Of a stretch of 64,000 nt of DNA, positions 1 to 64,000 are shown in pieces. The DNA is from Chitinophagaceae bacterium T5-Br10_B2g13 (GTDB lineage Bacteria; Bacteroidota; Rhodothermia; Balneolales; Balneolaceae). The notes below the pieces were generated by a model, which saw only the letters and a program-made list of their open reading frames with translations, was not told the DNA's origin and searched no databases. The translations under genes were made by a program, and so were the position numbers. The first letter of the stretch is position 1. Every line of letters begins with the position of its first letter. The stretch spans positions 1 to 64,000 of the forward strand of contig LKNA01000007.1 of assembly GCA_001564065.1 (NCBI GenBank), in the 5' to 3' direction.

Positions 1-1
1 A

Positions 2-24
2 TCCCCTCCTTGGAAAGGAGGGGA
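2..24. repeat. Short palindrome of the CCCCTC...GAGGGG family
   Basis: A perfect 10-bp inverted repeat (arm TCCCCTCCTT) with a 3-nt loop. It lies downstream of pdxJ on the minus strand and belongs to a family of intergenic palindromes that recurs through the window. It could act as a hairpin terminator for pdxJ, but the flank that would carry the T tract is outside the window. Confidence 0.6.
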
Positions 25-92
25 AATCTTCAAAACTACAAATACATCATAGAAAAAATATTAGGTTAGTGTTTATGAGATTTATGGGTTTG

Positions 93-818
93 TTATGAAC
101 TACCGCCCATAATCTTCAAATACTCTTTCACAGTACGTTCCAACCCCCAGAAAACAGCTTTAGAGACTAGTGCGTGTCCAATACTTATGTCGTGCAAATG
201 GGGCACTTCTTGTATCAAAAGAGGTAAATTATCAAGGTTCAAACCGTGTCCGGCATTTACGGTCATGCCTAATTCGTGAATCAATTCAGCTCCTTTTCTC
301 AAGCGGATGAGCTCTTTATTTTGGCTCTCTTCGTCCGGTGCATTTGCAAATACTCCTGTATGGAGCTCAATGGCGTCCGCTCCGAGTTTATGAGCAAGTT
401 TAATATCTTCCGGATTCGGATCCAGGAATAGACTCATTTTGATACCGGTTCCTTCAAACTTCGGAAAAACCCGGTTTTCAAAGTCATCATAGACTTTTTT
501 CATATCGAGTCCGCCCTCGGTCGTTAGCTCTTCCCGGCCTTCGGGAACAAGCGTACAGAGTTCCGGTTTGATCTCATTGCAGATTTCAATCATCTCTTCT
601 GTAGCGGCCATCTCAAAATCGAGAGCGCCTTTTACAGATTTTTTTAAACGGTAGACATCTTCATCACGTATATGACGGCGATCACCCCGCAGGTGAAATA
701 CGATACCGGCAGCTCCGGCATCTTCGCAAACTTCTGCGGCCTCAATGGGATCAGGAAATCCCTCTCCTCGAGCATTTCGCAGGGTTGCAACGTGATCGAT
801 ATTTACAAGTAATTGCAT
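93..818 (-). CDS. pdxJ: Pyridoxine 5'-phosphate synthase PdxJ
   Basis: Condenses 3-amino-2-oxopropyl phosphate with 1-deoxy-D-xylulose 5-phosphate to pyridoxine 5'-phosphate, the last ring-forming step of the DXP-dependent vitamin B6 pathway; a cytosolic TIM barrel. The 241-residue protein is full length. Family motifs seen in order are the N-terminal NIDHVATLRNARG, the phosphate-binding HLRGDRRHI, the FEMA strand, the ELCTLVPEGREELTTEGGLD segment, ELHTG, and the C-terminal AGHGLN plus SIGHALVS glycine-rich phosphate loop. The start is an ATG. It is divergent from the NlpC/P60 lipoprotein gene, with about 70 bp between starts. No other B6 gene is adjacent. Confidence 0.96.
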   Translation of the reverse strand: MQLLVNIDHVATLRNARGEGFPDPIEAAEVCEDAGAAGIVFHLRGDRRHIRDEDVYRLKKSVKGALDFEMAATEEMIEICNEIKPELCTLVPEGREELTTEGGLDMKKVYDDFENRVFPKFEGTGIKMSLFLDPNPEDIKLAHKLGADAIELHTGVFANAPDEESQNKELIRLRKGAELIHELGMTVNAGHGLNLDNLPLLIQEVPHLHDISIGHALVSKAVFWGLERTVKEYLKIMGGSS

Positions 819-890
819 GGTTTTGTATTATTCTTTTGTTTAGGCCAAAGATACAACATCCCATTGCAAATTGTGAACCTGAAAGGCTCT

Positions 891-1400
891 ATGTCAACAA
901 AGCGATTTCTAACGATTTTTACGGTTTTATTTATGCTTACCGGCTGCGGCGTGGTTCCCCGAGATAGCGGCCCTCAATCGCAATCACCAGGGGCCGGAAG
1001 CCTTCCGACAGCTGCATCTGTTTCATCCTTTGATCGCGTAGTGAATCAGCTTCATAGCGCACACCGCGAGTGGGAGGGAACTCCTTACAGACTGGGAGGA
1101 ACAGGAATTAATGGAATCGACTGTTCGGCTTTTACTCAGGTTGTCTATCGCGATTTTTTTGGAGAGGATCTTCCCCGGAATACCCGCGAACAACTCAGTG
1201 AAGGGTCTGGTGTAAGGAGAGAGAGTATTCGACCGGGCGACCTGATTTTTTTCAGAACCAGCAGAAATGTTTTGCACGTTGGAATCGCCATGGAAGATGG
1301 TGATTTCCTTCACGCTTCCGTATCAAACGGCGTGATGATCTCTAATCTATCTGAGGCCTACTGGGCCGGACGGTATCTGGGAACCAGAAGAGTGTTATGA
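891..1400 (+). CDS. NlpC/P60 family lipoprotein (Spr/MepS-like endopeptidase)
   Basis: Predicted outer-envelope lipoprotein that cleaves peptidoglycan cross-links or stem peptides. From the ATG at 891 (GAAAGG lies just upstream) the protein has 169 residues, a hydrophobic signal and a lipobox LTGC with Cys19. A linker rich in Ser, Gly and Pro follows, then an NlpC/P60 domain with the catalytic triad visible: Cys78 in GIDCSAF, His129 in VLHVGIA and His141 in DGDFLHAS. An in-frame start at 813 would put a second hydrophobic stretch ahead of the lipobox and overlap pdxJ, so it is less likely. The domain layout matches the MepS type of murein DD-endopeptidase; true substrate specificity cannot be read from sequence. 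Confidence 0.9.
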   Translation: MSTKRFLTIFTVLFMLTGCGVVPRDSGPQSQSPGAGSLPTAASVSSFDRVVNQLHSAHREWEGTPYRLGGTGINGIDCSAFTQVVYRDFFGEDLPRNTREQLSEGSGVRRESIRPGDLIFFRTSRNVLHVGIAMEDGDFLHASVSNGVMISNLSEAYWAGRYLGTRRVL

Positions 1401-1607
1401 TCTCTGCTTAGGCTCTGCACAATTCAGTGAACGGATTTGCAAATCTTTTGCGAAAAAAGTTGGAAGTTTTTTTAAATCTATGTGAAACAGGCGCTGAAGT
1501 CATAGAGCATAAAAATGTTGAAAACAGGCCAACTGAAAAATATTGATGGAAAGTTTATTTTTGATGCGTAAGTGTTGAATTAATAATAGTATGTATTTGT
1601 TGTATCA

Positions 1608-2216
1608 ATGAATCACAAAGCAAAAAAACATTCCATTATGTCTACAGAAAAATTGAAAGATTACACAGCAGATCTATTAACACTTGAGACTCATCTTTTT
1701 AACGCAGTTAAAAAACAGCGCACCAGCGAAAAGGTAAGTGACAACGATGCTATGCAGTTGATGAACGAGCTGGATCAAACATTAAGAAATCAGATTGAGG
1801 CGCTCGAATCTCATCTCGATAAATTAGGTGGTGGTCGCAAATCTGACCTCAAAGAGTTATTAGGAAGTTTTTCAGGATTGGCAGCCGGACTTATCGATAC
1901 AGTTAGGAAAGATCCTGCTTCCAAGATGTTGAGAGATGATTACACAGCACTTTCTATGCTGGCCTCCGGATACACAATGCTTCACACGCATTCACTTGCG
2001 GCTGACGACAGTGATCTTGCAGATCTTGCCCTTAAACACCTTGGTGAAATAACACCCATTATTACCGAAGTAAGCAGAGTGTTGCCACTGGTTGTTGCCA
2101 GAGAATCAAATGATCTGGACAGTGAAAAATCGGAAGAGATTGGCCGTAAAGCATTGGAAAACACACAGAAGATGTGGAACTCAGAGCAGATTAAGAAGGA
2201 TCCGACTGTAGCCTGA
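1608..2216 (+). CDS. Uncharacterised helical protein, possibly ferritin-like
   Basis: A 202-residue, highly charged, all-helical-looking protein with no signal peptide or membrane segment. Segments such as LLTLETHLFNAVKKQ, NQIEALESHLDKLGG, GLIDTVRKDPASKMLRDDYTALSMLASGYTMLHTHSLAADD and ALKHLGEI give the spacing of His and Glu seen in four-helix ferritin-like proteins (DUF892/YciF type), but I cannot place metal ligands with certainty. A second ATG at 1638 (MSTEKLKD) could equally be the start. The gene stands alone and is followed immediately by a strong intrinsic terminator. Related proteins are often stress-induced; that role is inference only. Confidence 0.7.
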   Translation: MNHKAKKHSIMSTEKLKDYTADLLTLETHLFNAVKKQRTSEKVSDNDAMQLMNELDQTLRNQIEALESHLDKLGGGRKSDLKELLGSFSGLAAGLIDTVRKDPASKMLRDDYTALSMLASGYTMLHTHSLAADDSDLADLALKHLGEITPIITEVSRVLPLVVARESNDLDSEKSEEIGRKALENTQKMWNSEQIKKDPTVA

Positions 2217-2240
2217 CAGTCAGTTCAATGTAATATTTCA

Positions 2241-2270
2241 AACCCTCCCAGTGAATGGGAGGGTTTTTTA
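2241..2270 (+). terminator. Intrinsic terminator after the helical protein gene
   Basis: Perfect 10-bp stem with arms AACCCTCCCA and TGGGAGGGTT, loop GTGAA, followed by TTTTTA. It starts 24 bp after the stop codon at 2216. The remaining stretch to 2484 shows no gene or clear repeat. Confidence 0.9.
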
Positions 2271-2484
2271 TGTTAGATACTTTTTATGTTGCCTTCGTGA
2301 TGATTGCTGGATCATGAACGTATCATCAATAATGTAAAGCAGAATATTGGCAGGTATAGTCAGTTATGGAATTGAGTACCAGTGTGTGGTTTGAAGAAAA
2401 AACTCCACATTTCTCCGGTCAAATTGTATCTTTACACGACAGGGCGTTTTTGTTCGTTAAAAGGCTAAATAACGGAGTTTTATT

Positions 2485-2700
2485 ATGATCAGACCAATGA
2501 TGGGGCGCAGAGCCAAGCCCAAAAAATTTGAAATACCTCTCAGATATTACAATCCTGAGGAGGAAGAGAAGCGGAAGAAACGCATTCAGATCAAAACCCG
2601 TAGTTTGAGTCGCCGGAAACGTGAAAAAAGTCAGAATGTAAGAATTCTTGTCTACGCTGTGGGACTTGCCGCGGTTATTTTCCTGATGTCCATTCTCTAA
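2485..2700 (+). CDS. Small basic protein with a C-terminal membrane segment
   Basis: 71 residues. The N-terminal two thirds are strongly basic (RRAKPKKFEI, EEEEKRKKRIQIKTRSLSRRKREK); the last ~20 residues, ILVYAVGLAAVIFLMSIL, form one hydrophobic helix that ends at the C-terminus, giving a tail-anchored layout. A purine-rich ACGGAG precedes the ATG. It lies 34 bp upstream of mutL on the same strand, so the two may be cotranscribed. No function is recognised. The strong composition bias and clean translation signal argue that it is real. Confidence 0.7.
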   Translation: MIRPMMGRRAKPKKFEIPLRYYNPEEEEKRKKRIQIKTRSLSRRKREKSQNVRILVYAVGLAAVIFLMSIL

Positions 2701-2734
2701 GCAATCGAAATTAAAAATCTTCAAAGTTAAGCAG

Positions 2735-4576
2735 TTGAATCAAATCGAAGATAAGGGGCAGTCTATCATACACACTATGCCCCCGGAGCTTTCCAATAAA
2801 ATAGCAGCCGGTGAGGTTATACAGCGGCCTGCTTCAGTAGCTAAAGAACTTCTCGACAACGCCGTTGATGCCGGTGCCGATAGAATCAAGCTGATCGTAC
2901 AGCAAGCCGGACGAACCCTCATTCAGGTAATAGATAACGGATGCGGAATGTCACCTGAGGATGCCCGCCTCTGTTTTGAACGTCACGCTACATCAAAAAT
3001 TCAATCTGTAGAAGATCTATTCCGAATTCAAACCATGGGTTTTCGCGGTGAAGCTATGGCCTCTATTGCTTCTATTTCTCAGGTTGAGATGAAAACAAAG
3101 CGTATGGATGACGAGTCGGGAGTACTGCTTGAGATTTGGGGAGGAGAGGAGAAGCGATTTGAACCTGCAGCTACAGACGATGGAACATCGGTTGCCATTC
3201 GAAACCTTTTTTACAATGTTCCTGCCAGGCGGCAATTCTTAAAAACAGATGCTACTGAGCTGAAACATATCATCAGGGTGTTTCAAAACATCGTGTTAGC
3301 CAATACAGATATTGAGTTTGAATTACACGCCGATGGTGATAAAATTTACCATCTGCCAAAGCAGGAGCTGCAGCAAAGGGTAGCGGATATTTTCGGTAAG
3401 CAGTATCGCGCCAGCCTCATACCATTTAGCGAAGAGACCAGCTATGTGAAAATTCACGGTCAGCTGGCTGACCCTAAACTGGCCAAGAAATCGAGAGGAG
3501 AGCAATTTCTCTTTGTGAACGGACGACCCTTTCAGCATCGCTATCTCTCTTATGTGATTTTAAGTCTGTTTGATGCCTGGACGAAACAAAATGAGTATCC
3601 GTTTTATGCGATCTTTTTTGAGATCGATCCGTCTCAGGTTGATGTGAATGTTCATCCGGCCAAAATGGAAGTGAAATTTGATGATGAGCGGAGTATTACA
3701 CAGCTGGCCCGGTCGGTCGTAAAAAAAGCCCTCAATGAACATTTTGTGGTACCGGATGTTGGGAAATCCGATTTTATGGAAAATGATTTTGATCTCAGTT
3801 TTGATCAGATTGGTCAGAAAGACAACACCGGCAGTCAACAGTTTCAGCAGCGGGGGCGTCCTTCTGAGCCGGTTCAATTTCCTTCAAGAATCAATTTTGG
3901 AGAATCAGCCGGACAAGATGGCAACGAATCAGCCAGGCAGCTTTACAGCGAAGCCGGGCAGAGTGAAGGCAAGGATGAAGAGGGCAAAGAGAGTGCAAAA
4001 AAATCAAGCAGTGGCGACAAAACCTTCTGGCAGCTGCACAACCGATATATTTTGACTCAAACCCGCACCGGATTGACGGTTATTGATCAACACGCAGCGC
4101 ACAAACGAATTATTTACGAAAACACATTGAGTGCTACAGAAGAGTCACTGCCTTTTACGCAACAGCTTCTTTTTGCCCGTACAATTGAACTAAGCGCATC
4201 TGAATTTTCTCTCTTGGAAGAACTGCTTCCAATTATTCAGCGAATGGGTTTCAGCATTGATTTGCTGAGCGGAAATACAGCGATTATCAACGGAGTACCG
4301 GCTGATATTGATATCGGTGATGAGCGGCAGGTTTTGCGCGACATGCTCCATCAATACCGCGACCTTGATAAAACTCTGAAGCTCGAAGCTCGTGAAAAAG
4401 TGGCGATAGCTTTCGCTTCCAGAACAGCTATTCCCAGAGGAAAACGTCTAAGCGAGCAGGAGATGGAGTTACTGATTGATCAGCTTTTTGCCTGCGAAGA
4501 ACCGTATAAAGATCCCCTTCAACACCCAACTCTCATGTACATGTCTCTTGAGGAAATCATGAGACGTTTCCGATAA
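2735..4576 (+). CDS. mutL: DNA mismatch repair protein MutL, apparently without endonuclease site
   Basis: Couples mismatch recognition by MutS to downstream repair. The 613-residue protein has an N-terminal GHKL ATPase: KELLDNAVDAGAD around residues 37-49 (catalytic Glu and Mg-binding Asn kept), DNGCGM near 67-72 and the ATP lid GFRGEA at 102-107. A low-complexity linker of about 380-430 follows, then the C-terminal dimerisation domain. The TTG at 2735 is preferred as start because the conserved I-x-x-M-P segment before PPELSNKIAAGEV would be lost from the ATG at 2777. Oddity: the DQHA(x)2E(x)4E metal motif reads DQHAAHKRIIYE with Lys457 for the first Glu, the Cys of the ACR motif is Ser562, and CPHGRP is DPLQHP (593-598). 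MutS is not nearby. Confidence 0.95.
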   Translation: MNQIEDKGQSIIHTMPPELSNKIAAGEVIQRPASVAKELLDNAVDAGADRIKLIVQQAGRTLIQVIDNGCGMSPEDARLCFERHATSKIQSVEDLFRIQTMGFRGEAMASIASISQVEMKTKRMDDESGVLLEIWGGEEKRFEPAATDDGTSVAIRNLFYNVPARRQFLKTDATELKHIIRVFQNIVLANTDIEFELHADGDKIYHLPKQELQQRVADIFGKQYRASLIPFSEETSYVKIHGQLADPKLAKKSRGEQFLFVNGRPFQHRYLSYVILSLFDAWTKQNEYPFYAIFFEIDPSQVDVNVHPAKMEVKFDDERSITQLARSVVKKALNEHFVVPDVGKSDFMENDFDLSFDQIGQKDNTGSQQFQQRGRPSEPVQFPSRINFGESAGQDGNESARQLYSEAGQSEGKDEEGKESAKKSSSGDKTFWQLHNRYILTQTRTGLTVIDQHAAHKRIIYENTLSATEESLPFTQQLLFARTIELSASEFSLLEELLPIIQRMGFSIDLLSGNTAIINGVPADIDIGDERQVLRDMLHQYRDLDKTLKLEAREKVAIAFASRTAIPRGKRLSEQEMELLIDQLFACEEPYKDPLQHPTLMYMSLEEIMRRFR

Positions 4577-4580
4577 AAAT

Positions 4581-4726
4581 CTCGTCTGACGAGCTCTGTA
4601 ATTGGGCTTATAAATCGAGAATAGACTTTTTCAGATAGAACTTTCTCGACGGTCGAGTATTCATTAGCAGGGTAAGTTTTGGTGGTAATTCCACTCGACG
4701 GTCGAGGCTATCCCTCGTCCGACGAC
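4581..4726. repeat. Cluster of four 13-nt 6-1-6 palindromes between mutL and menB
   Basis: Three perfect palindromes of six bases, one spacer base and six bases: CTCGTC-T-GACGAG at 4581-4593 and CTCGAC-G-GTCGAG at 4645-4657 and again at 4694-4706. A fourth copy, CTCGTC-C-GACGAC at 4714-4726, has one mismatch. They sit between mutL (plus, ending 4576) and menB (minus, ending 4832), so both genes point into this segment. They may be REP-like elements or protein-binding sites; the sequence does not decide. Confidence 0.7.
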
Positions 4727-4777
4727 TTTGAGGAAAGCGAAGCTATGAACTCCAAATGTTCAGTCGTCCGCTGACGC

Positions 4778-4800
4778 ATCCCCTCTCGAGAGGGGATTTT
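4778..4800 (+). terminator. Palindromic terminator, CCCCTCTC family
   Basis: A perfect 20-bp palindrome (arm ATCCCCTCTC at 4778-4787, mirrored to 4797) is followed on the plus strand by TTTTTG. It could end mutL transcription. The minus strand lacks a T tract here, so it is a weaker stop for menB. It belongs to the recurrent CCCCTC...GAGGGG repeat family. Confidence 0.6.
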
Positions 4801-4831
4801 TGCAATGTGTAAATAAAAAGTCAGGGGAGAG

Positions 4832-5671
4832 CTACAAACTCAACCAGGGAAATTTCTTGAAGTTTGGTTTTCTCTTTTCTAAAAATGCTTTTCGTCCCTC
4901 TTCAGCTTCATCGGTCATATAGGCAAGACGGGTAGCTTCGCCTGAGAATACCTGCTGACCAACCATACCGTCATCCACCAGGTTAAAAGCGAATTTGATC
5001 ATACGAATGGCGGTCGGACTCTTACCGAGAATCTCCTGAGCCCATTCAAAAGCGGTCTCTTCCAATTCCTCATGAGGAACCACTTCATTCACCATTCCCA
5101 TCTCATAAGCTTCCTGTGCAGAGTAATCTCTTCCTAAAAAGAAAATTTCCCGTGCTCGTTTTTGACCAACCTGACGTGCCAGTAGTGCGGAACCAAATCC
5201 ACCGTCGAAGCTGGCAACATCGGCGTCTGTCTGTTTAAAAATACCATGCTCTTTACTGGCAAGCGTAAGATCACAAACCACGTGCAGACTGTGTCCGCCG
5301 CCAACAGCCCAGCCAGGCACTACACAGATCACCACCTTGCTCATAAACCGGATAATTCTCTGGACATCAAGTACATTGAGTCTCTGAACCCCATCAACAC
5401 CCTCATACCCTTGTTTGCCGCGCACTTTTTGGTCACCGCCGGAGCAAAATGCCCAGCCGCCGTCTTTTTTTGATGGACCTTCACCGGAGAGCAGAATTAC
5501 ACCAATTGAAGTGTCTTCCCGTGCATCAATTAAAGCCTCTTCCAGTTCAAACAGAGTTTGCGGACGGAAAGCATTTCTCACTTCCGGCCGATTAAACGCG
5601 ATTCGGGCTACACCGTCACGTTTTCTATAGGTGATATCTTCATACTCTTTTACAGTTTTCCAGTCAGACAT
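4832..5671 (-). CDS. menB: 1,4-dihydroxy-2-naphthoyl-CoA synthase MenB
   Basis: Dieckmann-type ring closure of o-succinylbenzoyl-CoA to DHNA-CoA in menaquinone synthesis; a cytosolic crotonase-fold hexamer. The 279-residue protein has the family signatures FNRPEVRNAFRPQT, the oxyanion/active-site segment FCSGGDQKVRG, PGWAVGGGHSLHVVCDLTLAS, the catalytic-loop QTDADVASFDGGFGSALLARQVG and the typical C-terminal LEKRKPNFKKFPW. Its start overlaps the end of menH by 8 bp, so it is the last gene of the menF-menD-menH-menB operon and translation is probably coupled. Confidence 0.97.
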   Translation of the reverse strand: MSDWKTVKEYEDITYRKRDGVARIAFNRPEVRNAFRPQTLFELEEALIDAREDTSIGVILLSGEGPSKKDGGWAFCSGGDQKVRGKQGYEGVDGVQRLNVLDVQRIIRFMSKVVICVVPGWAVGGGHSLHVVCDLTLASKEHGIFKQTDADVASFDGGFGSALLARQVGQKRAREIFFLGRDYSAQEAYEMGMVNEVVPHEELEETAFEWAQEILGKSPTAIRMIKFAFNLVDDGMVGQQVFSGEATRLAYMTDEAEEGRKAFLEKRKPNFKKFPWLSL

Positions 5672-6476
5672 AATGTTGTTTGATGAAATTTTTTAAAATT
5701 TGAATCCAGGTTTCAGGCTGATCGGTGTGTATCCGGTGACCGGCTTTATCAACAACCTGAAACGTTGAATCATTGCAATTTTTGGCAATCGAAGCCATTC
5801 TATCAATATACTTTTGGTCATATTCTCCGGCAATAAGATAGAGAGGGAACGGCACATCTTGCAACTTATCACAAACAGTAGGCATCGTACCTGATCCAAA
5901 GCCACGCAAAGAGGCTGCCATGCACTCGGGTTTTTGATTTTCCATAATGGCTTGATAAGCTTTCCGGGCCGTATCCGGAGTGTGTTTGAAAAGAGGCAGG
6001 TGGATCCATTCATTGATAAATTTGTGAAAATTATTGAGAATGGATTCAGCGCGAAGTTCATCAACAGTGATACGCTGTTTTCTCTCTTTTTCTGATGTCA
6101 GCCCACAGTGAGTGCTTTCAAATATGGCGCCCTCAAAAAGGTCCGGGTATGTGGTGATCAGTTGAAAGAGAAGCCTGCCGCCCATACTGTATCCGAATGC
6201 ATAAAGCCGATCAAAAGCGAGACGATCAAGTATCGATTTTAGCTGAAATACTTGACGATCGGCATTAAAGAGTTCTATATCGCTCGGTGTCTCAGTTTCG
6301 CCATGCCCGGCCAGATCTATGGTAATGGGATTACAGAACGATTTTAATTCGTCAATCAGCGGGTAAAAAACTTTTCCGGAACCCATGAATCCGTGAAATA
6401 GAATCAGGTTCGGAAGGGATCTATCAGATTGATGGATGGTTAGATGGTATGCAATTCCATCAGCATAAAGTTTCAT
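5664..6476 (-). CDS. menH: 2-succinyl-6-hydroxy-2,4-cyclohexadiene-1-carboxylate synthase (MenH-type alpha/beta hydrolase)
   Basis: Eliminates pyruvate from SEPHCHC to give SHCHC in menaquinone synthesis. The 270-residue alpha/beta hydrolase shows the oxyanion-hole segment LFHGFMGSG, DLAGHGETE, the nucleophile elbow GYSMGGR, an acid in AGEYDQKY and the late His in DKAGHRIH, giving a Ser-Asp-His triad. The assignment rests on its place: its ATG abuts the menD stop codon directly and its 3' end overlaps menB by 8 bp. Other alpha/beta hydrolases look similar, but the operon makes MenH by far the best reading. Confidence 0.9.
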   Translation of the reverse strand: MKLYADGIAYHLTIHQSDRSLPNLILFHGFMGSGKVFYPLIDELKSFCNPITIDLAGHGETETPSDIELFNADRQVFQLKSILDRLAFDRLYAFGYSMGGRLLFQLITTYPDLFEGAIFESTHCGLTSEKERKQRITVDELRAESILNNFHKFINEWIHLPLFKHTPDTARKAYQAIMENQKPECMAASLRGFGSGTMPTVCDKLQDVPFPLYLIAGEYDQKYIDRMASIAKNCNDSTFQVVDKAGHRIHTDQPETWIQILKNFIKQHYV

Positions 6477-8162
6477 CTAGATCTCCCAGAGTGTGCGTCT
6501 CAGTTTCATGCTTTCATCAGAGTCTGTTACAAACTCAATAATTTGACATCCGCTAATACTGTTGGGATCAAATGAGTAGAGTTCATCTTTTGATCTAATT
6601 TGTTGGAAAGGTATGCGGTGCGCTTCGGCCAGTTTTTGAATGTCAACGTTCTGTGGAGTGACAAAATAATCCTGAAAGTACTCCTCATTATCAGATACCG
6701 GTAGCATTTTGAAAATGTTGCCTCCAGCGTTATTTATAACCAGAATCAGAAAAGGCTGATCTACTTTTTTTAGGCTTAATAGCGCGTTTGAATCGTGCAA
6801 AAAAGCAAGATCGCCGGTTATACAGCAGGTTGGCTTTTCAGATGAATGTGAAATTCCTGTTGCTGTTGATATAATTCCGTCAATTCCGGCTGCACCGCGG
6901 TTCACAAATTGGCCTTCTTTTGACTCACCAAACATTGCCATATCCCGTGGAATGAAAGAGTTGGAGAGCATTATGTTCCAATCTCTCCTTAACCGGTTTG
7001 ACAGATGATGGAAAACATGTCCGTCAGTTAAGCTGTCAACTTTTTTGATGATATCTGTAAGCTTTTCATCGGCTGTCTTATCCGTTTCTTGCCAGTGATT
7101 CAGCCAGTCAGTACGTTTCTTGTGTTGAATATGAAGCAGCTCAAGCTGGTCATTTGGTTTACACTCAACCTTGTAAAGCACGCTCATCGCGTGATCCTGA
7201 ACCGATTGTCGTGATGTGAAATGAACTGTCGGTACATCTGCCCAGTTATCCAGTGCAATGAGCATCGATTTCGTAAAAGGCTGATCTCCAAAGCGCAATA
7301 TTAAGCCGGGTTGCAAAACCTCTCTATTCCCACTCGATCTCAGAAACTGTTCGTACCTGCAAATCTGAAATTCACTTTTTGATATACCACTTCCGGGTTC
7401 AGCAATAATCGGAGAATTCAGCAGGCCGGAAAGTTCATTAATTTGATTGATCAGTCTGTGATTGACATTTGCCGGACCGGCAACAATCAAGGGCCTTTCA
7501 GACTCGGAAATGAGTTTGGTGATCGATTCACGTAATCGTATGGTACGGTCAAATTCTTGCTCTCCGGATTGAGATTTATTTATATCAGCAGGATCATGGA
7601 GTTGCCTTGTCTCGAACTCTATCTCTTCTGATGTCGGTTCCAGCGGCTTTCGAAATGGGAAGTTAATGTGTGCTGCCCCGCCTGTTTCGATCGAGCTCTC
7701 AATAGCTTGTCTGGCGGCATAACGTAACCTTTTCAGATCAGATTGATCAAATTGGGGTTCTCCGGCTTCATGGAAAAAGACAGCTTGATCACCGTAAATT
7801 TTGATCTGATCTACCGTTTGTGAGCTTCCGATTCCCCGTAAATTTGGCGGACGATCGGCGGTCAATACAATCATTGGCACTCCGGACTGCTTCGCTTCCG
7901 TGATGGCCGGTAAATAATTAGCTGCCGCAGTACCTGATGTGCAGATCAAAACTGCCGGAATTCCTGATGCTTTTCCAATTCCCAAAGCGATAAATCCTGC
8001 AGAGCGTTCGTCCAACACAATCTGTTTTTTTATTCCGGGATGAATGGCAACTGCAAATGTAAGCGGTGTTGATCGCGACCCGGGAGAGATTACGGCGTGC
8101 CGAACTCCGGACTTATACAGTTCATTGAGAAACGCGGATGTCCACCGGAGATGGCTATTCAT
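6477..8162 (-). CDS. menD: 2-succinyl-5-enolpyruvyl-6-hydroxy-3-cyclohexene-1-carboxylate synthase MenD
   Basis: Thiamin-diphosphate enzyme that joins isochorismate and 2-oxoglutarate, the first committed step to menaquinone. The 561 residues match family length. Seen in order: SPGSRSTPLTFA, the catalytic-Glu region LDERSAGFIALGIGKASG, CTSGTAAANYLPA, LTADRPPNLRGIGSSQTVDQ, a central domain with VAGPANVN, and the ThDP-binding GDLAFLHDSNALL with VINNAGGNIFKMLP. It overlaps menF by 8 bp upstream and abuts menH downstream, so the operon is tightly packed. Confidence 0.96.
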   Translation of the reverse strand: MNSHLRWTSAFLNELYKSGVRHAVISPGSRSTPLTFAVAIHPGIKKQIVLDERSAGFIALGIGKASGIPAVLICTSGTAAANYLPAITEAKQSGVPMIVLTADRPPNLRGIGSSQTVDQIKIYGDQAVFFHEAGEPQFDQSDLKRLRYAARQAIESSIETGGAAHINFPFRKPLEPTSEEIEFETRQLHDPADINKSQSGEQEFDRTIRLRESITKLISESERPLIVAGPANVNHRLINQINELSGLLNSPIIAEPGSGISKSEFQICRYEQFLRSSGNREVLQPGLILRFGDQPFTKSMLIALDNWADVPTVHFTSRQSVQDHAMSVLYKVECKPNDQLELLHIQHKKRTDWLNHWQETDKTADEKLTDIIKKVDSLTDGHVFHHLSNRLRRDWNIMLSNSFIPRDMAMFGESKEGQFVNRGAAGIDGIISTATGISHSSEKPTCCITGDLAFLHDSNALLSLKKVDQPFLILVINNAGGNIFKMLPVSDNEEYFQDYFVTPQNVDIQKLAEAHRIPFQQIRSKDELYSFDPNSISGCQIIEFVTDSDESMKLRRTLWEI

Positions 8163-9609
8163 AATGGTGGTGAGCTCCGGTTAATGAGTCCATCATCGGT
8201 TTGAACTTAAGCAGGGTTTCATTCCACTCTTTTTCGGGATCCGAATCGGATACGATTCCACAACCGGCGTAAAGTGTGGCGCGGTTTTCATGTAGCAGGG
8301 CACTGCGGATGGCCACGGCAAATTCACCGCATCCATTTAGGTTAAACCACCCGATAGGTGCAGCGTACCAACCTCTGTCCAATTGTTCTATTTCATTTAT
8401 GTGGGAAACTGCATCTTCTCTGGGGAACCCGCCAACAGCAGGTGTAGGATGGAGTTCGCGTATCAGATCGTGTATAATCACACCCTTCTTGATGGACGCG
8501 GAAATGGGTGTAAAGAGATGCTGAACATTCTTCAGTTTCTTGATCTGAGGTTTTTGAGGGTGGTTGATATTCTCACTCAGAGGCTCAAGATTTTCCTGAA
8601 TGGCTTTAACCACAAATTGATGCTCTTCCCGGTCTTTAGAACTGCTTAGAAGATCATTGGCCAGAATCTCGTCTTCCATGGCACTTCTTCCTCGAGAAGT
8701 ACTTCCAGCCAGCCCTTCTGTCATAAATACTTGATTTCTGAAAGATGCCAGGCGTTCCGGCGTTGCACCGATAAATGCAGTATCTGAATCTTTTTGAATC
8801 ATAAAGTTAAAGCATTCCGGATATCTCTGCCTTAACTGATGTGTAAGCAGCGTAAAAATTGGTTTGTGACGTGATTCCACTTCAACTGACCGCGCCAGAA
8901 CGATTTTTTCAAATTTCTGATCCGCAATCATATTGCGGGCTCTCTCAACTTTTTTAACCCACCGTTCTTTGTCTTCAGGAGATTGAAGAGTACAGAGAAT
9001 GGACGTTTTTGAAGTCTCCTTGATTCCCTGATTCTGTAGCTTACCTGAAAGATTTAAAAAATCGGTTATGCGACTGATGATCTCCTGGTAAATTTCATCA
9101 GGAGTGAAATTGTCCTTGTCAATGGAAAGAGTGAGCAGGTGCAATTTGCCATTCCGGATGATCATCCATTCGGGCAGTACAAACCTTGCACCTCCAAATT
9201 TTTTCCAAACCTTACCAACATTATGGTCAGAAAAAGAGTAGCCTCCTAAAAAAAGTGGCCCCGCCATGGAGTGCTTGATTGCAGTATAGGCGTCAATTTC
9301 CTCTTTCATAACCCGGGTTTGAGAAGAGATTTCAGAAAAACGGTCTCTACCCGTCGACTTTAATTCCCGGATACAGCCCGCAGCAGAGATAGAAATATCA
9401 TTTTCCGGATGATCCCAATAAAACTGCTGCTCGTACTCATTATTGATCTCGAGAGCTGCTAATGGGTCTATTGCGGCAATGGGAAGAGTAACTGACAGAA
9501 TGGGTTTGTCAGATTTCTCAACCTCTTTTAAAAAACCTGTAAATGACGGAGAGTCAAGTGCTTCGATAAACTCAGTCGGTGTTATGTGATCTGAATATGA
9601 GGTATTCAT
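8155..9609 (-). CDS. menF: Isochorismate synthase (MenF type)
   Basis: Converts chorismate to isochorismate, feeding MenD. The 484-residue protein carries the chorismate-binding fold in its C-terminal half: KIVLARSVEVE, NFMIQKDSDTAFIGATPERL, TEGLAGSTSRG, LLSSSKDREEHQFVV, the active-site HPTPAVGGFP, RGWYAAPIGW, FAVAIRSALL and YAGCGIVSDSDPEKEWNET. The N-terminal ~150 residues are less conserved, as is usual. It is the first gene of the men operon and overlaps menD by 8 bp. An inverted repeat lies 30-51 bp ahead of its ATG. DhbC/EntC-type isochorismate synthases of siderophore routes are similar, but the neighbours fix the pathway. Confidence 0.94.
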   Translation of the reverse strand: MNTSYSDHITPTEFIEALDSPSFTGFLKEVEKSDKPILSVTLPIAAIDPLAALEINNEYEQQFYWDHPENDISISAAGCIRELKSTGRDRFSEISSQTRVMKEEIDAYTAIKHSMAGPLFLGGYSFSDHNVGKVWKKFGGARFVLPEWMIIRNGKLHLLTLSIDKDNFTPDEIYQEIISRITDFLNLSGKLQNQGIKETSKTSILCTLQSPEDKERWVKKVERARNMIADQKFEKIVLARSVEVESRHKPIFTLLTHQLRQRYPECFNFMIQKDSDTAFIGATPERLASFRNQVFMTEGLAGSTSRGRSAMEDEILANDLLSSSKDREEHQFVVKAIQENLEPLSENINHPQKPQIKKLKNVQHLFTPISASIKKGVIIHDLIRELHPTPAVGGFPREDAVSHINEIEQLDRGWYAAPIGWFNLNGCGEFAVAIRSALLHENRATLYAGCGIVSDSDPEKEWNETLLKFKPMMDSLTGAHHHYE

Positions 9610-9638
9610 ATATATTCAATGCTCCAAATTCTTTCAAT

Positions 9639-9660
9639 ACTTTCAATATAAATTGAAAGT
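9639..9660. promoter_or_regulatory. Inverted repeat upstream of the men operon
   Basis: ACTTTCAAT and ATTGAAAGT form a 9-bp perfect inverted repeat around ATAA, 30-51 bp upstream of the menF start codon. CTTTCAATA is also repeated directly at 9631-9639 and 9640-9648. It could be an operator or a leader hairpin. Confidence 0.4.
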
Positions 9661-9796
9661 TTATCATTCCAAAACAGAAATTGTATCTATCTCATTGATA
9701 GACAGAGCAGTTGCGAAGCCTGAAGAATCAAGAATTTGGGTAAATTATTAAGGAAGAAGTGAGAAAATAAGCGGAATTACAGAATCAGCAATCTAT

Positions 9797-10072
9797 TTAT
9801 TCTGCGTCATCCTGTTGACCACTTTCGAAAGGATTTTGAATACCGTAATCTCCCGGGTTGTAGTCTGCGAGTTCAAAGTAGTATTCCCATGCCAGGCGGC
9901 TCTGGCCATTTTTTTCCACCCAGTTTGGATGGCTCTGTTTAATCAAGCCCACTACACGTTTTGCGTAGCGAATGCGTTCTTGATGATCATCTATTCTGGG
10001 AATTGCTGCAATCATCAGATCCAGGTTATATCCGCAGTCGTAGTCTTTTGGTTTGTCTTGTTCGAGAAACAT
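9797..10072 (-). CDS. DUF4290-like small protein
   Basis: A 91-residue soluble acidic protein. The segment DCGYNLDLMIAAIPRIDDHQERIRYAKRVVGLIKQSHPNW resembles the N-terminal core of DUF4290 proteins of Bacteroidota (a conserved Tyr/Asn-x-x-Met helix, then an acidic turn with ERxRxA and a hydrophobic helix), but this copy is much shorter than the usual family member of about 180-200 residues. The C-terminus is acidic (ESGQQDDAE). The gene follows the SpoIID/LytB gene on the minus strand after 5 bp, so the two are probably one transcript. Function is unknown. Confidence 0.7.
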   Translation of the reverse strand: MFLEQDKPKDYDCGYNLDLMIAAIPRIDDHQERIRYAKRVVGLIKQSHPNWVEKNGQSRLAWEYYFELADYNPGDYGIQNPFESGQQDDAE

Positions 10073-10077
10073 AGCGT

Positions 10078-11316
10078 TTAATTAGAGAGGGCTATTTTTT
10101 GTTCTTCAATGTTGTTCAAATCTACAATTTTTGTACCACTAAAGTAAAATGATAAAATGTCGGAGTAGTTCCACCCGGCTTTTGCAAAACCTTTGGCTCC
10201 CCATTGGCACATTCCCACGCCATGGCCGAGTCCGTTTCCTGATAAGTAAATTTGGTCGCCGGCTCTATGCAGATCGAAGAGAGTGCTTTTCAAAGTCATA
10301 CTCTCAAAGTGCCTGTTAATGATCAGTCTGAACTCATTCCCACCAAATGTAAGCTCGTTACTGAATCTGTCATAAAATTGAATCGTGCTAACTCTGCCTG
10401 AAGGATGAGTTTCAATGCTGAAATCTGTTGGCATAAAAGCATAACGGGCTTTTATGAACTCAAAAAGATCATCCGTTGAAAGCACAGTTTCCCACTCAAA
10501 ATGCGGAGAAATACTGCACATCTGACGGTCGTCTACGGGATTCAGATAGGGCAGATCATCCCCATCCCAAATTTCAATATTGTTGCCGGTTGTGCCGCCG
10601 CATGTGCTGGAAAAAGCGGTGAGGATAAGCTTATCACTCCAGGTTAAAATTTTCCCTGCAGTTGACATTGCCGCCTTTGCGTAGTCCGGGCGGCTGATCA
10701 GCTCACCTTTGTAAACCTGATTTTGCTCATGATCTTTCAGATGAAAACCGGGCCATGCACTTTTGTGTATGCTCCAAAGGGTGTAGGTTCTGGACACGAC
10801 GGCCTGGCTCTTAAGCGCGTCCATCTCTCTGAAATTCATCTCACTGCCAACCACAGAGGTTATGTAATCTTCAAGATCAACAAAGTTTATGATTTGTAAA
10901 CCGGATTGATTGTGATACTCCATACTCAAATCACCTCTATAGTAGCGGTTTGAAGTTTCCTGAGAAAAGAGCTGAATTAGCCCTCCCTGATTTTGAACAG
11001 TAATTTTTACTGAATATGCAGAAAAATTACCCAGCTTAAATGTGATGTGATCCGACCCAAAGTAGAGAAATGCAAATCCGTCACCCGGATTCAGAGTAAT
11101 TTCATGTTCATCCATTTGAAAAGTGAGCGGAGCGTCTTTTGCATTAATTCTAATCACATCCGGGCTTTCCCTTTCCAAAATCAAAACCCGAACCGTTTTG
11201 GCTTCTGTGAGATCAAGATAATTTTCAGTACTGTCTGACGCGCTCTCAACAAGTGTGTTGATAAAAAGCGGTCCAATCAGCAGAAGTAACAACAGAGTAA
11301 ATAAGTGCTGAGTCAT
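10078..11316 (-). CDS. SpoIID/LytB domain protein (putative lytic transglycosylase)
   Basis: A secreted 412-residue protein with an N-terminal hydrophobic signal. The SpoIID/LytB domain occupies about residues 115-400. Visible hallmarks are RYYRGDLSM, FVDLEDYITSVVGSEM (Glu159 aligns with the catalytic Glu of SpoIID), ALKSQAVVSRTYTL, DHEQNQVYKGE, the conserved FSSTCGGTTGN, and the C-terminal GNGLGHGVGMCQWGAKGFAKAG. SpoIID of Bacillus cleaves denuded glycan strands during engulfment; in Gram-negative bacteria the domain is found in envelope remodelling proteins. It is transcribed ahead of the DUF4290-like gene and is divergent from the cystathionine beta-synthase gene. Confidence 0.9.
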   Translation of the reverse strand: MTQHLFTLLLLLLIGPLFINTLVESASDSTENYLDLTEAKTVRVLILERESPDVIRINAKDAPLTFQMDEHEITLNPGDGFAFLYFGSDHITFKLGNFSAYSVKITVQNQGGLIQLFSQETSNRYYRGDLSMEYHNQSGLQIINFVDLEDYITSVVGSEMNFREMDALKSQAVVSRTYTLWSIHKSAWPGFHLKDHEQNQVYKGELISRPDYAKAAMSTAGKILTWSDKLILTAFSSTCGGTTGNNIEIWDGDDLPYLNPVDDRQMCSISPHFEWETVLSTDDLFEFIKARYAFMPTDFSIETHPSGRVSTIQFYDRFSNELTFGGNEFRLIINRHFESMTLKSTLFDLHRAGDQIYLSGNGLGHGVGMCQWGAKGFAKAGWNYSDILSFYFSGTKIVDLNNIEEQKIALSN

Positions 11317-11419
11317 GAGTGATTCAGGCTCCGATCCGGTAGATGATTGATTATAATTTCGGCATCAAAAATTACTATATTTTGCGCAAAAGTTTATCAG
11401 TTCAAAGAGATTATATAAA

Positions 11420-12406
11420 ATGATTCATAATTCAATTATTGACGCTATTGGAAATACCCCGCTTGTAAAGTTAAGCAGCGTTACAGATGGGCTTAAACTA
11501 ACGGTTGCTGCAAAAGTGGAGTATCTCAATCCGGGGCAAAGCATTAAAGACCGCATTGCGCTTAAGATGATTGACGATGCCGAGGAACAAGGGTTGATCA
11601 AACCGGGAGGAACCATTATTGAAGGTACTTCCGGAAATACAGGAATGGGCCTGGCTTTAGTAGCGGCTGTTCGTGGTTATAAGTGCATATTCACAACCAC
11701 AGATAAACAGAGCCAGGAGAAGGTTGATCTGCTGAGAGCTCTGGGAGCCGAAGTAAAAGTGTGTCCTACCAATGTTGAACCGGATGACCCGCAAAGCTAC
11801 TACTCTGTAGCAAAGCGGCTGAGTGAAGAGATTCCAAACTCGTACTATCCAAATCAGTATGATAACCTGAGCAACCGAAAAGCTCATTACGAGACTACAG
11901 GACCGGAAATCTGGGGGCAAACTGAAGGCAAGGTTACTCACTACGTAGCCGGTATGGGAACAGGAGGCACGGTTACCGGTACGGCTCAATACCTGAAAGA
12001 GCAGAACCCCGATGTGAAAGTAGTAGGTGTTGACAGTGTCGGCTCTGTCTATAAAAAATACTTTGAAACGGGTGAGTTTGATAAAAGTGAAGTAAAGCCG
12101 TATCTGACGGAAGGAATTGGAGAAGATATCATTCCAAAAAATGTAGATCGGGAACTGCTTGATGCTGTTGTACAGGTTGGTGATAAGGATGCATTTCAGA
12201 TGACTCGCCGACTTGCAAAAGAGGAGGGACTTTTCATTGGCGGTTCCTGCGGTGCAGCTGTGTACGGTGCATTGCAGTATGCTCGTGAAAACAAGCTGGG
12301 AGAAAATGACCTGATGGTTGTGATTCTGCCCGATAGCGGAACCCGCTACACATCCAAAATCTACAATGATGACTGGATGCGGGAGCACGGTTTTTTGGAA
12401 GAGTAA
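11420..12406 (+). CDS. Cystathionine beta-synthase, catalytic core only
   Basis: PLP enzyme that condenses serine with homocysteine to cystathionine (transsulfuration). The 328 residues contain the PLP lysine Lys43 in NPGQSIKDRIA, the substrate loop EGTSGNTGMGLAL, the phosphate-binding GMGTGGTVTG, EGIGEDIIP, and the C-terminal PDSGTRYTSKIYNDDWM. The strings LRALGAEVKVCPTNV, YDNLSNRKAHYETTGPEI and NDDWMREHGFLEE match the CBS branch better than CysK/CysM. The two C-terminal CBS regulatory domains and the N-terminal heme domain of animal CBS are absent. O-acetylserine sulfhydrylase is the alternative. It starts 103 bp from the divergent SpoIID gene. Confidence 0.88.
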   Translation: MIHNSIIDAIGNTPLVKLSSVTDGLKLTVAAKVEYLNPGQSIKDRIALKMIDDAEEQGLIKPGGTIIEGTSGNTGMGLALVAAVRGYKCIFTTTDKQSQEKVDLLRALGAEVKVCPTNVEPDDPQSYYSVAKRLSEEIPNSYYPNQYDNLSNRKAHYETTGPEIWGQTEGKVTHYVAGMGTGGTVTGTAQYLKEQNPDVKVVGVDSVGSVYKKYFETGEFDKSEVKPYLTEGIGEDIIPKNVDRELLDAVVQVGDKDAFQMTRRLAKEEGLFIGGSCGAAVYGALQYARENKLGENDLMVVILPDSGTRYTSKIYNDDWMREHGFLEE

Positions 12407-12446
12407 TTTCTTGAAAAGTACCTTCTATAAATCTGATTGAGAGAGA

Positions 12447-13613
12447 ATGAAAACTGTTTGGATAACTCTATTTATCACAATTACTACTATAGTTTCCGGG
12501 TGCACACCCGGAAGCGATAGTCAATTAGATATTGAGGTTATTTCTTTAGAGCGACCTGATTCGGAAAACCTTGATGGAGAAGAGATCAGGTTTATACCTG
12601 CTGTTGAATTTCACGATAGCCTCTTCATAGAAGTAATTCCATCCATTGATATTGATCGGCATGGAAATCTGTATGTGGCTGCAGAGCGGCATCGAATAAG
12701 GTCGGTATATCAATATTCACCTGAGGGGGAGCTACTTGATACACTAGGTCTATTTGGCAATAAGCCCGGTGAATTTGAAAGTATTCGGGAAATACAAATC
12801 ATCGGAGATTCACTTTTTGTTTTTGATGATGTGCTGCATCGTGCAACTCAATTTGATGTTACAGAAAATCGTCTGTTAGCGGTTTCGGAGTATGAAAGAG
12901 TTGAGGTTCATGTAGATGATGAAACTGTTGAGTTTCATCCTGTACCATTACGGCGGTGGGGAAGTGGCCGGTACCTGATGGAACTGCAAGACAGACGAAA
13001 TCCCGCAATTTTTACCAACAGTTTTCAATTCTACCGTTTAGCAGATAGTGAAGGCGGAATTGAAGATGCCGATCTTTTTGAGCTGCAGTCTGAACGGATG
13101 CTGATTGGGGATCTCGCCGGTCGCCCATCGGCTTTTCAACTACCCTATCCGGAAAGGTCACTTTTAACGCGAAGCAATAGCGGTGTTTTTTATACGGCTT
13201 GGACTGAAGAATTTGAGATTACGGAGCGAGATTCCACAGGTTCAGTCCGCAAAGTGTTTACATTTCCTTACGATAGAGCCCCGCTTGATGCAGAAGGAAT
13301 GATAAGGGAACAGTACAGTCACAATCGCCAGCTTCAATTAACCCGCCAGAGTGCCGTGTACCCAAATGAGTGGCCGGCAATTTATACAATGTTTACAGAT
13401 GACCGGAATAATCTTTGGGTAGCACTCATTCCGGAAGATGAATCCAAATTTGAATGGTGGATAATCGATCCATCAAACGAGCAGGGAACGGTTCTTCAGA
13501 TATTTGACTGGCCCCGATCCAGTATTTTCCGAATGGCCGTTAATGGTAGGGTATATGCCGTTGAATCGGATGATGACGGTTTCAAAAAAGTAAACAGCTA
13601 CTCCTACCGGTAA
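12447..13613 (+). CDS. Lipoprotein with a predicted six-bladed beta-propeller
   Basis: 388 residues. The signal ends at a lipobox, IVSGC, with Cys19. The rest is beta-rich with repeated blade-like motifs: IPSIDIDRHGNLYVAA, YSPEGELLDTLGLFGNKPGEFESIREIQIIGDSLFVFDD, and WPAIYTMFTDDRNNLWVAL. This is the pattern of the NHL-like six-bladed propeller lipoproteins common in Bacteroidota. GAGAGA just ahead of the ATG is a plausible ribosome site. It follows the CBS gene by 40 bp and is convergent with mtnA, 8 bp from its stop. No ligand can be assigned. Confidence 0.8.
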   Translation: MKTVWITLFITITTIVSGCTPGSDSQLDIEVISLERPDSENLDGEEIRFIPAVEFHDSLFIEVIPSIDIDRHGNLYVAAERHRIRSVYQYSPEGELLDTLGLFGNKPGEFESIREIQIIGDSLFVFDDVLHRATQFDVTENRLLAVSEYERVEVHVDDETVEFHPVPLRRWGSGRYLMELQDRRNPAIFTNSFQFYRLADSEGGIEDADLFELQSERMLIGDLAGRPSAFQLPYPERSLLTRSNSGVFYTAWTEEFEITERDSTGSVRKVFTFPYDRAPLDAEGMIREQYSHNRQLQLTRQSAVYPNEWPAIYTMFTDDRNNLWVALIPEDESKFEWWIIDPSNEQGTVLQIFDWPRSSIFRMAVNGRVYAVESDDDGFKKVNSYSYR

Positions 13614-13621
13614 CCGTAGAA

Positions 13622-14671
13622 CTATCCGAATAGCTTTTCAAAATTGGTTTTAAAATTGGGTTTAATCACGCCTTTTTCTGTGATGATTGCCGAAATCAAA
13701 TGATTTGGCGTTACATCAAAGGCGGGGTTGTAAACATCTGTTTTATCCGGTGCAGTCTGTTTATTTCCGAAATTTGTGACTTCATTAGCGTCTCTCTCTT
13801 CAATCTCAATTTCACTTCCAGTCTCAAGGTCCATGTCAATTGTGGAGTAGGGTGCAGCCACGTAGAACGGTATGTTATGGGCATCGGCTAAAACAGCAAG
13901 GGAGTACGTTCCGATTTTATTGGCTGTATCTCCGTTTTTCGTAATTCGATCGGCTCCGAGTATTACTAGGTCTACTTTACCCTGCTGCATTAAAAATGCT
14001 GCTGCTGAATCAACATTTAGCTTAAATGGGATCTCCGCTTTTTGAAGTTCCCAAGCGGTGAGCCTGGAACCCTGCAGCAGCGGACGTGTTTCATCAACCC
14101 AAACCTGTTTCAACTTTCCGGCGTGATGGGCGTGTAGAATCACGGAAAATGCTGTTCCAAATTCACCTGTTGCCAGCCCGCCGGTGTTGCAATGGGTTAA
14201 AATTTTTGCATTCTCGGGGATTAGTTCACCCCCATGCTCACCGATCGATTTGCAAAGTCTTCGGTCTTCATTGTGGATTGTGATCGCTGTGTCTAAAACG
14301 ATCTCTTTAATTTCTTCAATCGGCTTCTCTTTTGCAGCATAGATTGTAGCCATAAGGCGCTTGAGTGCCCATGAAAGATTTACCGCAGTGGGGCGCGCAG
14401 AGTTAAGATATTCCGCCAGCCGATCCGCTTCACTGTAAAGGGTATCGAAGCTTCCCTCATTCAGATCTTTAACTCCAAGATAGAGACCATACGCTCCGGT
14501 AATGCCGATGGCCGGGGCTCCACGCACCTTCATCTTTTTAATGGCGTCCCAGACCTGACCGGCGGTATTGAGATCTACATAGACTTCTCGTTCCGGTAAA
14601 AATGTCTGATCGATAATGGTTACGCGGTCGTCGTTCCATGTAATCGACTGGAAAGGCGGTTTAAAATCCAT
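13622..14671 (-). CDS. mtnA: S-methyl-5-thioribose-1-phosphate isomerase MtnA
   Basis: Isomerises methylthioribose 1-phosphate to methylthioribulose 1-phosphate in the methionine salvage pathway. The 349-residue protein has all family blocks: KMKVRGAPAIGITGAYGL, the RPTAVNLSWAL segment, the catalytic Cys in ILTHCNTGGLATGEFGTA, ETRPLLQGSRLTAWEL, the catalytic Asp in LGADRITKNGDTANKIGTYSLA, and NPAFDVTPNHLISAIITEKG. Its distant relatives, eIF2B alpha and ribose-1,5-bisphosphate isomerase, lack this exact set. No other mtn gene is adjacent. Confidence 0.95.
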   Translation of the reverse strand: MDFKPPFQSITWNDDRVTIIDQTFLPEREVYVDLNTAGQVWDAIKKMKVRGAPAIGITGAYGLYLGVKDLNEGSFDTLYSEADRLAEYLNSARPTAVNLSWALKRLMATIYAAKEKPIEEIKEIVLDTAITIHNEDRRLCKSIGEHGGELIPENAKILTHCNTGGLATGEFGTAFSVILHAHHAGKLKQVWVDETRPLLQGSRLTAWELQKAEIPFKLNVDSAAAFLMQQGKVDLVILGADRITKNGDTANKIGTYSLAVLADAHNIPFYVAAPYSTIDMDLETGSEIEIEERDANEVTNFGNKQTAPDKTDVYNPAFDVTPNHLISAIITEKGVIKPNFKTNFEKLFG

Positions 14672-14783
14672 AAAAGGGTATTTTTTGAGATAAATTTTTC
14701 ATTCAAATATAGTAAAAAGGAAAGAGCATATCGTCAGAACAAAATAGATATAAATACCCATTGCCAGGGCATAGGGGTTTCCC

Positions 14784-14809
14784 TGATGCGCCACTAGTGG
14801 CAGGCATCA
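14784..14809. other. Stem-loop in the leader of the DUF2892 gene
   Basis: TGATGC...GCATCA encloses a 12-bp palindrome, GCCACTAGTGGC (14790-14801), giving an 11-bp stem with a small bulge. A second small hairpin, TAGGCA-TG-TGCCTA, lies at 14824-14837. No T tract follows. Role unknown: it may be a mtnA promoter element, an attenuator or a degenerate repeat. Confidence 0.4.
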
Positions 14810-14958
14810 TAATGCGATCAGGATAGGCATGTGCCTACAATATCAGAATGATTCTTATCATGATTGCAGATACAAGAAGAGACAATGATGAAGCCAAAAA
14901 TCGAAAGATTTGAAATTTCGTCAATCCGTTAATTATTAAAATTTGAGAGGTTGACATT

Positions 14959-15165
14959 ATGATTTTAAAGAAGAATGTAGGATACATCGATTCAATTATT
15001 CGAGTGATTGTTGGAGCTCTGATAGTTGGTTTAGGTTTATACTTCGACAGCTACTGGGGATTTATAGGATTAATTCCTGTTTTCTCAGGTGCCGTTTCGT
15101 TCTGCCCGATATACCGGTTGCTGAACATGGAAACCACAAAGCCAAATATAGAAAGAGCAAATTGA
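14959..15165 (+). CDS. DUF2892 (YgaP-type) small membrane protein
   Basis: A 68-residue protein with two hydrophobic helices. The KNVGYIDSIIRVIVGALIVGLGLYF start and the WGFIGLIPVFSGAVSFCPIYRLLNM end are the DUF2892 pattern, which is the transmembrane module that in E. coli YgaP is fused to a rhodanese domain. The Cys-Pro pair in FCPIY is conserved in the family. GAGAGG lies 10 bp ahead of the ATG. The gene stands alone and is followed by a strong terminator. Members are often tied to sulfur metabolism, but nothing adjacent supports that here. Confidence 0.88.
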   Translation: MILKKNVGYIDSIIRVIVGALIVGLGLYFDSYWGFIGLIPVFSGAVSFCPIYRLLNMETTKPNIERAN

Positions 15166-15242
15166 GTTTTGTTTGATTGACAAATGCTTACACAATGATG
15201 CAGAAACACACATCTGCTATCATATCTGTCGAGATAGGTTAG

Positions 15243-15280
15243 GAGCCGGCTTTTTGATAAAAAGCCGGCTCTTCTTTTTT
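15243..15280 (+). terminator. Intrinsic terminator after the DUF2892 gene
   Basis: Perfect 13-bp stem with left arm GAGCCGGCTTTTT, 3-nt loop GAT and its mirror, followed by TTCTTTTTT. It begins 78 bp after the stop at 15165 and ends 35 bp before the next start. Confidence 0.92.
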
Positions 15281-15315
15281 ATTGATTTAGTACATTTTAT
15301 AGGTCATATTCCCAC

Positions 15316-16326
15316 ATGGCACTTCGACTTATTCAAATTATTACCCCCGAAAATTTTGATCCCGTTGACGGAATTATCGATGAGGAAGATGTAATAGAGC
15401 AGTGGATCGACGATTCAGTTTCAGGCAGAACGACAATCCATATTCTGGCTGATGTAGAGCTGACGGAGAAAATTCTGGAAGATATAGACAAAAGCCTTGG
15501 TCACCGCGACGATTACCGGGTGATTCTGCTGCCCGTATCAGCTACTATTCCTCGACAGGAACCAAAAGAGGAGAAGGAGGAAGAGAAAAAAGAGAGTAAA
15601 CCCGATGGCGAAGAAAAAAGGGTGAAACGCATTTCCAGGGATGAGCTCTATGAAGAGATTAAACAGGTGGTAGACAGCTCCTGGGTCTATTTTGTGTTAA
15701 TCGCACTCTCTTGTGTGGTAGCCGCCAATGGCTTAATTCGTGACAGCGGTGCAATGGTTATCGGAGCGATGGTAATTGCTCCTATACTGGGGCCAAATGT
15801 AGGACTTTCACTTGCCACAACACTGGGAGATAAAGCGCTGATGGTTCGCTCACTGAAATCCATTTTCTATGGTTTTTCCCTGGGTATGGTTTTGTCTGTT
15901 TTGATGGGATTTATGATTCAAATCGATCCCGATGTTTATGAAATTTCATCCCGAACAGTTGTAAGCTTTGCGGATATCGCCCTGGGACTTGCTGCCGGGG
16001 TTGCAGGATGTCTTTCGTTTACCAGGGGAATTTCGGCAGCTGTTATTGGAGTAATGGTGGCGGTTGCACTTCTGCCGCCTATGGTTGCTACCGGACTTCT
16101 ACTGGGCAGCGGGATGCTGGATCTGGCATTTGGAGCAGGTATCTTAACAATCACCTACATTATCTGTGTGAATCTGGCCGGAGTTGTTACCTTTTTGCTT
16201 CAGGGAATTAAGCCTAAAAGTTTCAGGGAGAGAAGGGAAGGAGAGGAGCTGAGCCGGTATGCAATTATCATATGGGTATCACTGCTCATCGGGCTTGCCG
16301 TAATTATTTACACACAATTCATGTAA
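15316..16326 (+). CDS. DUF389 (TIGR00341-type) integral membrane protein
   Basis: 336 residues. An N-terminal cytosolic part of about 125 residues, with a charged low-complexity stretch rich in Lys and Glu near 80-105, precedes a DUF389 membrane domain of about six helices. Family marks are SSWVYFVLIALSCVVAANGLIRDSGAMVIGAMVIAP, with the Gly/Ala-rich IAPILGPNVGLSLA, and AAVIGVMVAVALLPPMVATGLLLG. The biochemical role of the family is not established. It is convergent with the RNase D gene, 36 bp apart. Confidence 0.88.
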   Translation: MALRLIQIITPENFDPVDGIIDEEDVIEQWIDDSVSGRTTIHILADVELTEKILEDIDKSLGHRDDYRVILLPVSATIPRQEPKEEKEEEKKESKPDGEEKRVKRISRDELYEEIKQVVDSSWVYFVLIALSCVVAANGLIRDSGAMVIGAMVIAPILGPNVGLSLATTLGDKALMVRSLKSIFYGFSLGMVLSVLMGFMIQIDPDVYEISSRTVVSFADIALGLAAGVAGCLSFTRGISAAVIGVMVAVALLPPMVATGLLLGSGMLDLAFGAGILTITYIICVNLAGVVTFLLQGIKPKSFRERREGEELSRYAIIIWVSLLIGLAVIIYTQFM

Positions 16327-16362
16327 ATTGATGCTTTTACGATAGGCTTTGACAGTGCAGGT

Positions 16363-17517
16363 TTAATCTAAGTATTGGCTCACATCTAGATTCAGTTCAT
16401 CAGCATAGCTTTCCAATAGATTGCGTTTATACTTTTCCAGAGAGCCGTTTGAACCGTTTACCAGATCTGAAATGATTCGGTTACTGAATAGAAAAGTGCT
16501 TACTTCTTTGCCATACTCTTCCGAGATTTTATCTTTAATTGGTGAGAAAAACTCAGATTTAGCCTGCTGAATGAGCTGTTTACTCTCATTGATTTCCTGC
16601 ATCTCTTCAGCAGAGGGAGATTTTCTGGCCGGCCTGGAACGCGACAGCCCCTTCGCCTCAGCCTCCTCAGTAGCCTTCCGGACAAGCTTCTCTAATTTTT
16701 GCTGAATCCCCCTGTTTTTTAACCTGTTGAAAACACCTTTTTCCGAAGTCCAATTTTTCAACCTATCTGGGTTTTCTGCAATCTGGTAGATCAGGTTTTT
16801 ATCAAAAATCTGGTAAGATGGGCGATCTGATTGACTCGCAATTTTTTCACGTAACTCTATCAGACGAACAAAGATGTTCCACTCCACCTCATTCAAATCC
16901 CGTTTATCTTTCTCCTTTATAAAGTTATTGATGTCGGAATCGTCATATTGAGCCTGGTCCCAGTTTTTGTTCTCTTCATCAATCCACTGAAGAATCTGTT
17001 TTTCTTCTGCTTCAGATTTAAACCTCTTCTTCAGGTCAAACAGATAGAGAACGTCTTTTGCAGCGTATTTAATCTGATCTTCTTTCAGAGGTCTTTTATA
17101 CCAGTTACTGTTTTGTGAAGATTTTCCCATATCCACCTCAAGGGTGTCCATTACAATATTTGTCAGTGAAGCGGGCGGGTAGTTAAGCAGTTGAGAGGCA
17201 ATACGGAGATCAAAAATATTTTTAGGCCGGCAGCCAATATAGTGTAACAACCGATGATCTTCCTGAAATGCAAAGGCCACTTTTTCAATGCTCGAATCTT
17301 CCAAAACAGGAAACAGCTGCTCTACCCGAACTTGTTCACTGAGTGGATCAATTAGGTGACATTCTTCGCCATCGAATAGCTGGATCAGACAAAGATTAAA
17401 ACCGTAGCGATAGCGATTTCGGTCAAACTCAAGATCTATTGCAATTTCATCTGTTGATTCAAGATGACGGACTACAGATTGCAGTTCATCGTTTTTGTTG
17501 ATGTAGCGTATGCTCAT
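16363..17517 (-). CDS. rnd: Ribonuclease D-like 3'-5' exonuclease with HRDC domain
   Basis: 384 residues. The DEDDy exonuclease domain fills the N-terminal half: ExoI IAIDLEFDRNR (Asp and Glu), ExoII KVAFAFQEDHRLLHYIG (Asp) and ExoIII YAAKDVLYLFDL with the Tyr-x-x-x-Asp signature. An HRDC domain follows, marked by VRLIELREKIASQSDRPSYQIFDKNLIYQIAENP. RNase D trims tRNA and other small RNA 3' ends. The C-terminal ~80 residues, with a basic Arg/Pro/Ser-rich patch and a charged helix, have no assigned role. No operon partner. Confidence 0.9.
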   Translation of the reverse strand: MSIRYINKNDELQSVVRHLESTDEIAIDLEFDRNRYRYGFNLCLIQLFDGEECHLIDPLSEQVRVEQLFPVLEDSSIEKVAFAFQEDHRLLHYIGCRPKNIFDLRIASQLLNYPPASLTNIVMDTLEVDMGKSSQNSNWYKRPLKEDQIKYAAKDVLYLFDLKKRFKSEAEEKQILQWIDEENKNWDQAQYDDSDINNFIKEKDKRDLNEVEWNIFVRLIELREKIASQSDRPSYQIFDKNLIYQIAENPDRLKNWTSEKGVFNRLKNRGIQQKLEKLVRKATEEAEAKGLSRSRPARKSPSAEEMQEINESKQLIQQAKSEFFSPIKDKISEEYGKEVSTFLFSNRIISDLVNGSNGSLEKYKRNLLESYADELNLDVSQYLD

Positions 17518-17645
17518 AATTATAATTAGTGAAAACTCAGGCGAAAGGTATTAAGAACTCAACCTATTCAAAAATAGACTTTACTTTTGGCACAGGGTGA
17601 TTAAAAACTTCTGCTAAAGATGAAAGAATTGGATAGTTTTTGCCC

Positions 17646-18881
17646 ATGGATCAAATGAAGAAATTACTCATCATCGGGAAAGTATGGCCGGAACCGAACT
17701 CATCAGCAGCCGGAAGCAGAATGATGGAGCTGATCGGCCTTTTTCAGAAAGGTGGATACGAGATCACATTTGCTACTTCTGCCTCTGACAGCAGTTATGC
17801 AGTAGATCTGGCTGAATACGGTGTATCCAGGGCCGATGTTAAGATGAACAGCTCAACCTTCAACGATTTCGTGACAGAGCTGCAACCGGATGCCGTGATG
17901 TTCGATCGGTTCATGACTGAAGAGCAGTTTGGCTGGCGTGTTGCCGAGGAGTGCCCTGATGCAGTGAGAATCTTGGACACAGAAGATCTTCACTGTTTGC
18001 GAACTGCCCGAGAAAACGCCTGGAAAAAAGGGCAAAAATTCACATATGAAATGCTGCTTCATGAGGAGATTGCCAAACGCGAAGTGGCTTCAATCTACCG
18101 GTGCGATCTTTCACTGATGATCTCCGAAATTGAGATTGAGTTGCTCAATAAACAGTTTGGAATCCCGGTGGATCTGCTTCACTATCTTCCATTTTTGATG
18201 GAGGAGTTTCCGGAGAGTTCACCAGTTTCTTTCGAGGAACGAAGTGATTTTGTCTCCATTGGCAATTTCCTGCATGAACCGAACTGGAACGCGGTGCTCT
18301 GGCTGAAAGAAGAGATCTGGCCGTTAATTCGCAAAGACCTACCGAATGCCAAACTGAATATTTACGGTGCATATCCCTCCCAAAAAGTGCATCAGCTGCA
18401 CAATCCGACCGAGGGATTTTTGATTCACGGCAGGGCAGAGTCAGCCGAAGAGGTAATCAGTAAGGCAAGAGTTCTATTGGCACCTTTACGCTTTGGTGCC
18501 GGCTTGAAAGGAAAACTGGCTGATGCTATGCGATTTGGTACACCGAGCGTAACCACATCTATTGGAGCAGAAGGCATAGCTGAAACCAACGATTGGCCCG
18601 GAGCCGTTTCTGATGAAGCGGTTGAGTTTGCAAAGCGTTCTATTGAACTCTGTCAAGCCAAGGATGAGTGGAAGAAGTTTCAGAAATCAGGATTTGAGCT
18701 GTTGAAACAGAATTTTGATAAAGCAAAGTTCGCAGATAATTTTCTAAATCGTGTGGCTGATATACGTGAAAACCTGCAAAATCACAGGAAGAAGAACTTT
18801 ACCGGTCAAATGCTGATGCATCACTACCAGCAGGGGACAAAGTATATGTCGAAGTGGATTGAAGAGAAAAATAAACATTGA
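17646..18881 (+). CDS. Glycosyltransferase, family 4-like (GT-B fold)
   Basis: 411 residues from the ATG at 17646; an upstream TTG at 17640 and an ATG at 17655 are also possible. The N-terminal Rossmann domain begins KKLLIIGKVWPEPNSSAAGSRMMELIGLF, typical of GT4 acceptor domains. The C-terminal donor domain shows SIGNFLHEPNWNAVLWL, NIYGAYPSQKV, HGRAESAEEVISKARVLLAPLRFGAGLKGKLADAMRFGTPSVTTSIGAEGI, which is the classical nucleotide-sugar binding segment with a following acidic-Gly motif. Donor and acceptor cannot be named. Its 3' end lies 17 bp before the start of the dehydrogenase gene, so the two may be cotranscribed. Confidence 0.85.
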   Translation: MDQMKKLLIIGKVWPEPNSSAAGSRMMELIGLFQKGGYEITFATSASDSSYAVDLAEYGVSRADVKMNSSTFNDFVTELQPDAVMFDRFMTEEQFGWRVAEECPDAVRILDTEDLHCLRTARENAWKKGQKFTYEMLLHEEIAKREVASIYRCDLSLMISEIEIELLNKQFGIPVDLLHYLPFLMEEFPESSPVSFEERSDFVSIGNFLHEPNWNAVLWLKEEIWPLIRKDLPNAKLNIYGAYPSQKVHQLHNPTEGFLIHGRAESAEEVISKARVLLAPLRFGAGLKGKLADAMRFGTPSVTTSIGAEGIAETNDWPGAVSDEAVEFAKRSIELCQAKDEWKKFQKSGFELLKQNFDKAKFADNFLNRVADIRENLQNHRKKNFTGQMLMHHYQQGTKYMSKWIEEKNKH

Positions 18882-18898
18882 ATAAAATCGATTTGAAT

Positions 18899-19837
18899 AT
18901 GAACATCGTATTTCTTGACGCCAAAACCGTTGGGACACCGCCAAATCTTGATAAACTAAAAGAACTGGGAGAAGTTACCTTTTATCCGTTTACGCACCCG
19001 GACCAAACCGAAGAGCGAATTAAGGATGCCGAGGTTGTGATCACCAACAAAGTGGTTTTGGGTGAAGAGCTGATTTCCAAATACTCCGATAATCTGAAAA
19101 TGATTGCAATTGCGGCAACAGGTATGAATAATGTGGATCTGGAGGCTGCTGAAAAGCACGGGGTAGTGGTCAAAAATGTGGCGGGGTATGCGACCGGCAG
19201 TGTAGCCCAATCTACTTTTTCGATGCTTTTCCGTTTGATGCAGGATCTGGAATACTATGATCAATACATCAAAAGCGGGGATTATTCGAAGAGCGAGATC
19301 TTCACAAACATGGATCGTCCGTTTCATGAACTGAAAGGAAAACGGTTTGGTATAATCGGCTTGGGAACCATCGGGCAGAAAGTTGCACAGATTGCAGAGG
19401 CTTTTGATGCCGAGGTGGTTTACTACTCTACATCCGGTAAAAATACAGATCAGCCATACAAACAGTTGGATTTGGATGAGTTGCTGAAAACCTCGGATGT
19501 GGTCTCCATTCATGCGCCTTTGAATGAGAATACGGATAATTTGATTGCTTTTGATCAGCTCAAGAAAATGAAGGTGTCGGCTATTTTGATCAATACGGGA
19601 AGAGGGCGAATTGTGAATGAGGCGGATCTTGCGAAAGCTCTTGATAAGGAGCTGATTGCCGGCGCGGCACTGGATGTTTTTGAGCAGGAGCCGATGAAAA
19701 AAGATAATCCGCTGCTGAAGGTTCAAAAAAGATCCGGATTATTAATGCTACCACACATCACGTGGTCGAGCGTGGAGGCTCGAACCGAATTGATTGAGGG
19801 AGTTTATAAAAACATCAGGGAGTTTTTGGATGGGTGA
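18899..19837 (+). CDS. D-isomer-specific 2-hydroxyacid dehydrogenase (hydroxypyruvate reductase-like)
   Basis: 312 residues from the ATG at 18899 (a TTG at 18878 would overlap the glycosyltransferase by 4 bp). NAD(P)-dependent reduction of a 2-oxoacid. Seen: the catalytic-domain motif IAIAATGMNNVDLEAAEKHGV, NVAGYATGSVAQSTFSM, the Rossmann GLGTIGQKVA, catalytic Arg in INTGRGRIVNEADL, Glu in ALDVFEQEPM and His in MLPHITWSS. The sequence is closest in style to glycerate/hydroxypyruvate dehydrogenases; D-lactate or phosphoglycerate dehydrogenase are alternatives. Confidence 0.9.
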   Translation: MNIVFLDAKTVGTPPNLDKLKELGEVTFYPFTHPDQTEERIKDAEVVITNKVVLGEELISKYSDNLKMIAIAATGMNNVDLEAAEKHGVVVKNVAGYATGSVAQSTFSMLFRLMQDLEYYDQYIKSGDYSKSEIFTNMDRPFHELKGKRFGIIGLGTIGQKVAQIAEAFDAEVVYYSTSGKNTDQPYKQLDLDELLKTSDVVSIHAPLNENTDNLIAFDQLKKMKVSAILINTGRGRIVNEADLAKALDKELIAGAALDVFEQEPMKKDNPLLKVQKRSGLLMLPHITWSSVEARTELIEGVYKNIREFLDG

Positions 19838-19951
19838 GGTTCACCGCAGTGACGCAGAGGTCGTGGAGTGAGAATATGGATTTATCAACTTTGTAATAGA
19901 AATTGATAACTGAAAGCGTCAGGGAAATGGAATTAAATGTGAGTAGATAAA

Positions 19952-19969
19952 TTGTCCCGCAAGGGACAA
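19952..19969. repeat. GNRA-loop hairpin in a repeat-like intergenic segment
   Basis: TTGTCCC and GGGACAA flank a GCAA tetraloop. The following ATATGGGTAGAAAA recurs at about 43582-43595 behind a similar CGAAGG segment, so this is probably a dispersed intergenic repeat. The whole 19838-20128 gap holds this hairpin and the two terminators that follow; no gene was seen. Confidence 0.5.
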
Positions 19970-20028
19970 CATATGGGTAGAAAAGATGTAGACACCTCAT
20001 TCTCTTTTTGCGTGCCGTAGGTACGCTA

Positions 20029-20066
20029 TAAAAAAATCACCCGACCATATTGAATGACCGGGTGAT
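20029..20066 (-). terminator. Second hairpin terminator after the M28 peptidase gene
   Basis: 8-bp stem ATCACCCG / CGGGTGAT. Read on the minus strand it is followed by TTTTTTTATAG. It lies beyond a nearer hairpin, giving two tandem terminators. Confidence 0.75.
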
Positions 20067-20072
20067 AATAAA

Positions 20073-20115
20073 ATCTTAAAAAAATTCGTGGCACGGCAAA
20101 TAGACGTGCCACGAA
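20073..20115 (-). terminator. First hairpin terminator after the M28 peptidase gene, repeat copy 1
   Basis: Perfect 11-bp stem (TTCGTGGCACG and its mirror) around a 9-nt loop, followed on the minus strand by a run of eight T. It begins 14 bp after the stop of the peptidase. The same GTGGCACG hairpin occurs again at 56300-56328. Confidence 0.88.
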
Positions 20116-20128
20116 GTGGTAAACTAAT

Positions 20129-21682
20129 TTAATCCAGTCCGCCCTGACGATTCGGGGTTCTTGGGTTTGGCCAGGTCATCTGCTCGCCTGTGCGCGGATT
20201 GATTGGCATTACACGTCTTTCTCGTGAAGTCTTCTCGGGATCTTCACTCGCCATGTAGGCCAGAGTTGCTATCAGAACGACGTTGTTTCTCAGATCGTCA
20301 AAAACAATCTTATCATACGTATCACGGTTGGTGTGCCAGGTGTAACTCCAGTAATCCCAACTCAAAGAGCTGAGTGAAAACCCGGGAGCTCCGGCCGCTA
20401 CAAATGAAGCGTGATCGGTTCCGCCGCCGCTCGGCATTCCCGGAAAATTTGTATCGATATGTTGCGTAACATTACGCGGAACAGCGGATAGCCAGCGCGT
20501 CAGATAATCGTAGGAGTGTAAGAAACCTTGCCCGCTGATATTAACAACTCTACCCGTTCCGTTATCCTGATTGAAGAGAGCCTGTAAGCCGTCCACAATC
20601 TCCGGATTATCCTCAACAAAAGCGCTAGAACCATTCAGTCCCTGCTCTTCACTCCCCCAAAGGCCAACCAGGATGGTACGCTTAGGATTTGGGTAGACCT
20701 TCTTGAGAATTCGGGCTACTTCCATCATGGTAACTGATCCGGTTCCGTTATCGGTTGCTCCGGTTCCGCCATCCCATGAGTCGTAGTGAGCTGATAGGAT
20801 AATGTACTCATCAGGCTTTTCGGTACCGCGAATTTCAGCAATCGTATTGAACGTTGGAACTTCACCCATCTCTCTAGATTGAGCATTCACCCGGATTACC
20901 GGATTTGATCCAAATTCTGCCAGTCTCCAGAGCATCCCGTAATCTTCAAGCAGAACGTCGATGTGTGGGATATTATCTGTAGAAGCACCAAAAACTTTAT
21001 TAGTTCCAAAACCTCGGCTCCAGTTCGACATCAGCAGTCCGGCAGCACCGGCATTTTCAAGTGCGGATGGCAGTGAACGTTGGTTGTATCCTGTATTTGC
21101 AATGTTTTGTCTCCATTTTTGAGTTAATGCCTCTCGATCTTCCCGCATTTTCTCAAAAGACTCTTCTGTAGCCCACTCTTCCCAGTTGTAGTCAGGGCGT
21201 CCGGTAGGTTGTGGCATAGATACCAGCACAAATTTACCGTTGATGGTTGTTAGCCACTCCTCGAACTCTTCAGCACTGTCAACCCATGGCAGGGATACGA
21301 CTTCCGCCTCTACGCCACCTTCAGGTGTACTCGGGCTCCAGGCAAGCTGCATTGCCTCCAGCGTTACCACTCTTGGTTCTACGAGATCTACGTGAGTGAC
21401 TCCACGTTCCCATCCTCGCCAGGTACCGAACTGTTCGTTTCGTGCATCAATACCCCAGCTTTCGAACAGCTCTACAGCCCAGTCGTGTGCATGTTGCTGT
21501 TGAGGTGTTCCCACCAGTCTCGGGCCGATAACATCCAGCAGATGGTGTGCCAGCTCTTCCAGTTGTGAATTTTCATTTGCTTCCGTAACAATTTGATTGA
21601 CAATCTCTTCCTGACTCTGTGCAACAGCCAGTGAGGAGGTAATCAAAAATAGAAATGCAAAAAGTTGTAGTACTTTCTTCAT
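20129..21682 (-). CDS. Secreted M28 family metallopeptidase (aminopeptidase-like)
   Basis: 517 residues from the ATG at 21682; the longer reading uses a TTG. A signal peptide (KKVLQLFAFLFLITSSLAVAQ) leads into an N-terminal cap, a PA-like insertion around residues 90-280 and a C-terminal M28 di-zinc domain. Zinc ligands are visible: His in ILSAHYDSW, Asp in GATDNGTGSV, the Glu-Glu of WGSEEQGLNGS, Asp in FNQDNGTGRV, and His in YTWHTNRDTYDK. Relatives cleave N-terminal residues or dipeptides from exported peptides, or are glutamate carboxypeptidase-like. It is divergent from the amidase gene and is ended by two tandem terminators. Confidence 0.92.
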   Translation of the reverse strand: MKKVLQLFAFLFLITSSLAVAQSQEEIVNQIVTEANENSQLEELAHHLLDVIGPRLVGTPQQQHAHDWAVELFESWGIDARNEQFGTWRGWERGVTHVDLVEPRVVTLEAMQLAWSPSTPEGGVEAEVVSLPWVDSAEEFEEWLTTINGKFVLVSMPQPTGRPDYNWEEWATEESFEKMREDREALTQKWRQNIANTGYNQRSLPSALENAGAAGLLMSNWSRGFGTNKVFGASTDNIPHIDVLLEDYGMLWRLAEFGSNPVIRVNAQSREMGEVPTFNTIAEIRGTEKPDEYIILSAHYDSWDGGTGATDNGTGSVTMMEVARILKKVYPNPKRTILVGLWGSEEQGLNGSSAFVEDNPEIVDGLQALFNQDNGTGRVVNISGQGFLHSYDYLTRWLSAVPRNVTQHIDTNFPGMPSGGGTDHASFVAAGAPGFSLSSLSWDYWSYTWHTNRDTYDKIVFDDLRNNVVLIATLAYMASEDPEKTSRERRVMPINPRTGEQMTWPNPRTPNRQGGLD

Positions 21683-21786
21683 ATATCCCAATCGTTTGTT
21701 TAGGTTTTGATTCGAAACAATTTACGGCTATGAATGTAGAAAATTTTCCTTCACTCATTCGTAAAAATTTATCTTAATTAGCAGTT

Positions 21787-23235
21787 ATGACTCCTGAGTT
21801 CAGACAGAGCTTAATTTTCTTGATAATCTTTTCTGTTTTTTCCCCTGCAGTATGGGCACAGGATACATCTACCTTTGTCCAGCCTGATGAAAAGAGTGTT
21901 CAAACTGAATCGGATCAACTGCCAAGAACGGTGTGGATATGGGCCGAACAAACGGTCAGTGAAAATTTGAGATCTAAATCTCCGAAACGAAATACTATCA
22001 TACTGAGTGGAGAAACGGAACAGCCATTTACAGGTCTGGCGGTGGGATGGAAACTGGACGATCATTCCATCAACCCGAATGAGTTTCAATTACAAATTCG
22101 AAGTTCGCTTCAGGATGAAGATTTTGGTGACTGGACCTCTTCGTACGGATATATCTCTCCACTGGAATCCCCCAGCGGTTTTTACTGGGCGATGCTTTAT
22201 GTTACGGAATCCGGGGAAGTGGACGAACGTTTTGAAGTGCAGATTGTGATGCCGGCCGGTGTTACGCTACAGGAAATTAAAGTTACAGGGGCTGATGCAA
22301 GACTAAAGAACGGAGACGATTTTGAAAATGTACAGAATGCGAAATTAGCTCCTAAAAGCTACGACATGCCGGAGATTGTGGATCGGGCCGGTTGGTGGGG
22401 TGATCTGCCGCCATCTGAGCTTGAGCCAAGTTATTCGCCAACACCGATTGATATTTCTCACTCACTGGTACATCATACAGTCACGGCTAATGAACCGGCG
22501 AATCCGGCGCAGATGGTTCGGCAAATATGGGACTGGCATGTGAATGACAATGGCTGGCTCGATATTGGCTATAACTTCTTGATCGATCACGAGGGGACGA
22601 TCTATCAGGGAAGATACAATCCAAACCTGGAACAGACGGACGTTCGGGGAGCGCATGCCGGAAGTGCCAACAGCCAAAGTGTAGGGATTGCTCTGTTGGG
22701 GCAGTTTGAGCCTGGTGCACAACCGGCTCCGAGTCAACCACAAACACTGGCTCTTGATGCTTTGATCAAAACAATTGGCTGGCGTTTTACTCAGAAGGGA
22801 ATTGGTGCAGAAAGCAGCGGATTTCTAGCCGGAAATTATCTGCCCGTAATATCCGGACACCGGGATGTTTCGGCCACCGCTTGTCCGGGAGTAAATCTCT
22901 ATCAGCTTCTGCCTGATATTCGATCTCAGGTGGAAACAGGTGAGTCTGATCCACCTGAAGAGATTGTGGAGTATCCCTTTGAGCTGAATCAAAATTACCC
23001 AAATCCGTTTGTCGGGGAGACAACAATCTCATTTTCGTTGGATAAAGATCTCCGTGTCTGGATTGATATTTACAACGTAAATGGCGTGAAAGTGGAGAGG
23101 ATTTATGATGAGATGACCGAACCGGGAGAGCATGAAGTGAATTGGTCCCCAACGGGACTCGCCAGCGGTGTCTATTTTTATGAAATTGGCACGGGTTCGC
23201 ACAGAGTAATGAAGCAGATGATCTATTTTCGGTGA
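21787..23235 (+). CDS. N-acetylmuramoyl-L-alanine amidase (Amidase_2/PGRP) with T9SS sorting domain
   Basis: 482 residues. A signal peptide ending near PAVWAQD is followed by a beta-rich segment (about 45-190) and an amidase_2/PGRP domain (about 190-375). Zinc ligands are seen: the first His in SLVHHTVTANE, His in ISGHRDVSATACPG and the Cys of ACPG. YNFLIDHEGTIYQGR and HAGSANSQSVGIALLG are typical. The last ~85 residues are a type A T9SS C-terminal domain: FELNQNYPNPF, then the SFSLDKDLRVWIDIYNVNG strands and LASGVYFYEI near the end. So the enzyme should cross the outer membrane and be attached or released at the surface. It cleaves the amide bond between muramic acid and L-alanine. Confidence 0.95.
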   Translation: MTPEFRQSLIFLIIFSVFSPAVWAQDTSTFVQPDEKSVQTESDQLPRTVWIWAEQTVSENLRSKSPKRNTIILSGETEQPFTGLAVGWKLDDHSINPNEFQLQIRSSLQDEDFGDWTSSYGYISPLESPSGFYWAMLYVTESGEVDERFEVQIVMPAGVTLQEIKVTGADARLKNGDDFENVQNAKLAPKSYDMPEIVDRAGWWGDLPPSELEPSYSPTPIDISHSLVHHTVTANEPANPAQMVRQIWDWHVNDNGWLDIGYNFLIDHEGTIYQGRYNPNLEQTDVRGAHAGSANSQSVGIALLGQFEPGAQPAPSQPQTLALDALIKTIGWRFTQKGIGAESSGFLAGNYLPVISGHRDVSATACPGVNLYQLLPDIRSQVETGESDPPEEIVEYPFELNQNYPNPFVGETTISFSLDKDLRVWIDIYNVNGVKVERIYDEMTEPGEHEVNWSPTGLASGVYFYEIGTGSHRVMKQMIYFR

Positions 23236-23749
23236 ACTGACTCACCCCCCGCCCCCCCTCTCTTTTCTCTCCGTTCAAAAAGAGGGGGAGAGTTTGAAAT
23301 GAACTTCGGGTCAGGAAACCAACCCCGTTAGGGGTAACCTGATTGTAGCCCCGGGAGTAGCAAGGCGAAATCCGGGTGTTAAAAGAGGTCGATTTGTCCG
23401 TGCCGAACAGAGAGTGTGAATAAAATTGAAAGACAATGTTGAGGCGTGTGTTTGTGGGTTTATTTCCTACAAAATGTAGATACCATATTTTTATAGTATG
23501 GTTTTACCCGTCAGACCGGGAGAAGCAGCTTGACCATATCCCTGATCCTGACTGCAAAACTACATTATGATCTCTATGAAAGTAATTTAACTCTGAATTT
23601 ATTCAGGAGTTCCCCTCTCTGCAGGCAGAGAGGGGACAGGGGTGAGTCCGATAAGGTGTGAATTTTTAAATCAACTCTTTGATGAGTGCATTAGCGAAAT
23701 AGGTTAAGAACTGGCTAGGTTGAGCAAGACGAAACACAGAGTTAATTTA
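23236..23749. other. 514-bp repeat-rich intergenic region without a gene
   Basis: No open frame with coding character was seen. It holds a CCCCCTCT...AGAGGGGG hairpin at about 23251-23288, an AACCCC-GTTA-GGGGT hairpin near 23322-23337, a CCCGTCAG motif at 23507-23514 and the first 114-bp direct repeat. The XRE gene ends just after it. Confidence 0.6.
23548..23661 (+). repeat. Left copy of a 114-bp direct repeat flanking the XRE cassette
   Basis: Aligns without gaps to 24643-24756, with about 14 differences by eye. Both copies end in an almost identical segment that contains the hairpin CCCCTCTCTGC-AG-GCAGAGAGGGG followed by ACAGGGGTGA and CCGATAAGGTGTGA. Both copies have the same orientation and lie 1095 bp apart. 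Confidence 0.9.
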
Positions 23750-23950
23750 TCAGTCATCATCTTCAAGAATAAAGATCTCTTCGACACTCTTATTCAGGAT
23801 GATACCAATTTTTAATGAAAGTGCCGTTGAGGGATTATAACGTCCGTTCTCGATTGCATTCACTGTCTGGCGTGATACCCCCAGTTTTTCAGAAAGTTCG
23901 GCCTGCGTTAGATTAAGCTCTACTCTGAACTTTTTTACCCTATTTTTCAT
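23750..23950 (-). CDS. XRE-family HTH transcriptional regulator, YozG-like
   Basis: 66 residues, almost all of it one Cro/C1-type helix-turn-helix: VKKFRVELNLTQAELSEKLGVSRQTVNAIENGRYNPSTALSLKIGIILNKSVEEIF. The acidic tail EDDD is the only extra. This compact single-domain form is usually an autorepressor encoded with a membrane protein. Its ATG overlaps the end of the upstream membrane protein gene by 11 bp, so translation is coupled. A perfect 7-2-7 palindrome before the operon is the obvious operator candidate. The gene pair sits between direct repeats. Confidence 0.92.
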   Translation of the reverse strand: MKNRVKKFRVELNLTQAELSEKLGVSRQTVNAIENGRYNPSTALSLKIGIILNKSVEEIFILEDDD

Positions 23951-24377
23951 ATCGAGATGTTTTCCATTTTAAATAGTGATGGACTATGAAAACCACAAAC
24001 AGAGTGGATGGAAGGCCTGCACGCGATAAATATATCTGCATTGGATTCCAGATAATTGAATAAATCAACAACACGAAAGAAATCCCTACAATTACTATCA
24101 GTCCAAGTAAAAAAGATTGCATACGAAGCTGAAGACTCATTTCGTCTTCAACTTTCTCCTTGGAGATTAAACATAGAATAAAACCAATTACAGGTAAGTG
24201 GTAATTAAGAAGCGATACTCTCAACATAGTTACTTCTGCTGATATCCAGCTAACATCATAAAATTGGTCGCTCATCGCAAAAATTATATAGATAAAAGCA
24301 GCAAGCCAGATCAATAAGAGAGTGTATCCTGTATATCTGAAAAATCTGGGCAGTAAAAATTTTTTTAAATGTATCAT
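23940..24377 (-). CDS. Four-helix membrane protein paired with the XRE regulator
   Basis: 145 residues with four hydrophobic helices: about 13-33 (YTGYTLLLIWLAAFIYIIF), 55-72, 88-108 (FLLGLIVIVGISFVLLIYSII) and 118-135. The loops are short and the C-terminus is basic (KWKTSRYEK). No catalytic motif was found. It is translationally coupled to the XRE gene, and similar membrane protein/HTH pairs are found across Firmicutes and Bacteroidota without a known function. It might sense the membrane and act with the regulator, but that is inference. Confidence 0.75.
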   Translation of the reverse strand: MIHLKKFLLPRFFRYTGYTLLLIWLAAFIYIIFAMSDQFYDVSWISAEVTMLRVSLLNYHLPVIGFILCLISKEKVEDEMSLQLRMQSFLLGLIVIVGISFVLLIYSIIWNPMQIYLSRAGLPSTLFVVFIVHHYLKWKTSRYEK

Positions 24378-24386
24378 ACTCTTTTA

Positions 24387-24402
24387 GTAAAGTTTACTTT
24401 AC
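24387..24402. promoter_or_regulatory. Perfect 7-2-7 inverted repeat, candidate XRE operator
   Basis: GTAAAGT-TT-ACTTTAC lies 10-25 nt upstream of the first ATG of the XRE operon, where a bound protein would block transcription or initiation. Looser half-sites GTAAA (24416) and CTTTAC (about 24441) follow further upstream. Confidence 0.6.
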
Positions 24403-24642
24403 ATACAGTCTAGGTGTAAAATTTATAAATGTCAAGATTGCTTTACATTCTGCGTTTCACTCTTTGTTTTTATTGGCTTACATCCAATTTTCTTTATTCA
24501 GGATAAATAATTTGAAATTTTACAGAACGCTTTATACGATAAGGTTGGTTGAACTTTTCGTTTCATCCCTCCCGATAAACTACATCCGTACAGGAAAGTC
24601 TCCAATCTCATTTTTCGCCAGCTGACGAATCAAAAAGTGCAG

Positions 24643-24756
24643 CTGACTTGAAAACTATATTTTGATCTCTATTAAAATAAGTTGGCACTGATTTTATTCA
24701 GTGGTTCCCCTCTCTGCAGGCAGAGAGGGGACAGGGGTGAATCCGATAAGGTGTGA
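24643..24756 (+). repeat. Right copy of the 114-bp direct repeat
   Basis: Same length and orientation as 23548-23661. The last ~55 bp, from GTTCCCC to GGTGTGA, differ at a single position between the copies, while the first ~60 bp have diverged more. Confidence 0.9.
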
Positions 24757-24778
24757 GTTGTAGTAAAAGTGATTTTAA

Positions 24779-24926
24779 CCGTCAGACCTTTAAACACACC
24801 CCTTGCATACATGAATAGCATTACATGCTTTCATTCATACTTTTCCCCTCTCGAGAGGGGACCGGTTGGCGAAAGATCGCTAAGCGAGTCTTTCGAAAAG
24901 CTGGGGTGTGTTTAGCGGCCTGACGG
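24779..24926. repeat. 148-bp composite inverted-repeat element
   Basis: Ends pair as CCGTCAG / CTGACGG (7 bp) and then TAAACACACCCC / GGGGTGTGTTTA (12 bp), separated by a symmetric 5-nt mismatch. Inside are three hairpins: ATGAAT..GCAT / ATGC..ATTCAT near 24809-24838, CCCCTCTC-GAGAGGGG at 24845-24860, and CGAAAGA..TCGC / GCGA..TCTTTCG near 24870-24895. It has no coding capacity and looks like a non-autonomous repeat. Confidence 0.75.
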
Positions 24927-25002
24927 AGAACTCCATATTCCCATCGGGATCGTGTGTATTTATTCCTATTTTCAGGTTGCAAACTGCATAAACCATTTTT
25001 TA

Positions 25003-26553
25003 ATGATTAAAGAGTACCAGTTACGGGTCGACCCTGAGACCGCTGCAAAGCCGGAGCTTCTAGAGAGATATCTCTCTCAGGAGAAGAATATTCCGATGGA
25101 TGAGATCAATCACATCGAGATCCTGAAACGATCGATCGATGCCAGACAGAAAGACGTGATTATCAATCTGAAGGTGAATGTCTACATCGGTGAGGAGTAT
25201 CAGGAGGAACCGATGTCACTGCCGGACTATCCACATGTTGGAAATGAGGAAGAAGTTATCATTGTGGGAATGGGTCCGGCCGGACTCTTTGCTGCACTCA
25301 AACTCATAGAGCTTGGGAAAAAGCCGATCATTCTGGAACGCGGAAAGGATGTGAAAGATCGGATTCAGGATCTGAAGGGAATCAATGTAAAGCATATTGT
25401 AAATGAGGATTCAAACTACTGTTTTGGTGAGGGCGGAGCAGGAACCTACTCTGATGGAAAGCTTTACACGCGATCGAAAAAAAGAGGTGACGTTGACCGA
25501 ATTTTACGGCTGTTGGTCGGCTTTGGTGCTGTGAGGGATATCATGGTAGAAGCCCATCCCCATATCGGAACCAATAAACTTCCACCAATTATTGCTAAAA
25601 TGCGTGAGTGTATTCTGGATCATGGAGGAGAGATCCACTTCAACACCCGAGTGACAGATTTTATCATCGAGGGGGATCAGATGAAAGGAGCTAAGACTCT
25701 GTCAGGAGATATATTTAAGGCCGATCAGGTAATTCTGGCGACCGGCCACTCGGCACGTGATATATTTGAACTGCTTCATCGGAAAGGCGTTGAGATTGAA
25801 CTCAAGCCGTTGGCCATCGGTGTGAGAGTAGAGCATCAGCAATCCCTGATAGATTCGATCCAGTACAGCTGTGATGTGCGAAGTGACTATCTGCCACCAT
25901 CACCTTACAGTATTGCCAAACAGGTTGATGACCGCGGCGTTTACTCATTCTGTATGTGTCCGGGTGGGGTTATTGCCCCGTGTGCCACAAAACCGGGGGA
26001 GATCGTAACCAACGGCTGGTCGTCATCCAGGCGGGCGAGGGCTACCGCAAATTCAGGAATTGTAGTGGAGCTTCGGGAGGAGGATTTTGCCCCGTTTGCT
26101 GAACATGGACCGTTAGCTGCTATGGAATTTCAAAAGTCGATTGAGCAGCTGGCGTGGGAGATGGGTGGAAAAACTCAGACCGCACCGGCACAGCGACTGG
26201 TCGATTTTGTGGATGGAAAACACTCGGCTGACCTGCCGAATACATCCTACGCTCCGGGAATAAAATCCGTAGAGTTGAGTAATGTACTGCCGGATTTTAT
26301 ACACAATGCACTGGTCCGGGGTTTCGAACAGTTTGATCGATCAATGAAGGGATATTTGACGAATGAAGCTGTGGTACATGCTCCCGAGTCGCGGACATCC
26401 TCACCGGTGCGTATACCGCGTGACTGGAAGACATTTCAGCATGTGAGAGTGAAGGGGCTCTATCCGTGTGGAGAGGGAGCCGGTTACGCCGGTGGAATTA
26501 TATCCGCTGCGATGGACGGGGAGAAGTGTGCTGTGGCGTGTGTTAAAAAATAA
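25003..26553 (+). CDS. FAD-dependent oxidoreductase of the COG2509 type
   Basis: 516 residues from the ATG at 25003. An N-terminal ~85-residue domain (QLRVDPETAAKPELLERYLSQ) precedes the FAD-binding Rossmann fold: EEVIIVGMGPAGLFAALKLIELGKKPIILERG, the GEGGAGTYSDGKLYTR signature, IRDIMVEAHPHIGTNKL and the second dinucleotide block QVILATGHSARDIFELL. The C-terminal CGEGAGYAGGIISAAMDG closes the flavin site. The Cys-containing SFCMCPGGVIAPCATKPGE segment is typical of the family, whose substrate is unknown. The 18-residue longer reading from 24952 lies in repeat-flanking DNA and is disfavoured. Confidence 0.9.
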   Translation: MIKEYQLRVDPETAAKPELLERYLSQEKNIPMDEINHIEILKRSIDARQKDVIINLKVNVYIGEEYQEEPMSLPDYPHVGNEEEVIIVGMGPAGLFAALKLIELGKKPIILERGKDVKDRIQDLKGINVKHIVNEDSNYCFGEGGAGTYSDGKLYTRSKKRGDVDRILRLLVGFGAVRDIMVEAHPHIGTNKLPPIIAKMRECILDHGGEIHFNTRVTDFIIEGDQMKGAKTLSGDIFKADQVILATGHSARDIFELLHRKGVEIELKPLAIGVRVEHQQSLIDSIQYSCDVRSDYLPPSPYSIAKQVDDRGVYSFCMCPGGVIAPCATKPGEIVTNGWSSSRRARATANSGIVVELREEDFAPFAEHGPLAAMEFQKSIEQLAWEMGGKTQTAPAQRLVDFVDGKHSADLPNTSYAPGIKSVELSNVLPDFIHNALVRGFEQFDRSMKGYLTNEAVVHAPESRTSSPVRIPRDWKTFQHVRVKGLYPCGEGAGYAGGIISAAMDGEKCAVACVKK

Positions 26554-26565
26554 AAAAACAAGATT

Positions 26566-26596
26566 CCCGTCAGACTGCTTCATGCGGTCTGACGGG
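26566..26596. repeat. CCCGTCAGAC hairpin after the FAD protein gene
   Basis: A 10-bp perfect stem (CCCGTCAGAC / GTCTGACGGG) extends to 13 bp with one G-T pair around a TTCAT loop. No T tract follows, so it may stabilise or stop transcripts but is not a classic terminator. CCGTCAG motifs recur between genes from 23.5 to 27.2 kb. Confidence 0.6.
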
Positions 26597-26667
26597 TGGT
26601 ATTAGGTTGAGAATGAATTTAATACAACCAACTGCCCGCTTAGAGTGTGCTGACGGATTTTTGAGTT

Positions 26668-27123
26668 TCAATTTTCCATTACTTCAAATAGAGCGATGGT
26701 CTCTCCGGAATCGTTGAAAAAGTTGAGAAGCTGAGAGCTTTGTTCCATTCGGTTTACGTCACCTAACATTTCAAAATAGAGGTTTTCAATCTTCATATCG
26801 GGGCAAGCCATTTTTGTTGCTGCAATCTGCGTAAACTCCACTTCACCCGTCTCTGAATCGTACTCAAATCCGCCGTTGTATTGATTGCAGCCGCCACGGC
26901 CATATAAACGATTTTCGGATTCATCAAACTGGATCGTGGGAATGGATTCAACTGTTTCAGTTTCAGGAACAGGTTCTCCATTAAGTTCAATCAGAATCCA
27001 ATTGATTTCGAAGAAAGATGTCGTTACCTCGGTTTGATGGTTCTGATCTTCGATCTGGTTTGAATCAGACTCACAGGCAGTGAGAGTGAACACTGCTAGG
27101 AGTAATGGAATTATATATTTCAT
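26668..27123 (-). CDS. META domain lipoprotein (HslJ-like)
   Basis: 151 residues. The signal ends at the lipobox LTAC (Cys17). The META domain spans about 40-148: WILIELNGEPVP, the conserved GRGGCNQYNGGFEYDSETGEVEFTQIAATKMACPD with its two Cys, YFEML and a C-terminal strand ETIALFEVMEN. META domains occur in HslJ (novobiocin resistance, heat shock) and in secreted proteins of unknown role. It is upstream of the FAD protein's convergent end and downstream of the degenerate M23 gene on the same strand, 81 bp away. Confidence 0.9.
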   Translation of the reverse strand: MKYIIPLLLAVFTLTACESDSNQIEDQNHQTEVTTSFFEINWILIELNGEPVPETETVESIPTIQFDESENRLYGRGGCNQYNGGFEYDSETGEVEFTQIAATKMACPDMKIENLYFEMLGDVNRMEQSSQLLNFFNDSGETIALFEVMEN

Positions 27124-27204
27124 GTATTGTAGCGTTTTGAAATTTAACGGTATCCGTCTGTTAGCCCTGAGCGTACTGACGGAGTTTTGAGTTTTTGTGT
27201 TGGG

Positions 27205-28140
27205 TTAATTGCTTCGATTCCATCGGCGGCGTTCTCTTCGGCCCATCTCTTCTGTAATAACTTCCTCGGGATGGATACTGATGTACTCTGTTCCGGGTTC
27301 AGGAATTTGAAAATGGCCGGTATTTGTTCTGAATTTTGGTTTTACATAGTGCCAGTTGTGTATCCCTTCTGCATCTTCGCGATTAAAGGTCACGGATTCA
27401 TCATTTCTGTAATAGATGAGTAATCGAATCTGATTGCCGAACCCAAACTCTTCACCCGCCATCTCTCCCAACGGATCACCGGGATAAACGGTATCACCTA
27501 TATCAACAAAAATCTTGTCATCACGAAATATCGAATATCTCGCAAAAGTACAGTCTTCATGTACAACTACTACATAATTCCGGTTGCTGGAAAATACGAG
27601 CCCCTCATGCGTAGAATTGTCACCATCGCGTATAGAAATAACGGTTCCTTTTCTGGCAGCATGTATCACTGATTCATCTTCCATATGAAAAACAATGGAG
27701 TACCAGTCTTCAGGCGCGTTGTGGTTGATCCGCTCATAGACATAGCTTAACTCACCGAACCGGCCTTTAATTTCCTCCGGATAGGGCAGAAGGTACTCAA
27801 TGTCATCCGGTTCTGTATCCAGGCAGCCGGTATGCGTTCGGTATCTGTATCTATAGTTGGTCTTATAAGTGTCCATCACCCTGGTGAGATTGAATAGACG
27901 TGTTCTGCTGTGGCTAACATTTCTGGAATATGGAAGCGAGGCGCTGGCACGAAGGTTCTCTAAAATGCTGAAATCGACGGTTACAACAAACGGAGTATAG
28001 GATTGATTATTGGCATAAAAGGTATATCCATCCCGACTGTTTCCCTGAACCTCAATATTGACACTGGATTGCCGGGGAAATGCGTCTGATGCCAGGACGA
28101 GAAACAGAAGCAATGAGATGATCGTAGAAAATGGTTTCAT
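27205..28140 (-). CDS. Secreted M23/LytM-like protein lacking zinc ligands
   Basis: 311 residues with a signal peptide. After a ~130-residue beta-rich part, a LytM-like fold is visible: VIHAARKGTVISIRDGDN, NYVVVVHEDCTFARYSIFRDDKIFVDIGDTVYPGDPLGEMAGEEFGFGNQIRLLIYY. In an active M23 peptidase these blocks carry HxGxD, the H-G-x-x-T-x-Y-x-H loop and a final HxH; here the loop reads HEDCTFARYSIF and the last block QIRLLIYY, so the zinc site is gone. It may bind wall or activate another hydrolase, as other degenerate LytM proteins do; that is inference. The C-terminus is basic (RRERRRWNRSN). Confidence 0.75.
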   Translation of the reverse strand: MKPFSTIISLLLFLVLASDAFPRQSSVNIEVQGNSRDGYTFYANNQSYTPFVVTVDFSILENLRASASLPYSRNVSHSRTRLFNLTRVMDTYKTNYRYRYRTHTGCLDTEPDDIEYLLPYPEEIKGRFGELSYVYERINHNAPEDWYSIVFHMEDESVIHAARKGTVISIRDGDNSTHEGLVFSSNRNYVVVVHEDCTFARYSIFRDDKIFVDIGDTVYPGDPLGEMAGEEFGFGNQIRLLIYYRNDESVTFNREDAEGIHNWHYVKPKFRTNTGHFQIPEPGTEYISIHPEEVITEEMGRRERRRWNRSN

Positions 28141-28243
28141 AGAAGCGGGTTAATGAAAGTAAAAACGAATAGACGATAAAGATTTCGGTAGATAGAAGCA
28201 AAACAGTGAGATAGTGTATAATAAAGTAACCGGTAATTATTTG

Positions 28244-28275
28244 ACACGGTTGGAACATATTAGGACACAGTTGGT
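28244..28275. promoter_or_regulatory. Two 11-bp direct repeats between divergent genes
   Basis: GACACGGTTGG at 28244-28254 and GACACAGTTGG at 28265-28275, 21 bp apart (about two helical turns), lie 46-77 bp upstream of the coiled-coil lipoprotein start and also upstream of the divergent M23-like gene. This layout suits a regulator binding one DNA face. Confidence 0.4.
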
Positions 28276-28320
28276 TATAAACAGGTAAGTAACAAAACTT
28301 AATAAAGCAGTTATCTACTT

Positions 28321-28716
28321 ATGAAAATCAAAAAATCAATCATTCTAACATCTGTTACGGCTCTTTTGGGACTTTTTCTTTTGAACGCCTGTAATGGAGA
28401 AAATGATCAGCAAGCTGAAAGGGTTGAACAGGAGCGACAGGAATTAGTAAGTAATCTCGAAAATTTGAAAGAGGACTTGGACGCAAGGATTGATGAACTT
28501 GGAAATCGCATTGAAGAAGCCGGTGATGATGTTAGCGAAAGTGCTGAAGAAGCGTATCGTGAACTCCGTGATGACCGGTCAGAACTTGAAAGAACCATTG
28601 ATGAAGTGAAAAACGCATCACAAGATTCGTGGGATAGAGTCAAGACAGAAGCTGAAAACGTGTACGATTCCGTATCTAACCAATTTAATGAGTGGATGGA
28701 TGAGTTGAATAACTGA
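28321..28716 (+). CDS. Coiled-coil lipoprotein
   Basis: 131 residues. Signal with a lipobox LNAC (Cys24), then an almost uninterrupted charged helix: EQERQELVSNLENLKEDLDARIDELGNRIEEAGDDVSESAEEAYRELRDDRSELERTIDEVKN. Heptad-like Leu spacing predicts a coiled coil. No domain is recognised. It could bridge outer membrane and wall as Lpp-type proteins do, but it is not an Lpp homologue. A strong terminator follows directly, so it is a single-gene unit with direct repeats in its upstream region. Confidence 0.8.
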   Translation: MKIKKSIILTSVTALLGLFLLNACNGENDQQAERVEQERQELVSNLENLKEDLDARIDELGNRIEEAGDDVSESAEEAYRELRDDRSELERTIDEVKNASQDSWDRVKTEAENVYDSVSNQFNEWMDELNN

Positions 28717-28747
28717 TATTGGCTAAACTTTCATAGATGACCCCCAA

Positions 28748-28783
28748 AAGGCGTAGAGGCAGTAATGCTTCTGCGCCTTTTTT
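28748..28783 (+). terminator. Intrinsic terminator after the coiled-coil lipoprotein gene
   Basis: A 14-bp stem from AAGGCGTAGAGGCA to TGCTTCTGCGCCTT (two G-T pairs) with loop GTAA, followed by TTTT. It starts 32 bp after the stop codon. Confidence 0.9.
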
Positions 28784-28938
28784 GTATCAGCTAATCGATC
28801 TTAGTTTGACTGTATTGATAACTTTTAACAACAATTTTCCCGTTTAAGCCTCAGTAATATTGACAGGGGAGAAACTTGAAAGTATTATAAGCGAATATAG
28901 CTAAACACTTTCAAGACAATGGAATTGAACGGGTTTTT

Positions 28939-30090
28939 ATGAAATACGGAAAAATATTAGCAGGACTATTAATTATTGCCGCTGCCGCTTTTTGGTGGTT
29001 TACCGGTTTTTATTCATCACAGGAAAGAGCCCTGCCTCCATTACATACAGAAACGGTAGACAGTGGTGAGGTCTCTCAGCGTGTTACCGCATTTGGTTCT
29101 ATACAGCCGGTACAGAAAGTGACGGTGGGCAGCCAGGTGTCCGGCATTATAGATGAAATTTATGTTGATTTTAACAGCCGTGTGGAACGCGGCCAGGTTA
29201 TTGCACAAATTGATCCCTCAACATTTGAAGCGGAAGTAAGTTCTGCCAGGGCTGAACTTGAATCGGCAAAAGCAGGCCTCGAACTGGCCCGGATGCAGTA
29301 CAATCGGGTGCAGGAGTTGCGTGAACGGCAGTTTATTGCACCATCCGAAGTGGATCAGGCAAGCTCAACACTTCGCCAGGCTGAAGCCCAGGTGAGAGTA
29401 CGGCGGCATTCACTGGAACGTGCTGAAAGAGAGCTGGACCGAACCACAATCAAAGCACCGACGGATGGTATTGTAATATCAAGGGAAGTTGATGTGGGAC
29501 AAACGGTAGCTGCAAGCCTCAATGCACCGATTTTGTTTGAGCTGGCATCTGACTTAAGCGAAATGTGGATTCATGCCAACGTTTCCGAAGCTGATATTGG
29601 AATGGTTCATGAGGGGCAGAGGGTCACATTTCAGGTTGACGCATACCGTGAAAGGAGATTTGAAGGAGATGTAATTCAGGTTCGAAATGCTCCTATGGTT
29701 GTGGATAATGTTGTTAATTACGAAACCATTATCGCTGTTGATAACTCAGAACTGTTGCTCAAACCCGGTATGACTGCCGAGGTTTCTGTGATTGTTGCTG
29801 AACGTCAAGATGTTGTCCGTGTAAGAAATACAGCGCTCAGGGCTCGCCTGCCGGATCAAATAAGACCGGAAAACCCTCCGCAAGATGATGAAATGGATGG
29901 AATTGTCTACCTGGTTGAAGGTGAAGAGCTGGTAGCCAGAAGAGTAAAAACAGGATTGAGTGATGGCCTGCATACCGAGATTCTGGATGGTGTTCAACCC
30001 GGTGAAAGATTAGCGATAGGGCTTTCGCTACAGAGAAGCGGTGAGGAAGGACGAAGAAGCCTGTTCAGCGGCAATCAGGCTCAATATTGA
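28939..30090 (+). CDS. Efflux periplasmic adaptor (MacA/HlyD family)
   Basis: 383 residues. One N-terminal membrane anchor (ILAGLLIIAAAAFWWFTGFY) is followed by a barrel-sandwich hybrid domain split around a coiled-coil hairpin: VTVGSQVSGIIDEIYVDFNSRVERGQVIAQID, a long alpha-hairpin with LESAKAGLELARMQYNRVQELRERQFIAPSEVDQASSTLRQAEAQ, and TIKAPTDGIVISREVDVGQTV. A beta-barrel domain follows to the C-terminus. Its stop is 7 bp before the ABC ATPase start, so it begins a three-gene MacA-ATPase-permease operon. No TolC-type outer membrane channel is encoded nearby. The substrate is unknown (macrolide, peptide or lipoprotein types exist). Confidence 0.92.
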   Translation: MKYGKILAGLLIIAAAAFWWFTGFYSSQERALPPLHTETVDSGEVSQRVTAFGSIQPVQKVTVGSQVSGIIDEIYVDFNSRVERGQVIAQIDPSTFEAEVSSARAELESAKAGLELARMQYNRVQELRERQFIAPSEVDQASSTLRQAEAQVRVRRHSLERAERELDRTTIKAPTDGIVISREVDVGQTVAASLNAPILFELASDLSEMWIHANVSEADIGMVHEGQRVTFQVDAYRERRFEGDVIQVRNAPMVVDNVVNYETIIAVDNSELLLKPGMTAEVSVIVAERQDVVRVRNTALRARLPDQIRPENPPQDDEMDGIVYLVEGEELVARRVKTGLSDGLHTEILDGVQPGERLAIGLSLQRSGEEGRRSLFSGNQAQY

Positions 30091-30097
30091 TAGAGAT

Positions 30098-30859
30098 ATG
30101 AGTGTACTTAAGCTTCAAAATATCACCAAAACCTATCGATCCGGTTCCCTTGCCGTGGACGCACTGCGCGGAATTGATCTGGATATTGAACGCGGAGAGT
30201 TTACATCAATTATGGGGGCCAGCGGTTCGGGTAAATCAACCATGATGAATATTCTGGGGTGTCTGGATCAGCCGACGGAGGGAGTTTATCTGCTAAATGA
30301 TGAAGATGTATCAAAATTTAAGAAGGAGAGACTCGCTGAAGTCAGAAATCGGACACTGGGATTTGTTTTTCAAAATTTTCATCTGCTTCCCAGAACAACA
30401 GCACTGGAAAATGTGGAACTTCCGCTTCTCTACAGCAAAGAGAATTTGAGCTGGAAGGAGATGCATCAAAAAGCAAAAAAAGCACTGGAGATTGTCGGGC
30501 TTGCAGATCGGGCCGATCATACTCCGAACGAACTTTCAGGGGGGCAGCAACAGCGTGTGGCCATCGCACGTGCGCTCGTTTCAGAACCGAAATTGTTGCT
30601 GGCAGATGAACCGACGGGTAATCTCGACAGCCGTACCAGTCTCGAAATTATGGATCTGTTTCAGGAGCTGAACAGAAATGGCTTAACCATACTGATGGTG
30701 ACGCATGAACCGGAAATCGCCCGGTTTACCGGTCGTATTGTTACTCTTCGCGATGGTTTGATTCGATCGGACAAAACCATTGAGCCACGCAGCGCAGAGC
30801 AGGCTCTCAGCGAGTGGGAAGATGAAGAAGACATTGAGTTAATTAACGAAGGTTATTGA
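30098..30859 (+). CDS. ABC transporter ATP-binding protein (MacB/LolD-type)
   Basis: 253 residues from the ATG at 30098; a longer reading from 30041 would overlap the adaptor gene. All ABC motifs are present: Walker [11 protein letters not shown]-loop [10 protein letters not shown], signature [15 protein letters not shown], Walker [13 protein letters not shown] and the switch His in VTHEPEIA. The C-terminal 20 residues are acidic. It energises the FtsX-type permease that starts 2 bp after its stop codon. Confidence 0.95.
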
Positions 30860-30861
30860 TT

Positions 30862-32079
30862 ATGAAATGGTCAGCAGTTCCATATGTGGCATTTAAAGCC
30901 CTTCGAAGAAACCAGATGCGGACTCTGCTCACCGCGCTGGGTATTATCATAGGCGTGGCTGCCGTGATTACAATGGTTGGTTTGGGACAGGGAGCAAGCT
31001 CTGAAGTTCAGGAGCAGGTGAACCGGCTGGGGCAAAATGTGGTGTTGGTGTTTCCGGGATCTCGCCAGCTTGGAGGTGTGAGTATTGGAGGTGGTAGTGC
31101 CAACACTTTAACGGTAGAAGACGCGATTGCCATGCGCGACGAGATTCCTGAAGTGATAGCAGCCAGTCCTGAAGTAAGGTCGCAAAGAGTTTTGGTTTAT
31201 GGCAATCGAAACTGGCATACGAGAATTTATGGCCAGTCAGCTGATTATCTTCAAATTCGCCAGTGGCCTGTAGAAAGTGGAAGAATGTTCAGTGATGAGG
31301 ATGTAGAGAGATCGAGTTTGGTAGCCGTCGTCGGTCAAACCATTGTAGAGGAACTTTTTGAAGGGGCCGATCCAATTGGGGAAACTATTCGAGTAAGAGG
31401 ATTACCATTGGAAGTGATTGGTGTTTTAGAGCCCAAAGGGATGTCACTAATGGGGTCGGTTCAGGATGATATTGTCCTGGTGCCTTACTCGACGGCCTTT
31501 CAAAGAATATCAGGCCGAAGTCATGCAATGGTGATTAACGTTCAGGTTTTTGATGACAATTCCATGGCCATTGCTCAGCAAAAAATTACAGATCTGCTTC
31601 GGGAGCGTCACAGGCTTGCACCGTCTCAGGAGAACGATTTCACGGTTCAGACGCAGGAAGAGGTTGCTCAGGCGGCTACGGAAACATCCCGGATTATGAC
31701 CTGGTTGCTGGCTTCGATCGCCGGCGTATCGCTATTTGTTGGCGGTATTGGGATTATGAATGTGATGCTGGTGAGTGTCACCGAGCGAACCCGCGAAATC
31801 GGATTGAGACTTGCCGTTGGAGCGAAAGGCCCGGATGTACTTCTTCAGTTTTTGATTGAATCCGTAGTACTCTGTCTGTTGGGTGGAATTGGCGGAATTC
31901 TGCTTGGTATTATTGCAACTGAAGTGATTGCCACATACGCCGGTTGGCCCGCACTTTTCTCAACCGAAGCGATGATTGTGGCAGTGAGTGTATCAGCTGC
32001 TGTAGGCGTGTTTTTCGGTTTTTATCCTGCATGGAAAGCGTCAAGGCTGGATCCTATTGTAGCCTTGAGAAGGGAGTAA
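30862..32079 (+). CDS. ABC transporter permease, MacB/FtsX type
   Basis: 405 residues from the ATG at 30862. Layout is that of MacB permeases: one N-terminal helix (MRTLLTALGIIIGVAAVITMVGLG), a ~220-residue periplasmic MacB_PCD domain (SSEVQEQVNRLGQNVVLVFPG...), and three C-terminal helices carrying the FtsX domain with GGIGIMNVMLVSVTERTREIGLRLAVGAKGPDVLLQFLIESV and the closing FFGFYPAWKASRLDPIVALRRE. It is the last gene of the adaptor-ATPase-permease operon and is convergent with the malic enzyme gene, 21 bp away. Confidence 0.94.
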   Translation: MKWSAVPYVAFKALRRNQMRTLLTALGIIIGVAAVITMVGLGQGASSEVQEQVNRLGQNVVLVFPGSRQLGGVSIGGGSANTLTVEDAIAMRDEIPEVIAASPEVRSQRVLVYGNRNWHTRIYGQSADYLQIRQWPVESGRMFSDEDVERSSLVAVVGQTIVEELFEGADPIGETIRVRGLPLEVIGVLEPKGMSLMGSVQDDIVLVPYSTAFQRISGRSHAMVINVQVFDDNSMAIAQQKITDLLRERHRLAPSQENDFTVQTQEEVAQAATETSRIMTWLLASIAGVSLFVGGIGIMNVMLVSVTERTREIGLRLAVGAKGPDVLLQFLIESVVLCLLGGIGGILLGIIATEVIATYAGWPALFSTEAMIVAVSVSAAVGVFFGFYPAWKASRLDPIVALRRE

Positions 32080-32100
32080 CAACTGTTAGCCAATCGAACT

Positions 32101-33516
32101 TTATTTCGTTCTTTTAGCTGCACCACTTTCATAAGCGGCTTCCTTCACTGCTTTTGCCACTTCCCGCACAACTTTTTTGTTAAATACACTCGGGATGATG
32201 TACTCTTCACCCACTTCATCTTCACCAATGCAGTTGGCAATAGCGTAAGCGGCAGCCAGTTTCATATCTTCATTAATATCTGATGCCTTGGCATCCAGTG
32301 CACCTCTGAAGATTCCCGGAAACGCCAATACATTGTTGATCTGATTTGGATAGTCGCTACGTCCGGTAGCGATAATTCTGGCTTTCCCCTGAATTTTTTC
32401 GGGGCGAATTTCCGGATCGGGATTTGCCATAGCAAATACAATCGCATCGTTTGCCATCTGTTCCACGGCTTCGACGGGAACAGTGTCCGGACCGCTAACC
32501 CCAATGATCAGATCGGCTCCTTTCGTAGCATCCAGAAGCCCGCCTTTAACATTTTTTTGATTTGCATTTTCAGCAACCCACTTTTTGTTGTCGTCAAGAT
32601 GCTCTGTTTCATCCCGGTTCAGAATTCCGTCTATATCTACGGGCAGCAGCTCTTTAACACCGGCTTCAAGCAGTATTCGGCTGATGGCACTTCCGGCCGC
32701 TCCAATTCCTACAACGACCACTCGAATATCCTCCAGTTTTTTCCCAACAACCTTGAGCGCGTTGATTGTTGCTGCCAACGCTACTACTGCTGTACCGTGC
32801 TGGTCATCATGGAATACGGGAATATCGAGTTCTTGTTTGAGTCGATGTTCAATCTCAAAACATTTGGGAGCACCGATATCTTCCAGGTTGATTCCGCCAA
32901 ATCCCGGTGATATATTTTTTACTGTTCTGATTATCTCATCAGCGTCTTTGGTACTCAAACAGATCGGATAGGCGTCAATGTCGGCAAACTCCTTAAAGAG
33001 CATCGCTTTTCCTTCCATTACCGGCATGGCAGCTTCAGGGCCGATATCTCCAAGACCCAGTACGGCTGTTCCATCCGTAACTACAGCAACAGAATTTTGT
33101 TTAATGGTAAGAGAGTGAACATTGTCTTTATCCCGTGCAATGGCTTTACAGATACGGGCAACACCTGGCGTGTAGGCCATGGAAAGCGTGTCGCGAGTAT
33201 CTACGGGTACTTTATTCTTTATGCTGATTTTCCCGTTGATATGGAGCAGAAATACCCGGTCAGATACATATCGAACATCAATTCCGTCAATTTGCTTTAC
33301 TGCCTCAACAATCTCGCGGGAATGGCGGGCATCACGGGCACTTACTGTAATGTCTCGAACTTTAAATTTTCCCTCAACGGCTACAACATCTACACCACCG
33401 GGATCGCCCCGATGTTCTGCAATAACATTTAATACTTTTGCGAGCATGCCGGGCTTATTTTCAATTCCAAGCCGCATGGTAAAACTATAACTGACACTTG
33501 GTTGTATTTCACTCAT
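32101..33516 (-). CDS. NAD(P)-dependent malic enzyme with N-terminal ACT domain
   Basis: Oxidative decarboxylation of malate to pyruvate. The 471 residues comprise an ACT domain (about 8-85: [25 protein letters not shown]), then the malic enzyme N-terminal domain with [43 protein letters not shown] and the catalytic Lys region, [29 protein letters not shown] (metal ligands), and the NAD-binding [21 protein letters not shown]. The C-terminal phosphotransacetylase-like domain of MaeB is absent. The ACT domain suggests amino-acid or other small-molecule control, as in some Firmicutes and Bacteroidota homologues. Confidence 0.95.
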
Positions 33517-33671
33517 GGATTATGGTGTTAAATCAAATTTTTTTCTGTGAACTCTAAAATGCACCAAATACAAAAAACATAAAAAGTGTAGCTGTAAAGT
33601 TAATGCTTTTTTACAGAGAAGTGTATTTAAATCTGGTTGCAACGCATTGACTAGGAGCAGGTAAGGGGAAA

Positions 33672-34349
33672 TCAAAGAGTTGTGAATTGTTGAGGATGTT
33701 CATGAGCATTGTTCTGTAAATCGACCAATAGATCCTGCATCTGCTGTTCAAATAGCAGGTTGAGATTTTCCGATGACTGTTTAGAATCGAAATCTACAGG
33801 GTGTCCTATTTTTATAAACAGCTCGGGCTTGTCATACCTGGCCATATGGATATAGATTCCAATCGGTACAATATCTGAATCAGGACTGCGACCGGCAATC
33901 CAGCCCAGTCCTTTTTGAAACTGCGGTTTTTCGGTTGTAAAGGGCACAATTTTTCCTTCGGGATAGATAAATAGGCTTGAGTTTTTCCGCTCCATAGAAT
34001 TCACAGCATAACGAAGTGATTTAATAGCCGTTCTGGGTTCGCTTAAATTCACTGAAAATGCACCGATTTTACTGAAAAACCTGTGCTGCTTCATCTGTTT
34101 GTCTTCCATTAAGGCCCGGGCTTTCTGTTTAAATATTTTTTGATTCAGAAGTAATGGAATCAAACCGTCCCACCAGGAGGTGTGGTTGAGATAATAAATG
34201 GTTTTGCTATCCTTTCCGGGTTGGTACTGTTGATCAATCGCGATATTTTTGAAGCGTCGCCAGAACAGGTTGCGAACATAGAGATCAAAAATAGAGATAA
34301 ACCACTTTGATTCGTTTGCAGGTATGAAATCAGCAGATGATCTATTCAC
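33672..34349 (-). CDS. PlsC-type 1-acyl-glycerol-3-phosphate acyltransferase-like protein
   Basis: 225 residues, GTG start (no ATG fits). The acyltransferase signature is present: NHTSWWDGLIPLLL (the H-x4-D motif) near 55-62, then a middle block GAFSVNLSEPRTAIKSLRYAV and the phosphate-binding FIYPEGKIVPFT. There is no strong membrane helix. Family members acylate lysophosphatidic acid, but several Bacteroidota members act on other lipids such as ornithine lipids or glycine lipids, so the substrate is left open. Confidence 0.88.
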   Translation of the reverse strand: MNRSSADFIPANESKWFISIFDLYVRNLFWRRFKNIAIDQQYQPGKDSKTIYYLNHTSWWDGLIPLLLNQKIFKQKARALMEDKQMKQHRFFSKIGAFSVNLSEPRTAIKSLRYAVNSMERKNSSLFIYPEGKIVPFTTEKPQFQKGLGWIAGRSPDSDIVPIGIYIHMARYDKPELFIKIGHPVDFDSKQSSENLNLLFEQQMQDLLVDLQNNAHEHPQQFTTL

Positions 34350-34393
34350 GGTAAAAATGGTGGAAGGGTTTGAGGAGTGTGTAGTAAGATATT

Positions 34394-34440
34394 CTCCCCT
34401 TGAGGGGAGTGACCCGACAGTATTTCGTCGGGACGAGGGG
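34394..34440. repeat. Composite palindrome of the CCCCTC family
   Basis: CTCCCCT-TG-AGGGGAG at 34394-34409, followed by a second hairpin CCCGAC...GTCGGG (34413-34432) and then GAGGGG. It is the same build as the repeats at 23.6, 24.7 and 24.85 kb: a palindrome, an insert hairpin and a trailing GGGGTG. Confidence 0.6.
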
Positions 34441-34496
34441 TGTACATCTTTCTATACACTTGATAAATTTCAGGTTCATTTAAGAGTTTAAGGTAC

Positions 34497-35132
34497 ATGG
34501 AGATCACGAACAAACAAATTGCAGATTACACGGAATCGTTCACGTCGGAAGAGCCGGAGATTATCAAGGAACTTGTGAAGGCTTCAGATGATGATCTGGA
34601 GTTTATCGATATGCTGAGTGGCCGGCAGACCGGAATGCTGCTTAAACTGTTGGTATCTATTTCCGGTACAAAACGAATACTGGAAGTAGGAACCTTTACA
34701 GGCTATTCTGCAATTATGATGGCCGATGCACTTCCAGACGAGGGAAAATTGATTACCTGTGAAATGAATGAGCGGTATCGAAGAATATCGGAACCGTTTT
34801 TGGCGAGAGATCCTTATCGATTGAAAATCAAACAAATAATGGGAAATGCTCTTGAAATTATTCCTAAACTTGAAGGTACATTCGATCTTATTTTTCTCGA
34901 TGCGGATAAAGTGAACTATCCAAAGTACTACCGTCTGGCAAAAGAGAAAATCAATCCAGGTGGGCTAATTGTAGTGGATAATGTTTTGTGGGGCGGGGAT
35001 GTGCTTAGTCAAAAAAATCGAAAAGCGGAGGCTATCCACCGGATGAATGAGATGATCCGCGATGATGATGAGGTTGAGCAGCTGATGCTGCCGCTGCGCG
35101 ATGGTGTGACGATTGTGAAAATGAAAGAATAA
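34497..35132 (+). CDS. SAM-dependent O-methyltransferase (TrmR/catechol-OMT-like)
   Basis: 211-residue class I methyltransferase. Motif I RILEVGTFTGYSAIMMADAL, motif II KLITCEMNERY, FDLIFLDADKVNYPKYYRLA (metal-binding Asp) and VDNVLWGGDV with the second Asp-Asn pair are those of the Mg-dependent O-methyltransferase_3 family, which includes caffeoyl-CoA OMT and tRNA 5-hydroxyuridine methyltransferase TrmR. Either a small phenol or tRNA could be the substrate; bacterial single-domain copies without a pathway nearby favour TrmR. It converges with a lipoprotein gene, 4 bp between stops. Confidence 0.88.
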   Translation: MEITNKQIADYTESFTSEEPEIIKELVKASDDDLEFIDMLSGRQTGMLLKLLVSISGTKRILEVGTFTGYSAIMMADALPDEGKLITCEMNERYRRISEPFLARDPYRLKIKQIMGNALEIIPKLEGTFDLIFLDADKVNYPKYYRLAKEKINPGGLIVVDNVLWGGDVLSQKNRKAEAIHRMNEMIRDDDEVEQLMLPLRDGVTIVKMKE

Positions 35133-35136
35133 CGAT

Positions 35137-35679
35137 TTAAAGCGCAATTGGCCGGGAGAGATCAAATTCTGCTTCCAGCCTGAGTTCGCCATTCAAATAG
35201 AGCCGGTAGTAATATTTTTCATTTTCCGGATCGATCTCCTTGGCCCATCGGTTTGCCGCTCTTGCCGGTCGTTCCTCTATGGTTCTGTGATCAGCCGGAA
35301 AGTACTGAATGGAAGAAGATCCTTCACCGTCAGCATATCCTCCGTAAAAGTTATTGTCGTGTTGAGTACCGTCCGGGTATCGATGATCATGACTCAAGTG
35401 CAGACCCTGCGGTGTCATCTTTACAATCCAGGTGCGCGATGTGTCGTCATCCACGTGAAAAGGGATACGGATCTCATCTTCATCACAATTAGATAGAGTC
35501 ATGGTCAGTCTGGCATTTTCGAAAAGATGACCACTGCTCAAATCCACAAAGTTAGTTGAGCCTTCGTACGCGTATCCGCAATATTCAGAATATTGATTCA
35601 GAAATTCTCTCTGAGTGTCTGTCTGTCCGTCGCATGCAGCCAGGAATAGGAAAAAGGGAATCGAAAGTAGAATTCGCAT
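35137..35679 (-). CDS. Uncharacterised lipoprotein with HDHR...DG motif
   Basis: 180 residues. Signal and lipobox FLAAC (Cys16). The rest is beta-rich with LTMTLSNCDEDEIRIPFHVDDDTSRTWIVKMTPQGLHLSHDHRYPDGTQHDNNFYGGYAD. Similar secreted proteins with an HDHR-x-DG-(x)n-YGG pattern are found in Bacteroidota, Balneolota and Chlorobi genomes, as I recall; their function is unknown. Three Cys remain in the mature part, so a disulfide is possible. It ends 4 bp from the convergent methyltransferase and lies 20 bp downstream of the rRNA methyltransferase gene, probably in one transcript with it. Confidence 0.75.
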   Translation of the reverse strand: MRILLSIPFFLFLAACDGQTDTQREFLNQYSEYCGYAYEGSTNFVDLSSGHLFENARLTMTLSNCDEDEIRIPFHVDDDTSRTWIVKMTPQGLHLSHDHRYPDGTQHDNNFYGGYADGEGSSSIQYFPADHRTIEERPARAANRWAKEIDPENEKYYYRLYLNGELRLEAEFDLSRPIAL

Positions 35680-35699
35680 CTAATCAGTTCTTATTTAGT

Positions 35700-36860
35700 T
35701 TACTTTTTACTTCCTTTATACAGCTCGTATTCAAAGAGCTTACACTCCAGTGTAGAGTTGTACAGTGTGGTTCTCGATTTGGCCCGCAATCCAACCTTCT
35801 TAGCCAATGCCATATTCGCTGTAAAAACGTATCCTGTTTTCCCGGGACAATCTTGCTTCATGAAATCACCAATACTCTTGTAAAGTGGTCTTAAATCGGT
35901 GTTGTCCTCAAGGCGCATGCCGTAGGGAGGGTTGAAGACAACGACGCCATCTCCGTCCGGTATAGGCGTTTTATCGTAATCGCAGGTTTCAAACTCAATC
36001 AGATGATCAACACCGGCAGTTTTTGCATTTTTAGCAGCTGCCATTATCGCTCGCGGATCATTGTCGGTTGCAATAAATTTTCCTTCTACATCTTTTACGG
36101 CTTTCTTTTTTGCATCGTCTCGTACTTGCTGGTAGTACGCTTCATCATAACCGATGATATGCATGAAACCGAAATTATTTCGCAGTGAAGCGGGTGCTCT
36201 GTTAAGAGCAAGCATTACAGCTTCTATGGCAATCGTGCCGCTTCCCGTCATAGGGTTGATGAAGTGCTCCTTGCCCGGTTTCCATCGGGTGGACTGTACG
36301 ATAGCCGATGCTAAAGTCTCCTGCATGGGAGCAGCTACAGAAGCAGACCGATAATTTCGTCGTGAGAGGGATTCACCGGAGGTATCCAGAAAAATCCTTG
36401 CCCCTTTTCGATTCCAGAACAGAAAAAGTACTGTGTCGTTCAGGTTTGATCCGGTATCGGGACGCGATTCTGTTTTAAACCGGATACGGTCTACAACGGC
36501 ATCCTTGACAACCAGGTTTGCAAACTGATCATTATCAATTGTGGGATGATCAACCCGGGAGGTTACAGAGAAATAGCCGTCGTCAGAGATCCAGTTTTCC
36601 CACGGAATCTTCTTTAACCAGTTTCTAAGCTGGTCGGGTGACTGTATCGACTTTTCTTCCATCAGGTAGTGAACGCGGTGAGCCGTTCTTAACCAGAAGT
36701 TGAGCAGGATACAGTCGTTTAGGGTTGCTTCAATCTCAACACCTGTTTGCCTTGTCGAAATTGGTTTAAAACCCAGTTGCCGAACCTCTTTTTCCAGCAG
36801 TGGGGCGAGGCCCAGTGGGCAGGTGATACTTACGGTACTTTTTTCGTTAAAATCGGCCAT
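35700..36860 (-). CDS. THUMP-domain class I methyltransferase (RlmL-like, 23S rRNA m2G)
   Basis: 386 residues. N-terminal THUMP-type part: CPLGLAPLLEKEVRQLGF, GVEIEATL, LLNFWLRTAHRVHYLM. The methyltransferase domain shows the linker LDTSGESLSRRNYR, motif I FINPMTGSGTIAIEAVMLALNRAP, IGYDEAYYQQVRDDAKKK with FIATDNDPRAIMAAAKNAK (motif II), and the amino-methyl motif VVFNPPYGMRL. That is the pattern of the N-terminal half of E. coli RlmL, which makes m2G2445 in 23S rRNA; the fused RlmK half is absent. Related tRNA m2G enzymes (TrmN) are an alternative. Confidence 0.9.
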   Translation of the reverse strand: MADFNEKSTVSITCPLGLAPLLEKEVRQLGFKPISTRQTGVEIEATLNDCILLNFWLRTAHRVHYLMEEKSIQSPDQLRNWLKKIPWENWISDDGYFSVTSRVDHPTIDNDQFANLVVKDAVVDRIRFKTESRPDTGSNLNDTVLFLFWNRKGARIFLDTSGESLSRRNYRSASVAAPMQETLASAIVQSTRWKPGKEHFINPMTGSGTIAIEAVMLALNRAPASLRNNFGFMHIIGYDEAYYQQVRDDAKKKAVKDVEGKFIATDNDPRAIMAAAKNAKTAGVDHLIEFETCDYDKTPIPDGDGVVVFNPPYGMRLEDNTDLRPLYKSIGDFMKQDCPGKTGYVFTANMALAKKVGLRAKSRTTLYNSTLECKLFEYELYKGSKK

Positions 36861-36916
36861 TTTTTAATGTCTTGCTGTGGTAATTAAAAGCTGTAAACAG
36901 GTTTAAAAAATCGTGA

Positions 36917-36936
36917 TTCCCCTCTCTAGAGGGGGA
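36917..36936. repeat. CCCCTCT...AGAGGGG palindrome
   Basis: CCCCTCT-CT-AGAGGGG at 36919-36934 between the methyltransferase start and the FKBP terminator. One more member of the recurrent intergenic family. Confidence 0.6.
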
Positions 36937-36950
36937 GTCATCGTCAAATA

Positions 36951-36991
36951 AAAAAACCCGATCTGATATACAGTAGCAATCAGATCGGGTT
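36951..36991 (-). terminator. Intrinsic terminator after the FKBP gene
   Basis: A perfect 13-bp stem (AACCCGATCTGAT and its mirror) around an 11-nt loop; read on the minus strand it is followed by a T run. It lies 23 bp past the FKBP stop codon. Confidence 0.93.
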
Positions 36992-37013
36992 TGTAAAATA
37001 TTACGAATTGAAA

Positions 37014-37445
37014 TTAGTTGGCAATTTCTACCAGCTCAATCTCAAATTTCAGGTCCTGACCTGCAAGCGGATGGTTGGCATCCAGTGTCAGATTTTCTTC
37101 TCCAACGTCAGTAATACGAACAGGAATAGGTTGTCCATCCTGCTGATTTACCTGAAGCTGCATTCCAACTTGTGGTTCAACATCATCCGGCAGCTGATCT
37201 TTGGGTACTGAGATAACTAAATCTTCTCTTGCTTCTCCGTAAGCATCATCGCTTGGGATTTCTACTTCTGTTGAGTCGCCAACGTTCATTCCAACAACGG
37301 CTTTTTCAAAGCCCGGAATCAACTGGCCCTGACCCAGTGTGAATTCTAATGGTTCTCGTTCTGCTGATGTATCAAATACCGTACCGTCAGTCAATGTGCC
37401 GGTGTAATGTACTTTTACGGTATCTCCGTCTTTTACTTTTGACAA
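37014..37445 (-). CDS. FKBP-type peptidyl-prolyl isomerase, SlyD-like
   Basis: 143 residues; TTG start with no in-frame ATG before it. The FKBP fold is interrupted by an insert-in-flap domain as in SlyD: VKVHYTGTLTDGTVFDTSAEREPLEFTLGQGQLIPGFEKAVVGMNVGDSTEVEIPSDDAYGEAREDLVISVPKDQLP, then LTLDANHPLAGQDLKFEIELVEI. The family works as a chaperone and prolyl isomerase in the cytosol. The His- and Cys-rich nickel-binding tail of E. coli SlyD is missing. Single-gene unit ended by a strong terminator. Confidence 0.94.
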   Translation of the reverse strand: MSKVKDGDTVKVHYTGTLTDGTVFDTSAEREPLEFTLGQGQLIPGFEKAVVGMNVGDSTEVEIPSDDAYGEAREDLVISVPKDQLPDDVEPQVGMQLQVNQQDGQPIPVRITDVGEENLTLDANHPLAGQDLKFEIELVEIAN

Positions 37446-37518
37446 AATGTTTTGTATTTATTTTCAATTATTGTGTTGTGAGTCCTAAATATAACCATTT
37501 TAAAGCAGAATTAAGAAT

Positions 37519-37953
37519 TTGAGCATCCTCTTCGGCGCCGATAAACCCGACCTTAATGAACTTTTTGATACAGTTGAGACCATTGCTGTTATTGGCTGTT
37601 CATCCAATCCTTACAGAACCAGCAACCACATCACAAAATATCTGATTGATCAGGGTTTTACCGTGATTCCGATAAATCCAAATGAAACAGAGGTTTTTGG
37701 GCTAAAAAGCTATCCTTCCATTGATGACATCCCCGAAGAGGTCAAGGTAGATGTGATGAACATATTCAGAAACAAAAAGTACACGGATGAAACCGTGATA
37801 GAGATTATCGAATGGGCTGATAGGAGAGAGCAAAAACCGATTATCTGGACACAGCTTGATGTGAGTACGGACTCTGCGAAGAAAAAAGCAAAAGATAGAG
37901 ATTTAACCTACGTCGAAAATCGTTGCATCATGGTTGATCACCGTTCTATTTGA
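37519..37953 (+). CDS. CoA-binding domain protein (YccU-like)
   Basis: 144 residues, TTG start with no usable ATG. The Rossmann CoA-binding domain is the whole protein: ETIAVIGCSSNPYRTSNHITKYLIDQGFTVIPINPNETEVFGLKSYPSIDDIPEEVKVDVMNIFRNKK, close to E. coli YccU/B. subtilis YneT. It binds CoA, probably as a small regulatory or persulfide-handling protein; the role is not established. It is divergent from the FKBP gene with 73 bp between starts. Confidence 0.9.
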   Translation: MSILFGADKPDLNELFDTVETIAVIGCSSNPYRTSNHITKYLIDQGFTVIPINPNETEVFGLKSYPSIDDIPEEVKVDVMNIFRNKKYTDETVIEIIEWADRREQKPIIWTQLDVSTDSAKKKAKDRDLTYVENRCIMVDHRSI

Positions 37954-38302
37954 TCACTAGACGGTCAGTTAACTTGTTTGATTCATACTACTCGTAAAAG
38001 CATTTAGGTTATGACTTTTCTAAAAGTCAGAGCAAATTCACATAATAAATGATTGATCAAGAATTATTGCTATCGTAAGCGATCTCTGTAAAAACAAAAA
38101 TTATTCCCTGTATCTCTTCCTCTCTTCTCTATTTGTTATCTATGATTGCAGTGCAAATTTTGTACATTATTGATATACAAAACATCATAAATAGTTGATT
38201 CGAAATATTATCTCACCATGTCTTATTAAGAGTAAATAAATCGATTTGTGAAAAATACGATAGGTTGTTCAAAATCAGGCTTAAATCAAAAATTCTTTAG
38301 TT
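37954..38302. other. 349-bp gap before the phosphofructokinase gene
   Basis: No gene seen. It has a perfect palindrome TGACTTTT-CT-AAAAGTCA at 38012-38029 without a T tract and is otherwise AT-rich. The promoter of the phosphofructokinase gene should be here, but I could not fix its boxes. Confidence 0.5.
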
Positions 38303-39520
38303 ATGGCAAATCTCAACAGCGGTAAAAAAGTTCTCGGAATATTAACAGGCGGGGGTGACGTACCCGGACTCAATCCGGCAATACGTGCCGTAACCATACG
38401 GGCACTTCGCGAAGGTTACAAGGTAATAGGTATTCGTCGAGGCTGGGGCGGTATGATCGATGTAATCCGGGACGAAGGTGCCGATAACAGCAATAATTAT
38501 ATTGAATTGACAAAAGATATTGTCAATAGGGCAGGAAGAACAGGAGGTACTTTTTTGCACACCTCACGAACCAATCCAAGTAAGGTCTCAAAAGAGAATG
38601 TGCCAAGTCATTTGAAAGATAAATTCTCGGATGATATGAATGATCTTACTCCTGAAGTGCTTAAAAATCTGGACTATTTGGGAATTGATACGTTGATACC
38701 CATCGGCGGAGATGACACGCTGAGCTACGGGGTGCGGCTTCATGAAGAGGGAGTGAAAGTTGTGGCAATTCCAAAAACGATGGATAACGATGTGCCGGGT
38801 ACTGACTACTGCATCGGTTTCAGTACGTGTGTAACCCGTACAATTCATCTGGCAAATAATTTGAGAACTCCTGCTGGTTCTCATGAGCGTTTTCTTGTAA
38901 TGGAAGTTTTTGGCCGATATGCGGGTTTTACGGCCATGCTGCCAACCATGGCAGGTGCCGCTCACCGATGCGTGATTCCCGAATATAAGTTTGATATGGA
39001 GCACCTAACCGAACTGCTCGTGGAAGATCGAAATTCCAATCCAAGTAAGTACTCCATGGTATTGGTATCTGAAGGGGCCATGTTTGAGGGTGGTGAGATG
39101 GTGTTTGAAGATAGCCGTGCCGACGCTTTCGGTCATAAGAAGCTTGGAGGGATCGGTGATCTTGTATCTGAAGAGCTTCAGCGACGTTCGCCAAAATTTA
39201 ATAACGGGAAGGAGATTCGCACGGTAAATCAGAAACTTGGTTACATGGTGCGCGGCGGTGATCCCGATGCGATCGATTCTATTGCTCCCATGGCTTTTGG
39301 AAACCTTGCTCTTGATCTGATTCTGGAAGGTGTATCAGGCCGTCTGGTAGTGCTGAGCAACGGGCGTTACAGCAATATTCCTATAGAAATTGTGACCAGC
39401 CGAAAGAAACTGGTTGATGTGGATAAGCACTACAATACCGAAAGACTGCGGCCATTTTATCATAGGTTTGAAAACCAGCCTCTCTTCATCATGGCAAGTG
39501 AAATGATGAAAAATAGTTAG
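38303..39520 (+). CDS. 6-phosphofructokinase, probably pyrophosphate-dependent or mixed type
   Basis: Phosphorylates fructose 6-phosphate. 405 residues, longer than the 320 of E. coli PfkA. Motifs: GILTGGGDVPGLNPAIRA, IGIRRGWGG, TFLHTSRTNP, PIGGDDTLSYG (135-142), IPKTMDNDVPGTDYCIGFSTCV (catalytic Asp in T-x-D-N-D), and MEVFGRYAGFTAM. Two residues that separate donors are of the PPi type: Asp138 in GGDD where ATP enzymes have Gly, and Lys158 in PKTMDND where many ATP enzymes have Gly. So the donor is likely PPi, making the step reversible. Some mixed-group ATP enzymes share these residues in part. It stands alone. Confidence 0.93.
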   Translation: MANLNSGKKVLGILTGGGDVPGLNPAIRAVTIRALREGYKVIGIRRGWGGMIDVIRDEGADNSNNYIELTKDIVNRAGRTGGTFLHTSRTNPSKVSKENVPSHLKDKFSDDMNDLTPEVLKNLDYLGIDTLIPIGGDDTLSYGVRLHEEGVKVVAIPKTMDNDVPGTDYCIGFSTCVTRTIHLANNLRTPAGSHERFLVMEVFGRYAGFTAMLPTMAGAAHRCVIPEYKFDMEHLTELLVEDRNSNPSKYSMVLVSEGAMFEGGEMVFEDSRADAFGHKKLGGIGDLVSEELQRRSPKFNNGKEIRTVNQKLGYMVRGGDPDAIDSIAPMAFGNLALDLILEGVSGRLVVLSNGRYSNIPIEIVTSRKKLVDVDKHYNTERLRPFYHRFENQPLFIMASEMMKNS

Positions 39521-39647
39521 GAAATGCCTTTGGCTTAAATTTAATTGAACCGGACTATACATTGATCAAATTGTGTGGTCCGGATTTAAAAATTTTGACG
39601 TAGTAATTTTCGGTTTTTGCCGAATAATGTATCAGAAGTGAGATGTA

Positions 39648-39765
39648 CTTAATTAACGTGAGTTCGATATAAGAATTTGGAAGAAGCGTCTCCCCTCCTT
39701 CGTAAGGAGGGGACTTCTCATGTTGCCAAATTCAATGATTTTATATCGAACTCACGTTAATTAAG
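39648..39765. mobile_element. 118-nt nested hairpin, MITE-like element
   Basis: A perfect 25-bp terminal inverted repeat (39648-39672 and 39741-39765; outer arm begins CTTAATTAACGTGAGTTCG) encloses further pairing arms: GAATTTGG / CCAAATTC, AGAAG / CTTCT and TCCCCTCCTT / AAGGAGGGGA. The whole can fold into one long hairpin. No coding capacity and no clear target duplication at the ends. It lies between the phosphofructokinase gene and a convergent membrane protein gene. Confidence 0.7.
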
Positions 39766-39799
39766 AATATCGAGTAGCTATAGTAGATTGCAGTACTTA

Positions 39800-40573
39800 T
39801 TAATCTTCCTCTGAGCTGAACATCTTTTCCCGGCGCTCTTCGGCAAATTCATCCATTTTCGATTTCAGGATCATCTCAATCTCTTTTCTGTCTGATACAG
39901 GCACTGCTGTTGTAAACTGTTTGATACGTTTTTCGCGGCTCTTTTCACCTGCCATAAACTCAATAGCTAAAACCTCCTCACTCTGCCAGTGCCATGATAC
40001 AACATCAGGCCAGTTGATTCTCCTGTCTAAAATTAGCACCCCGTCGGTTCTGAACTCAGGGACAGGTTTTAGTGTCCATGTAAACAGGCCAAATCCTATG
40101 AGTGAGAGTCCGGATGTAATGCGAATTCCGGTAACCGGCAGATCTATCAAAATGGATGTTCGGTAGAGGCCAAATATGATAATAGCGGCAGCCAGCAGGT
40201 TTGGAGCGTGATCAACCCAAAACGTTCGGTTTTGATATAGGATGGTGCCTGAGCCGGCTCGCTCTTTGTAAAGCCGGAAAGCATATCCAAAGAAAAATCC
40301 TCCGATTATGGTGTAGATACCCATCATAAAAGGAGCTGCAACAGACTGTGGAAAGTAACCAAAGGAGTTGGCGATGATCAAAAGGGTGAAAAAAGCGAGC
40401 AGGCCCAAGAGAGAGTTGAGTACAAGTGGCGGAGTGAGCCCGTCTATGTAAAATGACTTTCTGCTGCCAATCCAAGCGCTGGCTGAGAAAATTAGGAGTA
40501 AAATGGTACTTAAAATCCACATAAATGGTGCGTATATTTGTAGCAAAACGGGAAAAATCCCATAGTAAATCAT
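39800..40573 (-). CDS. Integral membrane protein of unknown function
   Basis: 257 residues. About six hydrophobic helices in the first 170 (for example MWILSTILLLIFSASAWIG, LVLNSLLGLLAFFTLLIIAN, AAPFMMGIYTIIGGFFFGYAF, LLAAAIIIFGLY), then a soluble C-terminal part of ~85 residues with GVLILDRRINWPDVVSWHWQSEEVLAIEFM, which looks like a PH-like or DUF5673-type strand pattern, and a charged tail. No family named with confidence. Its ATG is only 15 bp from the divergent DUF971 ATG. Confidence 0.75.
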   Translation of the reverse strand: MIYYGIFPVLLQIYAPFMWILSTILLLIFSASAWIGSRKSFYIDGLTPPLVLNSLLGLLAFFTLLIIANSFGYFPQSVAAPFMMGIYTIIGGFFFGYAFRLYKERAGSGTILYQNRTFWVDHAPNLLAAAIIIFGLYRTSILIDLPVTGIRITSGLSLIGFGLFTWTLKPVPEFRTDGVLILDRRINWPDVVSWHWQSEEVLAIEFMAGEKSREKRIKQFTTAVPVSDRKEIEMILKSKMDEFAEERREKMFSSEED

Positions 40574-40588
40574 TTAAATCATCAGGTA

Positions 40589-40918
40589 ATGGACGCAAGA
40601 TACAAACCCGTGTCGGTAGATGTAAGCAATTCGGAACAGTTATTCAAAGTTGAATGGGCAGACGGACACACCACAGAGCTATCACTTTTTGGATTGCGTA
40701 AAAACTGTCCTTGTGTTTCCTGCCGGGGTGGACATTCTGAAATGGGGAAGTATGAGCCTGAGCTTTTTAAAATTAAACCGACTAGAAAATTCGAAATTGT
40801 GAAAGCTGAACCGGTTGGAAATCATGCCCTGAAAATCACCTGGGATGACGGCCACAATGCCGGTATGTACAGGTGGCAGCTGATACGTGATATGGATGAA
40901 GCTGTTTCAAAACTCTGA
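40589..40918 (+). CDS. DUF971 domain protein
   Basis: 109 residues, one DUF971 (GBBH-like beta-hydroxylase N-terminal) domain: LFKVEWADGHTTELSLFGLRKNCPCVSCRGGHSEMGKY, then VGNHALKITWDDGHNAGMYRWQLIRDMDE. The Cys-x-Cys-x-x-Cys cluster in NCPCVSCRGG and the WxDGH repeats are typical; the fold is linked to iron-sulfur or zinc binding, for example at the N-terminus of gamma-butyrobetaine hydroxylase and next to ApbC/Mrp proteins. No Mrp gene is adjacent here. Confidence 0.92.
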   Translation: MDARYKPVSVDVSNSEQLFKVEWADGHTTELSLFGLRKNCPCVSCRGGHSEMGKYEPELFKIKPTRKFEIVKAEPVGNHALKITWDDGHNAGMYRWQLIRDMDEAVSKL

Positions 40919-40983
40919 GTATTTGTGACAGAGTTTTGATCGTTAGGCTATGTTTTTGGAAGAACGGGTATTGGTAGGTCGAC

Positions 40984-41190
40984 TTATTTAAAAATCTTTC
41001 CTCTTACCAGACCAACCAGCCCGGCAATTGAGAGAGCCCCGCCGCCAGCCATCATCCAGATCGATCGATCACTTGGGGAACCGGTTACAAATTCTTCTAC
41101 CTCAGACCCGAAAGACTGCATCTCCTGGTAACCGAAATAGAGTAAAATCAAACCTCCGACAAGGAGGGCGGCTGAAATCATTTTTTGCAT
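40984..41190 (-). CDS. DUF3185 small membrane protein
   Basis: 68 residues with two hydrophobic helices (ISAALLVGGLILLYFGYQEM and IWMMAGGGALSIAGLVGLV) joined by SFGSEVEEFVTGSPSDRS. This matches DUF3185, which has the same LLVGGxxLLxFG start and TGSPSDRSxWMM joint. Function unknown. It follows the next minus-strand gene by 18 bp, so they likely share a transcript. Confidence 0.85.
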   Translation of the reverse strand: MQKMISAALLVGGLILLYFGYQEMQSFGSEVEEFVTGSPSDRSIWMMAGGGALSIAGLVGLVRGKIFK

Positions 41191-41208
41191 AATGGTCCTG
41201 TAAGCTGG

Positions 41209-41595
41209 TTAGCGGTTACTGTCATTATCGTAAAATTGATCACGTGCTTCAAGTAATTTAATCACCCGTTCCATACATTTTTTCTTTTCAAGTACATTTT
41301 TGGTATAAAAAAAGACGGAAGCGATGGCAAAAGCCCAGGAAAGCAGACCAAGAATGAAACGGGATAAACCGCCCTGTTGACCAAATTCCACAAAGTGCAT
41401 GATGCTGATGAGAGAGAAGGTAACGATGGTTAGAAATACAATAATCGCGAATATTCTGGTTTGGCGAAGAGATTGAGTTGCAAGCTTTTGATACTTTTTC
41501 TCTCTTAAAAGTTCTCTCTCCGTAAATAGAAAAAACCGTTCATGCTGCTCCAGCTCTTCACGGATCATGGCAGTAAATATGTCGTCTTTACGCAT
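41209..41595 (-). CDS. Two-helix membrane protein with charged ends
   Basis: 128 residues. An N-terminal charged helix of about 45 residues (REELEQHERFFLFTERELLREKKYQKL) precedes two membrane helices, IFAIIVFLTIVTFSLISIM and FILGLLSWAFAIASVFFYT, and a basic-to-acidic C-terminal helix. No domain is recognised. Cotranscription with the DUF3185 gene downstream is likely. Confidence 0.7.
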   Translation of the reverse strand: MRKDDIFTAMIREELEQHERFFLFTERELLREKKYQKLATQSLRQTRIFAIIVFLTIVTFSLISIMHFVEFGQQGGLSRFILGLLSWAFAIASVFFYTKNVLEKKKCMERVIKLLEARDQFYDNDSNR

Positions 41596-41680
41596 ATACT
41601 GTTACTTGATATTTCAATTATTGAATTCAAATATGTAACATAACTGCATCACAAAAAAATCAATTCAGAAGAAAAAGATT

Positions 41681-42514
41681 ATGAGAGTTAGAACAGTACC
41701 AATCAAATTACTTACAGCAAGTTTAATATTCTCTTTAACCGCTGTTTCGGTGTTTTCACAGCCTTCGGCCGAACGGCTTGCTGAAGAGATGGTCAGTAAA
41801 AATGCGGAGTGGCTATCGCAAATTGAGAGATTATCAATGACTATGCAGCTGAATGAAGGGGGGATGATTCCCGATATGACCACGATGTATGTGAAAAGAG
41901 TTGATGAATACGGAAATCCCTACCTGGATCTGGAAAATGATGAAACCATGGAGATGGATTTTACTGCAATGGCAGGCTCTGTGGATCAGATAGTAAAGCT
42001 GATACATGGTGCTGAAAGTATTTCTGAGGAGAGACTGAATGGGGTAAATACCTATAAAGTATTTGTAAACGACCGGGAATTGCTGGAGTCACTCGATCAG
42101 AACGAAATGGAGATGGAAGATATGGAGATTGTGTTTGATACAGCTACGTTCTGGATAGAATCGGGCACAATGTATGTTCGAAAAGTTTTTATGGAACAGA
42201 CTGTAGATGGCGATCAGAACATGAGTATGGAGATGAATCTGGATGACTATCAGGTTTTTTCCGGTTACCCCGTTCCGATGAAAATGACGATGAAAATTGG
42301 TGGAATGGCATCTCAATTTAGTGAGGAAGAGATTGCTGAGGCGAGGCAGGCGATGCGCCAGATGGAGGAGCAGCTCAGTCAGATGCCCGAAGCTCAGCGT
42401 CAGGCTATAGAAAGACAAATCAAGCCTCAGATGGAGCAGTTTGAACGCATGCTGGAAAGTGATGAGGGAATGACGATGAATATTACAATTACCGATGTAA
42501 AAGTGAACGAGTAA
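41681..42514 (+). CDS. Secreted protein, LolA-like or outer-membrane sorting-type fold
   Basis: 277 residues with a signal peptide ending near VFSQP. The sequence is Met- and Glu-rich: LSMTMQLNEGGMIPDMTTMYVKRV, DFTAMAGSVDQIVKLIHGAESISEERLNGVNTYKVFVND, FDTATFWIESGTMYVRKVFMEQTVDG, DDYQVFSGYPVPMKMTMKIGG. The alternation and the position of the YVKR/TFWIE strands recall LolA/LolB-type outer-membrane lipoprotein-sorting proteins (DUF4412-like), but I place it only tentatively. A ~60-residue acidic helical segment near the C-terminus (EEEIAEARQAMRQMEEQLSQM) is an addition. Followed by a clear terminator. Confidence 0.7.
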   Translation: MRVRTVPIKLLTASLIFSLTAVSVFSQPSAERLAEEMVSKNAEWLSQIERLSMTMQLNEGGMIPDMTTMYVKRVDEYGNPYLDLENDETMEMDFTAMAGSVDQIVKLIHGAESISEERLNGVNTYKVFVNDRELLESLDQNEMEMEDMEIVFDTATFWIESGTMYVRKVFMEQTVDGDQNMSMEMNLDDYQVFSGYPVPMKMTMKIGGMASQFSEEEIAEARQAMRQMEEQLSQMPEAQRQAIERQIKPQMEQFERMLESDEGMTMNITITDVKVNE

Positions 42515-42545
42515 TCACCTCAATCCTATTTTGAAAAGCGTATTG

Positions 42546-42577
42546 GAGACACAACTTATGGTTGTGTCTCTTTTTTT
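42546..42577 (+). terminator. Intrinsic terminator after the LolA-like gene
   Basis: Perfect 10-bp stem GAGACACAAC / GTTGTGTCTC, loop TTATG, then seven T. It begins 32 bp after the stop codon. The stop of the convergent ammonia-lyase gene is inside the T tract. Confidence 0.92.
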
Positions 42578-43529
42578 ATGCAAATGGAAGGTTTTGTAAG
42601 TCTACATTCCCACCGGTCAAAATGATTCCAACCTTAAGGTTTGCGACATCTAGATTGTTCTCTAAAATTGCTGCCAGGGGAACAGCACATGAGGGCTCTA
42701 TGATAATCTTCATTCTCTCCCAGATATCCTTCATGGTTGAAATAATCGCCTCTTCCGATACGGTATGAATGTTATCTACATGACGCTGAATGGCTTGAAA
42801 TGTCAGTTCTCCCAGCGAGGTCCGGAGGCCGTCGGCTACTGTATCTGTTCGCAGTACAGGTTCAATTTTTCCCGATTTTAATGATCGGTAGGCGTCATCA
42901 GCCCATTTCGGTTCTGCCCCGATAATTTTGATATTTGGATTACGGTGCCTGGCCCAGATAGCTGTTCCGCTGATCAGTCCACCGCCGCCAACCGGAGCCA
43001 TAATGATGTCGAGATCGGGATGATCTTCCAGAAGTTCTTTGGCACAGGTTCCCTGTCCTGCAATCACGTCGGGATGGTTGTAGGGATGAATGAATGTAGC
43101 ACCCGTTTCATCCATAACTTTCTGTGCGGTTTCTTCGCGGGCTTTAGTTGTATTTTCGCAGAAAACAATGTCTGCACCATAGCCTCGAACGGCTTTCACC
43201 TTTACCTTTGGGGCATTTTCGGGCATGACAATAGTAGCACTATAGCCGCTCATTTTCGACGCCAGTGCAACAGCTTGCGCGTGGTTGCCCGAAGAGTGTG
43301 TAACAATTCCTTTTTTTCCCGCCGAATGGGTTAGTTTAGAAACAGCATTAAAAGCCCCTCGAAATTTAAAAGCACCGATTTTCTGAAAATTTTCACATTT
43401 AAAAAAAATTGAAGCGCCAGTCTTTTCATTAAAATAGGTTGATGTCATTACAGGAGTTCGATGGGCAAACTTCTGAATTCGCTGATGAGCTTTTTCAATC
43501 TCAGAAAAATCGGGCAGGGTAGAGGGCAT
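42576..43529 (-). CDS. PLP-dependent serine/threonine ammonia-lyase or serine racemase-type enzyme
   Basis: 317 residues of the fold-type II family. PLP lysine in FFKCENFQKIGAFKFRGAFNAV, substrate loop THSSGNHAQAVALA, phosphate-binding APVGGGGLISGTA, ADGLRTSLGELTF, and the closing ILTGGNVDLQNLPF. It lacks the C-terminal ACT-like domain of biosynthetic IlvA. The QKIGAFKFRGAFNA block and metal-site residues around GAEP...ADGLRTS are like serine racemase and threo-3-hydroxyaspartate ammonia-lyase, so threonine dehydratase, serine dehydratase and racemase all remain possible. Confidence 0.88.
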   Translation of the reverse strand: MPSTLPDFSEIEKAHQRIQKFAHRTPVMTSTYFNEKTGASIFFKCENFQKIGAFKFRGAFNAVSKLTHSAGKKGIVTHSSGNHAQAVALASKMSGYSATIVMPENAPKVKVKAVRGYGADIVFCENTTKAREETAQKVMDETGATFIHPYNHPDVIAGQGTCAKELLEDHPDLDIIMAPVGGGGLISGTAIWARHRNPNIKIIGAEPKWADDAYRSLKSGKIEPVLRTDTVADGLRTSLGELTFQAIQRHVDNIHTVSEEAIISTMKDIWERMKIIIEPSCAVPLAAILENNLDVANLKVGIILTGGNVDLQNLPFA

Positions 43530-43589
43530 TCTAAAAAATGGATTGATTCAAAGTAATGTGTGCTTCCGACGAAGGTAATGATATGGGTA

Positions 43590-43640
43590 GAAAAATGAAG
43601 ACTCTTAAGGTAACACCGGTTACACTTTTGGAGTCTTCAT
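43590..43640 (-). terminator. Intrinsic terminator after the OmpW-like barrel gene
   Basis: 10-bp stem ATGAAGACTC / GAGTCTTCAT encloses an inner hairpin GTAAC-ACCG-GTTAC. On the minus strand the outer stem is followed by TTTTTC. It begins 28 bp after the barrel protein stop. Confidence 0.8.
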
Positions 43641-43667
43641 TAAATCGATTATAGGGGAGTTAAATTA

Positions 43668-44159
43668 TCAGTTTAGAAAGTACCTGAAACCAATGCCTCC
43701 ATTAAATCCAAAAGCAAGGTCGGGAGTGACTTCTAAAATGGGAGCCATTTCTATATAAAAATCGAAGGGCAGGTCGGTGAATGTGAAATTAAGTCCACCT
43801 GGGAGCCGAATGCCAAAAAAACTGTCGTCAAGACCCGCATCGCGGTAGATATAACGTCCGCCAACACCGTAGTAGTAGGAGAGAACGCCGATATCCCAGT
43901 CAGGAGTGTCGTAGTGTTTATGCATTAAATAATCGGCATGAATGTAAAAAGAAGAGGCATTTTCTCTAAGGTCAAAACTAACAACCGATGCAATGGCTGC
44001 ATTGTCTGAGATCCAGCCCTTCATGGCAACACCGGCCGGACTCGTTACTTGTGCACCAATGCCAAACGCCCGGCTGTGGGATGCTTCCTGCGCTTGAGCA
44101 ACAGAAAGTGAAACAGACAATAGAAGTACTACAAAACTTATGGATAACTTTGTTTTCAT
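43668..44159 (-). CDS. Small outer-membrane beta-barrel-like protein
   Basis: 163 residues from the ATG at 44159 (a GTG lies 9 bp upstream). Signal ending at SVAQAQE. The mature part has alternating strands rich in aromatic residues and ends in Phe-Leu-Asn: FGIGAQVTSPAGVAMKGWISDNAAIASVVSFDLRENASSFYIHADYLMH, LSYYYGVGGRYIYRDAGL, FFGIRLPGGLNFTFTDLPFDFYIEMAPILEVTPDLAFGFNGGIGFRYFLN. That is the look of an eight-strand OM barrel of the kind often found in Bacteroidota. Function unknown. Confidence 0.75.
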   Translation of the reverse strand: MKTKLSISFVVLLLSVSLSVAQAQEASHSRAFGIGAQVTSPAGVAMKGWISDNAAIASVVSFDLRENASSFYIHADYLMHKHYDTPDWDIGVLSYYYGVGGRYIYRDAGLDDSFFGIRLPGGLNFTFTDLPFDFYIEMAPILEVTPDLAFGFNGGIGFRYFLN

Positions 44160-44258
44160 GTGAATCACCTGTGTGTTTTATTTGTCGATTAAGTTTTCAA
44201 TCCGGTTTTTACTGAAACAGGTTAAAAAAGATTCCGGTTTGGGTTGGTAATTTACTTA

Positions 44259-45842
44259 TTACCAGTCTAAACCGGGCTGAGTTATTTCAAAACCCTCGGC
44301 ATCCTTTTTTTCCTGTACGATCTCTTTTACATCATCAAGAAGCTGTTTTGCGTCAAAAACAATTCCGTCTTTGATGGTATACTTAACACCGCCTACTCTT
44401 TTCAAGGTATTGGTATCATCTACCCGAATAGCCCCTGTTCCGTAAAGTACTTTAAGATTTTGTTGTGGATTTTCTTCAACAATAACCAAATCAGCAAGTT
44501 TTCCTACTTCTATGGTGCCGAGTTCATGGTCGTTTCCAAGAACCTCAGCAGCCCTGAGCGATGCTGACTGGAATATTTCAAGAGGATGGAATCCGGCTTC
44601 GCGCATCAGCTCCATTTCGCGGATATAGGCGAATCCGTAGAGTTTGAAAATGTATCCTGCATCTGAACCCAATGTGACACTCCCACCACGATTTTTATAC
44701 TCATTTACGAACTGCATCCAGAGCCGGTAGTTGTTTTTCCAGGCAACTTCCTGCTCAGTTCCCCAATCGAACCAGTAGGAACCGTGTGCCCTGCGGTCGG
44801 GTTGGTAGAACCTCCAGAGTGATGGAAGGGTGTACTTTTCATGCCATTCGGCCCGGCGCTCTTTCATGAGGTCTCGGCTGGCTTCATAAATGGTGAACGT
44901 TGGGTTGAGATCTAGTCCCAGGTCCAGCATCCGGTTCATTACCTCGTTCCACTTATCGCTGCCCGGTTTTGCTGCCTGTTCCCACAGTTTCCCGGCCTCT
45001 TCAAACCGATGCTGTTCATTACTGTAGTTGTAGTCGAGTGGGTAGTTTTGGATTACCTGATCTTCAAACATCGCTTCGGGAAGTCCATACCAGTGAGTGA
45101 GCCCCTGCAGTCCCATCTCTGCTGTGTCCAGCGCATTGTTGTAAACCACTCTCGTTTGGGCATGATGGGCCATAGACCCAAGCCCAAGTTTATTGGCTTC
45201 ATCCAGTGCTGCTTCAAAAATTTCAGGTCGTGCCCCAAAAAACTTGATCCCCTCAGCACCTTGATTATGAATTGATTGCACCCAGCTTCGGGCTTCTTCC
45301 GGTGAGTTGATTCCACCGGACTGACCCATCCCAAATCCAAAGTATGGGTAGATTCGGGGGGCTGTAATTTCGTTATTGCGGCTTCTTTCTGCATGTCGAA
45401 GAGTCCAGTCCCCGCCGTTAAAAGATCCCGGCTCACGAATACCTGTAATGCCGTGTGCGAGCCAGAGTTTAAAGACATACTCGGGAACCGTTCCTTGCGC
45501 ATTTCCGCCAATGTGAGCGTGCATATCTACAAATCCCGGAAGAATGTACATTCCTTCAGCTTCAATTACATGGTCACCCTCTTCAGCCATGGGGCGCCGC
45601 CGTTCATCTATAGGTACACCGGGATAGCCTACATTTCGAATTAAAGCGATACGATTCCCCTCTATCACGATATCTACCGGGCCTACAGCCGGTGAACCGG
45701 TTCCGTCTATCATGGTAGCTCCGCGAATGATCAGCCGGTCAAATGGTCCGTCACCTTCAGCGCGATCAGGCGCATCCGGCATTTGTGCAAATGCAAAGGG
45801 GGATAAGAGGAGACTTAAAAGGAGTGTGTAGATAAATTTCAT
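44259..45842 (-). CDS. Secreted amidohydrolase family protein
   Basis: 527 residues, signal peptide ending near FAFAQM. The metal-dependent hydrolase fold is complete: N-terminal strand LIIRGATMIDGTGSPAVGPVDIVIEGNRIALI, HxH in ILPGFVDMHAHIGG, His in GLGSMAHHAQTR, His in GLQGLTHWYGLPE, and metal Asp in TLGSDAGYIFKLYG. The C-terminal composite domain has LGTIEVGKLADLVIVEENP. It is the imidazolonepropionase/prolidase-like group whose members hydrolyse cyclic amides or dipeptides; the substrate is not clear. Single gene. Confidence 0.9.
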   Translation of the reverse strand: MKFIYTLLLSLLLSPFAFAQMPDAPDRAEGDGPFDRLIIRGATMIDGTGSPAVGPVDIVIEGNRIALIRNVGYPGVPIDERRRPMAEEGDHVIEAEGMYILPGFVDMHAHIGGNAQGTVPEYVFKLWLAHGITGIREPGSFNGGDWTLRHAERSRNNEITAPRIYPYFGFGMGQSGGINSPEEARSWVQSIHNQGAEGIKFFGARPEIFEAALDEANKLGLGSMAHHAQTRVVYNNALDTAEMGLQGLTHWYGLPEAMFEDQVIQNYPLDYNYSNEQHRFEEAGKLWEQAAKPGSDKWNEVMNRMLDLGLDLNPTFTIYEASRDLMKERRAEWHEKYTLPSLWRFYQPDRRAHGSYWFDWGTEQEVAWKNNYRLWMQFVNEYKNRGGSVTLGSDAGYIFKLYGFAYIREMELMREAGFHPLEIFQSASLRAAEVLGNDHELGTIEVGKLADLVIVEENPQQNLKVLYGTGAIRVDDTNTLKRVGGVKYTIKDGIVFDAKQLLDDVKEIVQEKKDAEGFEITQPGLDW

Positions 45843-45999
45843 AGGTCAGATTTAGTTTTCTGTATTTCACTGAAGGTACGATTTCAGAAGGTATGGAAAC
45901 GTAAAAAATCTTTTTCAAACAAAGGACTCATGAGATGTCTTAAATTTTTTAAAAAAAATTGTAACAAACTTCCCGCTCGTTTCTCTTATAAGTAACAGC

Positions 46000-46107
46000 A
46001 TAAGAACTAATCTTATCTCTGGTTAGTCAACTAGTCACTCCTATTTATGCTGAACCTAAAGCATAGAGCTCCGGAACTGAAACTTCCGGAGCTTTTCTTT
46101 TTTTAAA
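46000..46107 (+). ncRNA. Candidate small RNA in a gene-free gap
   Basis: A strong plus-strand terminator ends at 46107: 10-bp stem AGCTCCGGAA / TTCCGGAGCT at 46067-46093 followed by TTTCTTTTTTT. No plus-strand gene lies before it (44259-45842 is on the minus strand) or soon after it. Upstream, TGTAACAAA at about 45960 and CTCTTATAA at about 45983 resemble an ECF sigma promoter of this group. The ~105-nt transcript would hold ATAAG/CTTAT, ACTAA/TTAGT and ATGCT/AGCAT stems. The remainder of the 45843-46216 gap shows no gene. Confidence 0.4.
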
Positions 46108-46216
46108 AAATGGTGATTTGAAAAGCCGCTTAAAATGCTCCGGTTGGAGAATTTTGGGAAAGGAACTGCAGATACAATGAATGATACTCAGACCTTTAGT
46201 CTCAGTCCTTATTCAG

Positions 46217-47290
46217 TCAATCTACAAAAAAGAAGTTGTACTCACCGTGCTTAGGGCGTTTAGAAGATTGCATCAGAGTAGCTTCACCGCGATAATCAAT
46301 TACTTCTCCCCCTAAAAAAGTGCGGGCGGCACGTCTGGCAATCCAGCTCAGTTCGCCCAGAATAGTAAAACGCTCATCATCCTGTGTTCGGGAAATTCGA
46401 ATAGAACTGTTGTCACTCAAATTCATGTTTATGATTCTCGGTATAGATGAGCCGAATGCACTCTGTCTGTTAACAACTTCCATATTTTCTACGGTGGAAT
46501 ACGTTAATTCTCCATCTGTGTTATAAATACGATGTCCAATCGTGGCGTTATTTCGGCTCTCCTCGGGCAGCATCACATATAACAGATCCCATTTGTTTCT
46601 GTCGGTGTGGACGACCATGCGGTAACCGCTATGCATCAGGCGTGTTGTAGTCTGGTTTTGCCAGGTGTGATCCATATACGCAGTTCCATTGACCTGCTTT
46701 CGCTCTCCGTTGATAGTTACGTGTCCGTTTGCCCTTGCGTAGGGTATGTGAGTTACTATACCGACTTGTTCTCCCCCGATTTGATAGATGCCATTGCCCA
46801 TTTTGAAACCATTCTGGATGTTGTTCAGTCGAAGGTCGATATCGTAATCCACGCCATCTTTTGAGGTATTGATTACTACGCGATGGTGATCAGGAAGTTT
46901 ACCCTCAAAAAAGAGTTCACGATCTTCTCTTAATTTGAATAGATTTTTTTCTTTGTCTTGAATGAGATGATGAAGCGGGTATTCCCTGGACAGTTGATAG
47001 AGTTCGCCATTGTGGTTAAAAACGGACACCCGAACTCCCGTAACCGGATCTTTCAAGCTGCCAAAGTTGGCTGCTGAAAATGTGATGTGTACTTTCATCC
47101 CATCATTGAAGTAAAACTGGTAATTCCAGAATTCATTAAAGTGACTCCCTTCAAGCGTTTGTGCCCAGATCATGTCTGAATCTAAACTGTTTAATACCTG
47201 ATCAGGGTTGGAGATCTGAGCAGTACTTGTGAAAGTAACACCCAGAAAAACGGTAAGAATGAGTGAAATTCTTTTGAGTAAGTGGTGCAT
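46217..47290 (-). CDS. Secreted CrtC/AttH-like lipocalin-type protein
   Basis: 357 residues from the ATG at 47290; signal peptide ending near TSTAQ. Two lipocalin-like halves are visible. The marker GTAYMDHTWQNQ resembles the conserved Y-x-D-H-x-W motif in hydroxyneurosporene synthase (CrtC) and AttH-type proteins, and WNYQFYFNDGMKVHITFSAANFG begins the first half. CrtC family members hydrate carotenoids or act as diels-alderase-like or tocopherol-cyclase-like enzymes; here the protein is exported and no carotenoid gene is nearby. So a lipid-binding role is as likely as catalysis. Confidence 0.7.
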   Translation of the reverse strand: MHHLLKRISLILTVFLGVTFTSTAQISNPDQVLNSLDSDMIWAQTLEGSHFNEFWNYQFYFNDGMKVHITFSAANFGSLKDPVTGVRVSVFNHNGELYQLSREYPLHHLIQDKEKNLFKLREDRELFFEGKLPDHHRVVINTSKDGVDYDIDLRLNNIQNGFKMGNGIYQIGGEQVGIVTHIPYARANGHVTINGERKQVNGTAYMDHTWQNQTTTRLMHSGYRMVVHTDRNKWDLLYVMLPEESRNNATIGHRIYNTDGELTYSTVENMEVVNRQSAFGSSIPRIINMNLSDNSSIRISRTQDDERFTILGELSWIARRAARTFLGGEVIDYRGEATLMQSSKRPKHGEYNFFFVD

Positions 47291-47576
47291 GATGATCATT
47301 ATTAATCTGATAATAGCCAATCTGAAAAATCAAGTCTCTTAAGCCAACGTGAAACTTATGAAAAGGTTGTTAAACTTTTGATTTCAACATGTTAAATCAT
47401 TTTTAGAGATAAAAGTTTCAATAACGGAAGTTAATTGCATCCGGGATAGAATCTGCTTTTAATTCACATCAAATGATTGCTACCTTAGGCCATTCTTAAG
47501 AATAAAAACAACTGCTATCAATACTGAATCCATAAAACAGAGCTGGAAGAATTTTTCCAAAAGCCCGCATGCGGCT

Positions 47577-48488
47577 ATGCTGAAGAAATATCTACGCAGG
47601 GGTGTAATTCTGTTTATTGTTGGAATTATTCTCTACCAGCTTTTTGAAATTGGATGGAGGGAAGTGCTCACCTCTCTGCCTACCCATCCGCTTTTCTATA
47701 TCATTTTTGCCATTCTGTATGTGTCGCTGCCAATTGCTGAGGTTTTTATCTACGGCCAGATATGGAAGGTTGGTAAATGGGAGTCGTTTAAGGGGTTTCT
47801 TACCAAAAGAGTCTATAATGATGAAGTGATGGGATATTCGGGTGAATTCTATCTCTTTGTATGGGGCAGAAAGTATTTGGATAAAGAGGATAAAGAGATT
47901 CTGAAGAACATCCGCGATTGCAATATTCTCTCTGCAGCTAACTCAAACCTTGTGGCTTTTACTCTTGTGGGGCTGCTGGTATTTACGGGCATCATTAATC
48001 TGGATGAAATGATTAGTGATGTTAACACAGTTTACGTGATTCTGGGTATAGTGATTGCCATTGTCTTTACTGTGCTGGCCGTTCAGTTTCGGAAATACCT
48101 TTTTTCACTTCCTCTGAAAAAGACGATCAAGATTTTTGGAATCTACATGATTCGCTTTTTAATCCATCACGGATTAATGATTGTCCAGTGGGCAGTTGTG
48201 ATACCTAATACCCCCATCTCAATATGGTTTACTTTCTTGGCAATCGTGATTGTTGTGAACCGAATACCATTTATACCCAGCAGGGATCTTGTTTTTATGT
48301 GGGCCGGTATCGAACTTTCAAAAATGTTAAACATGGCTACAGCATCCGTAGCGGGTATGCTTCTGGTGTCGAGTGTGTTGCGAAAAGTTACCAATCTGAT
48401 TCTCTTTTTGTGGATCTCCTACAGCGATAAAGGTAAAGAGCTTAAAAATCTACAGATGAAGAGCACAAATGAGATCATAGAGGACTAA
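47577..48488 (+). CDS. Polytopic membrane protein next to the CDP-alditol genes
   Basis: 303 residues, about seven hydrophobic helices (VILFIVGIILYQLFEIGW, FYIIFAILYVSLPIAEVFIYG, LVAFTLVGLLVFTGIINL, TVYVILGIVIAIVFTVLAV, WFTFLAIVIVVNRIPFIP and others). The NRIPFIPSRDLVFMWAGIELSKML segment near residue 225-250 has the look of the LPG synthase/UPF0104 flippase-like membrane domain, but identity is not certain. It converges with the glycerophosphotransferase gene, 9 bp apart, and could serve the same surface polymer. Confidence 0.7.
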   Translation: MLKKYLRRGVILFIVGIILYQLFEIGWREVLTSLPTHPLFYIIFAILYVSLPIAEVFIYGQIWKVGKWESFKGFLTKRVYNDEVMGYSGEFYLFVWGRKYLDKEDKEILKNIRDCNILSAANSNLVAFTLVGLLVFTGIINLDEMISDVNTVYVILGIVIAIVFTVLAVQFRKYLFSLPLKKTIKIFGIYMIRFLIHHGLMIVQWAVVIPNTPISIWFTFLAIVIVVNRIPFIPSRDLVFMWAGIELSKMLNMATASVAGMLLVSSVLRKVTNLILFLWISYSDKGKELKNLQMKSTNEIIED

Positions 48489-48497
48489 TATCCCCGG

Positions 48498-49700
48498 TTA
48501 TAGCCACTCTTTTAGTAGAATGGTTTTCAAAAATTTGATTGTACTGTTTGTTGCATTATTCGACTGTTCTTCAAAAAAGAGTTTACGAACGCGACTGCGC
48601 TCAGTTTTAAACTTCTCGGTATCGTTCAAAGAGATTTTTAAAGCATTTATAAACTCTGTTTGATGCTGCACTTTAGGACCGGGAGTGACGTCATCATAAG
48701 GCAGTGGCAGGCCTCGTTCGTACTCATTTAGGTCGTAAGGAATAAATACGGATGGTATATCCAGCAGAAGTCCCTCAATGTAAATGCCGCTGTAGTCGGT
48801 AACAATACAATCCGTCATTTTCAGCAGATCGTTAATATTTTCGATTTTACTTTGATCTCCTTGAACAACCCTATCACCCAATGTTGAAAAGTCCTTGATG
48901 ATTATTTTTTCATTAGGGTGTGGACGAAGAATCAAAACCGCCTCATGCTCTTCTAGAAATCGGTTGATCTCAGAAGGATTGTAGTCATCAAAGGGAAACC
49001 ACTTGGTAGTACTTTTTTTCCTGAATGTGGGAGCATAAAGTATGGCGTGCTTAAAATCGGGCAAACCGGGAAACAGCGATTGCAGGTCAGATTTTGATTT
49101 TTTTCCATCTGTCAGCTCATCATAAGCGGGATATCCGGTTAGCACAAATTTCGATTTATCTATACCAAAGCGTTGAGAAAAAATACCTGTCACGATCTCG
49201 GAGGAGGATAAAAAGTAGTCAATAGGATTAAATCTATACTCAAGAATTAGCTTGTGAAATGCCCACGGCGGCTTGTCGGATTTTGGGCGCATATACTCAC
49301 CGCGCTTAGTTGGAAGTCCGTGATAGGTTTGAATGATTTCGGCCCTTCGCGGTAAGTGCATGAACGGGTAATCATCTGTTCCATGCGTAAGCAGAATAGC
49401 CCCGGCTGATGCCAAATGGTTTAAACCATTTATTGAGTGTGTCAGTGCCACTCTACGTTGTCCAAACTGACTTTTTAATTGTTGAGCCAGTGCCTTGTTG
49501 CGAGTCAGCCAGATAACTTCCAGTTCGGAGTCATTCTGCAGCTGCTCATACAGTATCTTTGTATTACCACGGTAACCGTCGCCATGGAAAGCTGTAAAGA
49601 CGATCAGGTGCTTTTTCTGTTTTTTAAAGATGTGCCAGAAGGTGGAAAGAAAGCCAAATAGATACTGTCTGATGTAGCTGGTTTTACCTGAGGGCTTCAT
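48498..49700 (-). CDS. CDP-glycerol glycerophosphotransferase-type (TagB/TagF) protein
   Basis: 400 residues of the Glyphos_transf family, which moves alditol phosphate from a CDP-alditol to a membrane-linked glycan. Motifs: IVFTAFHGDGYRGNTKILYEQL, IIQTYHGLPTKR (catalytic His region), VLTGYPAYDEL, AILYAPTFRKK, VLILRPHPNEK and CIVTDYSGIYIEGLLLDIPSVFIPYDLNEYERGLPL. A short basic N-terminus suits membrane association. It starts 4 bp after the cytidylyltransferase gene ends, so both are one operon. Teichoic acids proper are not expected in a Gram-negative cell; an alditol-phosphate capsule or LPS decoration is more likely. Confidence 0.88.
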   Translation of the reverse strand: MKPSGKTSYIRQYLFGFLSTFWHIFKKQKKHLIVFTAFHGDGYRGNTKILYEQLQNDSELEVIWLTRNKALAQQLKSQFGQRRVALTHSINGLNHLASAGAILLTHGTDDYPFMHLPRRAEIIQTYHGLPTKRGEYMRPKSDKPPWAFHKLILEYRFNPIDYFLSSSEIVTGIFSQRFGIDKSKFVLTGYPAYDELTDGKKSKSDLQSLFPGLPDFKHAILYAPTFRKKSTTKWFPFDDYNPSEINRFLEEHEAVLILRPHPNEKIIIKDFSTLGDRVVQGDQSKIENINDLLKMTDCIVTDYSGIYIEGLLLDIPSVFIPYDLNEYERGLPLPYDDVTPGPKVQHQTEFINALKISLNDTEKFKTERSRVRKLFFEEQSNNATNSTIKFLKTILLKEWL

Positions 49701-49704
49701 CAGG

Positions 49705-50466
49705 CTACCTGTTCATCAGTTCGAGATGTTCGAATGTTTTCTCTGCACGTTTCAAATCATCCACTGTATCGATCTCTTCCCAGAGTGTTTCTCTGAAGTC
49801 GACCATCTTTAATTTTAATCTGTTCTGCTGCAAAAGCTCTTGCATGGCTAATTCGTAAAAGACACCGGTCTCGTTGCTGCGTACATAATCATCAATAGCC
49901 TGCTTCAATTGATTCCAGGAGCGTTGAGAAAACGAGGAGATGTTCACCGTTTTGAAGTGAGTTGTTTTGGGACATTTGCAATTTTCCAGGTGGAGCTGTT
50001 TTACAAAACCTTCATCACATACGGAGGCTGTAGTGCCGCTGTGAAATTCGGGACGGTATATATCGAGTGCAATCCTGTCCGGGTGCTTAAATTCTCCAAG
50101 AATACGCTGGTCTATGACAAGGTCAGATTCAATAAGTACAAATGATGATTGAATATATGGAGCTGCACACCAGAGGGAGTAGATGTTATTAGTAGTAGCG
50201 AACTGATGGTTCCGAACCGTTTTGATACGAATATCAAAATCATGATTAGAGACGTACTCCTCAATTTTTTCGGATAAGAAGCCCGTTACAATAATTAATT
50301 CTTCAAAACTATTTTCAGTTAAACAGTCAATCATTTGACGAAGAATGGGTTTTCCACAAACATCAACAAGGCATTTAGGCTTTTGCTTAGTAAATGGATA
50401 GAGTCTGCTGCCTTTTCCTGCTGCCAGAATTACTGCTGTCTTTATTTGATCGTTCTTATTACACAT
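49705..50466 (-). CDS. Sugar/alditol-phosphate nucleotidyltransferase (LicC-like)
   Basis: 253 residues. NTP-transferase fold: TAVILAAGKGSRLYPFTKQKPKCLVDVCGKPILRQMI (nucleotide-binding loop), IIVTGFLSEKIEEYV, ATTNNIYSLWCA, and FVLIESDLVIDQRIL with the catalytic Asp. The TNNIYSLW block is shared with CTP-using cytidylyltransferases such as LicC (phosphocholine). Being placed directly before a CDP-alditol transferase argues for CTP and an alditol or choline phosphate as substrates. No kinase gene for that substrate is adjacent. Confidence 0.85.
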   Translation of the reverse strand: MCNKNDQIKTAVILAAGKGSRLYPFTKQKPKCLVDVCGKPILRQMIDCLTENSFEELIIVTGFLSEKIEEYVSNHDFDIRIKTVRNHQFATTNNIYSLWCAAPYIQSSFVLIESDLVIDQRILGEFKHPDRIALDIYRPEFHSGTTASVCDEGFVKQLHLENCKCPKTTHFKTVNISSFSQRSWNQLKQAIDDYVRSNETGVFYELAMQELLQQNRLKLKMVDFRETLWEEIDTVDDLKRAEKTFEHLELMNR

Positions 50467-50514
50467 ATAGATAATATCAGTACCCTTAATAATGGATCAT
50501 TTTGTAGACGTAGG

Positions 50515-52764
50515 TTAGAAGTATAGCCTGTAAAGAAGCGAAACATTCCGGCCCGGTTCAGGGAATACATCTTTCAGTCGGCTGAGGTGATTGCGATAGG
50601 TCTCATCCAGAATATTATTTCCCTGAATGGAAAATGTATGGAGCATACCCCCGTCTGAACTTAATCTATACTCTGCGTTTACCCCTAACAGTGTGTAAGC
50701 CTCAGTTTCGGTTTCAAACTCCGCAGTGCGATCCTGTTTAAAAGAGTGACGCACATTTGCCCCGATATGAAACGGACCGTTTACGTAAGTTAATCCGGTT
50801 TTAAAGGAAAATGGTGGGATCATTGGCAGAGGAGCCGTTCCGGAGTCAAAATTACCAGATTCCCGCTCTTCTTCAGATATATCACGACTTCCAATCGTAA
50901 CCGAAGCCGATACGTTGAACGTAAAGTTGGAAGTAAGTTGATATTCAACTAACCCCTCAATACCGTAAATCTCAGCACCTACCGACTCATACTGATAGTC
51001 GTTTAATCTGGGGAAGAATATATTTTGCCGGCCGGTGTCTCGCGGATAGATATAGTTTTTAAACCCGTTGTGATAACCGGTCAGTTCAAAGTTAGCATTT
51101 GCCCTTCTATATCTCACAAAGAGCTCTTTACCAACGCCTCGTTCAGGGTCCAGATTGGGATTTCCAATTTCGAAAGAGTAGGCTGCAATATGCGGCCCCT
51201 GCGAATAGAGCTCCTCAATAGAAGGTGCCCGAAACGAGTGAATAAATGTAGATCCTACCGAAAACCCTGAACCTAAATTGTAGATAGCTGTGGCAGAAGA
51301 GGCCAGTGAATAGAATTCACGCTGGCGTATATGGCCAATTCTCGAGTCCGGATTTTCACGATCCGGTTTAGCAATCACTGCATCAAAACGTGCGCCAATC
51401 TCTATATGGAGGGGGCCAAAGTCGGCCTCCTGTATAGCGTATGCTGAACCGCTAAAACTATTGGCATTGATATTAAAACGGTCAAAAACCCGATAGTCCT
51501 GAAATTCACCCCAAATTCCAACAACACCATCTTCGAAAACCCAAAGATCGCGATGCATGGCTTTAACATTTAGGTTTGCAGAGTTTTGAGTGTATTCTGT
51601 TCCAATAATTCCTGACGCCTCAAACTCTTTATGATTGTAATATCGATAGGATAGGGAGCCTTCAACCAGTTTGAAAAAGTGATCGGTAATTAACAGTTCA
51701 CTTTTTGTTTCAACCTGATACTTCTCCATTTCAATATCCACGCCATTTGGGTGACCTCCTTCGGGGTCAGGCGGTATTCCGTAATTTGAAATAAAGGTGG
51801 AAGCCGAAGCACCCGTATATCCCCAGGGTTGAATGTAACTTACACCTACAGAGTTGTTTGTAGTCAGATAGTTTGAATTATCGATTGGACCTTGAGGTGA
51901 GCGATAATCTCCGCCATAACGGCCACTGAGATCTGCCCGGTAAACAAAATTTTCTGTCGGTATGGAAACCATTCCTGCGGCAGAGATCCCTGTGTTTACG
52001 CTGGAACCTTGAAGTGTTGCCGTGCCATTAATAGAGGACGGGATGTTATTGCCAATCTGATTTCGAACCACATTAATTACCCCGCCGATTGCATTGGAAC
52101 CGTAAGCCAGAGCCTGCGGACCACGCGCGATTTCAATTTCGTCGGCTCCCATCGGATCAACTGTAACCGAGTGATCGGGAGAACCGCCTGAAACATCACC
52201 CGTTCTCTCACCATCCTGGAGAATCAGTACTCTCTCGTCTCCCAAGCCGCGAATAACGGGCCGAGCCGGTGCCGCGCCCATCGTGCGCTGATCAAATCCT
52301 GGCTGATTGGCGAGTGTTTCTGAGAGCGTTGCTCCAAGATTGCGCCGAAGTTGTGAGCCGGTAACTTTAATTGAAGCGTGCTCAAGGTTACCGCCCCGAA
52401 ATCCTTCGGCATCGGCAACTACTTCAATAGACTGCCCGGTTAATACAGTTTCGTTGAGTTTTACGGTTAGATTGGTTTCTTCTCCCTGCAAAACATCAAC
52501 ACGTTGAGTTTTGGTAGAGTAGCCGATACGGTGAACATAAAGTGTATAACGCCCTTCAGGAACATTATGGATTTTAAAGTAACCGTGCCGATCAGTTGTT
52601 GATGTCCGGTTAATCTCTTCGAGGTGGATATATGCAAACGGTATAGGCTCTTCAGTTTCTGAGTCAATGACAAATCCCGCAACCGACCCTATGGATTTGG
52701 GATGGGCGGCCGCGGTCATTGTCAAAAACAGAAAGAGAATTGCTGCACTGAACAGGTTTCTCAT
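50515..52764 (-). CDS. TonB-dependent outer-membrane receptor, metal-type
   Basis: 749 residues. Signal, then a carboxypeptidase-like regulatory domain (GSVAGFVIDSETEEPIPFAYIHLEEINRTSTTDRHGYFKIHNVPEGRYTLYV), a plug (about 110-225: LSETLANQPGFDQRTMGAAPARPVIRGLGDERVLILQDGERTGDVSGGSPDHSVTVDPMGADEIEIARGPQALAYGSNAIGGVINV) and a 22-strand barrel ending in Phe (VSLLYRLYF). The plug loop SGGSPDHSV and FRAPSIEELYSQGPHIAAYSFEIGNPNLDPERG are features seen in ZnuD-type zinc receptors. It lies downstream of a His-rich lipoprotein and a small CxxC protein. Confidence 0.92.
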   Translation of the reverse strand: MRNLFSAAILFLFLTMTAAAHPKSIGSVAGFVIDSETEEPIPFAYIHLEEINRTSTTDRHGYFKIHNVPEGRYTLYVHRIGYSTKTQRVDVLQGEETNLTVKLNETVLTGQSIEVVADAEGFRGGNLEHASIKVTGSQLRRNLGATLSETLANQPGFDQRTMGAAPARPVIRGLGDERVLILQDGERTGDVSGGSPDHSVTVDPMGADEIEIARGPQALAYGSNAIGGVINVVRNQIGNNIPSSINGTATLQGSSVNTGISAAGMVSIPTENFVYRADLSGRYGGDYRSPQGPIDNSNYLTTNNSVGVSYIQPWGYTGASASTFISNYGIPPDPEGGHPNGVDIEMEKYQVETKSELLITDHFFKLVEGSLSYRYYNHKEFEASGIIGTEYTQNSANLNVKAMHRDLWVFEDGVVGIWGEFQDYRVFDRFNINANSFSGSAYAIQEADFGPLHIEIGARFDAVIAKPDRENPDSRIGHIRQREFYSLASSATAIYNLGSGFSVGSTFIHSFRAPSIEELYSQGPHIAAYSFEIGNPNLDPERGVGKELFVRYRRANANFELTGYHNGFKNYIYPRDTGRQNIFFPRLNDYQYESVGAEIYGIEGLVEYQLTSNFTFNVSASVTIGSRDISEEERESGNFDSGTAPLPMIPPFSFKTGLTYVNGPFHIGANVRHSFKQDRTAEFETETEAYTLLGVNAEYRLSSDGGMLHTFSIQGNNILDETYRNHLSRLKDVFPEPGRNVSLLYRLYF

Positions 52765-52801
52765 CAGGTTGTTCTATGTAGATTAATCAGTTGTGTGTTT
52801 G

Positions 52802-53281
52802 TTATTCAACTGCTTCATCACGTTCGAAAACCGTGATGTTGATTGGGAGAGACTCAAAATCTGAGTGATCGACATGCATCAGTTCGAAAGTTATTGTTGT
52901 GCTGCCTTCAGTCTGACCTGAAATATTGAATCTCCACTCACTACCGTCAACAGGATGTTCAACTGATACAACGGATGGATTACTTAGAGAGTAGTTTAAA
53001 AAGTACTCATCACCATGTCCGTCTGGTGTATAGAGATCACCGTCTTCAGCCAGGAACTGAAGCTGAATAGGTCCAACAACGTCATTGGCAGGGATTTCTA
53101 TGGCGTTTCCGGTCGCGTATGTAACGGTAGAGTGATCTTGATTAACAAGCATGTCACCGTTTAAAGTGAGTTGAAAACCGACCGGTACTTCACCGTGATC
53201 GTGATGATCGTCTGAGCATGAAATTGCAGTGAAAAGTAGTGCAAATGCTAATACTGTGGATAGAATATATGTACGTTTCAT
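52802..53281 (-). CDS. His-rich lipoprotein, probable metal-binding
   Basis: 159 residues. The lipobox ISC (Cys22) is followed at once by DDHHDHGEVPVG, a short His/Asp cluster ready to bind Zn or Cu. The rest is beta-rich: GFQLTLNGDMLVNQDHSTVTYATGNAIEIPANDVVGPIQLQFLAEDGDLYTPDGHGDEYF and ends FELMHVDHSDFESLPINITVFERDEAVE. His residues are found throughout. It lies 37 bp upstream of the TonB receptor in the same direction, so it is likely a surface metal-binding partner of that receptor. Confidence 0.75.
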   Translation of the reverse strand: MKRTYILSTVLAFALLFTAISCSDDHHDHGEVPVGFQLTLNGDMLVNQDHSTVTYATGNAIEIPANDVVGPIQLQFLAEDGDLYTPDGHGDEYFLNYSLSNPSVVSVEHPVDGSEWRFNISGQTEGSTTITFELMHVDHSDFESLPINITVFERDEAVE

Positions 53282-53379
53282 TAGTATAGGTTTTATATTA
53301 ATTGATGGGGGGTTAAACTAAGATTCCGGCCTGAAAACAGGTAGAACCATTGAGAACTAAAAGAAAATTTGTGCAGGAA

Positions 53380-53682
53380 TTAAGCCCGGTAAGGCGGAGC
53401 TCTGCCGTCGAAGGAGGGGATTTCGGAAGAGTCGTAAGAAAGAGTTGGCTGAACGTATCTAAGAGTTGTAGAATTGGTAAAAACTTCAGATACAAATTCA
53501 GACTGTGGGCTATATTTGAAAACAGAGCCGCAGATTACACACTGAAAATCATCTTCAACTAGCTGATGAACCGTTTCAGTACCGGAAGTATCATCGATGT
53601 GAAAATGCATCGAAGACAGTGCCGTGCCCAATAGAAGCACGAAGCTGAAAAAGACCGATATGTATAATCGTTTTTTATCCAA
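53380..53682 (-). CDS. Small exported protein with HxH and CxxC, DUF2946-like
   Basis: 100 residues, TTG start. A signal or anchor helix (LYISVFFSFVLLLGTALSS) is followed by MHFHIDD, a FQCVICGSVF Cys-x-x-Cys pair and a C-terminus GRAPPYRA. The His/CxxC arrangement and closing R-x-P-P motif match the small DUF2946-type proteins often found next to TonB metal receptors. A near-perfect palindrome 15-36 bp upstream is the likely operator. It is probably the first gene of a three-gene metal locus with the lipoprotein and receptor. Confidence 0.6.
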   Translation of the reverse strand: MDKKRLYISVFFSFVLLLGTALSSMHFHIDDTSGTETVHQLVEDDFQCVICGSVFKYSPQSEFVSEVFTNSTTLRYVQPTLSYDSSEIPSFDGRAPPYRA

Positions 53683-53696
53683 TCGAGATGGTTTTT

Positions 53697-53718
53697 AGTG
53701 TGTATTCGAATATACACT
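53697..53718. promoter_or_regulatory. Near-perfect 22-bp palindrome, candidate metal-regulator operator
   Basis: A 10-bp core, TATTCGAATA, is flanked by AGTGTG and TACACT, giving a 22-bp inverted repeat with one mismatched pair. It lies 15-36 bp upstream of the small CxxC protein start, where Zur- or Fur-family sites usually sit. Confidence 0.55.
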
Positions 53719-53874
53719 CAAAATTGTAAATTGATCAAACGAAATGTTTGTTTATTTGTTTCAACATGTAAACGAAAGGGCATCAAGAATATTGGCGGGA
53801 GCAAAAAAGGATAAGGTGATCTTTTTATTGAATCCTAAATATATGTGTAACAGTTGATTATCAAAAAAGTGATT

Positions 53875-54213
53875 ATGGAATGGATAAATGAATTTCAGGT
53901 TTGGTTCATGAGCTTGGGGGAAGCCTATGGTGTAAATCCGATCATTTTTGGAGCTATTTACGTTGGTGCAATTCCATTTTTTACGCTTTCAATTGCCTGG
54001 CTTGTTCGAAACTACCGGTTACAGTACTCCATTGTGCCGCCGGTTCTAAGCGCTTCATTCTTTTTTGTGTCGGCTTATCTTTATTTGATTATTGCCGGAG
54101 AAAATGTCCCCCTATGGGTTTATGGAGTAGTTGTGGGGATGCTGGTATATGGCGGATGGTCTACCTACAAAAAAGTGAAGTCTAAAATAAAAGAGGAAGC
54201 AGATGAAATATGA
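53875..54213 (+). CDS. Membrane protein coupled to the MerA-like reductase gene
   Basis: 112 residues from the ATG at 53875 (a TTG at 53854 is less likely). Three hydrophobic helices: PIIFGAIYVGAIPFFTLSIAWLV, VPPVLSASFFFVSAYLYLII and LWVYGVVVGMLVYGGWSTY; basic, then acidic C-terminus. The 3' end overlaps the reductase start by 11 bp, so the two are translated together. No known domain, but it may anchor or feed the reductase. Confidence 0.75.
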   Translation: MEWINEFQVWFMSLGEAYGVNPIIFGAIYVGAIPFFTLSIAWLVRNYRLQYSIVPPVLSASFFFVSAYLYLIIAGENVPLWVYGVVVGMLVYGGWSTYKKVKSKIKEEADEI

Positions 54214-55681
54214 TTACGATGCAATTGTAATAGGCGGGGGAGCAGCGGGCATTACCGCATCGGGGATAGCCGCCAATTTTGGGGCAAAAACCATGATGAT
54301 AGAAAAAGATAAGTTGGGTGGCGATTGCACCTGGCACGGCTGTATTCCCAGTAAAACATTGATTAAAGCGGCTTCAGTAGTACATAAAGCACGCGAAAGC
54401 AAAAAGTATGGTGTGGATATTTCTATAGCCGATTTTGACCTCACTAAGCTCATGAAACATATTGACGGTGTTCGTAATGAGATTTATGAAGATGCTGACC
54501 GTCCTGAAATTTTTGAGGAGATGGGCATTGAGGTCGTAAAAGGTATGGCGTTCTTCTCAAATGAACACTCTATAAAGATTGAACTTGCAGATGGTTCGAT
54601 CCGCAATGTAACGTCGAAATATTTTTTCATATGCAGCGGTTCTTCCCCTTTTGTGCCTCCCATACCGGGGCTGGACAGTGTAAATTACTTAACGAATGAG
54701 TCACTTTTCGATATAGAAAATATTCCAAAAACCATCTCCATCATCGGTGCCGGACCGATAGGTTGCGAAATGGCACAAAGTTTTGCCAGACTCGGACTGG
54801 ATGTTACCGTGCTGGATATGGCGGATCGTATTTTGGTAAATGATGATCCTGAGCTTACAGCAATTTTAAAAGAGTCGATGGAAAAAGAGGGAGTAAAGTT
54901 TGAGTTAAATGCCGGCATCGAAAAAGTAGAAGCAGTCGGAGATAAAATTCGTATTTCCTATCAAAAAAATGGTGAATCTCACATTGTTACGAATGAATCT
55001 ATTTTGGTGGCAACCGGAAGACGACCAAATGTTGGTGGGTTAAATCTGGAAGCTGCAGGGATTCAGTACTCAAAGAAAGGAATAGACGTAAATAAATCCG
55101 GCAGAACCAGCAAACGCCACATCTATGCGGCGGGGGATGTGACCGGGCAGTACCAGTTTTCTCACATGAGCGAACATACAGCAAAAACGGCCGTGACCAG
55201 AGCTCTTTTAAAAGTACCTATGAGTATTGATAAAAAACATCTGCCGTGGGTGACGTTTACCGATCCTGAACTTGGGCATGTAGGGGCAACAGAATCCGAT
55301 CTGAATAAAGAGGGTGTTACATTTGAGACCTACCGATTTCCATTCAGTAAAATCGATCGCGCCATCACAGACGGTAATACAACCGGTTTAATAAAAATTT
55401 ATGCTAAGAAGTGGAGCGGTAAGATTCTAGGTGCATCTGTAGTTGGTGCTCATGCCGGAGAGATGATTTCTGAATATGCACTTGCTATGAAAAATGGGGT
55501 TTCGCTGAGAGATTTTGCCGATACCATTCATCCCTACCCAAGTTATGGTTTGGGAGCTCGCAGAGCGGCTGATCAGTGGTATATTAAAAATCAGTCGGAA
55601 ACATTGGTGAAGTGGATAAAACGTATCTTCAGATACAGAGGTGAAATTCCAGACTACAGCGATCCCAACAGGATTGTATAA
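54203..55681 (+). CDS. Pyridine nucleotide-disulfide oxidoreductase, MerA/LPD-like
   Basis: 492 residues. FAD-binding YDAIVIGGGAAGITASGIAA, redox-active Cys pair in GGDCTWHGCIPSKTL, NAD-binding ISIIGAGPIGCEMAQSFARLGLDVTVLD and VATGRRPNVG, then YAAGDVTGQYQFSH. The C-terminal interface reads DTIHPYPSYGLGARRAADQWY: where lipoamide dehydrogenase and glutathione reductase have a His-Pro-(x)n-Glu pair the catalytic His is Tyr and the Glu is missing. No C-terminal vicinal Cys pair is present, so it is not a mercuric reductase. Substrate unknown; the family includes soluble quinone or thiol reductases. RBS AAGAGGA precedes its ATG. Confidence 0.9.
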   Translation: MKYDYDAIVIGGGAAGITASGIAANFGAKTMMIEKDKLGGDCTWHGCIPSKTLIKAASVVHKARESKKYGVDISIADFDLTKLMKHIDGVRNEIYEDADRPEIFEEMGIEVVKGMAFFSNEHSIKIELADGSIRNVTSKYFFICSGSSPFVPPIPGLDSVNYLTNESLFDIENIPKTISIIGAGPIGCEMAQSFARLGLDVTVLDMADRILVNDDPELTAILKESMEKEGVKFELNAGIEKVEAVGDKIRISYQKNGESHIVTNESILVATGRRPNVGGLNLEAAGIQYSKKGIDVNKSGRTSKRHIYAAGDVTGQYQFSHMSEHTAKTAVTRALLKVPMSIDKKHLPWVTFTDPELGHVGATESDLNKEGVTFETYRFPFSKIDRAITDGNTTGLIKIYAKKWSGKILGASVVGAHAGEMISEYALAMKNGVSLRDFADTIHPYPSYGLGARRAADQWYIKNQSETLVKWIKRIFRYRGEIPDYSDPNRIV

Positions 55682-55846
55682 ATCTATGCAGCATATTTTG
55701 TTTGTAAATCGGTTTTGGAAGCAAGATATTCAATTGTCTTTAAGTTCCGGACTCTCTTATCAATTGCTCATTGTTTTTTTGAACGGGAACTTAGAACTGT
55801 ATCTACGTTACAACAATACTGAAGATAAAACTCAATCCCATTTGAA

Positions 55847-56275
55847 ATGTATATTGGTTTAAAACATTTACACTCTTATCTGGCCTACTTGCTGTTGGCT
55901 GCCCTGATATTCTCCATTGTCTATGTAATCATTCAGTTTGTCGGTAAAAAATCGTTCACCGAAAAAGTGAGAAAGGTAACGCTGGTTGGATTTATTGCAA
56001 CACATCTTCAACTTCTGATTGGTTTGGTACTGTATCTTATCTCACCGGTGGGACTTTCGAATTTTTCAAGCGAGGCCATGTCTGAATCGCTATCCAGACT
56101 ATATGTCCTCGAACATCCTCTTACAATGCTGATCGGAATTATTCTAGTTTCAATAGGGTATATCAAGGCGAAAAAGCCCGGAGATGATGCCCGCCGGTTC
56201 CGAACCATCATTGTCTTTTATGGTCTCGGATTGATTCTCATGCTCTCCAGAATTCCATGGTCTGTCTGGCCGTAA
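55847..56275 (+). CDS. Four-helix membrane protein, cytochrome b-like
   Basis: 142 residues with four membrane helices and His residues near their ends: GLKHLHSYLAYLLLAALIFSIVYVII, VTLVGFIATHLQLLIGLVLYLI, RLYVLEHPLTMLIGIILVSIGYI and FRTIIVFYGLGLILMLSRIPW. The His positions (8, 10, helix 2 THLQ, helix 3 EHPL) could hold a heme, and such proteins in Bacteroidota are loosely annotated as cytochrome b-like. Heme binding is not proven by the sequence. No operon partner is clear; the reductase gene ends 166 bp before it. Confidence 0.75.
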   Translation: MYIGLKHLHSYLAYLLLAALIFSIVYVIIQFVGKKSFTEKVRKVTLVGFIATHLQLLIGLVLYLISPVGLSNFSSEAMSESLSRLYVLEHPLTMLIGIILVSIGYIKAKKPGDDARRFRTIIVFYGLGLILMLSRIPWSVWP

Positions 56276-56299
56276 AGGTTTCTACCCACTGTTCCTAAA

Positions 56300-56328
56300 T
56301 TCGTGGCACGGCTTAAAGGCGTGCCACA
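56300..56328 (+). repeat. GTGGCACG hairpin, repeat copy 2
   Basis: GTGGCACG / CGTGCCAC stem around a 9-nt loop, starting 25 bp past the cytochrome-like gene. Its sequence is nearly the same as 20085-20115. No T tract follows on the plus strand. Confidence 0.6.
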
Positions 56329-56471
56329 ACTACTTTCCAGTCTCTCCTTCCGTAAAAATCTTTAAAATGATCAGCGGGTTTGGTTTACAGTTTGTAAATC
56401 GAGTATTGAAGTGTCATATTTGAGGTGTTAGAAAACGAACCCAATTTATCAATTCTAAATTCTACCATTCC

Positions 56472-58292
56472 ATGCAATATCCGTTTCGTACTGTTTCTGT
56501 TGTTCTCACCTTTCTCGTATTTATCCTTTCTTTGTTCATAGGTTGTGAATCAGCCGAAGAGACCCGGGTATCATACTCAATACCTGAGCAGCCCGAAATG
56601 AGCACGGGTTATACAGAGAAACCCGGATGGGTTACAAATGAGTTTGCTGTTGCAGCTGCTAATCCGCTTGCAACAGATGCCGGCTACCAGATTATCCAGG
56701 CAGGGGGTTCAGCCGTTGATGCCGCCATAGCCGTTCAGATGGTGCTCACACTGGTTGAGCCTCAATCCAGCGGAATTGGAGGAGGAGCATTTCTTCTGAA
56801 CTGGGACGGGGAACAGGTTTATGCATATAATGGTCGCGAAACGGCACCGGCGGCTGCCGACGAAAATCATTTTCTGGATGAGAACGGTGAAACAATGCCG
56901 TTCCGTGATGCCGTAAGAAGCGGTAAATCTGTGGGAGTGCCCGGCACACTTGCTATGCTTAAACAGGCTCACGACCGCCACGGTGTTCTTCCATGGCAGG
57001 ATCTGTTTGAACCGGCCATAACTCTTGCTGAAAATGGATTTAAAGTGAGTCCGCGTTTAAACCAGCTGCTTGTCGGTGAAGATGCATTTAGAAACGACGA
57101 TATCGCTGCTCAATTCTACTATGATGAGAACAATGAAGCTCGTTCTGTTGGTTTCGAGCTAAAGAATCCGGCCCTGGCCGAAATTTTACGCCGTGTTGCG
57201 AATGAAGGTATTGACGCATTCTATCAGAGTGAGGTGGCAGAAAATATTGTTGAACGGATCCAATCTCACGAACGGCCAGGAAATATGACAGTTGAAGATA
57301 TCAACAACTATCCGGTACAGGATTTTGAAACCCGCGCATTGTGCAACGACTGGAAAAACTATCAGATTTGTGGGTTTCCGCCGCCATCATCGGGACATAT
57401 AGCCATCATGCAGATGCTGGGGATTATGGAGCATCTTGATGAAACAGAGATTGATTTTGAAGATGGACTGATGACAGCAGACTGGCTGCACAACTACTTT
57501 GAGGCAGCGAAGCTTGCGTTTGCAGATCGAGCAAAGTATATCGGCGACTGGGATTTTGTTGATGCACCGACAGGCGACTGGAACAGCCTGATGGACCCTG
57601 CTTACCTGGCTGAAAGGGCAGCTCTGATTGGGGAGCAAAGTATGGGAATCGCTGAACCGGGAAATCCACGGGGAGCACAGGCAATGCTCGGTGTTCAGCC
57701 GTATCAGCCCGAAAGTGGAACCACTCATATCAGTATTGTGGATAGGGAAGGCAACGCTGTTTCTATGACTGCGACGATAGAGAGCGGATTTGGCAGCCGT
57801 ATTATGAGTGACGGCGGAACAGGCCTACCGGGTGGATTTATTTTGAACAACGAACTTACAGATTTTTCACTTTCCCCGGTCGATGAAGACGGCAACCCAA
57901 TGGCTAACCGGGTTGAGCCAAACAAGCGACCGCGATCGAGCATGAGTCCCTCACTGGTTTTTGATAGAGAATCCGGAGATATCCTGGCAAGTGTGGGATC
58001 TCCTGGAGGAGCTGCAATTATTCACTATACGGCTAAAGCCATAGTTGGCATGTACGATTGGAATTTAAATGCACAGGATGCCATTAATCTGCCAAATTTT
58101 GCCAATTTTAACGGGGCATCTGTTCTGGAGGAAGAACGCTTTCCGGCAGATCTGATAGAAGCACTCAGGGCAAGGGGACATGAAGTAACAGAAAGAGCAT
58201 TGACCAGCGGACTTCAGGCAATCCAGGTGATTGAGGATGGATATTATGGGGGAGCTGACCCACGCCGAGAAGGTGTAGTGATGGGACAGTAG
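56472..58292 (+). CDS. ggt: Gamma-glutamyltransferase lipoprotein
   Basis: 606 residues. Signal with a lipobox FIGC (Cys25), so the enzyme is membrane-anchored outside the cytosol. It transfers or hydrolyses the gamma-glutamyl group of glutathione. The precursor self-cleaves before the nucleophile Thr417 in SGTTHISIVDREGNAVSMT. Other marks: SAVDAAIAVQMVLTLVEPQSSGIGGGAFLL, the substrate-binding NGRETAP, LPGGFILNNELTDFS, RPRSSMSPSLVF and the oxyanion-type GSPGGAAI. It is complete and single; a small membrane protein gene follows after 64 bp. Confidence 0.96.
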   Translation: MQYPFRTVSVVLTFLVFILSLFIGCESAEETRVSYSIPEQPEMSTGYTEKPGWVTNEFAVAAANPLATDAGYQIIQAGGSAVDAAIAVQMVLTLVEPQSSGIGGGAFLLNWDGEQVYAYNGRETAPAAADENHFLDENGETMPFRDAVRSGKSVGVPGTLAMLKQAHDRHGVLPWQDLFEPAITLAENGFKVSPRLNQLLVGEDAFRNDDIAAQFYYDENNEARSVGFELKNPALAEILRRVANEGIDAFYQSEVAENIVERIQSHERPGNMTVEDINNYPVQDFETRALCNDWKNYQICGFPPPSSGHIAIMQMLGIMEHLDETEIDFEDGLMTADWLHNYFEAAKLAFADRAKYIGDWDFVDAPTGDWNSLMDPAYLAERAALIGEQSMGIAEPGNPRGAQAMLGVQPYQPESGTTHISIVDREGNAVSMTATIESGFGSRIMSDGGTGLPGGFILNNELTDFSLSPVDEDGNPMANRVEPNKRPRSSMSPSLVFDRESGDILASVGSPGGAAIIHYTAKAIVGMYDWNLNAQDAINLPNFANFNGASVLEEERFPADLIEALRARGHEVTERALTSGLQAIQVIEDGYYGGADPRREGVVMGQ

Positions 58293-58356
58293 TCACTGCT
58301 TCTGTCCATATCGCTGGATGTTTTTATATTAAACTTGAAACTAAATTGAATGAACT

Positions 58357-58629
58357 ATGTCTTTTCTTGAATTTCTTCTCTTGTTGTTCATCGCCGGTGT
58401 ATGCGGCTCTATTGGTCAGGCCATTGCCGGATACTCTCGCGGCGGATGTGTAGTATCCATTGTACTGGGATTTATCGGGGCTCTATTGGGAACCTGGTTA
58501 AGCGGGCAGCTGGGTCTGCCTGAACTCTTCAACGTAAATGTAGGCGGTAATACTTTTCCCATTATCTGGTCAATTATCGGCTCAGTTATTTTCGTTGTAT
58601 TTGTTGGTTTATTTACCAAAAGGAGATAA
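58357..58629 (+). CDS. GlsB/YeaQ/YmgE family membrane protein
   Basis: 90 residues with three membrane helices and the Gly-rich family core: LLFIAGVCGSIGQAIAGYSRGGCVVSIVLGFIGALLGTWLSGQLGLPE, then a short variable part and SIIGSVIFVVFVGLF. The family is sometimes called transglycosylase-associated, and its members are stress-induced in enterobacteria; the molecular job is unknown. It lies 12 bp upstream of the first serine hydrolase gene and probably shares its transcript. Confidence 0.92.
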   Translation: MSFLEFLLLLFIAGVCGSIGQAIAGYSRGGCVVSIVLGFIGALLGTWLSGQLGLPELFNVNVGGNTFPIIWSIIGSVIFVVFVGLFTKRR

Positions 58630-58641
58630 TACAGACGCTTT

Positions 58642-60000
58642 ATGAAGCTACTCTATTCAACTATTATTCTGGGTCTGTACTTAACTTTATATGTTAACCC
58701 GGTATCAGCTCAATCTGAACTTTTCTCGTTCGATGAGGTAGAAACTGCGAAGGTTGATTCCATCTTTTCTGATTATTCCGATGATACTCCGGGTTGTGCG
58801 GTGGGTGTGACTCACCGTGGAGATCTGATATTCTCGAATGGTTACGGCATGGCAAATCTGGATTATGGAATACCGATCAAGCCCGATTCAAAATTTATGA
58901 TCGCCTCTATATCAAAACAGTTTGCGGCCGCAGCTTTGTTAATGATGGAGCAGGAAGGGTTGCTGGATCTGGATGAAAACCTTAAAACCTATATCCCGGA
59001 ACTGCCGGATTATGAAACACCGGTTACCGCACGTCAAATGATTCACCACACTTCCGGGATTCGCGATTTGTTCAGCCTGCTGGCTCTCAATGATGTGGGA
59101 CTTGACAACACAACAACTCCGGATGCTACATTTGAACTGATTACGCGCATTAGCCGACTCAATTTTGAACCCAATACAAAGTATAACTACAGCAACAGCA
59201 CATATTTTTTGATGTCGGTTCTGGTTGAAAATGTAACCGGAATGACTCTCGGGGAGTACTCGAAACTCCACTTTTTCGATCCGATTGGGATGAACGATAC
59301 ACACTTTCATGACGATGCCGGCAGGATCGTAGAAAATCGTGTGGAAAGCTATCGACCTACAAATAGAGGTGTAGGCCGTTTTTACCGCGATAATCTGGAA
59401 CGTGTGGGAGCCAGGGGACTTTTCACAACCATCGAAGATTTTGCCAAGTGGGATGCTAACTTCCTGGAAAACCGATCAAATCTGGAAAATTTCAGAGAAA
59501 AGATGCTTCAAGTAGGTGTTTTTAAAGACGGCACTGAACAGGATTATGCTGCCGGAATTAGAGTGAGCGATTATCGGAAACTGAACACTTTTGGCCATGG
59601 CGGCAATTATATGGGATTTCGAACCAGCTATATGCATTTTCCCGATTATGAGCTGGGAGTAATTGTGTTTTGCAATCGCAGCAATATCAGTCCGGCAAAT
59701 CATGCACGAGAAGTATCCGATCTTTTTTTGAAGAATGTGTTTGAAGATCTTTTTTCAGAATATGCAGGTACCTATAGAAACAGCTCATTTAGAACGGAGT
59801 TCGACCTTACAATCGATGAGGGAAAACTGGTGATGAGAAGAGGTTTAAGAGAAGAGATGGAGCTGAACTGGAATGAAAATGATGAATTTCGATCGGGAAG
59901 CTGGGATGTAAAGTTTGAACGAGAGAATGGACGTATTTCCAAAATGAAGGTGAAATCCGGCCGAACCGGTTATGTAACATTTGAACGAATTGACGGATAG
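58642..60000 (+). CDS. Serine hydrolase, class C beta-lactamase/DD-peptidase-like (first copy)
   Basis: 452 residues, signal peptide ending near VSAQS. The serine beta-lactamase fold has SxxK in IASISKQFAAAALL, YxN in YNYSNSTYFLMSVL and the KTG-equivalent HGG in FGHGGNYMGFRTSY. A C-terminal ~100-residue domain of strands (FSEYAGTYRNSSFRTEFDLTIDEGKLVM) is like the lipocalin-type domain of many PBP4*/esterase EstB relatives. Members are D-amino-acid peptidases or esterases rather than true beta-lactamases. Its paralogue starts 9 bp downstream. Confidence 0.9.
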   Translation: MKLLYSTIILGLYLTLYVNPVSAQSELFSFDEVETAKVDSIFSDYSDDTPGCAVGVTHRGDLIFSNGYGMANLDYGIPIKPDSKFMIASISKQFAAAALLMMEQEGLLDLDENLKTYIPELPDYETPVTARQMIHHTSGIRDLFSLLALNDVGLDNTTTPDATFELITRISRLNFEPNTKYNYSNSTYFLMSVLVENVTGMTLGEYSKLHFFDPIGMNDTHFHDDAGRIVENRVESYRPTNRGVGRFYRDNLERVGARGLFTTIEDFAKWDANFLENRSNLENFREKMLQVGVFKDGTEQDYAAGIRVSDYRKLNTFGHGGNYMGFRTSYMHFPDYELGVIVFCNRSNISPANHAREVSDLFLKNVFEDLFSEYAGTYRNSSFRTEFDLTIDEGKLVMRRGLREEMELNWNENDEFRSGSWDVKFERENGRISKMKVKSGRTGYVTFERIDG

Positions 60001-60009
60001 AACAGAGTT

Positions 60010-61383
60010 ATGAAACAGATTCAACGAATTATCCTTGTATTAATATTGGTAGTGTTTAATGCCGATTTTTCCAATGCACAACAGTCTGCTGATGCAATAA
60101 GTGACAAAATTCAAGAGATCTTCAGTGAGTATGATCGGGACAATGCTCCGGGCTGTGCTGTCTCCGTTTTTGAAAACGGGCAGGTTCTGTTTAGTAAGGG
60201 ATATGGCATATCAAATTTAGACTATGGTATTGTAATCAGCGACAGTACCCGTTTCTATATGGCATCTGTTTCTAAGCATTTTACAGCTGCGGCAGCTGAT
60301 CTTTTAATTATAAGAGGTGAGCTGGATGAGGCGGCTTATGTCAGGGATTATCTGGAGAACTGGCCGGAATGGGCTTCCGAAGTGCAGATTCATCATCTCT
60401 TTAACCATACGTCGGGTCTGCCCGATATTTACGGTTTGATGAGCATAGCCGGTATGGACATCAACGATGTGATGGACCTGGAAGACTATATGGAAGTTAT
60501 TAAAAAGGGAGAGGAGTTGATGTTTGACCCGGGGACTGATTTCTCTTACTCAAACAGTGGATACACTACGCTGGCTTTTCTGGTTCAGGAAATCAGTGAA
60601 ATTAGTTTTCCTGAATTTGTGAAGAGGGAGTTTTTCGAACCTTTCGGTATGAACTCCACACATTTTCATGACGATCGAACCCGAATCGTGCCCAACCGTG
60701 CTATAAGTCATACAGTTTCGAACGGAGAGTATCGCCGATCTTACCCCGGTAACTTTCAGGGAGTGGGGCCAGGAGGGCTCTATTCAACACTTCATGACTG
60801 GGAAAAGTGGGAGCAGTTCTGGTATGGAAACCTAAGTTGGGAAGGTGGAATTACGCTGGAAGAGTCTGCGGAACTGAAACAGAGAATGGTGGCTCCTACA
60901 TTTGCGGATGGAGAAGAGATCGACTACCGAAAAGGATTGAGAGTAAACCTGAGAAAAGGAAGTGAGATTGTAAGTCACGGAGGTTCATTTCGCGGTTTTA
61001 AAACCAACTACGCACGATACCCTGCAAATGGTTATTCAATGGTTACCCTTTGTAATCGCGTTGATGCAGATCCCGGGGACTTGAATAATCAGATAGCTGA
61101 TGTTCTGCTTCAGGACAGTTTTAATGAATACTTGTCAGAATATGAAGGGGTTTATATAAATGACGAGTTACCTGCTGAGTATGTATTAAAAGTGGAAGAT
61201 GGAAACCTGCTCTTGGAGCGAAGACTAAGCCCCAACGGTAAAATGGATGAAGAGGAGAGAGACAAGTGGAAAGCGGGTTCGTGGGATTTTGAATTTTTCA
61301 GAAATGATTCAGATAGAGTATCCGGATTTTATGTAACCACCGGCCGAGCGGAAAATGTAGAGTTTACTAAAGTAGAAGATTAA
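60010..61383 (+). CDS. Serine hydrolase, class C beta-lactamase/DD-peptidase-like (second copy)
   Basis: 457 residues with the same layout as the preceding gene: signal ending near SNAQQ, a PGCAVSVFENGQVLFSKGYGISNLDYG start, SxxK in MASVSKHFTAAAAD, YSN in FSYSNSGYTTLAFL, HGG in VSHGGSFRGFKTNYARYP and the C-terminal strand-rich domain with YLSEYEGVYINDELPAEYVLKVEDGNLLL. The two are tandem paralogues that have diverged over most of their length. The stop codon at 61381-61383 shares the TTAA at 61380-61383 with the convergent kinase stop. Confidence 0.9.
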   Translation: MKQIQRIILVLILVVFNADFSNAQQSADAISDKIQEIFSEYDRDNAPGCAVSVFENGQVLFSKGYGISNLDYGIVISDSTRFYMASVSKHFTAAAADLLIIRGELDEAAYVRDYLENWPEWASEVQIHHLFNHTSGLPDIYGLMSIAGMDINDVMDLEDYMEVIKKGEELMFDPGTDFSYSNSGYTTLAFLVQEISEISFPEFVKREFFEPFGMNSTHFHDDRTRIVPNRAISHTVSNGEYRRSYPGNFQGVGPGGLYSTLHDWEKWEQFWYGNLSWEGGITLEESAELKQRMVAPTFADGEEIDYRKGLRVNLRKGSEIVSHGGSFRGFKTNYARYPANGYSMVTLCNRVDADPGDLNNQIADVLLQDSFNEYLSEYEGVYINDELPAEYVLKVEDGNLLLERRLSPNGKMDEEERDKWKAGSWDFEFFRNDSDRVSGFYVTTGRAENVEFTKVED

Positions 61384-62453
61384 AAGATTGCAGGAAACTT
61401 GAGCAAGAACCGCGTGCCCGGTTTATTATTATCAAATACCGGTTCACCATTTATCTGCTGGCTCAGCATAAGAATCATTTGAATTCCCAACGAATTACTC
61501 TTTTTCAGGTTGAAATCTTTCGGAATGCCGACTCCGTCATCTTCAATCTTGAAGTGAATATGAGCCTCCTTTTGATAGATATGTACATTGATTTTTCCAC
61601 TCTCTTTTCCCTTAAATGCGTGTTTAAAGATATTGGTAACCAGTTCGTTTACAATTAGCGCGAACGGGATGGCGTGCTTCATATCCAAATAGACAGCATC
61701 AAGATCTAATTGTACGTCAATGCTCTTACCGTCCAGAAACACCTCTCTGATGGAGTGAATGAGTTTTTCTAGTGTGATCGAAAAATCTATCTCTGAAAAA
61801 TGTTTTTCATGATAGATGATGTCGTGAATTTTAGCGACCGTCTGTATCCTAAACATACTGTCGGTCAGTTTCTCTTTCACAATTTCATTATCAGTTTCAA
61901 GGACTTGAATATTCAGCAGCCCGGATATAATGGAAAGATTGTTCTTTATTCTATGATGAATTTCAGAAAGGAGCATATCTTTCTCTTCTAATGCTTTCTG
62001 TAGCTTCTCTTGTTGTTCAATGCGTTTTGTGATCTCTTGCTGAACTCCAAACACTCCGATAACTCTTTTTTGAGGATCATCATCTTCGTAGAGTACAACA
62101 TAATCACCTTCAAAGACTACTCGCGTTCCGTCTTTTTTTTGTTCATAGCTTACTCCTCTGAACTTACCGTGATTAAAAATATTGGTAAGCAGCGTTTTTT
62201 CCTGATCTAAATCGTGCTCAAAGAAATCGAATGGAGTTTTTCCGATCATCTCTTTTTCTTCAGAACTGTATTGGTCCAGGAAAGCTTGATTGACACGCGT
62301 TATTCGCAAGTGGTGAAGTATATATTCGATAAGTTCTTCTTTATTCGCTTGATCATTCCATGTGATAGGTTTATCAAGCATCATGAAGAATGCACCAAAA
62401 ATGGAGTTGTTGAAGAAAAGTCTAAGCTCTTTATCGGTTTTGCTTATCTCCAT
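61380..62453 (-). CDS. PAS-domain sensor histidine kinase (HisKA_2 type)
   Basis: 357 residues from the ATG at 62453. No membrane helix or signal. An N-terminal PAS domain (about 45-150: TRVNQAFLDQYSSEEKEMIGKTPFDFFEHD, VIGVFGVQQEITKRIEQQEKL) leads by a short helix to a HisKA_2 dimerisation domain with the phospho-His in LLSEIHHRIKNNLSIISGLL, and then an HATPase_c domain: N box IVNELVTNIFKHAF, G1 IEDDGVGIPKDF and SLGIQMILMLSQQ. This is the blue-light/sensory class with short HisKA. No response regulator is adjacent, so the partner is unknown. Confidence 0.93.
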   Translation of the reverse strand: MEISKTDKELRLFFNNSIFGAFFMMLDKPITWNDQANKEELIEYILHHLRITRVNQAFLDQYSSEEKEMIGKTPFDFFEHDLDQEKTLLTNIFNHGKFRGVSYEQKKDGTRVVFEGDYVVLYEDDDPQKRVIGVFGVQQEITKRIEQQEKLQKALEEKDMLLSEIHHRIKNNLSIISGLLNIQVLETDNEIVKEKLTDSMFRIQTVAKIHDIIYHEKHFSEIDFSITLEKLIHSIREVFLDGKSIDVQLDLDAVYLDMKHAIPFALIVNELVTNIFKHAFKGKESGKINVHIYQKEAHIHFKIEDDGVGIPKDFNLKKSNSLGIQMILMLSQQINGEPVFDNNKPGTRFLLKFPAIF

Positions 62454-62587
62454 ATCCAACGTTTTTATTTAAAAGAAGCATAGAGCTGTTAAGTCAGTTA
62501 TATAGAAACTCTTTATTTTAATTTAGCTTGATCCACCATCTGATCCAAAAATATTACAAGGTGTGGTCATGATAATTTACATTAAAT

Positions 62588-62625
62588 ACAAAAACCGTAC
62601 ATCAACTGTTAGTCAATGTACGGTT
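62588..62625 (-). terminator. Intrinsic terminator after the second TonB receptor gene
   Basis: 10-bp stem AACCGTACAT / ATGTACGGTT around 13 nt; on the minus strand followed by TTTGTATTT. It begins 22 bp after the receptor stop codon. Confidence 0.75.
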
Positions 62626-62647
62626 ACAGCTTTTAGCTTAAGCAACT

Positions 62648-64000
62648 CTAAAACCGGAATGAAACTTCAGCGAAGAAACGTCGCCCCGGTTCCGGCAAAT
62701 ATCCTCCGGAGGGATTTTCCATGGGATTAAATTGCCGGTTCAAATGCTCATAATAGTCTTCATCAAAAAGATTTCGAACACCGCCTGAGACGGTTACTCC
62801 ACGGTAGATTGAAGAGCTCACAGAAGCATCGACTAACCAGAAACCTGGTGTTCTGTTTTCACCAAACTCCTCATTGAATCGGGTTTGTGGAAATACACGC
62901 CGAACACTCAAGTCCGGTAAAATTTGATCCGAAAGCAATGATCCGCCAATATTTAGGGTAGACTCGAATGGGGGGATCTCAGCTACCGGCGTACTGTCAT
63001 CCGTATATTCGGCCCGAGTGTAGGAACTGTTCAAACCAATAAACCAATTTCTGGTAAAGCTGTAGCGTACTCCAAGTTCAAACCCGGAGAAGAATGCATC
63101 TCCTCGGTTTTGAAACTCTCTCACTCCAGGCGCATTTATTCCAACAGGTTGCATATCAGGATTAATGACTGCTGAAATGTAGTTTGTCATATACGATGCA
63201 AAGAGGGTTGTCTCGATACTGAAATTTCCAAGGTCTGAGTTCAGTACCAGGTCAACCTGGTTGTTTGCTTCTGCCTCAAGGCCTGGATTCCCGGCATATT
63301 CATAGCTGTCTCTGCCAATCGTGAGGTAGTTGATGTATCTCTCCGTAACATCCGGGCTTCGAACTCCTCGTCCTAAATACAACCCCGCTGTAGTGGTAGA
63401 GGAGAGCTGACGAGTAATACCGGCGCTGATACTGAAGTTCGTATGGTCTGAACTGATGTCCATGTTCTGGAAGCGAGGTGCAGGGTCGTTGGAATCTGCG
63501 CTGTTATAATCGATGCGTGTACCTGCTGATATAGTCCATCGATCGATGGAATGCTCAATTCCGGTATAGATGCCTGCATTAAAGATGGAGGCATCCTGCC
63601 ATAAGTTATAGGTCATACTATTTCCGGCTTGAGGACCCATCTTTATATCTACATACCTTGTGCCTGTCACATCTAACTGATCAAATCCTGCTGTTACAGT
63701 GTAAGAGCCAGAGTCATAATACCCTTTTAATTTTCCATGGAGACCGTACGTTTCAGTTTCAGCCAGTGCAACGGCGTCGCGCATTTCAAACGAATTCCGG
63801 TTGTGGTTATTCATCTCATGATCCACGAGACTCCAGTAGCCATTCATTTCAACAGAGGCGATATTTTCAGATTGAATGGGTGTCCACTTATAGTCCGTTT
63901 TGAACTTATAAGTGTCATCAACAGCCATATCCATCATCAGAGCGGGAAAATCGGCGTTCCGAATAAAAGACTGCGACCAACCCGCGGTCAGGCGATGCCC
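62648..64000 (-). CDS. TonB-dependent receptor, C-terminal part (cut by window edge)
   Basis: 450 codons are visible and the frame is open through the window end at 64000, so only the barrel's later part is here; plug and signal lie beyond the edge. Barrel strands with alternating aromatic residues: GLHGKLKGYYDSGSYTVTAGFDQLDV, FNAGIYTGIEHSIDRWTISAGTRIDYN, LYLGRGVRSPDVTERYINYLTIGRD, FELGVRYSFTRNWFIGLNSSYTRAEY, and the terminal SGGVRNLFDEDYYEHLNRQFNPMENPSGGYLPEPGRRFFAEVSFRF with the last Phe. The VRSPDVTERY region and LPEPGRRFFAEV end are general TonB receptor marks, so the substrate cannot be named. Confidence 0.9.
   Translation of the reverse strand, partial: GHRLTAGWSQSFIRNADFPALMMDMAVDDTYKFKTDYKWTPIQSENIASVEMNGYWSLVDHEMNNHNRNSFEMRDAVALAETETYGLHGKLKGYYDSGSYTVTAGFDQLDVTGTRYVDIKMGPQAGNSMTYNLWQDASIFNAGIYTGIEHSIDRWTISAGTRIDYNSADSNDPAPRFQNMDISSDHTNFSISAGITRQLSSTTTAGLYLGRGVRSPDVTERYINYLTIGRDSYEYAGNPGLEAEANNQVDLVLNSDLGNFSIETTLFASYMTNYISAVINPDMQPVGINAPGVREFQNRGDAFFSGFELGVRYSFTRNWFIGLNSSYTRAEYTDDSTPVAEIPPFESTLNIGGSLLSDQILPDLSVRRVFPQTRFNEEFGENRTPGFWLVDASVSSSIYRGVTVSGGVRNLFDEDYYEHLNRQFNPMENPSGGYLPEPGRRFFAEVSFRF

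Follow-up and report, generated by a model that had tools for sequence, protein, structure and literature searches.

The stretch of 64,000 nucleotides analysed here (the window) carries a small XRE regulator gene and a membrane-protein gene, which lie between two direct repeats, R1 and R2. The most probable reading, to which we assign a probability of about two in three, is that the genes form a gained, autoregulated and membrane-responsive repressor pair of the CylR1/CylR2 type, and that R1 and R2 are dispersed copies of a foldback element which do not delimit the pair. The initial annotation had taken the same arrangement for a cassette between repeats. One part of that reading stands, namely that the pair was gained locally, as shown by its low GC content and by two related genomes, G023 and G018, which are without it. 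The other part, that the repeats are the boundaries of a unit, is not supported.

The window is part of contig G000:C181 (69,250 bp) of the source genome (G000), whose assembly comprises 4.30 Mb in 258 contigs with a completeness of 97.6% and a contamination of 8.9%. It was compared with 27 congeners, so that 28 genus genomes including G000 were covered, and the genome-wide repeat counts given below come from searches. The left neighbour of the pair is an amidase gene (21787-23235) and the right neighbour is a gene for a FAD-dependent protein (from 25015), both located on the strand opposite to the pair. The same order of the amidase and FAD-dependent protein genes is found in the congeners G018 and G023. 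Because this neighbour order is kept, the contig can be regarded as genuine DNA of the lineage despite the 8.9% contamination. An Rfam search of the window gave no match.

Comparison with relatives, proposed in the initial annotation as a check, shows that the pair is missing in the two nearest of them, where the flanks run straight through. The G023 sequence follows that of the window colinearly as far as about position 23534 and resumes at about 24913, and in G018 the same flanking genes are joined with a short hairpin, CCCGTCAGACCGCTTACCGCGGTCAGACGGG, between them. The gained segment absent from the orthologous intergenic region of both is approximately 1.38 kb long (23535-24913), with edges good to about 10-20 bp. 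Besides the two genes and both repeats, it includes the greater part of a further hairpin element at 24779-24926. The gained DNA exceeds both repeats, starting before R1 and ending about 150 bp past R2. The GC content of the gene pair is 35.7%, compared with 43.6% for the window, and only 5 of 317 window segments of the same length are lower. In protein searches no homologue of the membrane protein was found in 26 of the 27 congeners, including the nearest relatives G023 and G018; just one of 57 relatives, G008, has the protein, with a best identity of 45% and at a different location. The pair is a lineage-specific local gain, as judged from the single genome of the species that was covered. 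A gain is preferred over repeated loss because it is more economical.

The hairpin of the ancestral site, TTTTAMCCGTCAGACC, is located at 23503-23518 (plus strand) and is orthologous to TTTTACCCGTTTGAC of G023. A right copy of TTTTAMCCGTCAGACC, at 24774-24789 (plus strand), is identical to the left copy in 15 of 16 positions. Either a target duplication or another copy of a common hairpin could account for this repeat at 23503 and 24774; exact CCGTCAGACC sites number 17 in G000, compared with 4 for the reversed control. The hairpin element at 24779-24926 is unrelated to R1 and R2. It has terminal inverted repeats TTTAAACACACCCC and GGGGTGTGTTTA, its arms are 88% complementary and its fold has a z value of -9.3. 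It seems to be enclosed by a CCGTCAGACC hairpin, at the right end of the gained segment. A family similar to this element flanks a DUF559 gene in G023 (L214).

The XRE gene (23750-23950, minus strand) codes for a CylR2-like regulator of 66 amino acid residues with an HTH_3 domain (E = 2e-16). Its closest solved relatives are 9k3w, a regulator of the PbsX family (E 7e-16), and CylR2 itself (1utx, E 1e-11), the phmmer match to 1utx/2xiu spanning residues 3-61 with an E-value of about 1e-11. The membrane-protein gene (23940-24377, minus strand) overlaps the XRE gene by 11 bp on the same strand and codes for 145 residues with four predicted helices, matching no Pfam family over cut-off. A model based on an alignment of 49 family members also has four helices, with a pLDDT of 80. 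The invariant residues Ser72, Lys73, Glu77, Asp78, Glu79 and Arg85 lie partly in the loop that connects helix 2 to helix 3 and partly at the start of helix 3. A fold search with this model gave no significant match.

The arrangement of the two genes is retained far beyond the genus. A scan of genome contigs gave 118 relatives of the membrane protein, of which 80 were kept, nearly all from Bacteroidota, and 65 of those kept have an XRE gene immediately after the membrane-protein gene. The junctions between the two genes are typically -4, -11 or -1 bp. The related pair in G008 has the identical 11-bp overlap and its XRE protein is 56% identical to that of the window; no foldback repeat was found beside it. 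G008 has one more gene related to that of the membrane protein (L066:5901-6437); no XRE gene lies downstream of it, and a lipoprotein-like ORF overlaps its end. No relatives of the membrane protein were found in viral contigs and plasmids.

A candidate operator for the XRE protein, GTAAAGTAAACTTTAC, is located at 24387-24402, upstream of the membrane-protein start. The candidate promoter (24407-24435, minus strand) consists of TTGACA (24430-24435) and TAGACT (24407-24412) separated by 17 bp. The motif GTAAA-N4-8-TTTAC is present upstream of the membrane gene in 25 of 82 family members, while shuffles would give 0.56 and the motif occurs in 1.4% of control segments. That no more than 25 of the 82 upstream regions have it nevertheless counts against the preferred reading. 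The layout of TTGACA, 17 bp, hexamer and operator is the same in the window and upstream of the G008 pair. Judged from these motifs, the palindromic candidate operator sits in the shared promoter, which is the predicted anatomy of an autoregulated operon. The pair in the window may follow the same logic as CylR1/CylR2.

The following course of events can be proposed. About 1.38 kb of DNA was gained in an intergenic region that accumulates hairpin repeats, and it carries the genes for the membrane protein and the probable XRE repressor in one operon. A dimer of the XRE protein would bind GTAAAGTAAACTTTAC at its own promoter and probably keep expression of the operon at a low level. By means of its conserved SKEKxEDE...R segment, the membrane protein could bind or release the XRE protein when a signal arises in the membrane or outside the cell, and this binding or release would change the expression of the operon. 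In this reading R1 and R2 are copies of a dispersed, non-autonomous foldback element, either independent of each other or relics, and they neither encode nor delimit the pair. At most they may have provided homology for the arrival of the pair or for a later rearrangement.

The repeats themselves were correctly described in the initial annotation as two gap-free sequences of about 114 bp on the same strand, with about 14 differences and 1095 bp apart, framing the gene pair, and the self-comparison confirms this. R1 (23548-23664, plus strand) and R2 (24643-24759, plus strand) are 87% identical over 117 bp with a spacing of 1095 bp. They are the sole repeat pair at E <= 1e-4 in the 64-kb self-comparison (E = 2e-34), and their similarity is therefore not due to chance. 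R1 consists of the middle part and the right hairpin arm of a foldback (MITE-like) copy, without the left arm. R2 is a second foldback copy, with a degenerate left arm recognised by eye just upstream, at about 24608-24642. The right half of both contains the same 26-bp near-perfect palindrome, TCCCCTCTCTGCAGGCAGAGAGGGGA, located at 23611-23636 in R1 and at 24706-24731 in R2, which folds with an 11-bp stem and represents the conserved core of the arm. The loop and the outer tail, CCGATAAGGTGTGA, are common to R1 and R2. A repeat copy from G023 agrees with R1 at the stem and the outer arm and differs from it at the loop and the left part.

The first 114 bp of R1 and R2 differ at 14 positions; the left 57 bp account for 11 of these and the right 57 bp for 3, so the initial annotation was right that the right half is nearly identical and the left half diverged. 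It had read this unevenness as a possible sign of conversion or of recent origin. However, conservation of the right half as a hairpin arm extends to the repeat family as a whole, and the uneven divergence is therefore not peculiar to this pair. Gene conversion is not needed as an explanation, because the agreement is that of a conserved hairpin arm, and 11 against 3 differences would also be weak evidence for it. An origin of R1 and R2 by tandem duplication of a larger block was ruled out, because the similarity ends at the repeat edges.

A DNA search across the genus with the repeat gave 8 matches in G000 and matches in 8 further genomes. A strict hairpin pattern matched R1 and R2 only, and a covariance model built from 22 arm sequences was used instead. 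With this model about 21 matches are found in G000 and 22 in G023, and the family is present in 16 of the 28 genus genomes. In the window the model matches R1 at 23605-23651 (E 1.2e-14) and R2 at 24700-24746 (E 1.5e-13). A third arm of the family (23236-23294, minus strand, E 2.2e-6) lies just past the amidase gene, outside the gained segment, and the orthologous site of G023 has a longer repeat copy. Complete copies are about 180-245 bp long with the ends GGACTCACCCC...GGGGTGAGTCC. Four of them (L187, L188, L190 and L191) consist of GGACTCACCCCCTGTCCCCCTCTCT-loop-AGAGGGGGAACTC, an AT-rich middle of about 50 bp and GAGTTCCCCCTCT-loop-AGAGAGGGGGACAGGGGGTGAGTCC. The terminal inverted repeats and inverted hairpin arms are seen in the complete copies L187-L194; R1 and R2 themselves are truncated. 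The family is a foldback/MITE-like element with two inverted hairpin arms, and it is short, non-coding, dispersed and present in many copies. At two other places in the source genome, L197 (G000:C143) and L204 (G000:C183), copies of the repeat are found in tandem direct orientation with a duplicated spacer of about 250-500 bp; in these blocks intergenic DNA duplicates locally.

Among the other close pairs of same-strand units that were read, with a spacing of 1.3-3.5 kb, ordinary core genes lie between the units. The direct repeat pairs in G021 and G014, for example, have leucine-biosynthesis-like genes between them. A direct pair with genes in between is thus common and is not by itself evidence of a unit. 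It is nevertheless conceivable, if unlikely, that R1 and R2 terminate a composite mobile unit, and that R1, the two genes and R2 moved as a block, possibly by the action of DUF559 in trans, which may also move the units that flank DUF559 genes. The G023 DUF559 gene is placed between two units of the same orientation, in the layout of the window; the loop and outer tail shared by R1 and R2 would also fit, and the 15-of-16-bp direct repeat at both edges (23503 and 24774) could reflect the arrival of R1, the genes and R2 in one block. Against this, the gained DNA extends past both repeats, the left arm is missing from R1 and degenerate in R2, and the related pair in G008 has no such repeat alongside. 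No second case of XRE and membrane-protein genes between two units was found, and direct pairs elsewhere flank core genes. Taken with the roughly 21 dispersed hits in G000, these observations speak against the repeats as the boundaries of a cassette.

The initial annotation had further expected that recombination between the repeats would remove the pair cleanly. The direct orientation does permit a loop-out, and the pair might then be ancestral at this site and have been lost by the relatives through such recombination. A loop-out would not recreate the site of the relatives, however, since it would leave one repeat and the 24779-24926 hairpin, while G023 and G018 have neither there. The gene is also missing in 26 of the 27 congeners and the GC content of the pair is atypical, so that an ancestral origin is very improbable. 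A toxin-antitoxin or addiction module was considered as well: a toxic membrane protein would be repressed or neutralised by the XRE protein, and the low-GC gain would be a selfish one. The size of the genes, their overlap and the gain itself would agree with such a module, and one distant member of the 49 in the membrane-protein family weakly matches the SpoIISA toxin (E 0.0024). But neither gene matches a toxin family over the curated cut-offs of Pfam and NCBIfam, the membrane protein has no match in PADLOC, and the XRE models of toxin-antitoxin type match the window protein only below their cut-offs. In addition, the arrangement is conserved on the chromosomes of many Bacteroidota, homologues of the membrane protein were found neither on plasmids nor in viral contigs, and a near solved relative of the XRE protein is a signalling repressor. 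We consider a toxic role quite unlikely, and the undescribed addiction-type module suspected in the initial annotation is better described as a conserved operon of the CylR1/CylR2 kind.

The gene pair belongs to a known kind of unit, and the point of interest is the link between the repeat family and DUF559. Genes for DUF559, a Vsr-like endonuclease, were observed between or beside foldback arms in G027:C106 (L178), G001:C106 (L179), G014:C48 (L180), G021:C74 (L181) and G024:C83 (L183). In G023 (L186) the DUF559 gene lies between two whole foldback units; the relatives that were searched lack a close orthologue of its far-side gene, so no clean empty site was obtained. A foldback arm is located within 300 bp of 9 of the 71 DUF559 hits (8 loci), where 0.15 would be expected for uniform placement and about 1.5 if intergenic bias is allowed for by a factor of ten. 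The inverted similarity between the 5' and 3' flanks at 21 of 27 genus DUF559 loci exceeds the best of 49 window ORFs. A DUF559 gene with its foldback arms resembles an autonomous element from which MITEs derive.

In three congeners, G001, G014 and G024 (L239, L246 and L250), the start of the element adjoins the menB stop codon directly, and DUF559 may point either way. No element is present downstream of menB in G018 (L259) and several others. The window has a palindrome, CCCCTCTCGAGAGGGG, at 4780-4795, just downstream of its own menB gene (about 4835-5668, minus strand), in the same place as the DUF559 element of some relatives.

Several lone DUF559 genes in the phylum sample have the same hairpin-flanked layout. 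DUF559 was also found in frame as an internal or terminal part of a leucyl-tRNA synthetase (L264:526-3312), a methionine synthase (L282:1-3327) and a GATase_5 protein (L272:1-1830); it is placed between the two B12 domains of the methionine synthase and after the GATase_5 domain. It occurs in restriction/methylase-like proteins as well (further loci L262, L267 and L171), and in several cases the flanking hairpins are translated through in frame. Loci with DUF559 in a long frame were intended as a negative control, and several of them carry flanking hairpins too, so the phylum-wide comparison has no clean control; the breadth of the pattern in the sample is suggestive. R1 and R2 could be non-autonomous derivatives of an undescribed mobile class, in which a lone DUF559 gene lies between hairpin-bearing inverted ends, and which would occur across the phylum sample, insert immediately behind stop codons and even in frame within genes such as those for leucyl-tRNA synthetase and methionine synthase, and leave MITE-like relics. 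This proposal is tentative and has, in our estimate, slightly less than an even chance of being correct. No paper describing such an element was found in the literature covered, which includes few subscription journals.

The value of these results is mainly clarifying, since an apparent undescribed unit framed by repeats turns out to be a regulator operon of a known kind beside dispersed repeats. What the repeats mark is messy non-coding DNA, and they do not bound a new mobile unit complete in itself. Of greater weight is the repeat family, because in several related species a DUF559 endonuclease gene lies between its arms, and DUF559 domains accompanied by similar hairpins are found within essential proteins in other parts of the phylum sample. 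If these elements form one mobile class, this would give a function to DUF559, a common domain annotated as unknown, and would account for many palindromes in intergenic DNA and for many annotations of chimeric proteins.

It is useful to compare the gene pair and the repeats with systems already described. In Enterococcus faecalis, induction requires CylR1, which is suspected to be a membrane protein, and the DNA-binding repressor is CylR2 (PMC3709268). The window pair is similar in having a 66-residue XRE protein homologous to CylR2, an adjacent and co-directional small multi-helix membrane protein, and a palindromic candidate operator at the promoter of its own operon. The membrane proteins, compared here by description, differ in that four helices are predicted in the window and three are reported for CylR1 (PMC3709268), and the window protein has a distinct conserved SKEKxEDE motif. 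Unlike CylR1/CylR2, the pair has no lantibiotic or peptide-toxin operon alongside, its neighbours being the amidase and FAD-dependent protein genes of the opposite strand. For this reason we describe the pair as CylR1/CylR2-like in its working and not as a strict member of that group.

The R1/R2 family resembles bacterial MITEs and foldback elements in being non-coding, about 180-245 bp long when complete and present in about 20 intergenic copies with hairpin-bearing inverted arms. It differs from them in that no classical DDE or HUH transposase was seen with the family, and the sole gene found between its arms is DUF559. Like REP/BIME sequences with RAYT, the units are short extragenic palindromes that are at times clustered. 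However, they are longer, no GTAG tag is seen in the palindrome on inspection, and the associated gene codes for a DUF559 endonuclease, while RAYT has a Y1 transposase. A further parallel in layout is with TIRtrons/TIRYT (PMC3733652), in which an enzyme gene likewise lies between terminal inverted repeats that have solo families as well; the enzyme there is a tyrosine transposase, and in the elements of the R1/R2 type its place is taken by DUF559.
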